Shown here in pieces: positions 1 through 43,419 of a DNA stretch of 43,419 nt. Source of the DNA: a virus; the IMG/VR virus record IMGVR_UViG_3300020121_000419, positions 1-43,419 of that record; one strand, written 5' to 3'. Below the pieces are notes generated by a model that saw nothing but the letters and a program-made list of their open reading frames with translations, was not told the DNA's origin and searched no databases. Each line of letters opens with the position of its first letter. Position 1 is the stretch's first letter. Both the position numbers and the translations under genes were made by a program.

Positions 1-425
1 AGGATGCGCTGAATCACCGTCGCGCTGGAAACGAGAAAGCGCAGCACATCGCCACGCGCAATCTGGACTGTCCAGCCGACCAGCGTCTCGTCGGCGTAGT
101 ACCTGCCCGAGACAAGGTTCAGGGGAGAGCTACCAATGATGCTGACGAAACTCGGCGCGGAGCCGACGACTGGCGATGCCTTGTCGATGGTGGCCAGCAC
201 CGAGCCCGTAACGCCATCGAACTCGATCAGGTACGCGCCCGTGATGATCGCGTTGAAATCCACACGCAGCGCTGCGGCGATGCCCGCTACCAGTACGCTC
301 GCGCCGTCGCCGATCACCACATTGATCGTGTCGATCTCGGGATAGGGCACGCCCCGTCCGCCCTCCGACCACTGGCGGATGATGGCGATGTCTTCGGCCA
401 GACGCTGCTGCACGGACTGCGTCAT
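1..425 (-). CDS. Partial virion protein, open at left edge
   Basis: ATG at 425 overlaps the TGA of the upstream tail-tip gene (422-424), so translation is probably coupled. The frame runs open for 141 codons to the window edge. It starts with a polar helix (MTQSVQQRLAEDIAIIRQW), then a beta-rich stretch with alternating hydrophobics ending ...VGWTVQIARGDVLRFLV. This resembles short beta-sandwich proteins I know from many phage tail modules, where the domain ends a few residues after this point. The gene is probably nearly complete. Its position directly after the tail tip suggests a fibre or host-contact role; this is inferred from context. Confidence 0.7.
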   Translation of the reverse strand, partial: MTQSVQQRLAEDIAIIRQWSEGGRGVPYPEIDTINVVIGDGASVLVAGIAAALRVDFNAIITGAYLIEFDGVTGSVLATIDKASPVVGSAPSFVSIIGSSPLNLVSGRYYADETLVGWTVQIARGDVLRFLVSSATVIQRI

Positions 426-2035
426 GCCAGTGCCTGCACCTCGTCGAGCATGTGCTGCAGGTCAGCGGTCATGCCCGCCAGCCCGCCGCCGAGGTAGCTC
501 AGGCGCTGGGTGAAGCCCCGATCGTCCACGCTGATCTCCAGCGACTGCACCCACACGTTCTCGGCGAGCCCGAGCGCGCCGACGGTGCCACCGGGACCGC
601 CCTGCACCAGGTGCGTCTGCGCGATGCCGAAGGTGTCTTCGCGCCAGGTCTCCAGCGAACCGCTGACGATCTCGCGGTTGTATTCCAACTCGAGCGCGCC
701 AGCGAGCACCTCGCACGACATGCCCGTCAGCGGCGCGCCGGTGATGCCGTCGACCGCGTCGTGGGTGTCCTTTTCGAGCATGTCCGAGGAGAACTGGTAG
801 GTGTGCTTGCTGGTCGAGGGCTGGAAAGGGTTCGACGACTGGATGGCGAACTGGTAGGGCCCGAGATTCGACCCACGGTCGATGCCCTTGACCACGAAGT
901 AGTTGCGGGTCTGGCTGATCGACCGCGTGAACTGCCCTGACAGGATGTCGATGCCTTCGGTCAGCGTGAACTCGGCCGTGTCCTGAGGCCGACCGCCGAC
1001 GCGAATGCGGTACACGTCACCACCCAGCGTCTCGAAGGTGCGAAAGCGCCCGCCGGCGTTGGGGTTGCTGTCATCGAGCTCGGCGTCGATGGCGTCGTAG
1101 CGCTCGATGTAGCTCATCGCCGTCTCGCCCTGATCCTGATACTGCGGCACGGAGTTGATGCCCGCGCCACCCGAGCGCCACAGAAATGGCATGGGCGTCA
1201 CGCCGCCGCCGTACACCTCAGTACTGCCGCTGATGTTCGCCGCGTCATACGGCACGCTGGCTTTATCGAGCGCCGCCTTGACGATGTCAGCGGCCGAGCC
1301 AGCCAGGGTGCCCACCAGATCGGGAATCAACAGGCCGCCCGAACCGGTCCACGGATCGTAGACCGTCTCCTCGCCGTTTTCGTATTCGATGGCGCGGATC
1401 AGGAAGCCGTGCGCCAGTGTCGTAACGCTGGCCGGGTTCGTCGAGTACTGGAAGTCGCGGATGAGCCCGACGAAGCGGGTGATGGTGTTGCTCCCCGCGC
1501 CCATGACCACGGTGATCTCCTGGTCGTAATCGGAGCCCGAGGGGCGTGTGGCCGTGACAATCTGACATTCGCCCGTGCGCATCTCGAAGCCGTAGCTGAC
1601 CCTGGCCGACAGGATGTTGGTCCACTCGGCGCTGGGCGTCGAGGCGCTGACGCTGACCTGACGCACCAGCACCGCGCCACCGGATGGGATCAGCCAGAAC
1701 TCCACGCTGGCGATGTGGAGGTCGGCGGGCGTCACGCGCGAGCGCTGCATGCTGACGAAGATGACGTCGATGCCGCCGGGCTCCTCGCTGTAGGACAGCG
1801 TGCCCTGGGTGCCGACCACCCCCTCGAAGGTAGTCAGCGAGCCGTACGAGTCGAAGCGCGCGTTGCCGCGGATTTTGGTGACGGTCTTGCCAATGCGGTC
1901 CACCACGCTCTGCCCGCCGGGGATCACGCGCTCGCTCATCGTCTGCTCAGTCTGCCGCGTGGGTGGATCGACCAGCAGATGGAACGCCAGCTCGGTACCC
2001 GCGCCGAGTCCGTCGCTCGGGGTGTAGGTCGCCAT
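422..2035 (-). CDS. Tail tip / baseplate hub-like protein
   Basis: 537 aa. ATG at 2035 overlaps the TGA of the tape-measure gene. The N-terminal half is beta-rich. The middle has TAMSYIERYDAIDAELDD followed by a beta domain around residues 330-450 that resembles hub proteins of the late-control-D / distal-tail class (QFTRSISQTRNYFVVKG). The place right after the tape measure is where siphoviruses encode distal tail or tail-associated hub proteins. The exact family is not certain. No hydrolase motif is seen. Confidence 0.7.
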   Translation of the reverse strand: MATYTPSDGLGAGTELAFHLLVDPPTRQTEQTMSERVIPGGQSVVDRIGKTVTKIRGNARFDSYGSLTTFEGVVGTQGTLSYSEEPGGIDVIFVSMQRSRVTPADLHIASVEFWLIPSGGAVLVRQVSVSASTPSAEWTNILSARVSYGFEMRTGECQIVTATRPSGSDYDQEITVVMGAGSNTITRFVGLIRDFQYSTNPASVTTLAHGFLIRAIEYENGEETVYDPWTGSGGLLIPDLVGTLAGSAADIVKAALDKASVPYDAANISGSTEVYGGGVTPMPFLWRSGGAGINSVPQYQDQGETAMSYIERYDAIDAELDDSNPNAGGRFRTFETLGGDVYRIRVGGRPQDTAEFTLTEGIDILSGQFTRSISQTRNYFVVKGIDRGSNLGPYQFAIQSSNPFQPSTSKHTYQFSSDMLEKDTHDAVDGITGAPLTGMSCEVLAGALELEYNREIVSGSLETWREDTFGIAQTHLVQGGPGGTVGALGLAENVWVQSLEISVDDRGFTQRLSYLGGGLAGMTADLQHMLDEVQALA

Positions 2036-4500
2036 CAGGCTGGCTGCCCCGCGATCAGCTGTGAGCTGGCCCCGCGCTTATCGACGCTCTTGATCGCACC
2101 ATCGATGGCGTCCAGTACTGCCTGGCCGGCGAGGTTGACGATGTTGGTGCGGTCGGTATCGGTCAGTGCGCCCAGGTTCGCGCCATTGACGATGACGTTG
2201 ATCGCCTGCACGGTGAGTTCCACGGTGCGCTGCGCGGCGTCCTTGGCCGCCGTGGCGATCTGACTCAGCAGATCGATCTGCTGCTTCTGGTATTCGAACG
2301 GCTGCAGCGCGGACTGCAGGATCAGCGTCTGGGCGCGCTGCTCGTTGGAGATGTCTTCTACGGCACGGGAAGCAGGCAGTGTGGCCATCTGCGTCTGCAG
2401 CGCGGCAATATCCGTCTCGGGATTTCGCCGCGTGAGCGCGGTTGCTCTGGCCAGCGCCGCCTGGCGCTCGTCCATCGAGCGGTCCGGGCTCTGCGCGATG
2501 AGCGTGTTCAGGCGGATCTGGTTCTGCAGGTCTTGTTGTGCTCGAGACGATGGCAGAGCTGCCTGCTGTGCCCGAAGCTGAGCGAGGCTCGCCTGATTCT
2601 GTAACTCAACCAGGCGCTCTTGCGTCGGCAGTGCCTGCAGCTTGATGCGCGCCTCGTCGGCGGTCAGCGACAGTTGTTGGCTCTTGTAGTCCACCAGCAG
2701 TCGTGCCGCCGTGATCTCGTTGGACTGCGCCTGCGCGAGGGCCTGCTGCGCCGGGACGAGTTGCGTGGCAACATTCAGGACTTGCTCGTTGTGCGCGGCA
2801 ATCGCGAGTGCCGAATTGGCGGCGCGATCAGCCTGGTCAGCCACACCGCCAATTGCCCCGCCTGCGGTTTGCGCTGCGCCTGCCACCTGCTGGAGCACAC
2901 CAGGAAGATTCATCAACGCCGCGCTCCCGACGGTGCCCAGTACCTTGGCTGCGGTCTGGAGCGCGTCGATGCCGGTCTGGTCCTTCAACGCGTTGTTGGC
3001 GTCCTGAATAGCGTCGACCACGGGCTTGATCGCCTGTTGGGCTGCCTGAGCCTCAGCCGGCAGGTCCTGAATCGGCTTGCCGATGTCGGGAAAGATCTCG
3101 TTGATCTTGGCCTGCAGCGCATCCAGCGCGGCGATCTCGTTCTTGAAACCGGGATCCTGCCCGCCTGCGGAACGCGCGACTGTCAACGCATTGAACTTGC
3201 CAAAGGCGTCGATCACTGAATTGACCTTGTCGAGGATGCCGCCCAGCGCACCGATGACCCCCGGGCCAGTGGTCGAAACGAAACGATCCCATTCCTGGCT
3301 GAGTTTGCCCTGTGCCTCGCGCAACGAATCGAGTTGAGGAGCGCTGGTCGCTGCCTGAGAGCCAAGCTGCTGCAGCGCGGTCTGGGTCCGCAACATCGCC
3401 TGTGTGGCCGGATCAAGCTGATTGAAAACCTCGGCTGTCGCGCCACCAAGCTGGTTGAAGGCGATGTAGCCGGCGTCAAGCTGCAGGTTGAGCGTCTGCG
3501 CTGCCTGAGCGTTGCCCTGAATGGCCTGCGTCAGCAGGTTCATCGTCTGGGCCACATCGATGCCGTGGATGCGCGAGAGCAACACCGCTGCGGCCTCGAG
3601 CCCCTTCGTCTGGTCGGGACTAAAGCCAACCTGCCGTCCGAACTGCTGCGCGGCGGTACCTGCCTGCAAGAGCGCCGTCTGCGCCACGTTAGCTTGCTCT
3701 GAGACCGTGGCTGCCCAACTCTGAAATGCCGCCGCGTTCTGACCAAAGGTGATCGAGTTGTCGCGCAGGGCTTGCTGGGCTTTGAGTGAGTCGTCAATCA
3801 ACGCCTGGAACACGTCGTGGAGCTCGGCGCCCGCCGCGCGGTAGATCGAAAAGCCGATGCCCACACCGACGAGCGCGCCGGCGAAGCGAACGATGCTCAG
3901 GTTGCTGACGGCTGCCTTCTCACCAATGTCCTTGGTCGCATCGGCAGCTTCGCGAAGACGAGCCACGGCAGCTGGTGGCGCGTCGAGTGCGCCGGGAATC
4001 GCTCCGCCCGGGCCAACGGCTCGAGCCCGTTCGCGAAGGAGTTGCTGGAACTGACGCTCCTGGGCGATGCGGGTCTGGTACAGCCGTGCCTGCTGCTGTG
4101 GATCGTCGAGGCTCTCTGCCGACTGGCGCGCGTTCATGAGCGTGGCGAACGCTGTCGAGGGCTGGTACGCCTTGGCGGCTTCCTCAGCTTGCGCCTGGAC
4201 GTCCTTGGTGATGCCGAAGGCTTCCGGACCGAGCGTGGGTGCCTGACCCATCGTCTTGCGGATCGCTTCGAACTGAGCGCGGAAGTTTTCCATCGTCGGC
4301 GCGAGACCGCGCATCGCCTGCTGCATGAAAGCGTTCATGGCGTTGGCGCTCGCCGACATCGCCGCGCCAGCTTGCTGCGTGGACTGCTGCGCCTGTTGAG
4401 CGACCTGTTGCGTCTCGGTGAGTGAATTGGCGACCTGGCGTGCGCCGCTGACATCGCCAATCGTCTTGATTGTGATGTCGACTTCTTCTTCAGACGCCAC
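2035..4500 (-). CDS. Tail tape measure protein
   Basis: 821 aa, one of the two largest genes here. It is rich in Gln, Ala and Ser. Long amphipathic coiled-coil stretches (residues 20-60, 120-190, 590-740) flank a hydrophobic segment (FAGALVGVGIGFSIYRAAGAE, about 207-227). The middle has the family-typical AQFGRQVGFSPDQTKGLEAA region. Start is GTG at 4500 with GAGG about 8 nt upstream. By the usual rule of about 1.5 angstrom per residue the tail would be near 120 nm; that is an inference. It follows the frameshifted tail chaperone, as in most siphoviruses, except that a plus-strand immunity gene lies between them. Confidence 0.93.
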   Translation of the reverse strand: MASEEEVDITIKTIGDVSGARQVANSLTETQQVAQQAQQSTQQAGAAMSASANAMNAFMQQAMRGLAPTMENFRAQFEAIRKTMGQAPTLGPEAFGITKDVQAQAEEAAKAYQPSTAFATLMNARQSAESLDDPQQQARLYQTRIAQERQFQQLLRERARAVGPGGAIPGALDAPPAAVARLREAADATKDIGEKAAVSNLSIVRFAGALVGVGIGFSIYRAAGAELHDVFQALIDDSLKAQQALRDNSITFGQNAAAFQSWAATVSEQANVAQTALLQAGTAAQQFGRQVGFSPDQTKGLEAAAVLLSRIHGIDVAQTMNLLTQAIQGNAQAAQTLNLQLDAGYIAFNQLGGATAEVFNQLDPATQAMLRTQTALQQLGSQAATSAPQLDSLREAQGKLSQEWDRFVSTTGPGVIGALGGILDKVNSVIDAFGKFNALTVARSAGGQDPGFKNEIAALDALQAKINEIFPDIGKPIQDLPAEAQAAQQAIKPVVDAIQDANNALKDQTGIDALQTAAKVLGTVGSAALMNLPGVLQQVAGAAQTAGGAIGGVADQADRAANSALAIAAHNEQVLNVATQLVPAQQALAQAQSNEITAARLLVDYKSQQLSLTADEARIKLQALPTQERLVELQNQASLAQLRAQQAALPSSRAQQDLQNQIRLNTLIAQSPDRSMDERQAALARATALTRRNPETDIAALQTQMATLPASRAVEDISNEQRAQTLILQSALQPFEYQKQQIDLLSQIATAAKDAAQRTVELTVQAINVIVNGANLGALTDTDRTNIVNLAGQAVLDAIDGAIKSVDKRGASSQLIAGQPA

Positions 4501-4605
4501 GCGTTAAACCTCGTCTTAACTCGGGCTTAGTAGTCATGCGGTATGGTCCGAGACGTCCGCCGAGTTGCGCCTGATCAGCGCTCGTGAGTCTGGCGAGACC
4601 CATAG

Positions 4606-4651
4606 CCGCCGGGGCTCGGCGGACAGCTCGCACCGTATGGGAGGTGTCTTC
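4606..4651 (+). promoter_or_regulatory. Leader hairpin and ribosome site of the immunity gene
   Basis: CCGCCG (4606-4611) and CGGCGG (4617-4622) form a 6-bp stem with a 5-nt loop. Then comes GGAGGTGTCTTC (4640-4651), which puts GGAGG 7 nt before the GTG at 4652. CACC (4631-4634 region) can pair with GGTG of the ribosome site. The same 12-mer precedes the plus-strand gene at 38295. A TATGGT hexamer (about 4541-4546) could be a -10, but I see no good -35. Confidence 0.5.
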
Positions 4652-4900
4652 GTGAAATTTCTGCTGCTTGTCGCGGCGTTCTTTGGTATTGCCTTTGCGA
4701 TTGGTAATCAGCCCAGCATTGCACTGATCATTGCTGGCGTCCTGGTCTATTTCCTGCCGTGGCTGGTCGCGCTCGGACGGGGCAAGCGCAACACCGTGTC
4801 TATCTTCGTGTTGAACCTGCTGCTCGGCTGGACGCTGGTTGGATGGGTCGTATCGCTCGTGTGGGCGACGACCAATGACACGGCAGTCGTGGTCGCGTAG
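4652..4900 (+). CDS. Superinfection immunity protein (Imm-like membrane protein)
   Basis: 82 aa. GTG at 4652 is chosen over the upstream ATG at 4637 because GGAGG lies 7 nt before it. There are three hydrophobic segments, and the core YFLPWLVALGRGKRN ... LLLGWTLVGWVVSLVWA matches the superinfection immunity family (phage T4 Imm and bacterial relatives). T4 Imm sits in the inner membrane and blocks DNA injection by related phages. The gene is on the opposite strand to all tail genes, wedged between tape measure and chaperone. It ends one base before the chaperone stop. This is a moron-type arrangement: an independently expressed gene, plausibly active in a lysogen. Confidence 0.88.
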   Translation: MKFLLLVAAFFGIAFAIGNQPSIALIIAGVLVYFLPWLVALGRGKRNTVSIFVLNLLLGWTLVGWVVSLVWATTNDTAVVVA

Positions 4901-4901
4901 T

Positions 4902-5458
4902 TCAATCGTCATCTTCGAGCACCACATCGTCGTCCGGACCCATGCCTGCCCAGGCGCGCGAGACCTCGCCCTCAACCGCCAGCATGCTGAGCAGCCACTG
5001 ACGCTGGTCGGCGTCCACGTCCTGCCAGTACAGCGGGCTGGTGCCGCTGAAGCGGTCGGCGAGCAGAATCGGCACATAGACAGGTGGTGGCCCTACGCCG
5101 GCGCGGTGCTCTGGGCTACGCCGTTGGTCCGAGAGGAAGTGTCGGAGTTGGCGTCGCGTGCTTTTGGGATCGCAGCAGAGTCGCTCATCGCCTCGACGTA
5201 GCGCAGCACGAGCGTGTTGAGCACGTCGATGGGCAGGTCGCGCGGGCCCAGACCATCTTTCGGCAACGGCATCGGTGTGCCGTCCTCATTGAGAAAGTTC
5301 CACTTCAGCACGATCTGACTGAGCGCCGCCCAGAACACATCGCGGTCGGGATTGAGGAAGTCGTCATAGGTCCGTGCGCGGATGTTCAGGCGCATCTCGG
5401 CGTACCAACCGTCGTAGCCGATCTCGTCCAGACGAATCGAGACGAAGTGGATCGGCAT
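4902..5458 (-). CDS. Tail assembly chaperone, frameshifted long form (GT-like)
   Basis: The short form ends at 5093. A -1 shift at C-CCA-AAA (5168-5162) gives a continuous frame to TGA at 4902-4904, 185 aa in all. The extension contains VPILLADRFSGTSPLYWQDV and DQRQWLLSMLAVEGEVSRAW, very like the T part of G/GT-type chaperones. In lambda, G and GT bind the tape measure before tube polymerisation. The length is consistent: 557 nt plus one re-read base equals 186 codons. No stop interrupts the -1 frame between the slip site and 4904. Confidence 0.85.
5093..5458 (-). CDS. Tail assembly chaperone, short form (G-like)
   Basis: 121 aa from ATG at 5458, which lies 20 nt after the stop of the preceding gene; a longer reading from 5506 would overlap that gene and lacks support. 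The protein starts MPIHFVSIRLDEIGYDGW and has the mixed-charge profile of tail chaperones (FWAALSQIVLKWNFLNEDG, then LPIDVLNTLVLRYVEAM). The C-terminal tail after the slip site is low-complexity (ANSDTSSRTNGVAQSTAPA). It is the major product if most ribosomes do not slip. Confidence 0.82.
   Translation of the reverse strand: MPIHFVSIRLDEIGYDGWYAEMRLNIRARTYDDFLNPDRDVFWAALSQIVLKWNFLNEDGTPMPLPKDGLGPRDLPIDVLNTLVLRYVEAMSDSAAIPKARDANSDTSSRTNGVAQSTAPA
5162..5168 (-). other. -1 ribosomal frameshift slippery heptamer
   Basis: On the minus strand the heptamer is C CCA AAA with CCA and AAA as zero-frame codons, an exact X-XXY-YYZ slip site. It sits 69 nt before the zero-frame stop. The -1 frame stays open and encodes the conserved chaperone extension. 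GC-rich sequence follows that could fold; I did not model it. Confidence 0.82.
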
Positions 5459-5477
5459 GCTCGGAGCGGTCACTGGC

Positions 5478-5705
5478 TTAGCTCTCCGGGGCAAGGCTGC
5501 AGTCACAGTCAGGGAATCGGCGCTGGTGGTTGATGAAGATCTTCTGCTTCAGGCTCGCGCGGTCGAAAAACTCCGGGCGCGTGACGAAGCTGTCCGCTGG
5601 CCAGGTCGTGCCGTGAGGGCACTGGACCCAGCCGCGATCACGCACGGGCGTGCTGGCGTCGGAGAACAGCGTCTGTGGCTGTTCCACGAACGTGGCGACA
5701 GACAC
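5478..5705 (-). CDS. Small virion-associated protein with CxHG-HxCxC module
   Basis: 75 aa between tail tube and tail chaperone. The second half carries C29-P-H31-G, then NH60-Q, then DC67-D-C69. The same pattern occurs twice in the gene at 7167-8420 and once in the small gene at 17525-17740. The spacing of Cys and His suggests a bound metal ion or a disulphide-stabilised fold. I do not recognise a named family. Function is unknown; a decoration or accessory virion part is an inference from position. Confidence 0.75.
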   Translation of the reverse strand: MSVATFVEQPQTLFSDASTPVRDRGWVQCPHGTTWPADSFVTRPEFFDRASLKQKIFINHQRRFPDCDCSLAPES

Positions 5706-5710
5706 GCCGG

Positions 5711-6112
5711 CTACAAGGCGTTGGTCATCGAGCCGCGCGCGGTCCAGTTGCCCGTGATGGTGATGGCTGTATCCACTGCCTCACGGATGCTGTAGTCCAC
5801 CCAGGCTGGCCCGCCGAAGTAGCGCGTCATCATCGCGCTGTGCGGATAGAGCGCGATCTGGGTGCCCGAGAGGCTATTGGACGCGGCACGCAGCGTGTTG
5901 TCGTCCGCTGCCCAGAACCCCTCGATGGTGCCGCGAGCGGCAGGAAAGCCAAGCACCTCAGTCTTGTTGAGCGCGCCGAACTCGGTGACGTCGATCTTGT
6001 CGGTCGACAGGTCCAGGGTGAAGGCGCGAAAACCACCCGCGAGCACTGGCGGGGTGACCGCGTCCACGCTCAGATAGACCAGACCGTTTCGACCCGCGTA
6101 TTTGATCGCCAT
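5711..6112 (-). CDS. Major tail (tube) protein
   Basis: 133 aa. ATG at 6112 has AAAGGAG 8 nt upstream, and the preceding gene stops at 6115, so longer readings are rejected. The pattern TDKIDVTEFGALNKTEVLGF, then GTIEGFWAADDNT, LYPHSAMMTRYFGG and ITITGNWTARGS is typical of siphovirus tail tube subunits with the compact beta-sandwich. The position between tail terminator cassette and chaperone fits. It is short but within the family range. Confidence 0.85.
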   Translation of the reverse strand: MAIKYAGRNGLVYLSVDAVTPPVLAGGFRAFTLDLSTDKIDVTEFGALNKTEVLGFPAARGTIEGFWAADDNTLRAASNSLSGTQIALYPHSAMMTRYFGGPAWVDYSIREAVDTAITITGNWTARGSMTNAL

Positions 6113-6114
6113 GG

Positions 6115-7170
6115 CTAGGCTCCTTTGGAGACCGCCCCGATACGTTCGAGGTCGGCCAGGGCTTGTGCCGCGCGTGCGGCGTAGGTGTGGGACACGACCA
6201 GTTCGCGTGCCCGCTCGGCGCAACGAAGGCGCCAGTCGGCGTCGTCGAGGGCTGCCCGCAACAGCGCCTGCAGTTCCTGCGGGCTCGTGAAACCTGGAAC
6301 CGTCGAGCCGAAGATCTCACCGACCTCTGCTCGAGCCTGGCTGATTTGAAAAAGGCCACACGCCGCGAGCTCGAACGTGCGCGGGTTGGCGCTTTCCGCG
6401 CCGGTGCGATGCGGCACGTTGCGCCCGTACGTCGTACTGGTCCTGAACAGGTTCAAGCCGACCTTCGCTTTGCGATACAGCCGCAGCGCCTCGGAGTTCG
6501 GGACGCTCGGACCGCGCACGTAGTCTCGCAACCGCGCGCGCGACCCGAGCAATCCCCACTCGCCGTACAGACCGAGATCGATCCCGGTCCAATTGATCGC
6601 ACTCAGAAGCTCGATACGTTCAATGAAGCCCGTACCGACAAAGACCACGTCGTGGGAGGGGACGGTGGGGTCTAGCTCTTCCTCGGGGCGATGCACCGGC
6701 GGGTAGTAAGCGTGGGGGAGATAGCCGCCACGCAGCGTGCGAGTGCTCGTGCGCTCATTGGTCCAGCACCAATCGACCAGCTGGGCAACCCGAAGCTGCT
6801 GCAGATCCTCGTACGGGCTCTCGGTAAACAGCACCGCGACCTTCAGCCCGGCGCGTTTCATCAGGATCAACGCATCGGGATGCAGATACATCGCCGAGAC
6901 AACAAAGACCCAGTCCACGTCGAAGCGCAGCGCCATCTCCAGCGCTTCAACGCCGGCGCGGTACAGCGTGTCTGCCCAACTCGGGCGGTCGTCAAGCTGC
7001 TTTCCCCGCGCGATCCACTGGTTCATCAGCCAGCGCATCGCCAGCGATAAACGCGCCTCGAGCGCATACAGCCGCAGATCGATGCCCATGCCGCGGAACG
7101 CGGCCGCGTAGCCGTTCTCCACATCGCGTGTGGAGGTCGCAGTCCCGGCACCGACCAGCAACAACTTCAT
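6115..7170 (-). CDS. CgeB-like glycosyltransferase
   Basis: 351 aa from ATG at 7170, which overlaps the previous stop as ATGA. The N-terminus MKLLLVGAGTATSTRDVENG and FDVDWVFVVSAMYLHPDAL fit a Rossmann-type GT-B donor domain. The C-terminal part has SEALRLYRKAKVGLNLFR and NPRTFELAACGLFQIS, the nucleotide-sugar site of CgeB / glycosyl transferases group 1. It should move a sugar from a nucleotide donor; acceptor unknown. It lies directly upstream of the tail tube gene with 2 nt between, so the tube or another tail protein is a plausible acceptor. Confidence 0.82.
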   Translation of the reverse strand: MKLLLVGAGTATSTRDVENGYAAAFRGMGIDLRLYALEARLSLAMRWLMNQWIARGKQLDDRPSWADTLYRAGVEALEMALRFDVDWVFVVSAMYLHPDALILMKRAGLKVAVLFTESPYEDLQQLRVAQLVDWCWTNERTSTRTLRGGYLPHAYYPPVHRPEEELDPTVPSHDVVFVGTGFIERIELLSAINWTGIDLGLYGEWGLLGSRARLRDYVRGPSVPNSEALRLYRKAKVGLNLFRTSTTYGRNVPHRTGAESANPRTFELAACGLFQISQARAEVGEIFGSTVPGFTSPQELQALLRAALDDADWRLRCAERARELVVSHTYAARAAQALADLERIGAVSKGA

Positions 7171-8420
7171 GGCGGCGTAAGCACCGTGACGCTGGTGGCG
7201 TTCAGCGTCGACCCGGCGAGCACGTCCTGATATGCCAGCGCCGAGGAATTCTCGAAGCCGAGGCGCAACGTGAAGCCGGCTGCCAACTGGCCAGACCACG
7301 AGATCCGTCCAACCGCCTGACCGCCTTCTTCGAGAATCGGCGCGCGCGCAAAACTCTGACCCTGGATCAGCAGGTGGACATAGCCCGCCGCGCCCTGCGC
7401 GATGCTGCGTGACAGTGTCAGCCGCGCGCTTATGCCATAGACACCGAGTTGCTGGACCACCAGCCGTGAGCCGTTCCAGCTAAGCCCCGTGCCAGTCACC
7501 ACCGCGCCGTTTTCCGGAACCGGCTGGATCACGCCGCGCGCCACGCTCACCGCGTTACACGTCAGCACGGCTGTCGTGTCGGGTGCCGCGAGGGTATCGC
7601 CACACCCGAACAGGCGTTGATGGTTGCGGTAGGTCTCTGCCTGGACTGCCAGCAGATCTGGCCAGCCAATCGTGCCCTGCCAGACACCCGATTGTGCCCA
7701 GCCATGGGAACAGGTCACTCGTCCGCCGTACAGCTTCGGGTAGCTCGCCCAGATGCTGAAGGTAGCGCTACCTGCCGCCTGGGGTTCGACATCTTCAGCC
7801 GCAGCTTCGACTGGCTCGATCTCTGCCGGCAGCACGTAGCTCGGCGTCCACACGATGTTCAACGCGCAGTCGCAGTCGGGATACAGCGCCTGATGGTTGG
7901 CGAACGCCGGATCAGCCTGCTCCTCGAAGTTGCGATCATCCTGGATCGGCTGGTTGAGCCACACGCCGCTGCGTGTGATGCCATGCGGGCAGACAATGAC
8001 GCTGAACCAGTGCGTGGGATCAGCCGGTTCCATCGTCCAATCGGCCAGCGACTGCTGAGGCGTGAGCGCCAGGGTGAACACCACGTGGCAGGCCTGGTTG
8101 TTGCTGACGTTGGTGCCGCCATTGGCCAGACTTTCGACTGGCACGCTCCACGACAGATCCGCTTCCTGAGCCGCTGCGGCGGTGACGCGCCACACGCGCC
8201 AGTTACCCGGGTTGCCACCTTGCTCGGCGCGAACCGTGTCATCCAGCGCCAGCGCGGCGAAGGTATTGGTTAGATCCTGGCTCTGACTGTCAGCATTGGA
8301 AAAGTAGAGCTCGGTCGCCCCGCTCCAGTTGCGCGAGTCAGACTGGAAGGTGCCAGCCGACACGGGCGCCGTGCCACTACTCCACGTGTACTGCGCAACA
8401 AGTTGCTGCGTGTCGCTCAT
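7167..8420 (-). CDS. Virion surface protein: two CxHG modules and C-terminal jelly-roll
   Basis: 417 aa. ATG at 8420 has GGAGG upstream and overlaps the methyltransferase stop (ATGA). Residues 1-135 are a Thr/Ser-rich beta domain. Module 1 spans C144-PHG to NHQ and DC182-D-C184. Module 2 spans C237-SHG to NHQ and C273, but its last Cys is lost (GCGD). Residues about 290-417 look like a C1q/TNF-type jelly-roll (YGISARLTLSRS ... GYVHLLIQGQSF), a fold often used in phage fibres for trimerisation and glycan binding. It is probably exposed on the virion; this is inference. Confidence 0.7.
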   Translation of the reverse strand: MSDTQQLVAQYTWSSGTAPVSAGTFQSDSRNWSGATELYFSNADSQSQDLTNTFAALALDDTVRAEQGGNPGNWRVWRVTAAAAQEADLSWSVPVESLANGGTNVSNNQACHVVFTLALTPQQSLADWTMEPADPTHWFSVIVCPHGITRSGVWLNQPIQDDRNFEEQADPAFANHQALYPDCDCALNIVWTPSYVLPAEIEPVEAAAEDVEPQAAGSATFSIWASYPKLYGGRVTCSHGWAQSGVWQGTIGWPDLLAVQAETYRNHQRLFGCGDTLAAPDTTAVLTCNAVSVARGVIQPVPENGAVVTGTGLSWNGSRLVVQQLGVYGISARLTLSRSIAQGAAGYVHLLIQGQSFARAPILEEGGQAVGRISWSGQLAAGFTLRLGFENSSALAYQDVLAGSTLNATSVTVLTPP

Positions 8421-8959
8421 GGCTTGCGCGCCTCCAGGCCGCACTGGTACCAGCGCGGGGTGCTCAGACGAGGGTCGCTGAAGCGGTCGATCTCGCCAGT
8501 GACTTCGAAACCGACTCGCTCCAGCGCCCGGCCGAGCGTGGACAGGTCGTAGGCCCAGAGGTGATGACTGGGCTGGCACGTCGAGAACAGGATGAAGTGG
8601 TTCAACTCGTCGAGGTCGGTCAGGTCGTGCACGTGGTACTGCCACTCGAAGGGTGCGTCTGCCTCCATCAGGTAGCGCCGCGCCACCTCGTGGAAGTCGG
8701 GCACGACCACGCCGATCTTCCCGCCGGGCTGCAGCACACGAAAGCACTCGCTCAGCAGCTCGCCAGCCTGCGCAAAACTCAGGTGCTCAAGAAAGTGGCC
8801 ACAGTAGATCTCGTCAGCCGACTTGTCCGGCCAGGGCAATGGCGGAACGCTGATGACCGCGTCCACACCACGGATTGCCGTGGCGTCGACATTCACAAAG
8901 CCGGTCAGCGGATAGTCGCCGCAGCCAAGGTTGAGTTTCAGCGCCGTGCCTACGACCAC
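8417..8959 (-). CDS. SAM-dependent methyltransferase (class I, type 11)
   Basis: 180 aa. Motif I LNLGCGDYPLTGFVNVD (residues 9-25) binds S-adenosylmethionine. HFLEHLSFAQAGELLSECFRVLQPGGKIGVVVPD matches the post-I to motif III region of sugar or small-molecule methyltransferases. There is no DNA-recognition domain. It sits between two glycosyltransferases, so O-methylation of a transferred sugar is the likely role, as in capsule and lipopolysaccharide loci; this is inferred. The start overlaps the previous gene by 10 nt. Confidence 0.83.
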   Translation of the reverse strand: MVVGTALKLNLGCGDYPLTGFVNVDATAIRGVDAVISVPPLPWPDKSADEIYCGHFLEHLSFAQAGELLSECFRVLQPGGKIGVVVPDFHEVARRYLMEADAPFEWQYHVHDLTDLDELNHFILFSTCQPSHHLWAYDLSTLGRALERVGFEVTGEIDRFSDPRLSTPRWYQCGLEARKP

Positions 8960-9570
8960 CAGATATGCTCCTGCTCCGGACGGGCAATGGCGATCTCCTC
9001 GTCACGCCAGCCCACGTCACCACGCGCCAGCTTGGAGGCCTCGACTGCCGCGTCGAAATCACCCTCGTAGCGCAGGCCCCAGGTGACCCGCTGGGCGATG
9101 TCGCGCGGCAGCACGAGGCAGTCGGCGTCGATGTTGGACAGGACCAGCTGTGGTGTACGCCACACCTGCTCGCGCCATGGCGTCAGCACGCGGAAGAACA
9201 GGGGTCGCTTCTTGCGTTCCTGGCACAGCGCCAGCCAGATGGTGTTGACCGCGCCCCTGGCGAGGATGTTGTCGTCCTGACTGAACGCCACCCACTCGCC
9301 CTTGGCCTGTCGCGAGCCAAACGAGCGTTGAGGCTGGCCGTAGCAGTTGACGCCGCCATCGTGCTCCAGCCACTGAACGCCGGTCCTGAGGCCCGCGATC
9401 TCCTCGCGCAACAGGTCAAAGCGAGCGCGGTCGGTCGCACCGTGGACGTCGGCAACGACCAGCACCTCGACATCAAGCTGCTTCTGCTGCTGGATCGACG
9501 CCAGCGTGCGAAACAACTCGGCGTGGCGACGTGCCGAAGTGGGCAGCACAATCGACAACCACGGCATCAT
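8950..9570 (-). CDS. Family 2-like (GT-A) glycosyltransferase
   Basis: 206 aa from ATG at 9570 in an ATGA overlap; a second ATG follows directly. PWLSIVLPTSARRHAELFRTL at residues 3-23 is the family opening, and EWVAFSQDDNILARGAVNTI gives the D-x-D-type metal/UDP site (QDDN). The C-terminal part (YEGDFDAAVEASKLARGDVGW) is shorter than in full GT2 enzymes. It is grouped with the methyltransferase and CgeB-like enzyme as one glycan cassette. Confidence 0.75.
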   Translation of the reverse strand: MMPWLSIVLPTSARRHAELFRTLASIQQQKQLDVEVLVVADVHGATDRARFDLLREEIAGLRTGVQWLEHDGGVNCYGQPQRSFGSRQAKGEWVAFSQDDNILARGAVNTIWLALCQERKKRPLFFRVLTPWREQVWRTPQLVLSNIDADCLVLPRDIAQRVTWGLRYEGDFDAAVEASKLARGDVGWRDEEIAIARPEQEHIWWS

Positions 9571-9992
9571 GCGTGCACCTCGGCGCGCATGCTGGCCGCC
9601 AGGCAACGCAGACCAGCGATGTCGGTCGTGCCATAGGAGCCGCCGCCAGTCAGCCGCAGCCAGTCAACACAGCCACCCAGGCGCATGTCGCGCTCGAGCG
9701 CCTGCTTGATGCTGTTGCGTCCGACCGGCGAGATGTACGGGTTGAGCTGCGCCTGAGCACGCTGCAGCCCGCTCTTCAGGTCGACCAGGATCCAGATGTC
9801 GAAGTGGTACATCGTCGGCACGTCATCACAGGACTCCGGGAACGTCTCGTCGTACGCCCAGTCCACCAGTCGCGGGTACGCGGTCGGGAAATTTGGCTCC
9901 TCGGGCTCGGTGGCGTGTGCGCGCAGGCCGTCGATGCTGCCGAGCGCCTTCTTGATCGCCGCCAGGACCTCGTCCAGTGTCGGGCTGCTCAT
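9567..9992 (-). CDS. Tail terminator / neck protein
   Basis: 141 aa from ATG at 9992 (ATGA overlap); longer readings run through the neighbour. It starts MSSPTLDEVLAAIKKALGSI and ends in ALERDMRLGGCVDWLRLTG, a pattern I associate with tail terminators and minor neck proteins that cap the tube and join it to the head. The place between an HK97-gp10-like gene and the tail tube supports this. Confidence 0.65.
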   Translation of the reverse strand: MSSPTLDEVLAAIKKALGSIDGLRAHATEPEEPNFPTAYPRLVDWAYDETFPESCDDVPTMYHFDIWILVDLKSGLQRAQAQLNPYISPVGRNSIKQALERDMRLGGCVDWLRLTGGGSYGTTDIAGLRCLAASMRAEVHA

Positions 9993-10564
9993 AGCTGCTG
10001 CCCGGCAATGCTGGCCGCGACCTTGCGTCCGATACCCGCGAACAGGCCGAGGATCTCGGGCCGATTCTTGTAGTAGGCCGGCCGCAGGTACGGGTTCGGT
10101 GGGATTCCGCGGCGGCGAATGGCAAACGCCAGCGCGAATGCTCGCCGTCGGATCTGCGCCTCGGTGACGTTGCGCCCCGGGCGACGGCGGTTGTTGATCT
10201 GGCCAGACAACTCGCGTTCGAAGCCGAGCATCACGCGCTGGCGTCCGACCAATGCCGGTCGCCAGTGGCGCTGTACCCACGGAATGAGCGCGTCCACGGG
10301 GGGCATGCGCGCGCCGGCTCGGCGACCGAATTCGACCGGCGCACCGTAGGCCGCGCTCGGGCCGACGTGGCCTTCCTGCACTAGGCCGTCGCCCTCGATG
10401 CGGTGCGTGATGCTGCCCGCCAGTCGCCGCTGGTCGCGCGGTACAAGCTGACGCGCATCCGCTTCGATCAGCAGCAGTGAAGCGCTAAGTGCCTGGCGGA
10501 TCTGGTACGCGGTGAACGTCGGCACCTCGTCCAGACGGCGGATCGCCGTGGCGATATCCGTCAC
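9989..10564 (-). CDS. HK97 gp10-like neck / tail completion protein
   Basis: 191 aa. The start is GTG at 10564 in a GTGA overlap. Residues 33-95 (IEADARQLVPRDQRRLAGSI ... HVGPSAAYGAPVEFGRRAG) match HK97-gp10 proteins, which act at the head-tail junction. The C-terminus is Arg-rich (EAQIRRRAFALAFAIRRRG) and longer than usual. Confidence 0.8.
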   Translation of the reverse strand: MTDIATAIRRLDEVPTFTAYQIRQALSASLLLIEADARQLVPRDQRRLAGSITHRIEGDGLVQEGHVGPSAAYGAPVEFGRRAGARMPPVDALIPWVQRHWRPALVGRQRVMLGFERELSGQINNRRRPGRNVTEAQIRRRAFALAFAIRRRGIPPNPYLRPAYYKNRPEILGLFAGIGRKVAASIAGQQL

Positions 10565-10695
10565 GCTGGTTTCGGTTCGTCCTCCTCGGGCTTCTCGGTT
10601 TGCTCTTCTTCTGGCTCTGGCTCTGGCTGTGGGTCCGGAGGCGGCATCGGCTCTGGGTCCGGATGCGGGTGCGGCGGGGATTCAGGAGTGGTCAT
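10561..10695 (-). CDS. 44-residue Pro/Glu-rich peptide
   Basis: ATG at 10695 with GAAGGGA upstream; the stop overlaps the next start. The peptide is almost only Pro, Glu, Asp and His (MTTPESPPHPHPDPEPM then PEPEPEEEQTEKPEEDEP). It has the tight operon spacing of a real gene in the connector module. It may be a small acidic linker; no family is recognised. Confidence 0.55.
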   Translation of the reverse strand: MTTPESPPHPHPDPEPMPPPDPQPEPEPEEEQTEKPEEDEPKPA

Positions 10696-10705
10696 GGAAT
10701 TCCCT

Positions 10706-11404
10706 TCAAGCAATGACGAACTGGGGGGTCTGACGCTCGCTCATGTACTGCTGCACGATGGCCGCGACGTCGGGATCGGTGCTCTGCAGGTAGCCGAGCT
10801 GGCCCATCTGTGGACCTTCCCAGATGCCAAACGGTGCGCCCGGACGCCGCAGGTAACGATTGCCGAGCATGATGTTGGCCTGCTTGACCGGGCTCGGCGG
10901 CGCGTCATTCGTGGGCCAGCCCCACTTACCGGTGACGCGCACCTGATAGCCGGGCCAGAAGGCATACGGCGCGGTAGACCGCAAGCGGATCTGGGTGTAG
11001 TTGCCCGGAGAGCCACCCGGCAGCCCGACGTTCAGCGGGTACAGCACCCAGCTGTTGCTGGGCAGGCTGGTCGAAAACGAGCCATTGAGCCCCAGGTCAA
11101 GGTCAATAGCGGTCACCTCGCCGACGTCGGGCACGTCCAGGCGGTCAAGTCCGGGATACCAGGCAGCGCCAAAGAACCATGCGAACGGGGGCCCAGCGCT
11201 CACCGGCCACTGCCAGCCTCGCGCGGACGGGTCGTTGTCGAAGATCCGCGCGCTCACGTCCGTGTCCTGAGGCGTAAAGACACGGTTGGTGTACTGCTCG
11301 ATCATCGCCTGGGCAGCGTCCAACGCCAGCTGGATCTGGAGGTCATCGTAGGTGTCGCCCACGCCGATGGCGGCCTTGAACTCATCGATAGTGACGTAAC
11401 TCAT
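10706..11404 (-). CDS. Head-tail connector (gp6-like)
   Basis: 232 aa. MSYVTIDEFKAAIGV and LALDAAQAMIEQYTNRVFTP at the N-terminus match the gp6-like adaptor family that docks below the portal. The middle holds an unusual Trp/Pro-rich insert (residues 63-85, GWQWPVSAGPPFAWFFGAAW). The C-terminus NIMLGNRYLRRPGAPFG closes the typical fold. ATG at 11404 overlaps the upstream stop. Confidence 0.8.
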   Translation of the reverse strand: MSYVTIDEFKAAIGVGDTYDDLQIQLALDAAQAMIEQYTNRVFTPQDTDVSARIFDNDPSARGWQWPVSAGPPFAWFFGAAWYPGLDRLDVPDVGEVTAIDLDLGLNGSFSTSLPSNSWVLYPLNVGLPGGSPGNYTQIRLRSTAPYAFWPGYQVRVTGKWGWPTNDAPPSPVKQANIMLGNRYLRRPGAPFGIWEGPQMGQLGYLQSTDPDVAAIVQQYMSERQTPQFVIA

Positions 11405-11613
11405 ACGCGCTCACGCGTCTGTGCATGCAACTCGGGCGCCTCGAACACGAGCGAGCCATCGTCGGCAACGCGATACAGTCGCCCGACGATGGTGCGTGGC
11501 TCGCGCACGAAGCAGATCGTGCGGCGCGCGGGGACAACCATCTCGACTCCGTCGTCAAAGATCAGACGGACCCCCTCGTGGCCGACCCGATAGCGTGCGC
11601 CGACTTCCACCAT
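11401..11613 (-). CDS. Small beta-rich protein of the connector module
   Basis: 70 aa from ATG at 11613. Alternating hydrophobics (YRVGHEGVRLIFDDGVEMVV) suggest a small SH3-like barrel. It lies between the Gly-rich protein and the gp6-like adaptor with an ATGA overlap. No family recognised; a head-completion role is possible by position. Confidence 0.6.
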   Translation of the reverse strand: MVEVGARYRVGHEGVRLIFDDGVEMVVPARRTICFVREPRTIVGRLYRVADDGSLVFEAPELHAQTRERV

Positions 11614-11619
11614 GCTGTC

Positions 11620-11892
11620 TCAGCGAGGCGGCGAGGCGAGCCCCGAGTCGGTACCCGTCGGGCTCAGGTAGCCCGAGACAATGTTCGAGGCGCTGCTGTC
11701 ACCTCCACCAGCGCCCACCGTGGGCACCACCGGCGGTCCGAGCGGACCGGTGAGCCCGGAGTCCGTGCCGAAGCCACCCTGCGGGTCAGTGGCGCTGGGC
11801 GTTGGCGCAGCCCCACCACGCGGCAGATCTGTTTGCAGGCTCTCGCCAAAGCCGCCCGAGTAGCCGGGCTGCTCGTTGACACCAATGGGCAT
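11620..11892 (-). CDS. Gly/Pro/Ser-rich 90-residue protein
   Basis: ATG at 11892 has a strong GAGGAGG 6 nt upstream. Low-complexity throughout: LPRGGAAPTPSATDPQGG, then TGPLGPPVVPTVGAGGGDS. The motif GTDSGL is repeated (near residues 48 and 82). It follows the major capsid gene directly, where decoration or head-fibre proteins are often encoded. Function unknown. Confidence 0.6.
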   Translation of the reverse strand: MPIGVNEQPGYSGGFGESLQTDLPRGGAAPTPSATDPQGGFGTDSGLTGPLGPPVVPTVGAGGGDSSASNIVSGYLSPTGTDSGLASPPR

Positions 11893-11902
11893 GCTTACCT
11901 CC

Positions 11903-13222
11903 TCACAGGCCAGTGATCTTGGCGAACGCCGAACCACGCCACACGACGAAGGCTGCGCGAAGCTCGGCGAGGATCGACTGCATATTTCGGATGAATTGCT
12001 GATCGATGTAGCCGACGCGGATCGAGCCCTCTTCCCGGTCAAAGAGCATGCAGTCCTGGTCGAAGGCGCCGGTGAGCCCGGTGCCCTGCGGCAGGCCCAG
12101 GGATTGCACAATGGGCAACCCCCACAGCGTGGTGGGCCCGGGCATGCTGGGCTGTCCCATGAGATAGCTCCCAGCGCCTGCGGTCGCGCTTGCGGCGTTC
12201 TCGCGCGCCAGACGAATGGTCTGGTAGTCGAGGGGGTTCAGCGCAATCGCGGTCGGGCGACTGAGACCCGTCACGCGCACGGCGGTCATACCTTTAAAGA
12301 TGGCGTCCTGATCGTTATCGGTTCCGCGGCCAACGATATTGATGGCGGTGTTGTTGAGCAGGCCGAGCAGGTTCTCACCAGTGCCATCACCCGAGATGAT
12401 CTGGCTTTCCAGCGTCAGGTTGAGGCCAGTCATCAGGCGACTGTCGATGATGCCCCGCAGCGCAGGCGCGTCCTGCAGCATGCGGTTCGTGATTGGGATC
12501 CACTGGGCAATGGTGCGGACAGGCGACAGCTGGGTGGCATACGTCAGCGTCATCTCGGGCTTGGCGCCCGAGGTGCCCGTGGTCGCCGTGGCCTGTGGGA
12601 CGGGCGCGGCAGCATTGGTGAACGTTGTCTCTGCCACGTACTGGATCGTGTCGGAGGTGGTGCCCGAGCGTGGGATGAGTTCGAGGATGGTCAGCTCGCG
12701 CGTGAGGATCGGCACGCGCAGACCGGGCATGATGTCCGGGATGACGAAGGCACCACCGTTGCCGCCCGAGCCGGCGTACACCAGCGTCTTGGTGTTGAAA
12801 CCCTCGAGCGGGATGTCGAGCTTGTAATTCAGACCGTTGCCGTTCAGGACACCCGAGCTGACCAGCGCCTTGTACTGGGCGTTGTCGAGGAACTGCTCGC
12901 CCGGTGACTTTGCCCCGCTGACGTCGCGCTCGGTGGTGTCACCCGCGTGGCGCATCTGACCAGCAGCCTGGTTGTAGCGACTGACGTTTCCGAAGATGCG
13001 ATTCTTGCGCTGCTCGCGCTCCTCCAACGGCAGCAGGAACTCTTCCAGCTTGTCGATGGTCTGCAGAATGCTCTTGACCTCGTCGTCGTCCTCTTTGCTG
13101 ATGTCTCCGTCGCCCCATTTCTTTTCGATCTCAGCGGCACGGTCATAGCGGACTTTCGACTCAGCCTGCAGCTGAGCCATGTTCATGCCCCGCATCTGGT
13201 CTACGGTCAGGGTTTCTGCCAT
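11903..13222 (-). CDS. Major capsid protein, HK97 fold
   Basis: 439 aa with GGAGATG upstream of ATG 13222. Residues 1-115 form a charged coiled-coil delta domain (AAEIEKKWGDGD ... ILQTIDKLEEFLLPLEERE) that the protease should remove. The mature part has typical HK97 elements: GGAFVIPDIMPGLRVPILTR, WIPITNRMLQDAPALRGIID, and the P-domain end LRAAFVVWRGSAFAKITGL. It lies 5 nt after the protease gene. Confidence 0.96.
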   Translation of the reverse strand: MAETLTVDQMRGMNMAQLQAESKVRYDRAAEIEKKWGDGDISKEDDDEVKSILQTIDKLEEFLLPLEEREQRKNRIFGNVSRYNQAAGQMRHAGDTTERDVSGAKSPGEQFLDNAQYKALVSSGVLNGNGLNYKLDIPLEGFNTKTLVYAGSGGNGGAFVIPDIMPGLRVPILTRELTILELIPRSGTTSDTIQYVAETTFTNAAAPVPQATATTGTSGAKPEMTLTYATQLSPVRTIAQWIPITNRMLQDAPALRGIIDSRLMTGLNLTLESQIISGDGTGENLLGLLNNTAINIVGRGTDNDQDAIFKGMTAVRVTGLSRPTAIALNPLDYQTIRLARENAASATAGAGSYLMGQPSMPGPTTLWGLPIVQSLGLPQGTGLTGAFDQDCMLFDREEGSIRVGYIDQQFIRNMQSILAELRAAFVVWRGSAFAKITGL

Positions 13223-13226
13223 CAGT

Positions 13227-14033
13227 TCATCTCCCGTTGGCGGAACGCCTGGCGCGCAACAGCGCGAGGCGGTTCAGCATGTGCTTGACTTCTTGTTCGG
13301 CGGGTCGTGTGCGCTGCTCGATCAGGCCGGCAACCAGGTGTTCGAGTTCGGCATAGCACCCGCGCAACTCGATCAGATCGTCCAGCCCAGCGTGCTCTTC
13401 GAAGAACTCGCCAAGCTTCTTGCCCGCGTCGGGCACGTTTGCGTACAGCGCGCGCATGTGGTCGATAGCGTCAGCACGCGAGGCGTGGCAGCCAAAATTG
13501 CGATCACCTGAGCTACCACCAATGACGCAGTACTGGTCCTCGCGCTTTTCGATATGCCAGTCCTTGGAATCGAGGTCCTTGACGGCAGTGACCGTGGCAC
13601 GCGCGTTCATCGGCATGGCCACGACGCTGCACTCGAGCAAGTCGACCTCCTTCAGCAGGCGCACGCCCTTCTCGTCGAGATCGACGTCGGTCGGGATGTA
13701 GCCGATGCTGAACGAGTCCAACGCACCATCGACGAGCAGGGTGTGGATGTCTTTGCCGAGCGTGGTCTGGCTGATAGCGAAGCGCCCGAAGAGCCCTTTT
13801 TCGTCCTCGCGCAACTCAAGCGGCTTGCCAAGCACGCTGTGGCTGTCGTGACCGAACAGGAAGCGCACCGGCGTCCTGGCGCCCAGGCTTTTGGCGAACG
13901 CGCCAGTCTGGACGATGTCGCCGCCAAAGTCTACGTTGCCGAAAGTGCTGACGTAGCCAGCCACTTCCATGCCGCCGTCGGCCGACTTGATCTCGGCGAC
14001 GCGTCGAGGGGCGCTGTACAGAATCTCGCTCAC
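13227..14033 (-). CDS. Prohead protease (HK97 / S78 family)
   Basis: 268 aa from GTG at 14033 with GGGAGG about 12 nt upstream. His in FLFGHDSHSVLG (around residue 61) and Ser in LDSFSIGYIP (around 107) are the catalytic pair, and AMPMNARATV closes the fold. The C-terminal third is an extension (residues 165-268) with WHIEKREDQYCVIGGSSG and a helical tail; the core family is shorter. It should trim the capsid delta domain. Confidence 0.93.
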   Translation of the reverse strand: MSEILYSAPRRVAEIKSADGGMEVAGYVSTFGNVDFGGDIVQTGAFAKSLGARTPVRFLFGHDSHSVLGKPLELREDEKGLFGRFAISQTTLGKDIHTLLVDGALDSFSIGYIPTDVDLDEKGVRLLKEVDLLECSVVAMPMNARATVTAVKDLDSKDWHIEKREDQYCVIGGSSGDRNFGCHASRADAIDHMRALYANVPDAGKKLGEFFEEHAGLDDLIELRGCYAELEHLVAGLIEQRTRPAEQEVKHMLNRLALLRARRSANGR

Positions 14034-14073
14034 ACGATCCCGTGACCTCCCGATGGGGAAAGATCGACGGGAT

Positions 14074-14092
14074 GGGACGGCTGAGCCGTTCC
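14074..14092. terminator. Hairpin between protease and propeller genes
   Basis: GGGACGG (14074-14080) and CCGTTCC (14086-14092) form a 7-bp stem with one G-T pair and a 5-nt loop. It lies in the 87-bp gap upstream of the protease start. No T-run follows on the minus strand, so it may attenuate or stabilise rather than terminate. Confidence 0.35.
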
Positions 14093-14120
14093 TGCGCGCG
14101 CTCAGGCCAAATGTAGCACG

Positions 14121-15488
14121 TTAGCCGACGATCGTCGCCAGGCGTGAAGGCACAGCTTTGATCACCGGCGGCTCGGCGAAGCCGTAGATGCCGTGGGGGT
14201 ACTCAGACGCATACGTTCGATTGTCGGGACCGCCGCTCACGGTATGCCCCTCAGTCCAGTTGGGGTTTAGCACGCCAGGGTTCGCAAGATTCAGCGAGTT
14301 TGTCCAGCTCACGCCACCGTCGAAGGAGAACCAGATGATCTGCGCGTGCCCGGGTAGAGAATCACCCCTGCCGAACATGGCCAGATGGTCAGGCCGCGTG
14401 CGGCTCTGTGACATGGCAATATATATGTCAGGAGCGCCGATACCGCCGCCATTGTTGAGAAAGTTTTGCTCCGGTGGAATCGTCGTTGTCAGCGTCCACG
14501 TGACACCCGCGTCCGTCGAACGGTAGACGTAGAGATTCCCGTGACGGAGACCAGAATCTCCGTAGTCGATGCCGCTCCCAATCATGACAAACGTAGAGCT
14601 ATCGATGGCCAACGCGCCCCACGGGCCAGGACCGTTATAGCCCCCATTACTCGGGTCGTAGTCGGAGCTTTTGATGTCTCGCGGACAGATACTCACCATG
14701 CCACCGCTGGAAACCTTCAAGGCATCACCAGTTGACTGAGACGTAACCAGGGCGAGGCTGTCGTTAACTGGCCAGACCATCAGGGTATTGTTGTTACACG
14801 GAGTGTCGAAGGTGCCTAGAGTCTCCACACTCGAGCCGTCGTAGTTGGAGCGACGGATGACCCAGGTGAACCAGTAGATAGTCGATGTGGGGTAACTAGG
14901 GTCTGGAGTCGTATAGAAGGCAGTTTCTTCGGCCCACCACAACTTGGTGGGACTTATGTTCATCAACCCTATGGCGTATGGTGGGGTGTAGGGGTACGCT
15001 CCAGTCGGGCTGTGCGCCGAAACGACCTTCGTCCACGTGTGGGCGTCGTCTAGCGAGCGATAGATCCCGCCTTCGGCAACCGTACTAGCGTACTGGAGCA
15101 TGAACACGGTGCCATCTGCAGGCGAAAACAGGCTCATAGGGTTCGAGTGGTCGTCCGCAATTCCAGTGACCTGAGCACGACGTGCCCATGTCAGCCCGCC
15201 ATCAGCAGACACCCACACCCGGCCGGTGAGGTCCTGATCGGAGTACGCGTACAGTTTCAAGGAATTGTCAGCAGCGACCGCCATGGTGTTGACGCTGGCA
15301 AGGTGTCCCGGTGATCCTGCAGGGTCACCACTCCAGTAGTGAACGCCGTTCGTGTAATCAAATGCGTCCCAGTCGAAGAAGTAGGTGTCCATTGGCGGAT
15401 TGAAGTGCCACCAACCAGTCGCGACGTCCAGCCCGAAACCGCCCGCGTAGACGTCTGTGGTGTACAGGCGCTCCACATCCGATGGCAC
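14121..15488 (-). CDS. Asp-box (BNR) beta-propeller protein, sialidase-like
   Basis: 455 aa. Four Asp boxes are visible: SADGGLTW (about 94-101), SLDDAHTW (about 145-152), STDAGVTW and SFDGGVSW in the C-terminal third. This is the fold of sialidases and related surface-binding propellers. The Arg triad and the nucleophile Tyr of true sialidases cannot be assigned by eye, so binding rather than cleavage is possible. It lies among head genes, upstream of the protease. Its GC content looks clearly lower than its neighbours', which suggests separate acquisition. Confidence 0.75.
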   Translation of the reverse strand: MPSDVERLYTTDVYAGGFGLDVATGWWHFNPPMDTYFFDWDAFDYTNGVHYWSGDPAGSPGHLASVNTMAVAADNSLKLYAYSDQDLTGRVWVSADGGLTWARRAQVTGIADDHSNPMSLFSPADGTVFMLQYASTVAEGGIYRSLDDAHTWTKVVSAHSPTGAYPYTPPYAIGLMNISPTKLWWAEETAFYTTPDPSYPTSTIYWFTWVIRRSNYDGSSVETLGTFDTPCNNNTLMVWPVNDSLALVTSQSTGDALKVSSGGMVSICPRDIKSSDYDPSNGGYNGPGPWGALAIDSSTFVMIGSGIDYGDSGLRHGNLYVYRSTDAGVTWTLTTTIPPEQNFLNNGGGIGAPDIYIAMSQSRTRPDHLAMFGRGDSLPGHAQIIWFSFDGGVSWTNSLNLANPGVLNPNWTEGHTVSGGPDNRTYASEYPHGIYGFAEPPVIKAVPSRLATIVG

Positions 15489-15490
15489 AG

Positions 15491-15673
15491 CTATGCCTGG
15501 ACGATGGTCACCGCTCTACAGTGGCGGCACTTGATCTCGATGCGCGAGCCGGCCGACAACCTGACCGACGGCAGCGGGCTGCGACAACTGTCGCAGCGGA
15601 CTACGCGCTGAGCAGAATCCGGCTTCGGCGGCTGCGGAACTGCTCGAGGATCGTGGACCATGCGATCAGCCAT
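15491..15673 (-). CDS. Com-like zinc-binding peptide
   Basis: 60 aa. ATG at 15673 is chosen because GGAGA lies upstream; ATG at 15661 is an alternative. C27-x2-C30 and C49-x2-C52 with VRCDSCRSPL ... IEIKCRHCRAVTI match the Com family; Mu Com is a zinc-finger activator of mom translation. The 5' end overlaps the glycosyltransferase by about 70 nt. A Mom-like gene exists in this genome (27500-27967), though not adjacent. Confidence 0.6.
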   Translation of the reverse strand: MADRMVHDPRAVPQPPKPDSAQRVVRCDSCRSPLPSVRLSAGSRIEIKCRHCRAVTIVQA

Positions 15674-16713
15674 TGTTGCCAGCACTTCTCCAGGCTGTGG
15701 TGTTGGGCGATACGGCGCCGCTGGTTACGCCAGAGGGTGGTGCGCAGCTCACGGGATTCGATCAGCCGCGAGAGAGCCGACTCCCACTCGCCGGCGGTCT
15801 CGGCGAGGAGACCGTCCTCACGGTCGGTGATCACCTGACCGTAGAGCGTGGGGCTCGCGACGCTGGGGATGCCCGCGCACGCGTACTCCCATACCTTAAT
15901 AGGCGTCTTGGCGGTATTGAACAACTTGGGCGCGACTGACGCGCAGCCGATGTCGATGTTCAGCAGCGCGCGCGGGTACTCGTCAATCGGCAGCCACGGG
16001 AGCCGCCGGCACCGGTCAGGCGGCACGGCGTCGATCAAAATGTCGGCCATGTGGCCCTGCACGACGAAGGTGACCTCCGGATAGCGCCTGGCGAGGTTGT
16101 GCCACGCCTCGGCGACCGGGGCCAGGTCCTCGTAGTAGCGCGAGCCGCCGGCCCAGCCGATAGTCAGGGGCGGCACGACGCGACGACAGGGCTTGAGCGT
16201 GTAGCGGAACCAGCGCGTGTCGATGGCGTTGGGCACGACCTGGATGGGCTTGTCGGTGTACATGCCGACGATAGTTGCCAGACGCCGCGAGGAGACGGTC
16301 ACGCCATCGCACTGGCTGAGCACGTACAGGCGCGCCTGGCGTTCGGCCTCGAGCCGCTCCAGTCCTTTTTCGCGCTCGAGGTCCTGTGTCTTGTAGCTGC
16401 GCTCGACGATAGCGGGCGAGTACACATCATCGTCGACCTCCACGATAGCGGCCATACCGGCGCGGTGCAGGCCGCGAATGAAACGATCACCGTCGGTCTT
16501 CTCGGTCCAGAACAGGCGCGGCAGGATGACCGCGTCGAAGTAGAAGGGCAGTTTCTCGATGAACCCCGGCAGGTTGTTCTCGGGATCGTCGCGCGCCTTC
16601 CAGTGACAGAAGTAGCCGTGCTTCTGGAGCTCGGCGAAGGGCTGGAACACACGCCAGAGCGTGCAGCCTGAGATATCGCCGACCAGCGCCAGGACGCGCG
16701 GCGCGTCGGTCAC
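15601..16713 (-). CDS. GT4-like glycosyltransferase
   Basis: 370 aa from GTG at 16713 in a GTGA overlap. GT-B fold: an N-terminal domain with AIVEVDDDVYSP, VPNAIDTRWFR at the domain junction, LTIGWAGGSRYYEDL, then the donor-site helix AKTPIKVWEYACAGIPSVAS. It should transfer a sugar from a nucleotide donor. It stands between the Mu-F-like head protein and the capsid module, so a capsid or head-protein acceptor is plausible by analogy with glycosylated mycobacteriophage virions; inference only. Confidence 0.85.
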   Translation of the reverse strand: MTDAPRVLALVGDISGCTLWRVFQPFAELQKHGYFCHWKARDDPENNLPGFIEKLPFYFDAVILPRLFWTEKTDGDRFIRGLHRAGMAAIVEVDDDVYSPAIVERSYKTQDLEREKGLERLEAERQARLYVLSQCDGVTVSSRRLATIVGMYTDKPIQVVPNAIDTRWFRYTLKPCRRVVPPLTIGWAGGSRYYEDLAPVAEAWHNLARRYPEVTFVVQGHMADILIDAVPPDRCRRLPWLPIDEYPRALLNIDIGCASVAPKLFNTAKTPIKVWEYACAGIPSVASPTLYGQVITDREDGLLAETAGEWESALSRLIESRELRTTLWRNQRRRIAQHHSLEKCWQQWLIAWSTILEQFRSRRSRILLSA

Positions 16714-16874
16714 GGTTGTTTCCGTTCGGCGATCAATGCCAGGGACTTGCAGTCCTGCTCCAGGTGTTTGCCCCAGTACTGCAGGTACGCCTCGTCAGAC
16801 TGCTTCAGCCACACGACGAGCTGGCGCAGACACGCGACGGCATCAGCCCACATCGCCGGCGTGGCCGTGCTCAC
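16710..16874 (-). CDS. 54-residue protein of unknown function
   Basis: GTG at 16874 overlaps the upstream stop and its own TGA overlaps the next GTG, so both junctions are coupled. Sequence MSTATPAMWADAVACLRQL then WLKQSDEAYLQYWGKHLEQD is predicted to be two amphipathic helices. No family recognised. Confidence 0.65.
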   Translation of the reverse strand: MSTATPAMWADAVACLRQLVVWLKQSDEAYLQYWGKHLEQDCKSLALIAERKQP

Positions 16875-17512
16875 AGGAGTGCCGGTTGCTCAGCCGGCGC
16901 GGTACGTGGCTGTGGAGGTGGAGGACTGAGAATGCCCTCGCGCAGCACGGGCGTGAGCACGAGCGTGCAATTGGGGTGGTTCAGGTCCGGCGGGTTGGTG
17001 ATGGGCACGATCTTGCCGTCGCGCGTGCAGCACTCGTCGTCCCACTGGCAACCGTCGATGATCTGCAATCGATCCACCAGCCCGCTGGCGAGATAGCGCT
17101 CCACCGCAGAAGCGCGCTGCGCCTCCTGCAACTCGGTACGTGCCACCATCAGTGGTCGGCCGCGCCAGGTCTCGGTGAACAGGCCATTGATGCCCAGAAA
17201 GCCGTCCTGCTCGACGCCGTAGGCCAGCTGGTAGTTGGTATAGCCACGCGCCTGGCCGGTCTGGAGCGTCTGCGCAATCGCCTGGCGCGTGGTCTGGTCG
17301 ATGCGCACGACGCGGCTTGCCGCCGTATGCAGCACACGCCGCGTGGTGTTGTCGTCAACCTGGAAGTTTTCGGGTGACAGATCGAAGTGGGCACCGACCA
17401 GCGCGTTCACGGCGCGCAGCATGAGACGGTAGGCGCGTCCCATGATGTCGAGCAGGCGTGGTTGCTCGGCAGCCGCGTCGTAGTGGGGATGCGACTCCTC
17501 AGGCCGCGTCAT
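16871..17512 (-). CDS. Minor head protein, Mu F / SPP1 gp7-like
   Basis: 213 aa. The C-terminal half has ARTELQEAQRASAVERYLAS, GCQWDDECCTRDGKIVPI and HPNCTLVLTPV, the Cys/His-containing signature of Mu F-like proteins, which bind the portal and may travel with the DNA. It is shorter than SPP1 gp7. It ends in a Pro-rich tail (PPPPQPRTAPAEQ). Confidence 0.8.
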   Translation of the reverse strand: MTRPEESHPHYDAAAEQPRLLDIMGRAYRLMLRAVNALVGAHFDLSPENFQVDDNTTRRVLHTAASRVVRIDQTTRQAIAQTLQTGQARGYTNYQLAYGVEQDGFLGINGLFTETWRGRPLMVARTELQEAQRASAVERYLASGLVDRLQIIDGCQWDDECCTRDGKIVPITNPPDLNHPNCTLVLTPVLREGILSPPPPQPRTAPAEQPALL

Positions 17513-17524
17513 GCGGCTGCGACT

Positions 17525-17740
17525 TCATGTCAGCGTGCAGTTGCACTGCGTCACGCGCACGTGCTGGTTGAACGAGTCCGTTTTCAAATTCGCCGCGTTG
17601 GCGTAGCTCGGGTTAGCCAGGTACTGGACGAAGCTGGTGTGGCCGTGGATGCACGAGGTGTCTGACTCGACGGTGTGGGCCGAGTTCTTGTTCTTCTGCG
17701 CGTTGTTCGCGTTGGACTGGGTCTCGGGTTTTTCGGACAT
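17525..17740 (-). CDS. Small portal-adjacent protein with CxHG-HxCxC module
   Basis: 71 aa. An Asn/Lys/Ser-rich N-terminus (residues 1-25) precedes C30-I-H32-G, QH60 and C66-N-C68. This is the same pattern as in the proteins at 5478-5705 and 7167-8420. It is encoded between portal and Mu-F-like gene. Its lower GC and Asn-rich start differ from the flanks. Function unknown. Confidence 0.7.
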   Translation of the reverse strand: MSEKPETQSNANNAQKNKNSAHTVESDTSCIHGHTSFVQYLANPSYANAANLKTDSFNQHVRVTQCNCTLT

Positions 17741-17745
17741 GGCGG

Positions 17746-19275
17746 TTATCCCTCCGTACCGGTCAGGCTGCGGATCACCCTGCGGCGTTGTCCGTCGAAG
17801 TAGCGCTCGAGTTCGTCGTGCAGCGCCGGTGTGCCAAGCTCAACGAGGGCCTGGAGGGCATCGGCGGTCAGTTCACCGGCCTTGAGGCTGATGACGCGTT
17901 CTTGCGCCGACGCCTTGGCTGGCGTGGTACCCGAGTTGGTCTGCACACCCGCCCCGCCGGAAGTGTTCATCGTCGAGGGCTGGGGCATGGGCTGATCGCC
18001 CCAGGGCTTGGGACCGTAGCCGACCTCGCCACGTGCCTCGTTGGGCAGCAGCCAGCCGGTCTTGACCGCGTTGTCCAGGCGCGTGAACAACTGGTTGCGG
18101 TCCTCCTGGAGCGCGCGCACCATGGACAGGTCGTAGCCGATGCGCACCTCAGGATCGCTGGTGAAATCGGGCTTGAGCTCCTTGTTCAGCTTGGCGGCAT
18201 CCATGCGCCACAGGGGCACGATGGTCAACTCGGTGAAGTTCTCGCGAATGACCTTCATCGAGGCGTAGTTCTGCGACTGCCCGAGCCCGGAGGACAGTCC
18301 GGCAATCACCGGTGGGACGCCCATGACCGCGCAGATGAGGGTCTCGGGCACCTCATGCAGCTCCTTCATGTTGAGTTGGTCCGGCGAAAAGCCGAACTGC
18401 TCGATGGTGGCGCCAGCCGTGAGGACACCCACATTGCCGCGATTCTCGTAGCCGAAGCGCTGCTCGATGCGCTGTTTGATGTCGTCAGCCTGCTGCTCGT
18501 TCAGCGACGAGTTCTGTGGCACGGTGACGACCAGCCCGGGGATCCCGAAGTTGCGCAAGAGCGCGTCGGTGTACTGCGTGGCCGACTGATCCGAGGCAAT
18601 CTCGCGCAGCAGACGCTTGATGGGCGCCAGACCGAGGCGATGGTCCTGATCGTCAATGCCGATACGAAAATGGATGATGTTGCGCGGATCGATGTCGTCG
18701 AACTTGCCCGGCGCGTAGCTATAGCGGTACGCATCGATGAAGTTGGACGATCCCTTGAAGGTGATGGGCCGGATCAGCCGCGGAGAGATGGGCCACAACT
18801 GCACGACATTGCCGCGATTGGGATCCCCCGCGCGGATCTTGCGCAGGTAGGCATTCCCGTCGACGTGCTTGGCCCAGGAAGTCCAGAACCAGATCTCGGG
18901 TGGGGTGTGCACCGGGTTGGGGTCCATGAGCAGCTGCTGCATGGGCGCGTCAGACAGCCACACGGCGTTGCTGGCAAAGCCCAGTCCCGAGTCAGGATCA
19001 CCTCGCCAGACTTTGAGTGGAGGCTCGATGTGGCTATTACTGAGCGCCTGCAGACACGACCACACCGCAGAGTTCGAGTCGGTCTGTGCCGTGACCGGAT
19101 CGGCATAGAACCATTGCGCCGGACCGGTGACCTGGGTAGGAGGCACGATGAGCGCCCCGGGGTCCTGCCACTCGAACAGCTTCCTGCCAGGTAGGATAGC
19201 CTGCACCGCGTGCTCAGGCACTTGCAGATCCTTGCCCTGCAAGTAGTCAAGCACAGCCGAGACGGGATTCCACAT
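17746..19275 (-). CDS. Portal protein, HK97 type
   Basis: 509 aa. Core pattern includes DSNSAVWSCLQALSNSHIEP, the clip/stem region IGIDDQDHRLGLAPIKRLLR, SLNEQQADDIKQRIEQRFGY and PPVIAGLSSGLGQSQNYAS, all typical of HK97 portals. A C-terminal extension of about 60 residues is variable. It forms the DNA gate at one capsid vertex. It is the first gene of the minus-strand morphogenesis operon. Confidence 0.95.
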   Translation of the reverse strand: MWNPVSAVLDYLQGKDLQVPEHAVQAILPGRKLFEWQDPGALIVPPTQVTGPAQWFYADPVTAQTDSNSAVWSCLQALSNSHIEPPLKVWRGDPDSGLGFASNAVWLSDAPMQQLLMDPNPVHTPPEIWFWTSWAKHVDGNAYLRKIRAGDPNRGNVVQLWPISPRLIRPITFKGSSNFIDAYRYSYAPGKFDDIDPRNIIHFRIGIDDQDHRLGLAPIKRLLREIASDQSATQYTDALLRNFGIPGLVVTVPQNSSLNEQQADDIKQRIEQRFGYENRGNVGVLTAGATIEQFGFSPDQLNMKELHEVPETLICAVMGVPPVIAGLSSGLGQSQNYASMKVIRENFTELTIVPLWRMDAAKLNKELKPDFTSDPEVRIGYDLSMVRALQEDRNQLFTRLDNAVKTGWLLPNEARGEVGYGPKPWGDQPMPQPSTMNTSGGAGVQTNSGTTPAKASAQERVISLKAGELTADALQALVELGTPALHDELERYFDGQRRRVIRSLTGTEG

Positions 19276-19292
19276 CGTGGGGTGCCTGCCCC

Positions 19293-19298
19293 ATCATA
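19293..19298 (-). promoter_or_regulatory. Candidate -10 of the morphogenesis operon
   Basis: TATGAT on the minus strand lies 17 nt before the portal ATG. TTGTAA is 19 nt upstream, a poor -35. It is the only -10-like hexamer I find directly before the operon. Weak. Confidence 0.3.
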
Positions 19299-19578
19299 CG
19301 CTCCAGGCGTCACAGTTTTACAAAGATGGGCCGGGAACGCTTTACTAGAACGTCGACGTCTATTGACAAGAGTAGGACAGAATCAGAGCGATAGCGGAAG
19401 TGCCATGGGATGGCCACACGCATCTTCAAGAGACGCATCACCTCTGGACAGTGGGTTTAGACCTGAACTAGCAGAAAGTGTACCGGGGTGTCGATGTGTG
19501 AGGGGAACGGCCTCGAGCTTGGTTTTGCGAAATATCGATCACTGAGCCCAGTGCGGCATGCGCCCAGTGCACCGAGCA

Positions 19579-19588
19579 CGAACACCTG
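19579..19588 (+). repeat. CGAACACCTG copy 1
   Basis: Same 10-mer and orientation as at 36029-36038 and 38267-38276. Here it is followed by an inverted repeat GATAA-GTATGG-TTATC (19589-19604). Possible operator; only a half match to a LexA box. Confidence 0.45.
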
Positions 19589-19775
19589 ATAAGTATGGTT
19601 ATCGTGCGTTCGCCTGCAACACACGGCGGATGCGTACGTGCCCACGTGAGACCGCACACGTACACACTGACACTGAGCGCTGACCAGTCACAGTGAAGGC
19701 GCATCGCCATGCTCCTCGCCTAGCTGACCAGCACACACACGCCCAGCTAGCACGTGCGTCGCCTTAGTGCGTCCA

Positions 19776-19841
19776 GGTTGAGATTCCCGTTGCCAGCTGG
19801 TTGAGCTGTGGTTGAGCATTCCGCGGTTGAGCCGTGGTTGC
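19776..19841 (+). repeat. GGTTGAG direct-repeat array
   Basis: GGTTGAG(C) begins at 19776, 19799, 19810 and 19825, with a shortened GGTTGC at 19836. Two intervals are exactly 11 bp, about one helical turn. The array ends 50 bp before the TATAAT at 19891. The reverse complement recurs in two 11-bp-spaced copies before the promoter near 22798. This looks like a binding site array for a regulator. Confidence 0.55.
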
Positions 19842-19890
19842 GATCACCCCACGCGCGCGCCTTAACCTCCTCGCGCGTATGCACATCGCA

Positions 19891-19896
19891 TATAAT
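19891..19896 (+). promoter_or_regulatory. Early promoter P1, -10 box
   Basis: Perfect TATAAT 83 bp before the GP88 start. No consensus -35; an upstream GTATGC (19877-19882) is shared with the promoters near 21808 and 22798. Activation through the GGTTGAG array is a possible reason for the missing -35. Confidence 0.6.
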
Positions 19897-19916
19897 CTGA
19901 CCACGCGCACAAGCGC

Positions 19917-19950
19917 GGGCCCGCTCAGCGCTACTAACACTGGCGGGCCC
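19917..19950 (+). promoter_or_regulatory. Leader hairpin of GP88 mRNA
   Basis: GGGCCCGC (19917-19924) and GCGGGCCC (19943-19950) form a perfect 8-bp stem with an 18-nt loop, in the untranslated leader after P1. No T-run follows. It may stabilise the message. Confidence 0.5.
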
Positions 19951-19959
19951 TACCACGAC

Positions 19960-19974
19960 TCAGAGGAGACCTGA
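19960..19974 (+). promoter_or_regulatory. Ribosome-site stem-loop of GP88 gene
   Basis: TCAG (19960-19963) pairs with CTGA (19971-19974); the loop is AGGAGAC, holding the Shine-Dalgarno 4 nt before ATG 19979. It is one of a family of stem-loops with constant loop and changing stem. Confidence 0.6.
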
Positions 19975-19978
19975 ATCA

Positions 19979-20764
19979 ATGGCTCAGCAAGTTTACACAC
20001 GTGGTCTATTCACTGACCATGCGCACCCGGTGCTCAAAGATGGTCAGCTAAAGATGGCAAAGCACATTGTCAAGGCGTACGTGCCTGGCACGGAATGGAT
20101 CGATGCACGCGGCAAGCAACATGGCGTGTTGCTCCTCTCGGATGCATCGAAAATGCCATCGCTCAGCTTTAGCCTCCCGGCCGGCGAATCGTGCCCGTGG
20201 GCACTCTATGGCGAGGGTTCTATCTGTGGTGAGTGCTACGCACAAAAGGGCCGTTACATCATGCCCAACGTCGCGAACGCACAACGCGTTCGCTTCGCGT
20301 GGGTACGCCAGTGTCTGAAAACTGAGGAGGGTACGGATTCTTTCGTCTGGACACTGACGAGCGCGATTCGCGACGCTGGCAACCTTTACTTTCGTGGTCA
20401 CGACTCCGGCGATTTTTTCTCGCCAGCCTACGTTCGCGCGTGGATCCGTGTCTGTCGCGCGTTGCCGCAGGTCTCATTCTGGTTCCCCACGCGCACGTGG
20501 CGCGCGCTCGTCAAGGCTAAAGGTGTCGCGCGCGAGCAATGGGCGCTCGCGCTCAGTGAACTAGCTAGCCTCCCTAACGTGCGCCTCCGGCCGTCAGCGC
20601 TGTTTTTCAACGCTCCGGCTCCTCGCATTCCCGGCTGGGCCGGTGGCACCACGGCGCGAGACGAGGGTTTCAATTGCCCCGCCGCCACGACCGGGAATAT
20701 CTGCGGCACGTGTCGCGTGTGCTGGGATTCACCGGAGACCGAAGTTAGCTACCACCGACACTAA
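19979..20764 (+). CDS. GP88-family phage protein
   Basis: 261 aa. Signature SKMPSLSFSLPAGESCPWA, then ICGECYAQKGRY, RGHDSGDFFSPAYVRAWIRV, FWFPTRTWR, RPSALFFNAP and C-terminal NICGTCRVCWDS. These Cys clusters and the RGHDSGD block are those of the 'gene product 88' family first named in mycobacteriophages. The biochemical role of the family is not known to me; Cys pairs suggest metal or an iron-sulphur cluster. First gene of the plus-strand block, driven by P1. Confidence 0.9.
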   Translation: MAQQVYTRGLFTDHAHPVLKDGQLKMAKHIVKAYVPGTEWIDARGKQHGVLLLSDASKMPSLSFSLPAGESCPWALYGEGSICGECYAQKGRYIMPNVANAQRVRFAWVRQCLKTEEGTDSFVWTLTSAIRDAGNLYFRGHDSGDFFSPAYVRAWIRVCRALPQVSFWFPTRTWRALVKAKGVAREQWALALSELASLPNVRLRPSALFFNAPAPRIPGWAGGTTARDEGFNCPAATTGNICGTCRVCWDSPETEVSYHRH

Positions 20765-20792
20765 CGTGCCGCGCCTCCGGCGACAGGTCGAA

Positions 20793-20826
20793 ACGTCCGT
20801 ACGGACGTCTGAGCGTTACGCGCTCA
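20793..20826. repeat. Two adjacent palindromes
   Basis: ACGTCCGTACGGACGT (20793-20808) is a perfect 16-bp palindrome. TGAGCG (20810-20815) and CGCTCA (20821-20826) form a second 6-bp stem. They fill the gap between GP88 and the next gene. Either a protein-binding site or RNA structure. Confidence 0.5.
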
Positions 20827-20838
20827 CTGACGAGACCA

Positions 20839-20857
20839 CGTAAGAGGAGACCTTACG
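20839..20857 (+). promoter_or_regulatory. Ribosome-site stem-loop, 6-bp stem
   Basis: CGTAAG (20839-20844) pairs with CTTACG (20852-20857) around loop AGGAGAC; ATG follows at 20860. Same loop as at 19964-19970 with a different stem. Confidence 0.65.
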
Positions 20858-20859
20858 CA

Positions 20860-21150
20860 ATGCACCGACGATACAAGCTAGGTACCCACCGGGGCGCGCG
20901 TCGCCTATGGTTGGAGGGTAACCGTCTGACCGCTGCCGGGTTCACACGTGGCGCACCATTCCGTGCCACGCCACGCGCTGACGGCGGTCTAGACATCACA
21001 CTGGACACCACCGGTGACCGCCACGTGGCCGGCACGGACGCGCGGCCGATTATCGACATTCTTACGCACGTGTTCGCTGACCACGTGGCCGGTGTGTGGG
21101 TAACGTTCGATACCGGCCGCATTCTGGTCTGCCCGGAGCACGCGTCGTGA
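20860..21150 (+). CDS. Small protein with SymE-like N-terminal pattern
   Basis: 96 aa. RRLWLEGNRLTAAGFTRGAPF (residues 14-34) resembles the start of SymE-like / AbrB-type beta domains that also occur at the N-terminus of some phage methyltransferases. GDRHVAGTDARPIIDILTHVF follows. No toxin activity can be assumed. Overlaps the next gene by GTGA. Confidence 0.6.
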   Translation: MHRRYKLGTHRGARRLWLEGNRLTAAGFTRGAPFRATPRADGGLDITLDTTGDRHVAGTDARPIIDILTHVFADHVAGVWVTFDTGRILVCPEHAS

Positions 21151-21377
21151 AGCGCGTCGCAATGCTGGCCACCGGGGTGGCGATGCTCGCGCTTACCGCG
21201 TGCGGCACGACCGCGCCAACGCTGCCCAGCGCACCAACCCTCGACGCCACGACCGGTACCACGGCGTGTGAAATCTACACGCCGGGCACGGCCCATTCCT
21301 ACCTGCGCACGTGCTCACCCCGCGAAGTGAGCGCTGACCATACCCTGCCGATCACGGCCCGCTCGGAGACCAGCTAA
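21147..21377 (+). CDS. Small lipoprotein
   Basis: 76 aa from GTG at 21147 (GTGA overlap). A short positive N-terminus (MKR), hydrophobic core VAMLATGVAMLAL and lipobox L-T-A-C19 predict lipid anchoring by signal peptidase II. The mature part is Thr-rich. Possible roles, by analogy with other phage lipoproteins, are superinfection exclusion or host-envelope alteration; no family recognised. Confidence 0.75.
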   Translation: MKRVAMLATGVAMLALTACGTTAPTLPSAPTLDATTGTTACEIYTPGTAHSYLRTCSPREVSADHTLPITARSETS

Positions 21378-21454
21378 TGCGCGAATTTCTCCTCGCCATG
21401 GCCACACTGGCATGTTGGGCCATAGGCGTGTTGCACACCCTGGGCGCGCTGTGA
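21377..21454 (+). CDS. 25-residue membrane peptide
   Basis: ATG at 21377 in a TAATG overlap and stop in a GTGA overlap with the next start. Sequence MREFLLAMATLACWAIGVLH is one membrane segment. Too short for family assignment, but the coupling at both ends supports expression. Confidence 0.5.
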   Translation: MREFLLAMATLACWAIGVLHTLGAL

Positions 21455-21702
21455 GCGCGCCTTTTGCGTCTCTGGCGCAATCGTTGCCTACGTATCTGCC
21501 GATGATGCGCGCCGAGCGCGCGTTCAATGTGGCATCGGCCGAATACGGACGCGCCGTGTTCGCTGACATGCGCTATGCCAACCCTCAGACGTTCTGGCGC
21601 GTCTCACGCGCCATGCGCCACCTGCGCACGGCCGACGCGCGCGTACGCGCCACACAAGCGGCTCAGCTAGCGGCCGTGATCGCGGCCCGCGCGGCCCAGT
21701 AG
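21451..21702 (+). CDS. Ala/Arg-rich helical protein
   Basis: 83 aa from GTG at 21451. Sequence is helical and basic (ERAFNVASAEYGRAVFADM, RAMRHLRTADARVRATQAAQ). No family recognised. Last gene before a terminator. Confidence 0.55.
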   Translation: MSAPFASLAQSLPTYLPMMRAERAFNVASAEYGRAVFADMRYANPQTFWRVSRAMRHLRTADARVRATQAAQLAAVIAARAAQ

Positions 21703-21728
21703 CGGAAGTCCAGGACGGCCCCCCCCGG

Positions 21729-21761
21729 GGCCGCTTGCTGAGGCTGCAGCTCGGCCTTTTT
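21729..21761 (+). terminator. Intrinsic terminator after first early operon
   Basis: GGCCG (21729-21733) pairs with CGGCC (21752-21756) and inner GCTG with CAGC (21737-21740, 21747-21750), then TTTTT (21757-21761). Ends transcription from P1. Confidence 0.7.
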
Positions 21762-21763
21762 CT

Positions 21764-21781
21764 GGGGGGGCCCCCCCTTTT
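21764..21781 (+). repeat. G7C7 palindrome with T-run
   Basis: Seven G followed by seven C then TTTT. It could fold as a 5-bp stem with a GGCC loop and act as a second terminator. Long G/C runs are unusual in this genome and could also hide a sequencing error. Confidence 0.45.
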
Positions 21782-21795
21782 CATGGGGACGGCCC

Positions 21796-21835
21796 GTATG
21801 CGTTTGGTATACTTTGACCTGCAGAGGAGACCTGC
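21796..21835 (+). promoter_or_regulatory. Early promoter P2 and ribosome-site stem-loop
   Basis: GTATGCGTTTGGTATACTTT spans 21796-21815, with an extended -10 (TGG-TATACT, TATACT at 21808-21813). Then GCAG (21821-21824), loop AGGAGAC and CTGC (21832-21835), one nt before ATG 21837. Nearly the same element recurs at 22786-22833. Confidence 0.65.
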
Positions 21836-21836
21836 T

Positions 21837-22319
21837 ATGTACACCCCATCGGCACTCACGTGCCCCGGTTCGCTCGTGTGGGCGGCCGACATCCTGCCGG
21901 ACGGCCGGGCCGAATGCCCATACTGCCAGACGGCCCTAGACCTAGACCCCGGCGATAAGTCGGGCACCCTGCCGGCCCACGACGCGGCCGACGACCGGCT
22001 GCCAATTCCAGCGGCCGACCTGCCTGACCTGATCGCCGAGACACAGGCCGACGGCGAAACGCGCGAGGATCCGTTCGAACAGAACGTCACGAATCACGTG
22101 CTCGCGCGCCTCATCGAAATGTGGCGCACGGCCCCCGGTTGCGTTGACCGCGACCACGGGATTCAGGACCACCCGTGCGACGAGGTGCTCGGCCGCGACA
22201 AAGCAGCCGCCATCCGCTATGCGGCCCAGGCCGAAGACGACGCGTTCGACGCGGCCCGCGAATTCGACCGTACCCACCCCGGCTACTGGGAGTGGCGGCC
22301 CGGCGTGGACGATCAATGA
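21837..22319 (+). CDS. 160-residue acidic protein, possible zinc finger
   Basis: Start ATG 21837 is set by P2 and its stem-loop. Near the N-terminus C9 and the pair C27-PY-C30 (AECPYCQTALDLDPG) suggest a zinc ribbon half. The rest is Asp/Ala-rich (AAQAEDDAFDAAREFDRTHP). No family recognised. Confidence 0.65.
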   Translation: MYTPSALTCPGSLVWAADILPDGRAECPYCQTALDLDPGDKSGTLPAHDAADDRLPIPAADLPDLIAETQADGETREDPFEQNVTNHVLARLIEMWRTAPGCVDRDHGIQDHPCDEVLGRDKAAAIRYAAQAEDDAFDAAREFDRTHPGYWEWRPGVDDQ

Positions 22320-22516
22320 TCGCGGCGGCCCACGTGCCTGTTGTCACGTTCGCGATCAATAACTTCGGCACCGGCGAGCACCCGGTTGCGACGGCCCAAA
22401 ACCTGGATTTCTTCGAAGCGCCGTATGTGCGCGAGTGCCTCGGCCGCGTCATCGACAGCGAACGCGTGACCGAGGCAGGCAAAGACGCGGCGCGTGCCGC
22501 GCTGGAGGATCTGTGA
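22316..22516 (+). CDS. 66-residue protein of unknown function
   Basis: ATG 22316 in an ATGA overlap. Starts MIAAAHVPVVTFAINNFGTG and continues with a helical half (ECLGRVIDSERVTEAGKDAA). No family recognised. Confidence 0.55.
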   Translation: MIAAAHVPVVTFAINNFGTGEHPVATAQNLDFFEAPYVRECLGRVIDSERVTEAGKDAARAALEDL

Positions 22517-22740
22517 TCACGCTCAATCTGCCTGACGACGTCGCACGGCTGGTCTACGACGAGTTGCAGGGACGGCTCGAATATCTGGGCGTCGAAGGCG
22601 ACATGGACGAGCGCGACCCGACCGATATCAACGTGCGCGTGTATCGCGCCATCGAGGCGACCCTCGATGCACTCGACGCGGCCGGCAGCGGCCCATCACC
22701 ACTCGGCACGTACGGCACGTTCGGCCCACCGACGACATAG
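22513..22740 (+). CDS. 75-residue protein of unknown function
   Basis: GTG 22513 in a GTGA overlap. MITLNLPDDVARLVYDELQG then RVYRAIEATLDALDAAG: one beta strand and two helices, similar in feel to small phage regulators. No family recognised. Last gene of the P2 operon. Confidence 0.55.
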   Translation: MITLNLPDDVARLVYDELQGRLEYLGVEGDMDERDPTDINVRVYRAIEATLDALDAAGSGPSPLGTYGTFGPPTT

Positions 22741-22746
22741 ACCGCT

Positions 22747-22773
22747 CTCAACCAGCCCTCAACCAGCTGGTTG
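22747..22773. repeat. CTCAACCAGC tandem and palindrome upstream of P3
   Basis: CTCAACCAGC occurs at 22747-22756 and 22758-22767, an 11-bp period. The second copy is part of a perfect 14-bp palindrome CAACCAGCTGGTTG (22760-22773). The sequence is the reverse complement of the GGTTGAG repeats before P1. Confidence 0.6.
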
Positions 22774-22785
22774 GGCGGGCGGTCC

Positions 22786-22833
22786 ATATGCGTTTCGTAT
22801 ACTTTAGAGCATCATCTGCAGAGGAGACCTGCA
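22786..22833 (+). promoter_or_regulatory. Early promoter P3 and ribosome-site stem-loop
   Basis: ATATGCGTTTCGTATACTTT (22786-22805), with TATACT at 22798-22803, closely matches P2. TGCAG (22817-22821) pairs with CTGCA (22829-22833) around AGGAGAC, directly before ATG 22834. Confidence 0.65.
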
Positions 22834-23406
22834 ATGTCTACTGACACGGCCCGCAAGGGCACCATCGATATGCACGCCGTGTGTGAGCGAATTCGCGCGG
22901 CCGGCTACTACGCCTACGTCGAGTACACCGGCGGCGGCTGCGCCACGATCTATGCATCGCTCGACGAGAATCCCGAGCGACCGGGCATGCCCAGCATGAG
23001 CCACTTCTACACGTGCGCGGCCCACGATCACGCGCACGATCCGGGCGCGCAGGCAGTCGCCGGACCCGGCTGGTTCGAGGGCACGCCGGAGCGGCCCTTT
23101 GAGCACGCCTATGGCGACCTCGCCGACTTCTACGTCGGCCCAGACGATCAGGGTGACGAGCGGCCCTACGCCGCCACGGCCCGCGACACGGAGGCAAGCA
23201 TCGCGGCCCGCCTGATCACGACCATGATCGATCAGGCGCAGCACGAGGTGCCGCTCACACTGCCGACCGACCCGTGCGCGGTGTGCGACCACGCCTACAA
23301 CGAGCACGCCTTTGACAATCACGGCCCGCTGCCGCTGTGCCATGCCCAGCCGGGCGGCGTGCATTGCTTCTGTCGCGGCTACATCGCGCAAGAGGACGAG
23401 TCATGA
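22834..23406 (+). CDS. 190-residue protein with C-terminal Cys/His cluster
   Basis: Start fixed by the P3 stem-loop. N-terminal DMHAVCERIRAAGYYAYVEY looks like a small alpha-beta domain. The C-terminal part has DPCAVCDHAYNEHAFDNHG and PLCHAQPGGVHCFC, a probable zinc site. Middle is acidic. No family recognised. Confidence 0.65.
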   Translation: MSTDTARKGTIDMHAVCERIRAAGYYAYVEYTGGGCATIYASLDENPERPGMPSMSHFYTCAAHDHAHDPGAQAVAGPGWFEGTPERPFEHAYGDLADFYVGPDDQGDERPYAATARDTEASIAARLITTMIDQAQHEVPLTLPTDPCAVCDHAYNEHAFDNHGPLPLCHAQPGGVHCFCRGYIAQEDES

Positions 23407-23720
23407 CCGCCGAGACCAACTACCTCAACGTCTGGGCTGAGGCGACCGACATGGTCGCCGACGCGCTCGACGGCGGCGTCACGTTCGAGTGGCCGGGCAC
23501 CATCGATGTGCTCGTGCGACCCGACACGTTGCTGGTCTATGGCAGTGCGAATCACACGATCAACGCCGACGTGAACTGGCTCGACGGCAACACGTGGCAA
23601 CCGGTCGAAGACAACCTGCCAGACTGCCTCATCACGGACGTTCCGTCCGACGAAACCAGCCCCCGCGTGATCGCCGACGCGATCATCGCCTCAGTGCGTG
23701 CATGGGAGGAGACCCGATGA
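23403..23720 (+). CDS. 105-residue acidic protein
   Basis: ATG 23403 in an ATGA overlap. MTAETNYLNVWAEATDMVAD then beta-rich TFEWPGTIDVLVRPDTLLVY. No family recognised; the ribosome site of the next gene (GGGAGGAGACCC) lies in its 3' end. Confidence 0.55.
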   Translation: MTAETNYLNVWAEATDMVADALDGGVTFEWPGTIDVLVRPDTLLVYGSANHTINADVNWLDGNTWQPVEDNLPDCLITDVPSDETSPRVIADAIIASVRAWEETR

Positions 23721-24148
23721 CCGCCGACCTGAAGACCTGCGGCTACTGCCGTCAGACCAATTTCACCGACGACGAGTTCTGCTCGGAAGCGTGCGCGGCC
23801 GAAGCAGCGCTGTCAGAAGTCCAGGACCCCATCATCGGCGGCGAATGGCAGATGATGTACGGCGAACTGCTGAGCGGCGGCGACATGGCGCTCTACAGTC
23901 GCATCGACGGCGACGACGGCTACTTCCAGCACATCGCCACCTTCCAGCGGCACCACGAGGAGTTGTCCGACGAGGACAACACCCTGAGCGTCAACACTGC
24001 GGAATTGCTCGTGCGCGCCCCGCGCATGCTGGACCTGATCAAGCGACTCGCACATCACAAAGACCTCGACGCGCTACAGGAGGACGCGGCCACGCTCCTG
24101 CGCGAACTGGCACGCGAGTGGGGCACCGCTCCCCTCGCGGAGGACTGA
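23717..24148 (+). CDS. 143-residue protein with N-terminal treble-clef zinc finger
   Basis: Start ATG 23717 with AGGAGAC 3 nt upstream flanked by GGG and CC(C). C8-GY-C11 and C22-SEA-C26 (TCGYCRQTNFTDDEFCSEAC) form a zinc finger of the kind seen in small phage nucleic-acid binders. The remaining part is helical and acidic. No named family. Confidence 0.65.
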   Translation: MTADLKTCGYCRQTNFTDDEFCSEACAAEAALSEVQDPIIGGEWQMMYGELLSGGDMALYSRIDGDDGYFQHIATFQRHHEELSDEDNTLSVNTAELLVRAPRMLDLIKRLAHHKDLDALQEDAATLLRELAREWGTAPLAED

Positions 24149-24152
24149 TCTC

Positions 24153-24434
24153 ATGGCACGCACTCTCACCCCACCCTACGCCGTCAGCGTCACGCTGCCG
24201 GCCAACGTCTACCGCACGCACGGCGCAGATCTCCGCTCCGCGCTTCGCGGGGCGCTCGATGGGTTCACCACTGCTCGCCTCGTCACCGTCAAACGTGGCG
24301 ACTTCGACATCGAAATCGGCCTCAACGCTGCCGTGTCGATGGACTTTCTCGGCGATGTGGCCTTCTGGCAGCACGCCGTCGAGGACGTGCTCGCCGACGC
24401 CGGTCTCAATCCAGAGACCGGCGAGGTGGACTGA
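24153..24434 (+). CDS. 93-residue protein of unknown function
   Basis: GGAGG 10 nt before ATG 24153. YAVSVTLPANVYRTHGADLR then FDIEIGLNAAVSMDFLGDV: ferredoxin-like alternation of strands and helices. The junction GGACTGATCTCATG (24142-24155) is repeated exactly at the next gene start (24428-24441). Confidence 0.55.
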   Translation: MARTLTPPYAVSVTLPANVYRTHGADLRSALRGALDGFTTARLVTVKRGDFDIEIGLNAAVSMDFLGDVAFWQHAVEDVLADAGLNPETGEVD

Positions 24435-24438
24435 TCTC

Positions 24439-24612
24439 ATGCCCCGCAATCCCATACGCACAGTGCACACCGACCCGGCGCCGGCCAACCAGACGTGCGA
24501 CCGCTGCGGCCAACCGGCCACGGTCGCGCAATGGTGGTACCGCAACAACGCCGACGACCGGCACGGTCCGGTCGTCACCCTGCGCTGCGACGCGCATCGC
24601 GAGGCCGCATGA
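24439..24612 (+). CDS. 57-residue zinc-finger peptide
   Basis: C20-DR-C23 and C50-DAH53 (TCDRCGQPATVAQWWYRNN ... LRCDAHREAA) give a CxxC-CxxH site, a pattern often seen in small phage proteins of actinobacterial hosts. Start ATG 24439; stop overlaps the next start (ATGA). Confidence 0.6.
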   Translation: MPRNPIRTVHTDPAPANQTCDRCGQPATVAQWWYRNNADDRHGPVVTLRCDAHREAA

Positions 24613-25226
24613 GCCAGGCAGCATGGTCCTTCGCGCACTACACGTGCGGTCACCAGACCCCGGTGCGCGGCTACGACCGGCACGTCAACGACCTGTGCCC
24701 GACCTGCCAGCGCCTCGTGCCAGCCATCGCGCAATGGTTCGCGGCCGACTACCGCGAGAACGTGACCACCGAGGCGTGGCTCGAAACCCGCTACCGCAAC
24801 GCGCAGCCAGACTATGCGAACGGCTGCGCGACCCACGACTTCCTCGACGCCAACGAGTGCATGGCTGCCGCGTTCGAAGCCATCCTCGGCCACGCGCCTG
24901 AGCCGGCCAGCGACGGCGACACGGCGCTCTGGAACGCGGCATGGAACATCGCCAAGCCCAAGTACCTGACCGCCAGCGATGGCGAGTGCCAGGCATGGGA
25001 CGCCGCGCTACTGACCTGCGACAACGACCTGCCTACGATCCGCGCCTGGCGCGGCCATCAGGGCCCACAGGCCGGACCCGTGGTGTGGTCCGACCTGCTG
25101 GTGCGACTCAACACAACTGAGACGGTCGAAGCCCTCGATGCGCTAGGCCAACGCGAGACGATCCCCGGCCCCGGCTGGTCATACGGCAAGTCACCACTTC
25201 AACGGCTCAAGGAGGAGACCCGATGA
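24609..25226 (+). CDS. 205-residue protein with N-terminal zinc ribbon
   Basis: ATG 24609. YTCGHQTPVRG (C13, H15) and LCPTCQRLV (C30, C33) form a ribbon. The rest is helical with Trp-rich spots (ALWNAAWNIAKPKYL, GPGWSYGKSPLQRL). No family recognised. Confidence 0.6.
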   Translation: MSQAAWSFAHYTCGHQTPVRGYDRHVNDLCPTCQRLVPAIAQWFAADYRENVTTEAWLETRYRNAQPDYANGCATHDFLDANECMAAAFEAILGHAPEPASDGDTALWNAAWNIAKPKYLTASDGECQAWDAALLTCDNDLPTIRAWRGHQGPQAGPVVWSDLLVRLNTTETVEALDALGQRETIPGPGWSYGKSPLQRLKEETR

Positions 25227-25372
25227 GCACCATTCCCCGCGACGTCCTCGAGCGCGAGACGCGCCGCCAGATCATGGACATCGACGACCCCAAGATCCAG
25301 GACGCGCTCTTCAGCCTGCTGGCGCTGATTCACCAAGTCGGCGAGGAACTCCCGCGAAAGACACCCCAGTGA
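25223..25372 (+). CDS. 49-residue helical protein
   Basis: ATG 25223 with AGGAGAC 3 nt upstream, overlapping both neighbours (ATGA, GTGA). MSTIPRDVLERETRRQIMDI then ALFSLLALIHQVGEELP. No family recognised. Confidence 0.6.
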   Translation: MSTIPRDVLERETRRQIMDIDDPKIQDALFSLLALIHQVGEELPRKTPQ

Positions 25373-25653
25373 CCGCCGTGTGGTACGCCGAGATCGACAC
25401 GCCGCACTTCACGTTCTTCGCCGCTGGCGCGAGCAAAAACCAGGCGCATCAGGCGGTCATGAACGCCTGGCATTTCCACTGTGAACAGACCGGCGCGGAC
25501 CCGCTGTACGTCTCACCCGACGACGTGCAGGTTCACCGCCTCGTGCTCGGCCAGGGCTATCGCGACGAATCGGCCCAGCCGCTCGGCGCGCCAGCCATGG
25601 CCGACGGCATGAACACGGCTCGCGTCAAGCGCGAGGCGAGACAAACACGATGA
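25369..25653 (+). CDS. 94-residue protein of unknown function
   Basis: GTG 25369 in a GTGA overlap. WYAEIDTPHFTFFAAGASKN then AVMNAWHFHCEQTG resembles small phage proteins with one sheet and one helix. C-terminus basic. No family recognised. Confidence 0.55.
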   Translation: MTAVWYAEIDTPHFTFFAAGASKNQAHQAVMNAWHFHCEQTGADPLYVSPDDVQVHRLVLGQGYRDESAQPLGAPAMADGMNTARVKREARQTR

Positions 25654-25835
25654 TGGCCGCTGAATTGCTCGCCTGGCGCACGGCTCACGACCTGACCCTC
25701 GATCAGGTCGCGAGCATGCTCGAGGTCTCAAGGATGACCGTATGGAAGTGGGAGCAGGGCCGGCATGCCATCCCCCGCACCGTCAAGCTGGCGCTCTGGG
25801 CTATCGATCACGGCGCGCTGGAGGCCGTACACTAA
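25650..25835 (+). CDS. Small HTH (Xre-type) DNA-binding protein
   Basis: 61 aa. LLAWRTAHDLTLDQVASMLE, then VSRMTVWKWEQGRHAIPRTV is a clear helix-turn-helix (DQVASMLEVSRMTVWKWEQG). It is only the DNA-binding domain, so it may need a partner or act as a small repressor or Cro. It is the only recognisable classical regulator in the window. Last gene of the plus block. Confidence 0.85.
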   Translation: MMAAELLAWRTAHDLTLDQVASMLEVSRMTVWKWEQGRHAIPRTVKLALWAIDHGALEAVH

Positions 25836-25876
25836 CTGCGGGTTCGCAGCCACCCCAACGCGCGAGGTCTCGCAAG

Positions 25877-25906
25877 CACCCCCGTCTGAGGAGTCGGGGG
25901 TGTTTT
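25877..25906 (+). terminator. Intrinsic terminator of the plus-strand block
   Basis: CACCCCCG (25877-25884) pairs with CGGGGGTG (25895-25902), 10-nt loop, then TTTT (25903-25906). It separates the plus block from the convergent terminase gene ending at 25912. Confidence 0.88.
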
Positions 25907-25911
25907 GCGTC

Positions 25912-27273
25912 TTAGAAGAATCGCACCTCGAACTCGTTCACGAGCAGGTCGGTGATCGCCCACACGCGCGCGTCCAGGCGGTCAGGGCTCGCGTCACCCG
26001 AGTCAGGGATCCACGAGCACAGCTGGTCCTCGAGTGCCTCCAGCACGCCCACGTGGTGCACGCGCCCCTGCTCGTCGAGCGCTGACACGGGCTCGGCCCG
26101 CGCACGTTTGCCACGGCTCGCGTTGACCAGTAGCACCGGCGCGGTGTCCTCAACGGCTCGAATCGTGGCCGCGACCATCTCGCCACCGAAGTTGCGCTCA
26201 GCGACGATGCGGTCGGCTTCGAGCGAGTGGAAAAGGTGCACAGCTCGACGTGCCCAGCGCTCGGGCGACAGCCGCTCGCTGACGTCGGCAAGGATGTATC
26301 CGTGCCCATCCAGCGACTTGCCAGCGGCCACGATGCCGCACTCAGCATGACCCTCCTCGCTGCCACCTGACGGGTCGATCGCCACCACGACCCGCACCAA
26401 GTCTGGCGCTTTGGCCACGCGGTTGCGATCCAGCATTTCCCGCGTCCAGAGGGCCCCTGGGACGTCGCTCAGCCACTCGGCCTCCAACTCCTGCCTGCCA
26501 AGCCGCGTGCCACCGTAGCGGTCGTACAGACGCTTCCTGGCGATCTCTGACAGGAACGGGTTGTCCTTGGTGCTGGCCACCGTGAGCGCCGTGGTGCGCT
26601 GCTTGGCGATGTCCTGCACGAACTGGCGCGCCTTGGGCGTGGTCGTGGCCACCGCTCGAGGGTGGTGGCCGAGGCGCAGGCCGAACTGCGCCTGCTCCCA
26701 GCTTTCCTGATTCCACAGCGCGAGCTCGTCGGCCCACAGCATCGACCACTGCGGCCCGTTCCAGCGCGCCGGCTCCTCGGCGCCCATGAATTTCACGTAC
26801 CCGCCGCGCCAGTGGCGCGCCTCGCCTAGCGAACGGTTGTAGGCGACGAACTGGCGGCGGCCGATGGTGATCAGCCCCGACGCGCCCTCGGCACACACGT
26901 CCCGCGCATCGGCCGCTGTCGGTGCGCCTACCCCCACGCGCGCCTGCTCGCCGAACTCGTTCAGGTGATCCAGCACCGCCTGCGCGCCGGCGCGCGTCTT
27001 GCCCGAGCCGCGCCCGGCGAGGATCAGCCAGACGTCCCAGTCAGTCTGCGGCGGGATCTGGTGCGGCAACGGCTTCCAGCGTGATGCTAGATCCTGAGCC
27101 GTCTGCTGCAGCTTCGACTGGTCGGAAGCCGGCGAGTAGTCGAATGAGGCGGTCAGTTTCGGTGCCCAGCAGTACGGCAACGTCTCCGGCGCTCTGTTTC
27201 GCAACCCAACTTTGTTGAGTTGTGGCCTGAAGTTGAGCGCGTAGCGCTGTGACGAGGTCGGCAACGAGGTCAA
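25912..27273 (-). CDS. terL: Terminase large subunit
   Basis: 453 aa. Walker A LAGRGSGKT (85-93), Walker B-like MLWADE, coupling TTTPKA, and nuclease acidic residues in VVVAIDPSGGSEEGH, VAERNFGGEM and RLDARVW. It packages DNA by ATP hydrolysis and cuts concatemers. The start is TTG at 27273 with GGAGG 9 nt upstream; the only other in-frame alternative before the conserved core is TTG at 27204. This gives a 233-nt overlap with the small subunit in another frame, unusually long. Confidence 0.93.
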   Translation of the reverse strand: MTSLPTSSQRYALNFRPQLNKVGLRNRAPETLPYCWAPKLTASFDYSPASDQSKLQQTAQDLASRWKPLPHQIPPQTDWDVWLILAGRGSGKTRAGAQAVLDHLNEFGEQARVGVGAPTAADARDVCAEGASGLITIGRRQFVAYNRSLGEARHWRGGYVKFMGAEEPARWNGPQWSMLWADELALWNQESWEQAQFGLRLGHHPRAVATTTPKARQFVQDIAKQRTTALTVASTKDNPFLSEIARKRLYDRYGGTRLGRQELEAEWLSDVPGALWTREMLDRNRVAKAPDLVRVVVAIDPSGGSEEGHAECGIVAAGKSLDGHGYILADVSERLSPERWARRAVHLFHSLEADRIVAERNFGGEMVAATIRAVEDTAPVLLVNASRGKRARAEPVSALDEQGRVHHVGVLEALEDQLCSWIPDSGDASPDRLDARVWAITDLLVNEFEVRFF

Positions 27274-27487
27274 AGATCATCGCCTCCAGGATGACGGGGT
27301 CGCGTGCGCGCGTGCGTAGGCGTGGTGCATAGCGCCGTGCAAGCCCCTTGTTGTGGGCAGATACCCAACGCGAGATAACCGACTTGTCGATGCCCTTCGC
27401 ACGTGACACCTCACCGATGGTCATGCCCGTGAGCACCATGGCCACGGCCTCCGACCGCTCCTCGTCAGCGTGGACCTTTCCATGCAC
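27041..27487 (-). CDS. terS: Terminase small subunit
   Basis: 148 aa from GTG at 27487. RSEAVAMVLTGMTIGEVSRA followed by GIDKSVISRWVSAH is an HTH that would bind the packaging site. The middle helices (IFDLVADLVTALRAQLQA) fit the oligomerisation region. Its C-terminal 77 codons overlap the large subunit. Confidence 0.75.
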   Translation of the reverse strand: MHGKVHADEERSEAVAMVLTGMTIGEVSRAKGIDKSVISRWVSAHNKGLARRYAPRLRTRARDPVILEAMIFDLVADLVTALRAQLQATTQQSWVAKQSAGDVAVLLGTETDRLIRLLAGFRPVEAAADGSGSSITLEAVAAPDPAAD

Positions 27488-27499
27488 GGCGCTAGTGTC

Positions 27500-27967
27500 T
27501 CACGTCCGCTGCAGCAGCATCAGCTTGCCGGATTTGTTGAGCCCACACGGCTCCCAACCAGCTGCGATAAAGCATTGCCCTGGCAGTGCCCGCCTCGAGC
27601 GCCGGCGGCGCGTTTCCTCGGCATCGACGTATGTGAAGTGACGCTCGCCCGGCCAGCGTCCATCGGCGAGCGAGTCCGCTTCGCGAATCAAGTCCGACGA
27701 CAGGATGTGCGGGTCAGCGGTCTCGTTACGGAAGATGGTGCAGCACACGCCGACCTGCTTGTCGAAACGCTCCATGTTGTTCTTGACCCACACGAACAGC
27801 GCGTTGGCGTTCAGCGTGAGCAGCACCATGTTGAAGCCGGGCCCGACGAAGTTGAAGTTGCCCGGCCGTCGGAACTCGAAGTTCTTCTTGGCTGAGTAGT
27901 GTCGCTTGTACAACTCGAATGCTCGCGGATCGGCACGGTGGGTACCGAGCCAGTTACCGTCAATCAC
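27500..27967 (-). CDS. Mom-like / GNAT-type phage DNA modification candidate
   Basis: 155 aa from GTG at 27967, overlapping the methyltransferase stop by 8 nt. ALFVWVKNNMERFDKQVGVC, CTIFRNET, SSDLIREADSLADGRWPGER, HFTYVDAEE, PGQCFIAAGWEPCG: this set (RNE, LIREA, TYVD, AGW.xCG) is a recurrent phage family that I associate with Mom-like acyltransferase folds. Mu Mom carbamoylmethylates adenine. Its place between C5 methyltransferase and terminase fits DNA modification, but the activity is an inference. Confidence 0.6.
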   Translation of the reverse strand: MIDGNWLGTHRADPRAFELYKRHYSAKKNFEFRRPGNFNFVGPGFNMVLLTLNANALFVWVKNNMERFDKQVGVCCTIFRNETADPHILSSDLIREADSLADGRWPGERHFTYVDAEETRRRRSRRALPGQCFIAAGWEPCGLNKSGKLMLLQRT

Positions 27968-29150
27968 TGTCTGCCCAGACTAGCCGGTAGCCCAGCCATT
28001 GCGCCACCGGCGTGGCCACGGCGTTGCCCAGCATGCGGTAGCGATGCGCATCGGCGATCACCTTGCCATCCACCTCGACGTTGGTCCAGCCATCCGGAAA
28101 ACCCTGCAGCCGCTCGCACTCCAGCGGTGTCAGCCGCCGCACACCACCGATCAAGTTGTGCGTGCGGAAGTTGTGGCTGCCCTCGTGCGTCCACGTCTTC
28201 TGCTCGCGCGTGCTGATCGGATCGGCGACCACGAAGTTGTCGTTACCATCCCCGCGGCCAGCGCTCCAGCCGTGGTGGCCGTCGCTGGCGCGCAGCGGAT
28301 ACGCGACGAAGTTCTCTGACTCGATGTCCATGCGATAGCCCGTCGCACGCGCCACAAGCGGGCGTGCCATGCCCTCATCCAGCTGCGAGCCCGCGATCAG
28401 GCCGCTATCGTCTCCAGCGCCGTCTGCAGTCGCGTCGGCAGGATCTTCCCCCGCCGCCTGGCGCGGCGCAGGATGCCCGCCGCAGCTTTGGCAGACACCA
28501 AGTACCTGCTCGGCACGTCGCCGATCTGCAGCACATCCGACAATGAAGACCCGACGACGACGTTGGGGCGTTCCGAACCATCGCGCATCCAGCACTCGCC
28601 ACGCCACGCCGAACCCGAGGTCAGCCAGACCCCCGAGAACCGTACCGAAGTCGCGTCCACGGTGGGAGCTAAGGAGTCCTGGAACATTCTCAATGACGCA
28701 CCATCGTGGCCGCAGCTCGGACACAATCCGCTGGAATTCATACCAGAGACCGCTGCGCTCGCCGGATAGACCGGCCCGCTTGCCTGCCAGCGAGACATCC
28801 TGACACGGGAAGCCTCCGAAAATAAGTCCAACTGATTCCACACACCCGCCAGCGCGCTCGGCTCGGCGATGACCATCACCGGCGGTGTCGCCTCGCCGCC
28901 CACGCGATGATCGAACGCGCTCATGGTCGGCGCGACCTCCTGCTCGCGCCAGGTCTCGGCCTCCGTCGAGGAGTGTGGCCGCATCGATTTTGTGAACATC
29001 GTCAAGGCGCTGTACCTCTGGCCAATGGTGCGCAAGCACCACGTTACACCACGGATCGTTTTCGACCTGCAGGATAGTCTCGATGCCGGCCATCTGGAAG
29101 CCGTACTCGAGCCCGCCGATCCCGCTGAACAGGCTGATGGCCCTAATCAT
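27960..29150 (-). CDS. DNA (cytosine-5) methyltransferase
   Basis: 396 aa from ATG 29150. Motif I FSGIGGLEYGF (8-18), motif IV GFPCQDVS with catalytic Cys116, motif VI VIENVPG, motif VIII GTPQRRRRVFIVG, motif IX RRLTPLECERLQGFPDGWT, motif X RMLGNAVATPVAQWLG: all key motifs present. Residues 62-106 are an Arg/Gly-rich insert not usual for the family and lie within a second reading frame in use. No cognate restriction enzyme is seen, so an orphan protective enzyme is likely. Confidence 0.93.
   Translation of the reverse strand: MIRAISLFSGIGGLEYGFQMAGIETILQVENDPWCNVVLAHHWPEVQRLDDVHKIDAATLLDGGRDLARAGGRADHERVRSSRGRRGDTAGDGHRRAERAGGCVESVGLIFGGFPCQDVSLAGKRAGLSGERSGLWYEFQRIVSELRPRWCVIENVPGLLSSHRGRDFGTVLGGLADLGFGVAWRVLDARWFGTPQRRRRVFIVGCAADRRRAEQVLGVCQSCGGHPAPRQAAGEDPADATADGAGDDSGLIAGSQLDEGMARPLVARATGYRMDIESENFVAYPLRASDGHHGWSAGRGDGNDNFVVADPISTREQKTWTHEGSHNFRTHNLIGGVRRLTPLECERLQGFPDGWTNVEVDGKVIADAHRYRMLGNAVATPVAQWLGYRLVWADSD
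28397..28924 (-). CDS. Gene nested in the methyltransferase, other frame
   Basis: 175 aa from ATG 28924, with AGGAGGT 11 nt upstream. FSEASRVRMSRWQASGP, LCPSCGHDGASLRMFQDSL, SAWRGECWMRDGSERPN and SSLSDVLQIGDVPSRYLVSA then GILRRARRRGK look like a real conserved phage protein; I recall similar proteins next to phage C5 methyltransferases. It has a CxxC pair and a basic C-terminus. The whole gene lies inside the methyltransferase ORF. Function unknown. Confidence 0.6.
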   Translation of the reverse strand: MSAFDHRVGGEATPPVMVIAEPSALAGVWNQLDLFSEASRVRMSRWQASGPVYPASAAVSGMNSSGLCPSCGHDGASLRMFQDSLAPTVDATSVRFSGVWLTSGSAWRGECWMRDGSERPNVVVGSSLSDVLQIGDVPSRYLVSAKAAAGILRRARRRGKILPTRLQTALETIAA

Positions 29151-29379
29151 CCAGCCACTGCCTGCGCCGCTTGCCTTTGCCCTGCAGCAGCCACAACTCG
29201 CGCAGCAAATCGGAGCGATAGCGCTGCGTCTGCTCGCGCTGCTCGTGCAGCTCACCCACGCGGATCCAGTTGCGGCGCTGGTACGCCTCACGCGCCCACT
29301 CTTCCAGGCGCACCATGTCCATCGCCAGCTGCGCAATCTCCATCCTCAGGTCCATGCTCGTTTCGACCGTCGTCTTCAT
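29143..29379 (-). CDS. 78-residue coiled-coil protein
   Basis: ATG 29379 in an ATGA overlap with the nuclease stop. Entirely helical and charged (MDLRMEIAQLAMDMVRLEEW, ELHEQREQTQRYRSDLLREL), ending basic KGKRRRQWLDD. No family recognised. Confidence 0.65.
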   Translation of the reverse strand: MKTTVETSMDLRMEIAQLAMDMVRLEEWAREAYQRRNWIRVGELHEQREQTQRYRSDLLRELWLLQGKGKRRRQWLDD

Positions 29380-30116
29380 GCCGCGATGTCATCCTCGAAG
29401 TCGGCGTGGGCCCCAGACTCGAACAGGTGGTAGCGACCCTTGCACCTGCACCGCCAGTCCTGGTTCTCGATGGCGCGATGGATGCGCAGCGCTTCGCTGA
29501 ATGCTTTCTCGATCTGGGCGCCCGTACGCGTGGCGTCGATGATCTGCACCGGCGCTGGCACACGCGGCAGCACCACGAACTTGAACTCGGGCATCTGCCC
29601 GTACTCATCCGTGTACGCCTGCGAGTAGACCGCCGGCTGGAACAACTGCTGGTCAGCTTTGCTCTTGGTCCAGCCGTACGCGGCGGTTTTGAAATCGTAG
29701 ATGACACCCCTCCCCCACAGGTCGCAATACCCGACGAACGGAATCTTGAACTCCGGCCAGGTGACCGCGATGAGCCGCTCCGGAACACCGTCGAGGTGCA
29801 GCTCGCGCACCATCTCCAGAATCTGCAGGCCGCGCGAACGGAGCGCCGGCAGCAATGGGTACAGCGTCTTGTCCAGCGTCGCGAGGTACTGCTTCCACGT
29901 CTTCAGAAACTTCTGCTCGTCATCCTCGCCGCGGAATTGCGCCTCCAGTCCGGCGTGCACCGCAAGCCCGAACAAGCGCTCCGGTGCCGGAGGCGGATCG
30001 ATGTGGAGCACGTAACGCTCGTAGTAGAGCACCGGGCACAAGCTGTACGCCGTCAATTGTGAAGGCGACAGATGACTCGGAAAATAATTACCAGCTGCGT
30101 CGATCACAGGGCCCAT
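29376..30116 (-). CDS. RecB / Cas4-like PD-(D/E)xK nuclease
   Basis: 246 aa. SHLSPSQLTAYSLCPVLYYE at the N-terminus and GLAVHAGLEAQ match PD-(D/E)xK family opening; catalytic core GYCD132LWGRGVIYD141FK143, and QPAVYSQAYTDEYGQMPEF the later helix with the Q..xY motif. A C-terminal Cys pair (WRCRCKG) may be part of an iron-sulphur or zinc site as in Cas4-type enzymes, though the full four-Cys set is not evident. Likely acts in recombination or end processing. Confidence 0.85.
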   Translation of the reverse strand: MGPVIDAAGNYFPSHLSPSQLTAYSLCPVLYYERYVLHIDPPPAPERLFGLAVHAGLEAQFRGEDDEQKFLKTWKQYLATLDKTLYPLLPALRSRGLQILEMVRELHLDGVPERLIAVTWPEFKIPFVGYCDLWGRGVIYDFKTAAYGWTKSKADQQLFQPAVYSQAYTDEYGQMPEFKFVVLPRVPAPVQIIDATRTGAQIEKAFSEALRIHRAIENQDWRCRCKGRYHLFESGAHADFEDDIAA

Positions 30117-30568
30117 GCGAATCCATCTACTCCGTCAATCCACGTGATAACCGGTTCTGGCGGCGTGACCGGTTCTGGTGTGTGTTTGCTCCATTGCCGT
30201 GCGTCGGGGCACGTCGTGAAATGACTGATCGCCGTGCGTTGTCCGTCTACCACGTCGTACGGATTCCGCTTGGCGTTGACCGTCTTGCCCCACCAGATTG
30301 CCTGGCCACACGAGCGACAGCTCACGATGCGCGCGTTGGGATTTATGGCGATCTCTGGTCCATGACGCGGCAGCCCAAGTGCCTCTGCGCGCTGCATGCT
30401 GTCCACGAAATAGCACCCTCGCTCAGCGATACATTGCTCGGGTTTTTTGCACATTGACGAGCCCCATAGCCACCAATCCCCCTGGCACAACAACATCGCC
30501 TCGATCATCTCGGGATCGGTGTCCTCGGTCGGGTACGGCAGCCAGCGAGTTCTCACCCTCCCTCCCAT
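30104..30568 (-). CDS. Zinc-ribbon phage protein
   Basis: 154 aa. VSCRSCGQAIWWGKTVNAKR then NPYDVVDG and HFTTCPDARQW is a recurrent phage pattern (C-x2-C-G-x-I-x-W ... K-R-x-P-x-D ... H-F-x-x-C). N-terminal half has CKKPEQCIAERGCYFVD, Cys-rich. The start at 30568 lies within the long hairpin 30564-30623; a later ATG (about 30503) is possible. Confidence 0.65.
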   Translation of the reverse strand: MGGRVRTRWLPYPTEDTDPEMIEAMLLCQGDWWLWGSSMCKKPEQCIAERGCYFVDSMQRAEALGLPRHGPEIAINPNARIVSCRSCGQAIWWGKTVNAKRNPYDVVDGQRTAISHFTTCPDARQWSKHTPEPVTPPEPVITWIDGVDGFAWAL

Positions 30569-30623
30569 CTGGGGTACCGTTCTCTTCTCTCTCTAAAGAG
30601 AGAACGAGTACCCCCTAGATGGG
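30564..30623. repeat. 60-bp imperfect palindrome beside primase gene
   Basis: Three nested arms pair in order: CCCATCT with AGATGGG, GGGGTAC with GTACCCC, GTTCTCT with AGAGAAC. Total 21 bp with 1-2-nt bulges and a 13-nt apical loop. It can be a cruciform, or an RNA hairpin at the start of the gene at 30568. Confidence 0.75.
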
Positions 30624-30624
30624 T

Positions 30625-30776
30625 AGAGTCCAATCTCAGCGTGGGCGTCTTTGGACACTTTTTCGGGCACCCGATGTCCAAAGCCGGAAACCCTGGACAT
30701 CTGGCCTTGAACTCTGGACATCTGAGCGTGGGTAAAGCGTGTCCAGAGTGGTCGATGTGAGATTGGACTCTGGACA
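30625..30776. repeat. Iteron-like repeat field, candidate replication origin
   Basis: TGGACA or its complement occurs six times (30652, 30675, 30694, 30715, 30740, 30771). A perfect 14-bp inverted repeat AGAGTCCAATCTCA joins 30625-30638 with 30758-30771. ACTCTGGACA (30711-30720) and TGTCCAGAGT (30740-30749) form another. GGGTAGAGTC is repeated at 30621 and 30796. It abuts the primase-helicase gene end, a place where phage origins are often found. Confidence 0.6.
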
Positions 30777-30803
30777 TTTCGGCTACTTCGGCCATGGGTA
30801 GAG

Positions 30804-32744
30804 TCATCCGAGGCTCACCGGGACGTCCTGTCGATACCGCCAGCGCCGGTCTGTGGTCGTCCCAGCCGTTTCGACCCAGCGCTCAGCGACCAGCGCATAT
30901 AACGTACGCCGCAGTCGCTTGTCATTCATGGTAAAAAGCGATTGCAAGTCCGCGAAGTTGTGCCACTCTGGATGTTCTTCGAGATAGCGACAGAATTGTC
31001 GCTGAAGATCTGTGCTTGGTTCCTTGCGATGTTCAGTCATCGCAAAGCCATGATCGTCGTCGAATCTCAAGCTGAAGTTCGGCGGCTGTGCCCCAGACAC
31101 GCGGAATTTTTCCCAACTCACCTGGACTGGTCCGTCGCGGAATCGACCCTCCAGAAACAGCATGACATCGGACATGGCATGCTTGGATTGCCCGCCATAC
31201 AGCAGGTCTAGCGGAGGAACTTTTGCCACCGGCGCACCCGGCATGGATTTCTTTTTGCCGCCTGGCTCCTGGCGACCACGCCGGTTGATGTGGTCGATCA
31301 CGGTCGGCACGATGTTGTCGTTGATCAGTCCTTTCAAAAAGCGGTCAAATGAATCCAGTTCGCTGGAGGAGAATTCTTTTGACGGAACCAGTCGCTCTGC
31401 GGCGTCGAGAATCACCGCGATTGGTTTCCACTCGTCAATTGCCGCGCGCGCGGTTGCGATGCCTGCGTCATCTTTCAATCGCAATCCCTGCAACTCGTTG
31501 ATGTAGAAGGGCAACGCCTCCTGATCGAAGCCGTAGATCTCGCACAGTGTTTCGACGTACCCCACTGCCGAGTCCACGGGCGAGTCCTCTTCGATCAGGG
31601 CCACCGGACCCTGTATCACCTCGCGTCCGAGAAACGGTTTTCCAGCGGCGATGTGCAGGCCGACGGCAATTTCCCAGAACGTTTTGCCTGTGCCTGGACC
31701 GGCAAACGTCCAGTGCACGCGCTTCCTCCACTTCAGTCCTTCGACAAGTTGCTCAATCTGATCGACGTCGGTCATCACCGACGCGACCTGTACCAGGCGG
31801 TAATCTTTGACAGCTGGTTCCGCGGCAGGAGGCGGCGCTGCAGTACCGTTGGTGCCCACCCCGAACTGCACTCTTGACTCGGGTTGCGAGCGGTAGTGCG
31901 GGTCGTAATACTCCGTGCGCCCCTCGAGCGCCTTGCTGATCGTCCACGTGCGGTAGTCCGCGCGCTCCCACTTCTCGCGCATCAGCCCCGACAACTCGAA
32001 GAGACGCTCGATGCGCGCCTGGTCGGGCCCGCAGTAGAAGGCGAGCAGGTTCACCAGCGCCAGGTCGGCCTCGGACTGTGACCCGTAGCCCGAGTAATCG
32101 CCGTTCCACAGTGCCAGGAACCTGCCCCCGTTGTTGGCGCGCTGTGCCACCGTGAGTAACTCGGTGTCGGCGAGCTCTGTCGGCGCGCGCGCGTGGCCAT
32201 TGACCACCGTCAGCACCGGTTTTTCGCCGAACACCTCGCGATGCCACGTGGCCAACTCGTCCTGTCGCTGGTTGATCGTGGACGAGGTGGCGAGGTAGCG
32301 CATGCCGGTGACCGTCATGAAGCGCGCTTTGCTGTACACCTCGATCTGGCCTTTGTGCCGACCATACGGTGGCAGTTCGCCCTTGACGAAGATCCTGAGC
32401 CCCGTCTGGGATGGGCTGATCTCGGTGTACGAAGCCAGCCGGCGGACGATGACCTTCGCCCACATCTCGATGCTGCCGCTCTCGGGGTCGCGGCAATGAT
32501 CCAGGTCCACGCCGACATATGGGTCGTCCTCACTGAGCACGTACCCGATGCCGTCGGCGTGCCCCTCAGCGTAGCTACACGCTTCCAGATAGCTTGACCA
32601 TGTCTGCGGGTCAGTCGTCGAGGCCGCGCGACCTGTGCGCGCGTTGTAGGGGACCTTCGTGGGCTTGGGCTCGCCCGGGCGCTGCACATACCGCCACGCC
32701 ACCCACTGAGGCCGTTGGGCGAGCTCTGGCGGTGCTTCGATCAT
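30804..32744 (-). CDS. Primase-polymerase / helicase replication protein
   Basis: 646 aa. Residues 1-170 form a PrimPol-like domain: GIGYVLSEDDPYVGVD80LD82HC, TEISPSQTGLRIFVKG and IEVYSKARFMTVTG. Residues 225-275 are a helix bundle linking domain like that of NrS-1-type polymerases (ADLALVNLLAFYCGPDQARI). Residues 330-520 are a RecA-like ATPase of the RepA / AAA_25 type with Walker A GPGTGKT (349-355) and AVILDAAERL as Walker B. A C-terminal winged-helix region follows. It should start replication and unwind DNA. Confidence 0.88.
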   Translation of the reverse strand: MIEAPPELAQRPQWVAWRYVQRPGEPKPTKVPYNARTGRAASTTDPQTWSSYLEACSYAEGHADGIGYVLSEDDPYVGVDLDHCRDPESGSIEMWAKVIVRRLASYTEISPSQTGLRIFVKGELPPYGRHKGQIEVYSKARFMTVTGMRYLATSSTINQRQDELATWHREVFGEKPVLTVVNGHARAPTELADTELLTVAQRANNGGRFLALWNGDYSGYGSQSEADLALVNLLAFYCGPDQARIERLFELSGLMREKWERADYRTWTISKALEGRTEYYDPHYRSQPESRVQFGVGTNGTAAPPPAAEPAVKDYRLVQVASVMTDVDQIEQLVEGLKWRKRVHWTFAGPGTGKTFWEIAVGLHIAAGKPFLGREVIQGPVALIEEDSPVDSAVGYVETLCEIYGFDQEALPFYINELQGLRLKDDAGIATARAAIDEWKPIAVILDAAERLVPSKEFSSSELDSFDRFLKGLINDNIVPTVIDHINRRGRQEPGGKKKSMPGAPVAKVPPLDLLYGGQSKHAMSDVMLFLEGRFRDGPVQVSWEKFRVSGAQPPNFSLRFDDDHGFAMTEHRKEPSTDLQRQFCRYLEEHPEWHNFADLQSLFTMNDKRLRRTLYALVAERWVETAGTTTDRRWRYRQDVPVSLG

Positions 32745-32929
32745 GACCCTGTTCGCTCCTTTGCTTTGCGAAATACGCCGACCTGCAGTTCAGTGCGCGG
32801 AATCGTGAATTCACGTGATGCGTGCTCGAGATACGCCTTCGCGGCGTACCTCGTGCTGAATGTCCCGACGGCAATGCAGAACTTGCGTTTCTTGGTTGCG
32901 AAGGTGCGGACGACAACGAACTGGTTCAC
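32741..32929 (-). CDS. 62-residue basic protein
   Basis: ATG 32929; stop overlaps primase start (ATGA). MNQFVVVRTFATKKRKFCIA, GTFSTRYAAKAYLEHAS: a beta-hairpin and a helix as in small SPOR- or AP2-like DNA-binding domains. No family assigned. Confidence 0.6.
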   Translation of the reverse strand: MNQFVVVRTFATKKRKFCIAVGTFSTRYAAKAYLEHASREFTIPRTELQVGVFRKAKERTGS

Positions 32930-32941
32930 GACCGTTGTCGC

Positions 32942-33502
32942 TCAGAACGGGATGTCGGCCTGTGCGGCAGCCGCGACCGGCTCTGGCTCCGGCGCCGGCG
33001 GAGGTGGTGCCGGACGAGGCTCAGCCGGTGCACCAGCCTTGTACGGGCTCAGCTTCAGGATCTTCAGCCGCGTGTAGACCGAGCCATCGCGCGCCTGGAT
33101 CTCTTTGTTCTCGAAGAAGCCGGACGCGAACTTGCCGATCAGCTGGTTGGGCGTATCAGCCGTGATCTCATCCGTCTCGACACTGTGGCCGAGGTACGCT
33201 TCGATCCAGAGGCGCGCCTTGGCGACCATGCCGTTCTTCGGGTTCTTGCCGATCTTGCTGGTGGTGTTATCGATGTACTCCCACGGCGAGCCGTCGGCGT
33301 TGAAGATGGGCGCCTTCGTCTCGGCGCGCGCCACCTGGAACGTCCAGTCGATGTCGTGGAAGTCTTCGCCTTTCGCGGGATCCGCCCATTCACTGACGCC
33401 TTTGTCCGTCAGCTTGACGAGCTTGAAGATGTAACGTTCATCGACGTCGATCTCAGTCGGTGGCGGGGTGAAGTCGCTTGTGCGTTTGGGTGCTTGGAAC
33501 AT
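32942..33502 (-). CDS. Single-stranded DNA-binding-like protein
   Basis: 186 aa. A beta-rich core (YIFKLVKLTDKGVSEW, HDIDWTFQVARAET, VYTRLKILKLSPY), a Pro/Ala/Glu linker (EPRPAPPPPAPEPEPV) and the C-terminal tip ADIPF. The linker plus DIPF tip is the hallmark of bacterial SSB tails that recruit repair proteins. Sits before the primase, as expected for replication. Confidence 0.75.
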   Translation of the reverse strand: MFQAPKRTSDFTPPPTEIDVDERYIFKLVKLTDKGVSEWADPAKGEDFHDIDWTFQVARAETKAPIFNADGSPWEYIDNTTSKIGKNPKNGMVAKARLWIEAYLGHSVETDEITADTPNQLIGKFASGFFENKEIQARDGSVYTRLKILKLSPYKAGAPAEPRPAPPPPAPEPEPVAAAAQADIPF

Positions 33503-33710
33503 CCGATTGACCCTTCTTGCGAGTGCGTTTGACCAGTGACTGCTCGCGCGGGAGCATCCATTCTTCGAACGTGTGTAGGCTGATCACCTCCATGTCGTTG
33601 ATGTTGGCTACGCCGCAGACAGCCTTGAGCTCGCGCCACACCGCGCTGCGCAACAGCGGATGCAGCATGACCCAGGGCTCGAGTTCGATGTGGACGTGGC
33701 GACTCGGCAC
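33453..33710 (-). CDS. 85-residue protein of unknown function
   Basis: GTG 33710 shares its G with the TAG of the nuclease gene; its last 50 nt overlap the SSB-like gene. HVHIELEPWVMLHPLLRSA and VANINDMEVISLHTFEEWM. No family recognised; basic C-terminus. Confidence 0.6.
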   Translation of the reverse strand: MPSRHVHIELEPWVMLHPLLRSAVWRELKAVCGVANINDMEVISLHTFEEWMLPREQSLVKRTRKKGQSDVPSTQTHKRLHPATD

Positions 33711-34078
33711 TAGGCAGCCTCCGGATGTGTGATGAGACAGAGCAACTGCTCACGATCGCGCGGGCGCGCGTGTCGCCATGTCTGACCGCACGCCAGCAAC
33801 ATCTGGCCGACCTCGGTTTGCTCGGGCTTCAGCTGGCCGCGCTCGTCCTTCAACTCGAGCCACAGGATGTGTGGCGGCTTGATCGCGAGGATGTCGGGCA
33901 TGCCCTTGCGCACGCCGCGGAAAATCTTCCAGCGGCACTTCGGACACACGATGACGTTGGGGCTCGGGTGGTACCACCAGTAACCGAAGAACGTCAGCGT
34001 CTCCTCGACTTCCTTTTGCCAGGCCGCCTCGCTGAGATTTCGGTTCATGAGGCGCGCCAGGAGCGGCGGCTGCCTCAT
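33710..34078 (-). CDS. VRR-NUC domain nuclease
   Basis: 122 aa from ATG 34078 (ATGA overlap). Core KGMPD62ILAIKPPHILWLE75LK77 is the VRR-NUC PD-(D/E)xK site, with Q20 from AAWQKEVEETL as the N-terminal helix. C45-PK-C48 suggests a metal-binding loop. The family acts on branched DNA; Holliday-junction or flap processing is the likely task. Confidence 0.85.
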   Translation of the reverse strand: MRQPPLLARLMNRNLSEAAWQKEVEETLTFFGYWWYHPSPNVIVCPKCRWKIFRGVRKGMPDILAIKPPHILWLELKDERGQLKPEQTEVGQMLLACGQTWRHARPRDREQLLCLITHPEAA

Positions 34079-34305
34079 GCCCATCGGCGGATTGCCTCGA
34101 TGACGAGCAGCACCGGGATGCCGATCACCACGCCGAGGATGAGCCCCAGCGCCAGCCATTCGCGCGTGCGGATGATCGTGGCCGCCGGATATTGGGTGCG
34201 GGGCGGCGCCCCGGGCGTCCTACCGCCCGGAGCACCGTTCGCTCCGTGTGCGCCAACACGCGGAGCACGCGACGAGGATGGGATCGGCAACATCCTCGTC
34301 CGCAT
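34075..34305 (-). CDS. Single-pass membrane protein, possible spanin or holin
   Basis: 76 aa from ATG 34305 (TGATG overlap). A Pro/Gly/Arg-rich N-terminus (GAHGANGAPGGRTPGAPPRT) precedes a C-terminal membrane segment LALGLILGVVIGIPVLLVIE. Close to the Rpf-like lysin and a tiny membrane peptide, so a lysis role is plausible. Confidence 0.6.
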   Translation of the reverse strand: MRTRMLPIPSSSRAPRVGAHGANGAPGGRTPGAPPRTQYPAATIIRTREWLALGLILGVVIGIPVLLVIEAIRRWA

Positions 34306-34409
34306 CACTCGGGATCCCGCAGCCAGCGAAACCACTTCGCCAACGCTGCAGCCGTGCATACGCTAGCGAGCAACCAGGCGCCCAGAACGAACAGCAGCAA
34401 GTTCACCAC
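34305..34409 (-). CDS. 34-residue membrane peptide in the lysis cluster
   Basis: GTG 34409 (or GTG 34406), GAGG about 10 nt upstream, five nt after the lysin stop, and stop overlapping the next start. One membrane span (NLLLFVLGAWLLASVCTAAA) and a basic tail KWFRWLRDPE. Candidate holin by size and context. Confidence 0.5.
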   Translation of the reverse strand: MVNLLLFVLGAWLLASVCTAAALAKWFRWLRDPE

Positions 34410-34413
34410 AGCC

Positions 34414-34854
34414 CTACCTCAACCCGAGACGCCGGCTGCACGCCGGCCAGGGTTGGAAGCCGCGCGCAGCGCGCACCTTCTCGGCGATAGCGATTTGCTG
34501 CTCACGGCTGGCGTAGTCGGCTCGCGCTGCGTACACGGTGCCGCCGTACGCCAGCCATGTCTGGCGATCGAACTGCAACCCGCCGAAGTAGCCGTTGCCG
34601 GTGGCGATGTGCCAATTCGACATCGACTCACAACTGGCGAGCCGATCCCAGACACCGTAGGACTGCTGGGCGACAGAGCTCCCCACCGTCGGGTCCGGTA
34701 CAGCACTGGAGACCGAAGGAACTGGCTCCGGGCTGCTTCCGTCCACACCCGTCAGGTCGGCTCTGACGCCCATGTCACCTTCGTCCTGGGCGTGAATGCC
34801 CAGTGCCGCGCCGCCGACGACTCCGAGGAGAACGCCAACAGCCAGCAGCGTCAC
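34414..34854 (-). CDS. Rpf-like (transglycosylase-like) lysin
   Basis: 146 aa from GTG 34854 (GTGA overlap). Membrane anchor or signal TLLAVGVLLGVVGGAALGIH (2-21), Ser/Pro linker, then the Rpf domain: WDRLASCESMSNW with catalytic Glu76, GYFGGLQFDRQTWLAYGG, QIAIAEKVRAARGFQPWPAC. Rpf enzymes cleave peptidoglycan glycan strands, mainly in actinobacteria. A lysis or cell-wall-penetration enzyme. Confidence 0.88.
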   Translation of the reverse strand: MTLLAVGVLLGVVGGAALGIHAQDEGDMGVRADLTGVDGSSPEPVPSVSSAVPDPTVGSSVAQQSYGVWDRLASCESMSNWHIATGNGYFGGLQFDRQTWLAYGGTVYAARADYASREQQIAIAEKVRAARGFQPWPACSRRLGLR

Positions 34855-35075
34855 TTTGACCGCCACTGGTCCTGGATCCCCAGCCACACCTCGAGCGGTG
34901 TGAGCTCGTGGTGCGGGCAGGCGTAGTACCGCTCCCTGGCCACGGCGTAGCGCTCCTCGTCGGGCCCGGGCATCGCATCCATTTCGGCAGCCACGTGGGC
35001 GCAGCAGCACCCGTGGCGATCGGCGTATTCGGGATCTACGGTGGGCATGGCAAAGCCAGGGTTGGTCTCAGGCAT
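34851..35075 (-). CDS. 74-residue Cys/His protein
   Basis: ATG 35075. ADRHGCCCAHVAAEMDAM and YYACPHHELTPLEVW: a cluster CCC-x-H ... C-x-HH suggests metal binding. Stop overlaps lysin start. No family recognised. Confidence 0.6.
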   Translation of the reverse strand: MPETNPGFAMPTVDPEYADRHGCCCAHVAAEMDAMPGPDEERYAVARERYYACPHHELTPLEVWLGIQDQWRSK

Positions 35076-35079
35076 GCGC

Positions 35080-35301
35080 TTAAGCGACTGATTCGACCGG
35101 TGCGACGCCGAGGAGCGCGTCGAGCCGGTGCTGACTCAACTCGGTGTCCTCGCCGCTCAGGTCGCGGTCGAGGGCAAAGAGCAGGAGTGCGAGGGCCTGG
35201 TCAGCCGCGGAGCGCCGGCGCTGTCGCCGGCGGAGGTGCAGTCTCTTCCATGCCGCTGCTCCGAGATCACTCTCGGACCAGATGGCTCTGACGGTGGACA
35301 T
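35080..35301 (-). CDS. 73-residue protein of unknown function
   Basis: ATG 35301. AAAWKRLHLRRRQRRRSAAD is strongly basic; the rest is helical and acidic (LSGEDTELSQHRLDALLG). No family recognised. Gap 35302-35356 holds nothing I can name. Confidence 0.55.
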   Translation of the reverse strand: MSTVRAIWSESDLGAAAWKRLHLRRRQRRRSAADQALALLLFALDRDLSGEDTELSQHRLDALLGVAPVESVA

Positions 35302-35356
35302 GCATCGAGTGTGTGCATGCTCTACCCGTCATGAGCACGTCAGTTGTTTGTCAGTT

Positions 35357-35884
35357 TTACAGGCTCTGGTGGACTGCCTTGATGAATGCGAGACACCAGT
35401 GGATGGCTCCATCCACTTTGCCGTCCATGGTGTCGAGTACGGCCAGCGTGCCTACTCCAGCAACTAGGAGCACAGGCAATCGACTGACCAGTCGCAGCAG
35501 TCCGGTCTGGTCAGCTTCCGCTTCCACCTGCGTGTGGAGTCCGGTCGCCTCGTCGGTGCAGTCCAGGAGGACACGCCGCGGAATTTCGGCAGCTTGCTGC
35601 ATGACCTTGTGTGGCTGTGGCTCCCACGGTGGGCGCATCCAGCGGTGGATGTCTTTTGGCTTCGGGCAGAACTGCGGGAAGCGACGACACGCGCGGTCGA
35701 TGGTGCTCGGACTGGCGGGTTTGTCTGCGTCGAGCGCGATCATCTGGTCGACCACCTGTTTGACGGTGGGTTGGTCGATGTTCCCCGGGATACTGAAGTA
35801 CCGGTCGATGGCCTTCCAGTACCTCACGGCAATGGGCGGAACAAGCGCAGGGAACATGTCGGGCGGGTTGGTCGGTCGGGACAC
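35357..35884 (-). CDS. 175-residue protein with C-terminal hydrophobic segment
   Basis: GTG 35884 is chosen because GGGGGAG precedes it; the frame extends to a TTG at 36007 without a ribosome site. IAVRYWKAIDRYFSIPGNID and PSTIDRACRRFPQFCPKPKD look like a small DNA-binding or adaptor domain. The C-terminus has LPVLLVAGVGTLAVLD. First gene of the long minus-strand operon after the LexA-like box. No family recognised. Confidence 0.6.
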   Translation of the reverse strand: MSRPTNPPDMFPALVPPIAVRYWKAIDRYFSIPGNIDQPTVKQVVDQMIALDADKPASPSTIDRACRRFPQFCPKPKDIHRWMRPPWEPQPHKVMQQAAEIPRRVLLDCTDEATGLHTQVEAEADQTGLLRLVSRLPVLLVAGVGTLAVLDTMDGKVDGAIHWCLAFIKAVHQSL

Positions 35885-35948
35885 TGCTCCATCTCCCCCT
35901 TCACGGAGAAAAAGAGTTCGCTGAGCCGCCTGTTTTGCATGTTTCAAC

Positions 35949-35988
35949 GGCCAGGCGGTGGGGTTTTCAGGACGCTCGCCACCTGGCC
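35949..35988 (-). promoter_or_regulatory. Leader hairpin of the replication operon
   Basis: GGCCAGG (35949-35955) and CCTGGCC (35982-35988) form a 7-bp stem in the leader upstream of GTG 35884. Confidence 0.4.
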
Positions 35989-36021
35989 TAGCCCTGCCCC
36001 GCGCCAACTCAATACGGAGCC

Positions 36022-36041
36022 CAGAGGCCGAACACCTGTTC
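36022..36041 (-). promoter_or_regulatory. LexA-like SOS box and left copy of 18-bp repeat
   Basis: CGAAC-ACCT-GTTC at 36029-36041 matches the CGAAC-N4-GTTC core of Gram-positive LexA boxes. CATAAT on the minus strand (36051-36046) could be the -10, placing the box over the start point of the leftward operon. The surrounding 18 bp (36022-36039) recur at 38259-38276 with one mismatch. Confidence 0.6.
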
Positions 36042-36134
36042 CTACATTATGCGGCTAGACAACTCGTCACGCGCTCATCAATATCTCGTCAACTTCCCCG
36101 ATCTGAGAACAATTGGTTAGCGGGAGGTTAACTG

Positions 36135-36209
36135 ATGAGCAACGGTTGTACGGGGAAAATGCCGGCATTTTGGGTACATCTGGTTACCCCGGAATGCTTG
36201 ACATTTTGA
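36135..36209 (+). CDS. 24-residue leader-type ORF (doubtful)
   Basis: ATG 36135 with GGGAGG 8 nt upstream; encodes MSNGCTGKMPAFWVHLVTPE plus four residues. The good ribosome site is the only support. It overlaps the palindrome listed next and may be chance. Confidence 0.25.
   Translation: MSNGCTGKMPAFWVHLVTPECLTF
36147..36178. other. Dyad-symmetric site, candidate attP of the serine recombinase
   Basis: AAAATGCCGGCATTTT (36156-36171) is a perfect 16-bp palindrome. TGTAC (36147-36151) and GTACA (36174-36178) add outer inverted arms. It lies about 200 bp from the recombinase stop. Serine integrase attP sites are about 50-bp imperfect palindromes near int. Assignment is inference. Confidence 0.4.
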
Positions 36210-36273
36210 TGGACATCTGACTGGTTCGTGACGGGCTCAGCCTGCGCACACTGAGGAGGTGCCTGGTCGAGAT

Positions 36274-36423
36274 ATGCCGCGCTCTGGAGACCAGCAACCG
36301 CGCGAAGACCTGCTTGAGGAACTCGCGCGGTTATTTGCTGAAGAGGTGAAGGATCAGCTTCGAGACGTGCTGCGTCAGACGCCCGAGAGGGCCCCTGCTA
36401 GCTCACGCAAGGAAGAGAGGTAA
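36274..36423 (+). CDS. 49-residue charged helical protein, possible RDF
   Basis: ATG 36274; GGAGG lies 14 nt upstream within a GCAC/GTGC stem-loop (36246-36262). QPREDLLEELARLFAEEVKD then QLRDVLRQTPERAP is one long charged helix. Its end overlaps the recombinase 3' end by 49 nt on the opposite strand. Recombination directionality factors of serine integrases are small and often int-linked; this is only a candidate. Confidence 0.5.
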   Translation: MPRSGDQQPREDLLEELARLFAEEVKDQLRDVLRQTPERAPASSRKEER

Positions 36424-38093
36424 GGCGCATAACTGGGTCCAGTTGTGCTCTTGCCAACGTTCATAGAGTCAGGCCTGCCCTCGAAGATCAGCACCGGTCG
36501 TACGCCATCGTACGTAACCTTCGGGTGCGGGCAGCGAGCCCACGGTGCATACGGCGTGACGCGTGGCTCATCCAGGAGTCGTGCGGTGTACGACTGTAGC
36601 CGCCAGTGGCGCCCACCGGCGAAGCCGCGCGTCTCGATGCGCACGTTGGCGAAGAGCAGGTTGTAGACACGTCCCTGGCGTTCTGACGACATGCTGTTGA
36701 GGATGCCAAGTGGGTTGGCCAACAGGATGTCGCACGTGGCTGCCAGCTGCTCGTCGTTGAGTCGCGCGTCTTCTTCGTCGGCGACCTGAGCGCGCAGCTT
36801 CTCGATCTCTGCCGCGTTCGTAGCCATCTTCTTTTTGATGCGGTCAACCATGTTGGCCGGCGTGCCCTCGTCGAAGATCGAGTCGAGCATCGACTGCGCG
36901 CGCTCTTCGAGGAACCCCAGGCGTTGTGCCGTGGGCGATGCCTCGCGTTCGACGAGGTGGGCACGCGCGCGCGCGGCGAGACCCTGCGCGTCGGCCAGAA
37001 CGTTCGGCAACTCCTCGCGCAACAGCCGCAGCACCACGAACTCGCGGATCTTCTGCGGGTGCTCACACGTGCGTCCGTCGGTTGCGCGACCCACGCCCCT
37101 GGCCGAGCAGGCGTACGTGCCAACCCCGTAGCTGATCATGCGCGAGCCGCAATTGGAACACTCGAGCACGCCCGCGAGCGGGTGCTGGTTGCCATTGTTC
37201 ATCACGCGCGTGTTCGATGGCTTGTTGAACTTGCGGCGCCAACGACGGACCCTTGCCGCATCCCAGTACGCCAACTCGGGAGCGTGTTGTTCGAAGTCTT
37301 TCGGCTGCCCGTCCTCGTCGAGCGCGAACTTGTCCCAGACCGTGGACCGCTCCTTCGTGTGGAGACCGAAGCGGAACGTGCCGGTATAAATGTCGTTCGC
37401 GAGGATGTATCGCAGGCCATAGAGCATCCAGCGCTTACTCTCGCCGCCTCGCCCATAGAACGTCGGGCGCTGTGGTCCTTCTCGGTTCAATCGCCGTGTG
37501 GCCTCGCCGAGCGAGGCACACTCATCGAAGGCACGCGCCAACGCGTCGATCGCGTGCTGATGCTCGGGGTTCTTGGCAACGTGCTTCTTGCCGCGCTCGT
37601 CAGCCACGTTCATGTAGCCAAGAGGGGTCTTCATGTAATGGGGCTCCCGCTCTAGCTTCTTGAAGGTCCCGCTCCAGAGCGTGTTGCGAATGTTGCGCCA
37701 GTCGAGGCCAGCGATGAAGCACTGGAACTGGAACTGCATCAGGTCGTCGTCGAGGCGCAGGTTGTACTCGCGGTCGTGGGTGTGAAACTGTCCGTGAGCC
37801 TCGACGATCCGTCGCGCAATCGTGCCGCCGTCGATACCGAACTCATCGCGGGTCAGACGCTTGAAGTCGTACGCGGCGATTCCCTGAATCACGCCGGCCT
37901 TCAGGTCCTCGAGCATCCGCATGGCGACCTTGCGCTTGCTCAGGTCAGAGCCCGAGATGCCCTGCTCGTCGTAGTAGCGCGCGGTGTGCCCGCGCCCCTC
38001 GATGACCGCGCCCATGTCGTACTGCGCTTCGGAACGGTAGTTACCGATCTGACGCGCCGTCGAGTTGCGGATCAAAACTCCGATAATAGCCAA
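36375..38093 (-). CDS. int: Large serine recombinase (integrase)
   Basis: 572 aa from TTG 38093 with AGGAG 10 nt upstream. Catalytic Ser11 in VLIRNSTARQ, resolvase core AYDFKRLTRDEFG, recombinase domain (ARAFDECASLGEATRRLNRE), zinc ribbon CSNCGSRM ... YACSARG ... C, then a long coiled coil (about 385-470), as in phiC31/Bxb1-type integrases. It would integrate the phage at attB without supercoiling. Confidence 0.93.
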   Translation of the reverse strand: MAIIGVLIRNSTARQIGNYRSEAQYDMGAVIEGRGHTARYYDEQGISGSDLSKRKVAMRMLEDLKAGVIQGIAAYDFKRLTRDEFGIDGGTIARRIVEAHGQFHTHDREYNLRLDDDLMQFQFQCFIAGLDWRNIRNTLWSGTFKKLEREPHYMKTPLGYMNVADERGKKHVAKNPEHQHAIDALARAFDECASLGEATRRLNREGPQRPTFYGRGGESKRWMLYGLRYILANDIYTGTFRFGLHTKERSTVWDKFALDEDGQPKDFEQHAPELAYWDAARVRRWRRKFNKPSNTRVMNNGNQHPLAGVLECSNCGSRMISYGVGTYACSARGVGRATDGRTCEHPQKIREFVVLRLLREELPNVLADAQGLAARARAHLVEREASPTAQRLGFLEERAQSMLDSIFDEGTPANMVDRIKKKMATNAAEIEKLRAQVADEEDARLNDEQLAATCDILLANPLGILNSMSSERQGRVYNLLFANVRIETRGFAGGRHWRLQSYTARLLDEPRVTPYAPWARCPHPKVTYDGVRPVLIFEGRPDSMNVGKSTTGPSYAPYLSSLRELAGALSGV

Positions 38094-38294
38094 TGCAGGT
38101 CAGCTCCTAACTGGTCTGTCTCGCCCCGGCTGCGCCAGCAGTGCGGGGCGATCTTTATAGTACTTGCCAACCTTCCAACAGCGCCACTCGGAGGGGGCTT
38201 TACACTGGAAAGAAGCGGCTCCAAAGAACGAGTCCCGTAGGGTCACGGGACCCGCCCTCAGGGGCCGAACACCTGTGATGGAGGTGTCTTCCCG
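38094..38294. promoter_or_regulatory. Divergent control region between recombinase and plus genes
   Basis: TATAAA on the minus strand (38159-38154) is a candidate -10 for the recombinase, followed by a leader hairpin TCGCCCCG (38121-38128) / CGGGGCGA (38144-38151). On the plus side GTCCCGT (38232-38238) and ACGGGAC (38245-38251) form a 7-bp stem, followed by the repeat and ribosome site listed next. TTTACA near 38196 could be a weak -35. Confidence 0.5.
38259..38291 (+). promoter_or_regulatory. Right copy of 18-bp repeat and ribosome-site hairpin
   Basis: 38259-38276 matches 36022-36039 in 17 of 18 bases; the LexA-like right half is lost here (GTGA instead of GTTC). ACACCT (38269-38274 region) pairs with AGGTGT of the Shine-Dalgarno region. 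GGAGGTGTCTTC (38280-38291) is identical to 4640-4651. Confidence 0.5.
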
Positions 38295-38582
38295 ATGGAT
38301 AGCTTAGTCGGCGATAAGAACGGCTGGGAACCCTGGGATGGGAACGCGATAGAAGACCAGACCGTCATCTGTCTTTTCTACAAGAAGCCGAAGCGAGCGT
38401 TTCGTGAGCTCGTCGTGCCTCGTCTGCTGCCGGTCCCATCAGTCGGACAAGGCTTCAGCGTGTACCTGGAACCGGATGACGACGAGCCAGAGGACTTCGT
38501 CGTCGAGGAAATTTCCTGGGCGCTCTCGCGCGGCGATGCAGTGCAACTCTGGATTCATGCGGTCCAGAATGACGAAGCGTGA
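38295..38582 (+). CDS. 95-residue acidic protein
   Basis: ATG 38295, GGAGG 10 nt upstream. QTVICLFYKKPKRAFRELVV and GQGFSVYLEPDDDEPEDFVV then SWALSRGDAVQLWIHAV: a beta-sheet protein. No family recognised. Confidence 0.65.
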   Translation: MDSLVGDKNGWEPWDGNAIEDQTVICLFYKKPKRAFRELVVPRLLPVPSVGQGFSVYLEPDDDEPEDFVVEEISWALSRGDAVQLWIHAVQNDEA

Positions 38583-38746
38583 ACGCGCTGGTTAGTCCCT
38601 GGCTCGAGCGCTACGCCGCGGGAATGCTCTGGGTGAGCGCGGCGTTCAGCTTCGCGCATCAGGCGTGGTCGTCTGTCTTCGTGTGCGCCAGCTGCGCGGG
38701 CATCGTGAGCGGCATGGCGATCTTCCGTTGGATCAAAGAACGGTGA
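38579..38746 (+). CDS. 55-residue membrane protein
   Basis: GTG 38579; both ends overlap neighbours as GTGA. Two hydrophobic stretches (AAGMLWVSAAFSFA, SSVFVCASCAGIVSGMAIF) and a basic end RWIKER. No family recognised. Confidence 0.6.
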   Translation: MNALVSPWLERYAAGMLWVSAAFSFAHQAWSSVFVCASCAGIVSGMAIFRWIKER

Positions 38747-39027
38747 CCGAGCGCGCATGCCGCGATTGCGGGTGCCTGGGCAATGAAAATCTGGATGACT
38801 CGGCGCCATCGCTGTGTCCAGATTGCTACGAGAAGCGTCTGGAACGTATCGCAACACTCTTTGAGCAGAAGTGCGACGCCTTTGAGGGCAACGACATCAC
38901 GCCACTGGTGGTGTGGCTGGCTGGTGCGCTCGAGACCATCGGCGGCGAGAAGCGCGAGTTTGCCCGGCACCACGCCAACCAACTGGCGCACATGGTCGTG
39001 CTCGCCGTGAACCAGCAGTTGAACTGA
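38743..39027 (+). CDS. 94-residue zinc-ribbon protein
   Basis: GTG 38743. RACRDCGCLG and LCPDCYEKRLERI supply a CxxC-CxxC site at residues 5-30. The C-terminal helix region follows (LVVWLAGALETIGG). No family recognised. Confidence 0.6.
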   Translation: MTERACRDCGCLGNENLDDSAPSLCPDCYEKRLERIATLFEQKCDAFEGNDITPLVVWLAGALETIGGEKREFARHHANQLAHMVVLAVNQQLN

Positions 39028-39031
39028 ACTA

Positions 39032-39271
39032 ATGGTGCATATATCTACCAAGATTGACCCACTCGATGCGATCAAGCAGGGCGAGCACTGCGTCGAGGAT
39101 ATGGGCGACATTGAAGTACTCATCGAGATGGTCGAACGTCGTCGGGCTGAGGTTGCCCGGCTGCGAGCAGTTCTTGAAAAGATCCTCGACACTGCGCTCC
39201 CGTCGAGCACGTTTCGTATGCCACCGTACCTCGTTGAAGCCATCAAGGAGGCCCTACGCGATGCCGTATAG
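39032..39271 (+). CDS. 79-residue coiled-coil protein
   Basis: ATG 39032, no clear ribosome site. IEVLIEMVERRRAEVARLRA then VLEKILDTALPS: one coiled coil. No family recognised. Confidence 0.5.
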   Translation: MVHISTKIDPLDAIKQGEHCVEDMGDIEVLIEMVERRRAEVARLRAVLEKILDTALPSSTFRMPPYLVEAIKEALRDAV

Positions 39272-39494
39272 AGCCCATCAGTACCACTGCGCGAAACACA
39301 ACGACTTCGAGAACTTTGGGCGGTGCTGCCCAGTTTGCGGTGAGCGTTGGGGCACTGACATCTGTCACGGAGAGCCGCGCGTCCTGGTCTGCGTCAGAGA
39401 GATCGCTCGCATCCGTGCAGCCCGCCGACGTGAACTCAAGGTTCACGGCTTGAAGCCGCAGCACGACAAGGCTCAACTCACGCTGAATACTTGA
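39261..39494 (+). CDS. 77-residue Cys/His-rich protein
   Basis: ATG 39261 with AAGGAGG 9 nt upstream. HQYHCAKHNDFENFGRCCPV then CGERWGTDICHG: a dense Cys/His site. Basic C-terminus. No family recognised. Confidence 0.6.
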   Translation: MPYRAHQYHCAKHNDFENFGRCCPVCGERWGTDICHGEPRVLVCVREIARIRAARRRELKVHGLKPQHDKAQLTLNT

Positions 39495-39505
39495 TTGAGA
39501 CAAAG

Positions 39506-39730
39506 ATGGTTGATTACCAAGCCCTGCAACAGACGACGCTCAAGGAGTTGATCCGCAAGATTCACGAGCGTGACGAACTCCGCGCCACGCTGTCAGAAAT
39601 CCACCGAATCGCTTCGGACGTGCATATCGGCGAGTTATCAGCGCTGCTGCAGATTCGTGACCTTGCTTCGAATCGTCGACCAGTCGCTATTCCCTGCGAA
39701 GGTGAATGCGGGCACCCGCTTCACTCTTGA
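39506..39730 (+). CDS. 74-residue helical protein
   Basis: ATG 39506, preceded by GAGACAAAG. A TTG at 39491 is an alternative. TLKELIRKIHERDELRATLS shares the phrase RDELRA with the next gene. C-terminal C-x3-C-x-H (PCEGECGHPLHS). Confidence 0.5.
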   Translation: MVDYQALQQTTLKELIRKIHERDELRATLSEIHRIASDVHIGELSALLQIRDLASNRRPVAIPCEGECGHPLHS

Positions 39731-39741
39731 GCGAGATAAAG

Positions 39742-40041
39742 ATGGATAAGTCAACCAAACCCCCGACGTGGGAGGAGGTTGCGATTGCAGTGACTCACCA
39801 GCGTGACGAACTCCGCGCCGAGAACGAGCGGTTGAACGGCGTTCACCATGCTGATCAGTACACGCTAACGCTACAGGCCAGGGAGAACGAGCGGCTGCGG
39901 GCGGCGCTTGAAAAGTGGCGACCTGCCGTTGAGCGCGCCGTGAAATGGTCTGAGCAGTTAGGCAACGAGCGTGATGCCAGAGGGTTTGCCGCCATGCTTG
40001 CTGACTTCGACTCTGCGCTTGGTAGAGATAAGTGCCGTTAG
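39742..40041 (+). CDS. 99-residue coiled-coil protein
   Basis: ATG 39742 preceded by GAGATAAAG, like the gene before. HQRDELRAENERLNGVHHAD and ARENERLRAALEKWRPAVER: coiled coil. Shared RDELRA motif with the upstream gene suggests an old duplication of this segment. Confidence 0.5.
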   Translation: MDKSTKPPTWEEVAIAVTHQRDELRAENERLNGVHHADQYTLTLQARENERLRAALEKWRPAVERAVKWSEQLGNERDARGFAAMLADFDSALGRDKCR

Positions 40042-40161
40042 TCTCGATAAACTCTGGGCGAGGCATACGGAGCCTCATATCCGGGGGTGACCACCTCCAT
40101 ATCTCCCATGGTTAGCCATGCGGGAGTTCGCGGCTCCCGCCCTCCGGTGCCGCTCTCGCCC
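40042..40161. terminator. Hairpin cluster between convergent gene blocks
   Basis: GCGGGAG (40120-40126) / CTCCCGC (40134-40140) is a perfect 7-bp stem; CATGG-TTAG-CCATG (40107-40120) and GAGGC ... GCCTC (about 40060-40076) are others. No T-runs. It lies between the end of the plus genes and the end of the minus membrane genes, so two-way termination is likely. Confidence 0.45.
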
Positions 40162-40242
40162 TTAGATCACGCCGAGCAAGCGGAGAAGCAGCACGATGAC
40201 CAGGACCGTGACGATCAGCCCGAGCCCGCCGTAGACATACAT
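40162..40242 (-). CDS. 26-residue membrane peptide
   Basis: ATG 40242, four nt after the previous stop. MYVYGGLGLIVTVLVIVLLL is a single membrane span with an Arg at the end. Third of a run of small membrane proteins. Confidence 0.45.
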   Translation of the reverse strand: MYVYGGLGLIVTVLVIVLLLRLLGVI

Positions 40243-40245
40243 GCC

Positions 40246-40407
40246 CTAGATCAGCCTCGCCACGGCCAGGGCAGCGATGAGCCCGAAGACCACGGGCGCG
40301 GTGTACGGCACCACACTGAGCAAGCCCAGAATCGCGATGAGCAGCACAAGCACGGCGACTAGCCAGCCGAGAGTGATAGCCAGATTTCCGACAGTTGTCA
40401 CCTGCAT
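40246..40407 (-). CDS. 53-residue two-span membrane protein, holin-like
   Basis: ATG 40407 with AAAGGAG 5 nt upstream. WLVAVLVLLIAILGLLSVV and PVVFGLIAALAVARLI: two spans joined by a short turn. Class II/III holin-like by size and place; unproven. Confidence 0.6.
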   Translation of the reverse strand: MQVTTVGNLAITLGWLVAVLVLLIAILGLLSVVPYTAPVVFGLIAALAVARLI

Positions 40408-40417
40408 GACTTCTCCT

Positions 40418-40663
40418 TTACTGGGGTGTACCCACGAGCAGTTGCTGAATGTTTTGCCCCTGATTCACATTGATCAGAAGCAAGCCAAGAATGACCATCC
40501 AGATAAGCACGATCTGGACCCGTACCGCGCGCGGGACCGCTGAGTCGCCGCGCGTCGCGAGCATCACCACCGCTTGCGCCGCTGCTCCGCCAATGAAGCC
40601 GGCCAGCAGAGGCGAGCTACTGCCGACCAGCCAGTTGAGCAAGGCGATGAGCGCGTGATCCAC
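40418..40663 (-). CDS. 81-residue two-span membrane protein, holin candidate
   Basis: GTG 40663, 3 nt after the peptidase-like gene. LLAGFIGGAAAQAVVMLATR and RVQIVLIWMVILGLLLINVN are membrane spans with a polar N-terminus and basic loop (PRAVR). Fits a holin. Confidence 0.6.
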   Translation of the reverse strand: MDHALIALLNWLVGSSSPLLAGFIGGAAAQAVVMLATRGDSAVPRAVRVQIVLIWMVILGLLLINVNQGQNIQQLLVGTPQ

Positions 40664-40666
40664 ACG

Positions 40667-41134
40667 TCAGGCCCGCGACTCCACGTAGATGATTGACACA
40701 GGCCCCAATGCGTTGAACTGGTCCCGCGAAAGCGTGTCGTAGACGCCCATGTAGGCCCGCGCACTGTTGGCCACGAGGATGTCTGGGCCGCTTGTTCCTC
40801 GAAGTGCCATGAAGTGGTACATGCCCTGCGGGTTGATCGTGCCAGTGTTGGTCCTGGCAATGGCGTAGGCCTGATCGAAGGTGCAGTGCACCTCGCGTGC
40901 GACCAACCCGTAGCTCGCCAGCGTGTCGATGACGCACTGTGACGACATACAACCGTAGGTCTGGTTGACACAGCTGGGATAGCCCATCCGCTCGCCGACC
41001 GCGTAGCGCGCGTCGTAGATATCGGCATCCTGGTAAGCGGTCGCCGTCGCCTGCAGCACCCACGTTGTCGAGCACACTGAACAGGTCCAGCTATAGGCTT
41101 GAGCCGGCATGAACCAGTTCGGGTCCCAGCTCAC
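40667..41134 (-). CDS. Papain-like cysteine-peptidase-fold protein
   Basis: 155 aa from GTG 41134 (GTGA overlap). YSWTCSVCSTTWVLQAT places a candidate nucleophile Cys21 at the start of a helix; MYHFMALRG gives His107 and LVANSARAYMG gives Asn123, in the Cys-His-Asn order. A second Cys set (C55, C62, C67) may be structural. I recall similar proteins in phage tail/lysis modules. Peptidoglycan endopeptidase is possible. Confidence 0.6.
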   Translation of the reverse strand: MSWDPNWFMPAQAYSWTCSVCSTTWVLQATATAYQDADIYDARYAVGERMGYPSCVNQTYGCMSSQCVIDTLASYGLVAREVHCTFDQAYAIARTNTGTINPQGMYHFMALRGTSGPDILVANSARAYMGVYDTLSRDQFNALGPVSIIYVESRA

Positions 41135-41364
41135 ACTTTTGGGTCATCGTCCTCCGCATACTCGGATTGCGTGACGGGCGGGTCCGACGTCACGCTGCCC
41201 TGCAAACTGGGATCGAGCGCATACAGGAAGGCTTCGACACTACCGGCACCGACCCACTTGCCGGAGACCGCTGCGGCGAGCGCCTGGGTAAAGAGCGCTT
41301 GCTGTTGCTGCAGCGTGGTGATCTGGGCGGTCTGGTCGTCGGAATACTGACTCACGTCGGTCAT
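41131..41364 (-). CDS. 77-residue Gln/Asp-rich protein
   Basis: ATG 41364 with AAGGAGA 7 nt upstream. QYSDDQTAQITTLQQQQALF is a helix; the end is acidic (QSEYAEDDDPKV). No family recognised. Confidence 0.6.
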   Translation of the reverse strand: MTDVSQYSDDQTAQITTLQQQQALFTQALAAAVSGKWVGAGSVEAFLYALDPSLQGSVTSDPPVTQSEYAEDDDPKV

Positions 41365-41375
41365 GGCATATCTCC

Positions 41376-41696
41376 TTACTGAGGGCACTCGATCAACAGG
41401 TACGGCGCCCAGACTTTGTTGGGTGCCACCTCGAACTGAATCACCAGACGGTAGCGCTTGCGGGGCAGCAGCGAGGTCACCGTCGCGGTCAGGTCGGCAG
41501 CGGCGACCGCCACCGGGCCAAGCAGCCCGACGGCGCTGTAGTCCTGGCCCGTATCGATCTGGGTCAGCGTCGCCTGAGCCCAGAGCACGCTCTCGCCTGG
41601 CAGCAGCACTGGCGTCGCGTCGAAGGTGAGTGGCAGCGTCTCCAGGCTGCCCATCTCGAAGGGGTTGGGTGAAACGTTCAGGTCCGCGCAACTCAT
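41376..41696 (-). CDS. 106-residue beta-sandwich protein
   Basis: ATG 41696 (TGATG overlap). ETLPLTFDATPVLLPGESVL, DLTATVTSLLPRKRYRLVIQ: an Ig-like/fibronectin-like pattern. I recall such proteins between phage fibre genes. Virion accessory by context. Confidence 0.6.
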   Translation of the reverse strand: MSCADLNVSPNPFEMGSLETLPLTFDATPVLLPGESVLWAQATLTQIDTGQDYSAVGLLGPVAVAAADLTATVTSLLPRKRYRLVIQFEVAPNKVWAPYLLIECPQ

Positions 41697-43066
41697 CAGC
41701 GCTCCTCCACGGTGAAGCGGACGCCACGACGCCCGACGGAAAACTGAGACTCGCGATGGCCAATGACGAAGTTTCCATCACGCACCGACACGACGAAAGT
41801 CTTCGAGGTCTTGCCGGCACCGGCGCTCGCGAGTGCGACCTGCTGCCCCAGCGTGGTGGTCAGGATGATGAACAGCCGTGGCGTGACGTTGTTGGCGACG
41901 ATGCTCACGGCCGTGGGCTGGACCAGCTGGCGCGTGAGCGAGATCGCCTGCTGTCGCCCCAGCAACTCCTGGACAACCACGCTCGGCGCGAGACGGAGCA
42001 CGCGCGGCAATGTGGCGGCGGTGCGCTGGAAGGTGCTCAGCGTGAGCCTGACGAACTGACCCAGTGCCAGGCTGCGCGCCTGGACGGTGCTGACGATGGT
42101 CAGCTTGACCGGCAGCCCGACGATACGCGCGCTGCTGGCCTGCGTGACGGTGCGCGTGAGGCGAACCTGCCGCACCAGACGTGGGCTCGTCGCTTCGGTC
42201 GTGCTGCGCACACGGCCGAGCACCAGCGGACCGAGGCGGACTTGCTGTGCCTGCAGGAAGGGCTTGGGCTTGGTGGTCAGGCTGACGGTGATGCGGAACA
42301 GGCGCGGGATTCGAAGCGCGATGACCGACTGCGTCGTGCTGAGCGTGCGCTGGTAGCCGTGGCCAATGCTGCCGACGACGGACTGGGCCACTGTCGCCAG
42401 CCGCGCGAGCTCTGCGGCTCGCGCGAGCCTGACAGTTTGCGTCTGGGTGACGGCCAGCGTGCGCGAGGATCCGCCAAGGAGCCCGATGATGCTGGACTGC
42501 GTCACGGTGCGCCGCAAGCTGACCGCACGCCGCAGCGCGAGGCTCTGGCTCAGCGTGGCACTGACGATGCGAGTGTTGATGCGACCGGCAGTCAGCGCAA
42601 GCGCCTGGCTCTGAGTGACCGCGCGGACCAGGCTTCGTGTCATGCGCAACGCACCAACTTGTGCCTGCGTCGTGACGAGCGTGCGCGGTATCGCTCGTAT
42701 CAGGCTGACCGCCTGTGCCTGCGTCAGTGCGAGGAGCGTGCCGACAAATGTGTTGAACCGCAGTGAAACACTGACAGTCTGTGTCGCGGTAACGGTAAGC
42801 GAATACGTCGTCCCCGAAACGAAGAACCACTTCTGTGCAGTAACTCGCGCTCGCGCGGGAATCCAGGATGGCACCAGAGGCGGTGCAGGCACATACACGG
42901 TCTGCAGGCTGACCGTCTGAGATTGCGTCGTCGAGACGATGACCGACGGAATCGGCTTCAGGTCGATCGTGACGCCCAGCCCACCGATCTGGCGGTTGAG
43001 CGTGATACCCGGCCGTCGATCGAGGTCGACGGTAACCCCGACGCTGCCGGTTTGGCGATCGGTCAT
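41696..43066 (-). CDS. 456-residue Arg-rich tandem-repeat virion protein
   Basis: After residue 130 the chain is built of about 20-25-residue units of the type 'R-T-L/V-x-x-T-Q-x-Q-x-V-x-L-x-R' (AVTQSQALALTAGR, TLAVTQTQTVRLARA, TVTQASSARIVGL, and more). Aromatics and acidic residues are nearly absent, Arg and Thr dominate. The N-terminus has a GVTVDLDRRPGI / GVTIDLKPIPSV duplication and the end is a small beta domain (FSVGRRGVRFTVEER). Fibrous beta structure is likely. No named family. Confidence 0.7.
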   Translation of the reverse strand: MTDRQTGSVGVTVDLDRRPGITLNRQIGGLGVTIDLKPIPSVIVSTTQSQTVSLQTVYVPAPPLVPSWIPARARVTAQKWFFVSGTTYSLTVTATQTVSVSLRFNTFVGTLLALTQAQAVSLIRAIPRTLVTTQAQVGALRMTRSLVRAVTQSQALALTAGRINTRIVSATLSQSLALRRAVSLRRTVTQSSIIGLLGGSSRTLAVTQTQTVRLARAAELARLATVAQSVVGSIGHGYQRTLSTTQSVIALRIPRLFRITVSLTTKPKPFLQAQQVRLGPLVLGRVRSTTEATSPRLVRQVRLTRTVTQASSARIVGLPVKLTIVSTVQARSLALGQFVRLTLSTFQRTAATLPRVLRLAPSVVVQELLGRQQAISLTRQLVQPTAVSIVANNVTPRLFIILTTTLGQQVALASAGAGKTSKTFVVSVRDGNFVIGHRESQFSVGRRGVRFTVEER

Positions 43067-43072
43067 GCCAGC

Positions 43073-43419
43073 TTAGCGGACGGTGGTGCCCGCCTCGAGC
43101 GCGTTCAGCGCGGAAACCGTCCAGGTCGCGCTTGTGTTTGGATCCGTCTCGTAGAGCTGGCGTAAGTACTGTGGAGTGGTCGCGAGGTTCTGGGCGGTGC
43201 CCTCGTTGGTGGTAGCGCCGCTCTTGACGGTCAAGCCGAGCTGACCGGTGCCGGTGTCACTGTTCTGTCCATACGCCAGAACCTCGGCGCAGTTGACCGC
43301 CCAGGAGCCGGCCGGTACGTCCTCGAGCGCATACGTGTCGCGCGTGGCGGCCGTCGCCGAGTACAGGTACTGGGCGAGCGAGGGCGGCAGCTCATTGACC
43401 TGGCTGTAGTTAGCGCCGG
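43073..43419 (-). CDS. Partial virion protein, open at right edge
   Basis: C-terminal 114 codons ending TAA 43073-43075. NYSQVNELPPSLAQYLYSAT then RDTYALEDVPAGSWAVNCAE and QLYETDPNTSATWTVSALNA match a common phage virion beta domain (NY-x-V-x-E-x-P ... DTYA ... ETDP.TSA.WT..), usually in minor structural proteins. Start lies beyond the window. Confidence 0.75.
   Translation of the reverse strand, partial: GANYSQVNELPPSLAQYLYSATAATRDTYALEDVPAGSWAVNCAEVLAYGQNSDTGTGQLGLTVKSGATTNEGTAQNLATTPQYLRQLYETDPNTSATWTVSALNALEAGTTVR

Follow-up and report, generated by a model that had tools for sequence, protein, structure and literature searches.

The window, a 43,419-nucleotide stretch of viral DNA, carries four copies of a short Cys/His module in three minus-strand genes near genes for the tail tube, tail assembly chaperone and portal. 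Two of the three encode small proteins with a single module (P75 and P71) and the third, a larger protein with two modules and a jelly-roll domain (J), lies among genes for glycosyltransferases and a methyltransferase. The features are as follows.

5478-5705, minus strand: P75, 75 residues, a single module, between the tail tube and tail assembly chaperone genes
5499-5621, minus strand: module core of P75, C29 to C69, from the residue pattern
5711-6112, minus strand: tail tube (major tail) protein, between GTa and P75 (PHROG 10528, E 0.0016; homologue alignment)
6115-7170, minus strand: glycosyltransferase GTa, just after J (Pfam PF13524, E 4.8e-21; conserved in the cassette)
7167-8420, minus strand: J, 417 residues, with an N-terminal beta domain, module 1, a linker, module 2 and a TNF/C1q-like jelly roll
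7596-7712, minus strand: J module 2, C237 to D275 (Asp at the last candidate ligand position, where L190 and L191 have His)
7866-7991, minus strand: J module 1, C144 to C185, from the pattern and alignment
8417-8959, minus strand: methyltransferase just before J, its end overlapped by the start of J (Pfam Methyltransf_25/11; conserved in the cassette)
8950-9570, minus strand: glycosyltransferase GTb, of type GT2 (Pfam PF00535; conserved in the cassette)
15601-16713, minus strand: third glycosyltransferase, GTc, near P71 and the MuF-like gene (Pfam PF13524, PHROG 7162; kept in relatives)
17525-17740, minus strand: P71, 71 residues, a single module, between the portal and MuF-like protein genes
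17537-17653, minus strand: module core of P71, C30 to C68, from the residue pattern

An earlier, sequence-only reading of this DNA described the module, and all four copies are present with the Cys and His spacing that it gave. The residues are C29, H31, H60, C67 and C69 in P75, and C30, H32, H60, C66 and C68 in P71. J module 1 has C144, H146, H176 and C183 as described, with its last Cys at position 185 rather than 184, and J module 2 (C237, H239, H267 and C273, then D275) indeed lacks the last Cys. The distance from the first Cys to the second His is 31 residues in P75, 32 in J module 1 and 30 in both J module 2 and P71, matching the claimed 30-32. Translating the window in all six frames turns up the pattern at these places only, and of 200,000 shuffles that preserve the composition of P75 or P71 none carries it.

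The same reading held the sequence between the motif residues to be unrelated, a claim that alignment overturns. Whole-module alignments outscore shuffles in five of six pairs (P75-J1, z 11.6; P75-P71, z 8.1; J1-J2, z 6.0; J2-P71, z 5.9; P75-J2, z 5.0), the remaining pair, J1-P71, being weak (z 2.3; 26 of 1000 in the shuffle test). The copies are therefore homologous along their length, beyond being patterned alike, and the alignments show, at the level of sequence, one homologous mini-domain of about 45-60 residues. When the motif letters are deleted, P75-P71 is the only pair still clearly alignable (z 3.8; 4 of 1000).

Relatives of the module occur in other phages. We gathered 80 related loci by a capsid-protein alignment search, and scans with SP2 (a more remote relative, below), tail-tube and methyltransferase alignments add L172-L178, L184, L190, L191, L204, L207 and L209. 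Searching with a profile of the four window copies, which had been set beforehand as a refutation test, finds further copies, within the same phage lineage only: a P75 orthologue in L090 (E 2e-22; L090:7292-7519, 75% identical), and two J relatives, one in L090 that lacks the jelly roll (4.6e-8) and one in L093 that has it along with a single module (2.7e-6). J relatives are known from L090, L093, L190 and L191. A P75 gene after the tail tube is confined to the window lineage and L090, and P71 is found only in the window phage and near-identical contigs (L004, L005 and L031). Besides the window record, the module is present in about 19 contigs, all of one phage lineage. Substitutions are in excess at third codon positions both between P75 and its L090 orthologue (12, 14 and 24 at the first, second and third positions) and between SP2 of L097 and L095 (4, 5 and 26), indicating that these genes are translated.

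SP2, a protein of 73-84 residues, came to light in a less strict search for C-x-H...C-x-C, as a 78-residue protein in L093, L095, L097 and L098. In sequence-only profile searches without SP2 seeds, its best match, with an E-value of 0.049 (HMM), falls just short of significance and the rest are worse, whereas the P75, P71 and J copies match significantly. Profile-profile comparison recovers SP2 at P 7e-4, and at 2e-4 with more copies, and column-shuffled profiles do as well in 0 of 200 and 0 of 500 trials. SP2 also shares the gene position of J, and copy 2 of the L190 J relative (CQHGWFQSGIHQ) is an apparent bridge between the J and SP2 types. SP2 is thus likely to belong to the module family.

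Outside these loci the searches came back nearly empty. The sequence-only reading knew of no named family, and Pfam and PHROGs likewise hold no match above the curated or usual cut-off for P75, P71, J, SP2 or the J relatives. Direct searches of PDB sequences and 50,697 phage records found no module copy, and single-protein scans of viral contigs returned nothing beyond contigs nearly identical to the window. A pattern scan of viral contigs gave, outside the contig of the window itself, just two in-frame, chance-like matches. The pattern scan of 84,980 genomes required CPHG and NH, a form that divergent copies would escape, and gave 49 matches, five of them with an open frame through the pattern and all five short, unrelated frames. 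The stretches retrieved from the related phages ctLpZ231, Mwe-Yong1, Aussie and Aoka have no module copy. The module is a real, unnamed domain family whose known members all come from a single lineage of uncultured phages. A capsid-protein search for the host in about 1600 genomes of four phyla reached identities of just 32-42%; an Rpf-type transglycosylase-like domain in the window (34414-35010, minus strand; PF06737, E 1.9e-29) suggests an actinobacterial host.

Conservation across 18 non-redundant copies points to two pairs of candidate ligands. No copy departs from C-x-H or from the first Cys of the last pair (18 of 18), and C-x-H together with C-x-[CHD] fall at alignable positions in every copy. 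The last position is Cys in 15 copies, His in two (L090 J and L190 copy 2) and Asp in one (window J copy 2). At the position of the second His, proposed earlier as a signature residue, nine copies have His and the other nine, which are all the SP2 copies, have Tyr. This His was dropped as a defining ligand; the nine SP2 copies have another invariant His following the C-x-H turn. The pairs C-x-H and C-x-[CHD] are the likely ligands, the second His being optional, and the metal predicted from these residues is probably zinc.

The module had been proposed to be either metal-binding or disulphide-bonded, and the variation at the last position narrows this choice. A metal site is favored over a disulphide because Cys is exchanged for His and for Asp at the last position with the rest of the site kept, an argument built on few events (terminal His in 2 of 18 copies and Asp in 1 of 18). 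Cys pairs in short, possibly virion-exposed proteins, and the redox activity that C-x-C can have, would suit a disulphide-stabilised or redox domain. We consider such a domain very unlikely, given also that the motif includes an invariant His, that by eye the module proteins carry no secretion signal, and that virions assemble in the reducing cytoplasm.

A predicted structure places these residues along the fold. An AlphaFold2 model of P75 made from seven sequences (pLDDT 80.7, pTM 0.65) is a fair beta-beta-beta-alpha fold with strands at 3-12, 21-29 and 37-41 and a helix at 49-63; C29 is at the end of strand 2, H31 in the turn, H60 in the helix, and C67 and C69 right after it. In a J model made from three sequences the module region is poor (pLDDT 23-36), with strands and helix in the same order as in P75. 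Following the P75 model only, at fair confidence, the module would run from two strands through the C-x-H turn to a third strand, a helix bearing the second His, and C-x-[C/H/D]. The two pairs would clamp one metal ion, most likely zinc, which would tie the strand turn to the helix end. Fold searches with the P75 model (Foldseek and VIA, against PDB and viral structures) gave no confident relative; RNase H-like and dsRNA-binding-like entries were weak and were dropped as a common arrangement.

Like zinc ribbons and treble clefs, the module is short, occurs singly or in tandem, has two candidate ligand pairs with one in a turn after a strand, and exchanges Cys, His and Asp at a candidate ligand position. 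It differs in the one-residue spacing of both pairs (C-x-H and C-x-C) and, in the P75 model, in having the second pair after rather than before the helix. It also stands apart from small zinc-binding domains in having no Pfam or PDB sequence match and no confident structural match. The module represents a new family of a familiar kind, that of small domains probably held together by a metal. Its reuse is unusual and its gene neighborhood informative.

Small Cys/His proteins of phage operons are often regulators, and the same operon encodes a small Cys-rich protein like the translational regulator Com of phage Mu, a zinc-ribbon protein (PHROG 6417; 15491-15685, minus strand) located between a glycosyltransferase and a BNR-repeat-like protein and present also in L092, L096 and L097. 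The module could by analogy be a small nucleic-acid-binding or regulatory zinc finger encoded in a structural operon by happenstance. This is improbable, as two copies in J are fused to beta-sandwich and jelly-roll domains and no zinc-finger family was matched; the Com-like protein itself has another Cys pattern and is unrelated to the module.

The earlier description of J as a jelly-roll protein agrees with structural matches of its C-terminal domain, for which model confidence is moderate. This domain has 22 matches at E <0.001, nearly all to TNF-family ligands, followed by C1q-like and BclA chains (E 1e-3 to 2e-3). Relative to TNF/C1q-like trimeric jelly rolls such as the BclA C-terminal domain and C1q-like proteins, J is extended by two modules and an N-terminal beta domain, and its relatives lose either end.

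Gene order around J is shared between the window and its relatives: tail terminator, GT2, methyltransferase, a variable slot, glycosyltransferase, tail tube and tail chaperone. The slot holds J in the window, L090, L190 and L191, both J and SP2 in L093, and SP2 alone in most other loci; in L100, L192, L185/L205 and L210-L213 it has no module gene. In 18 loci J or SP2 is exactly between the methyltransferase and GTa with an overlapping start. The cassette (window 6115-9570) and the third glycosyltransferase (15601-16713) are also seen across L090-L100, L172-L186 and L190-L213. A short Pro/Ser-rich protein ending APTDPSVRVSGPxLTDPSKRVSGG follows SP2 in L095 (5616-5768), L097 and L098, is present in L178 (6174-6458), and is the sole slot occupant in L185 (5289-5525). 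Antisense HNH-endonuclease-like genes, recognized by eye, are beside the module slot or right after the tail tube (L093:5892-6413, L097:9009-9530 and L190:3313-3921), suggesting that the region attracts insertions.

Glycosyltransferases and a methyltransferase adjoining structural genes resemble virion glycosylation cassettes, and by this analogy the cassette probably glycosylates the virion. Passages in PMC11600133 and PMC11256854 describe comparable enzyme sets that modify the capsid and tail tube in some mycobacteriophages. The actinobacteriophage cassettes of Corndog and Che8 likewise combine glycosyltransferases with a methyltransferase, and capsid and tail tube are modified there according to passages in PMC11600133, PMC11256854 and PMC13313380 that draw on Freeman et al. 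2023. The window cassette differs in that it is embedded in the structural operon, immediately ahead of the tail tube gene, and carries a module gene.

We suggest, with a probability of about 0.5, that the module is a zinc-stabilised building or docking block in proteins of the virion surface or of virion assembly, which are produced alongside a probable virion-glycosylation cassette. The block would stand alone in P75, P71 and SP2 and, in J, would be fused between a beta-rich domain and the TNF/C1q-like jelly roll. The module proteins would be surface or assembly components co-produced with the two glycosyltransferases and the methyltransferase, and their location on the virion is plausible. 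Counting against this reading, the cassette does not need the module, as the empty slots indicate, and P75 and P71 are encoded outside it; the same observations make it less likely that every module serves the cassette.

The precise and overlapping position of J or SP2 between methyltransferase and GTa, along with a third glycosyltransferase near P71, could also mean that the module proteins are not structural parts of the virion and instead act with the glycosylation enzymes as accessory subunits, adaptors or acceptors, bringing, for instance, GTa, GTb or the methyltransferase to tail or capsid subunits. This is unlikely, because several relatives have the enzymes and no module, P75 and P71 sit elsewhere, and J has a TNF/C1q-like domain typical of exposed trimers. 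A further reading, quite unlikely, sees in the module a new type of acceptor or docking domain, stabilised by metal and recognized by the flanking enzymes, that serves virion glycosylation encoded by the phage. Its copies in P75, P71, J and SP2 would have been spread by these phages so that the tail tube, the portal region and a surface trimer receive glycans or decoration.

If, following the building-block reading, module proteins are on virions, one metal-stabilised mini-domain would be reused in an unusual manner beside the tail tube, the portal and a surface protein. The analysis delineates a domain family that has no name so far and for which a metal site is clearly predicted, and it connects small uncharacterised genes with what is probably a virion-glycosylation cassette of one uncultured phage lineage. 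Two other genes of the window merit mention. A GP88 family protein (19979-20764, plus strand; PF17338, E 8.7e-28) adjoins the structural operon on the opposite strand, and a repetitive protein of 456 residues (41696-43066, minus strand), with no Pfam match, is rich in T-Q-[ST]-Q motifs.
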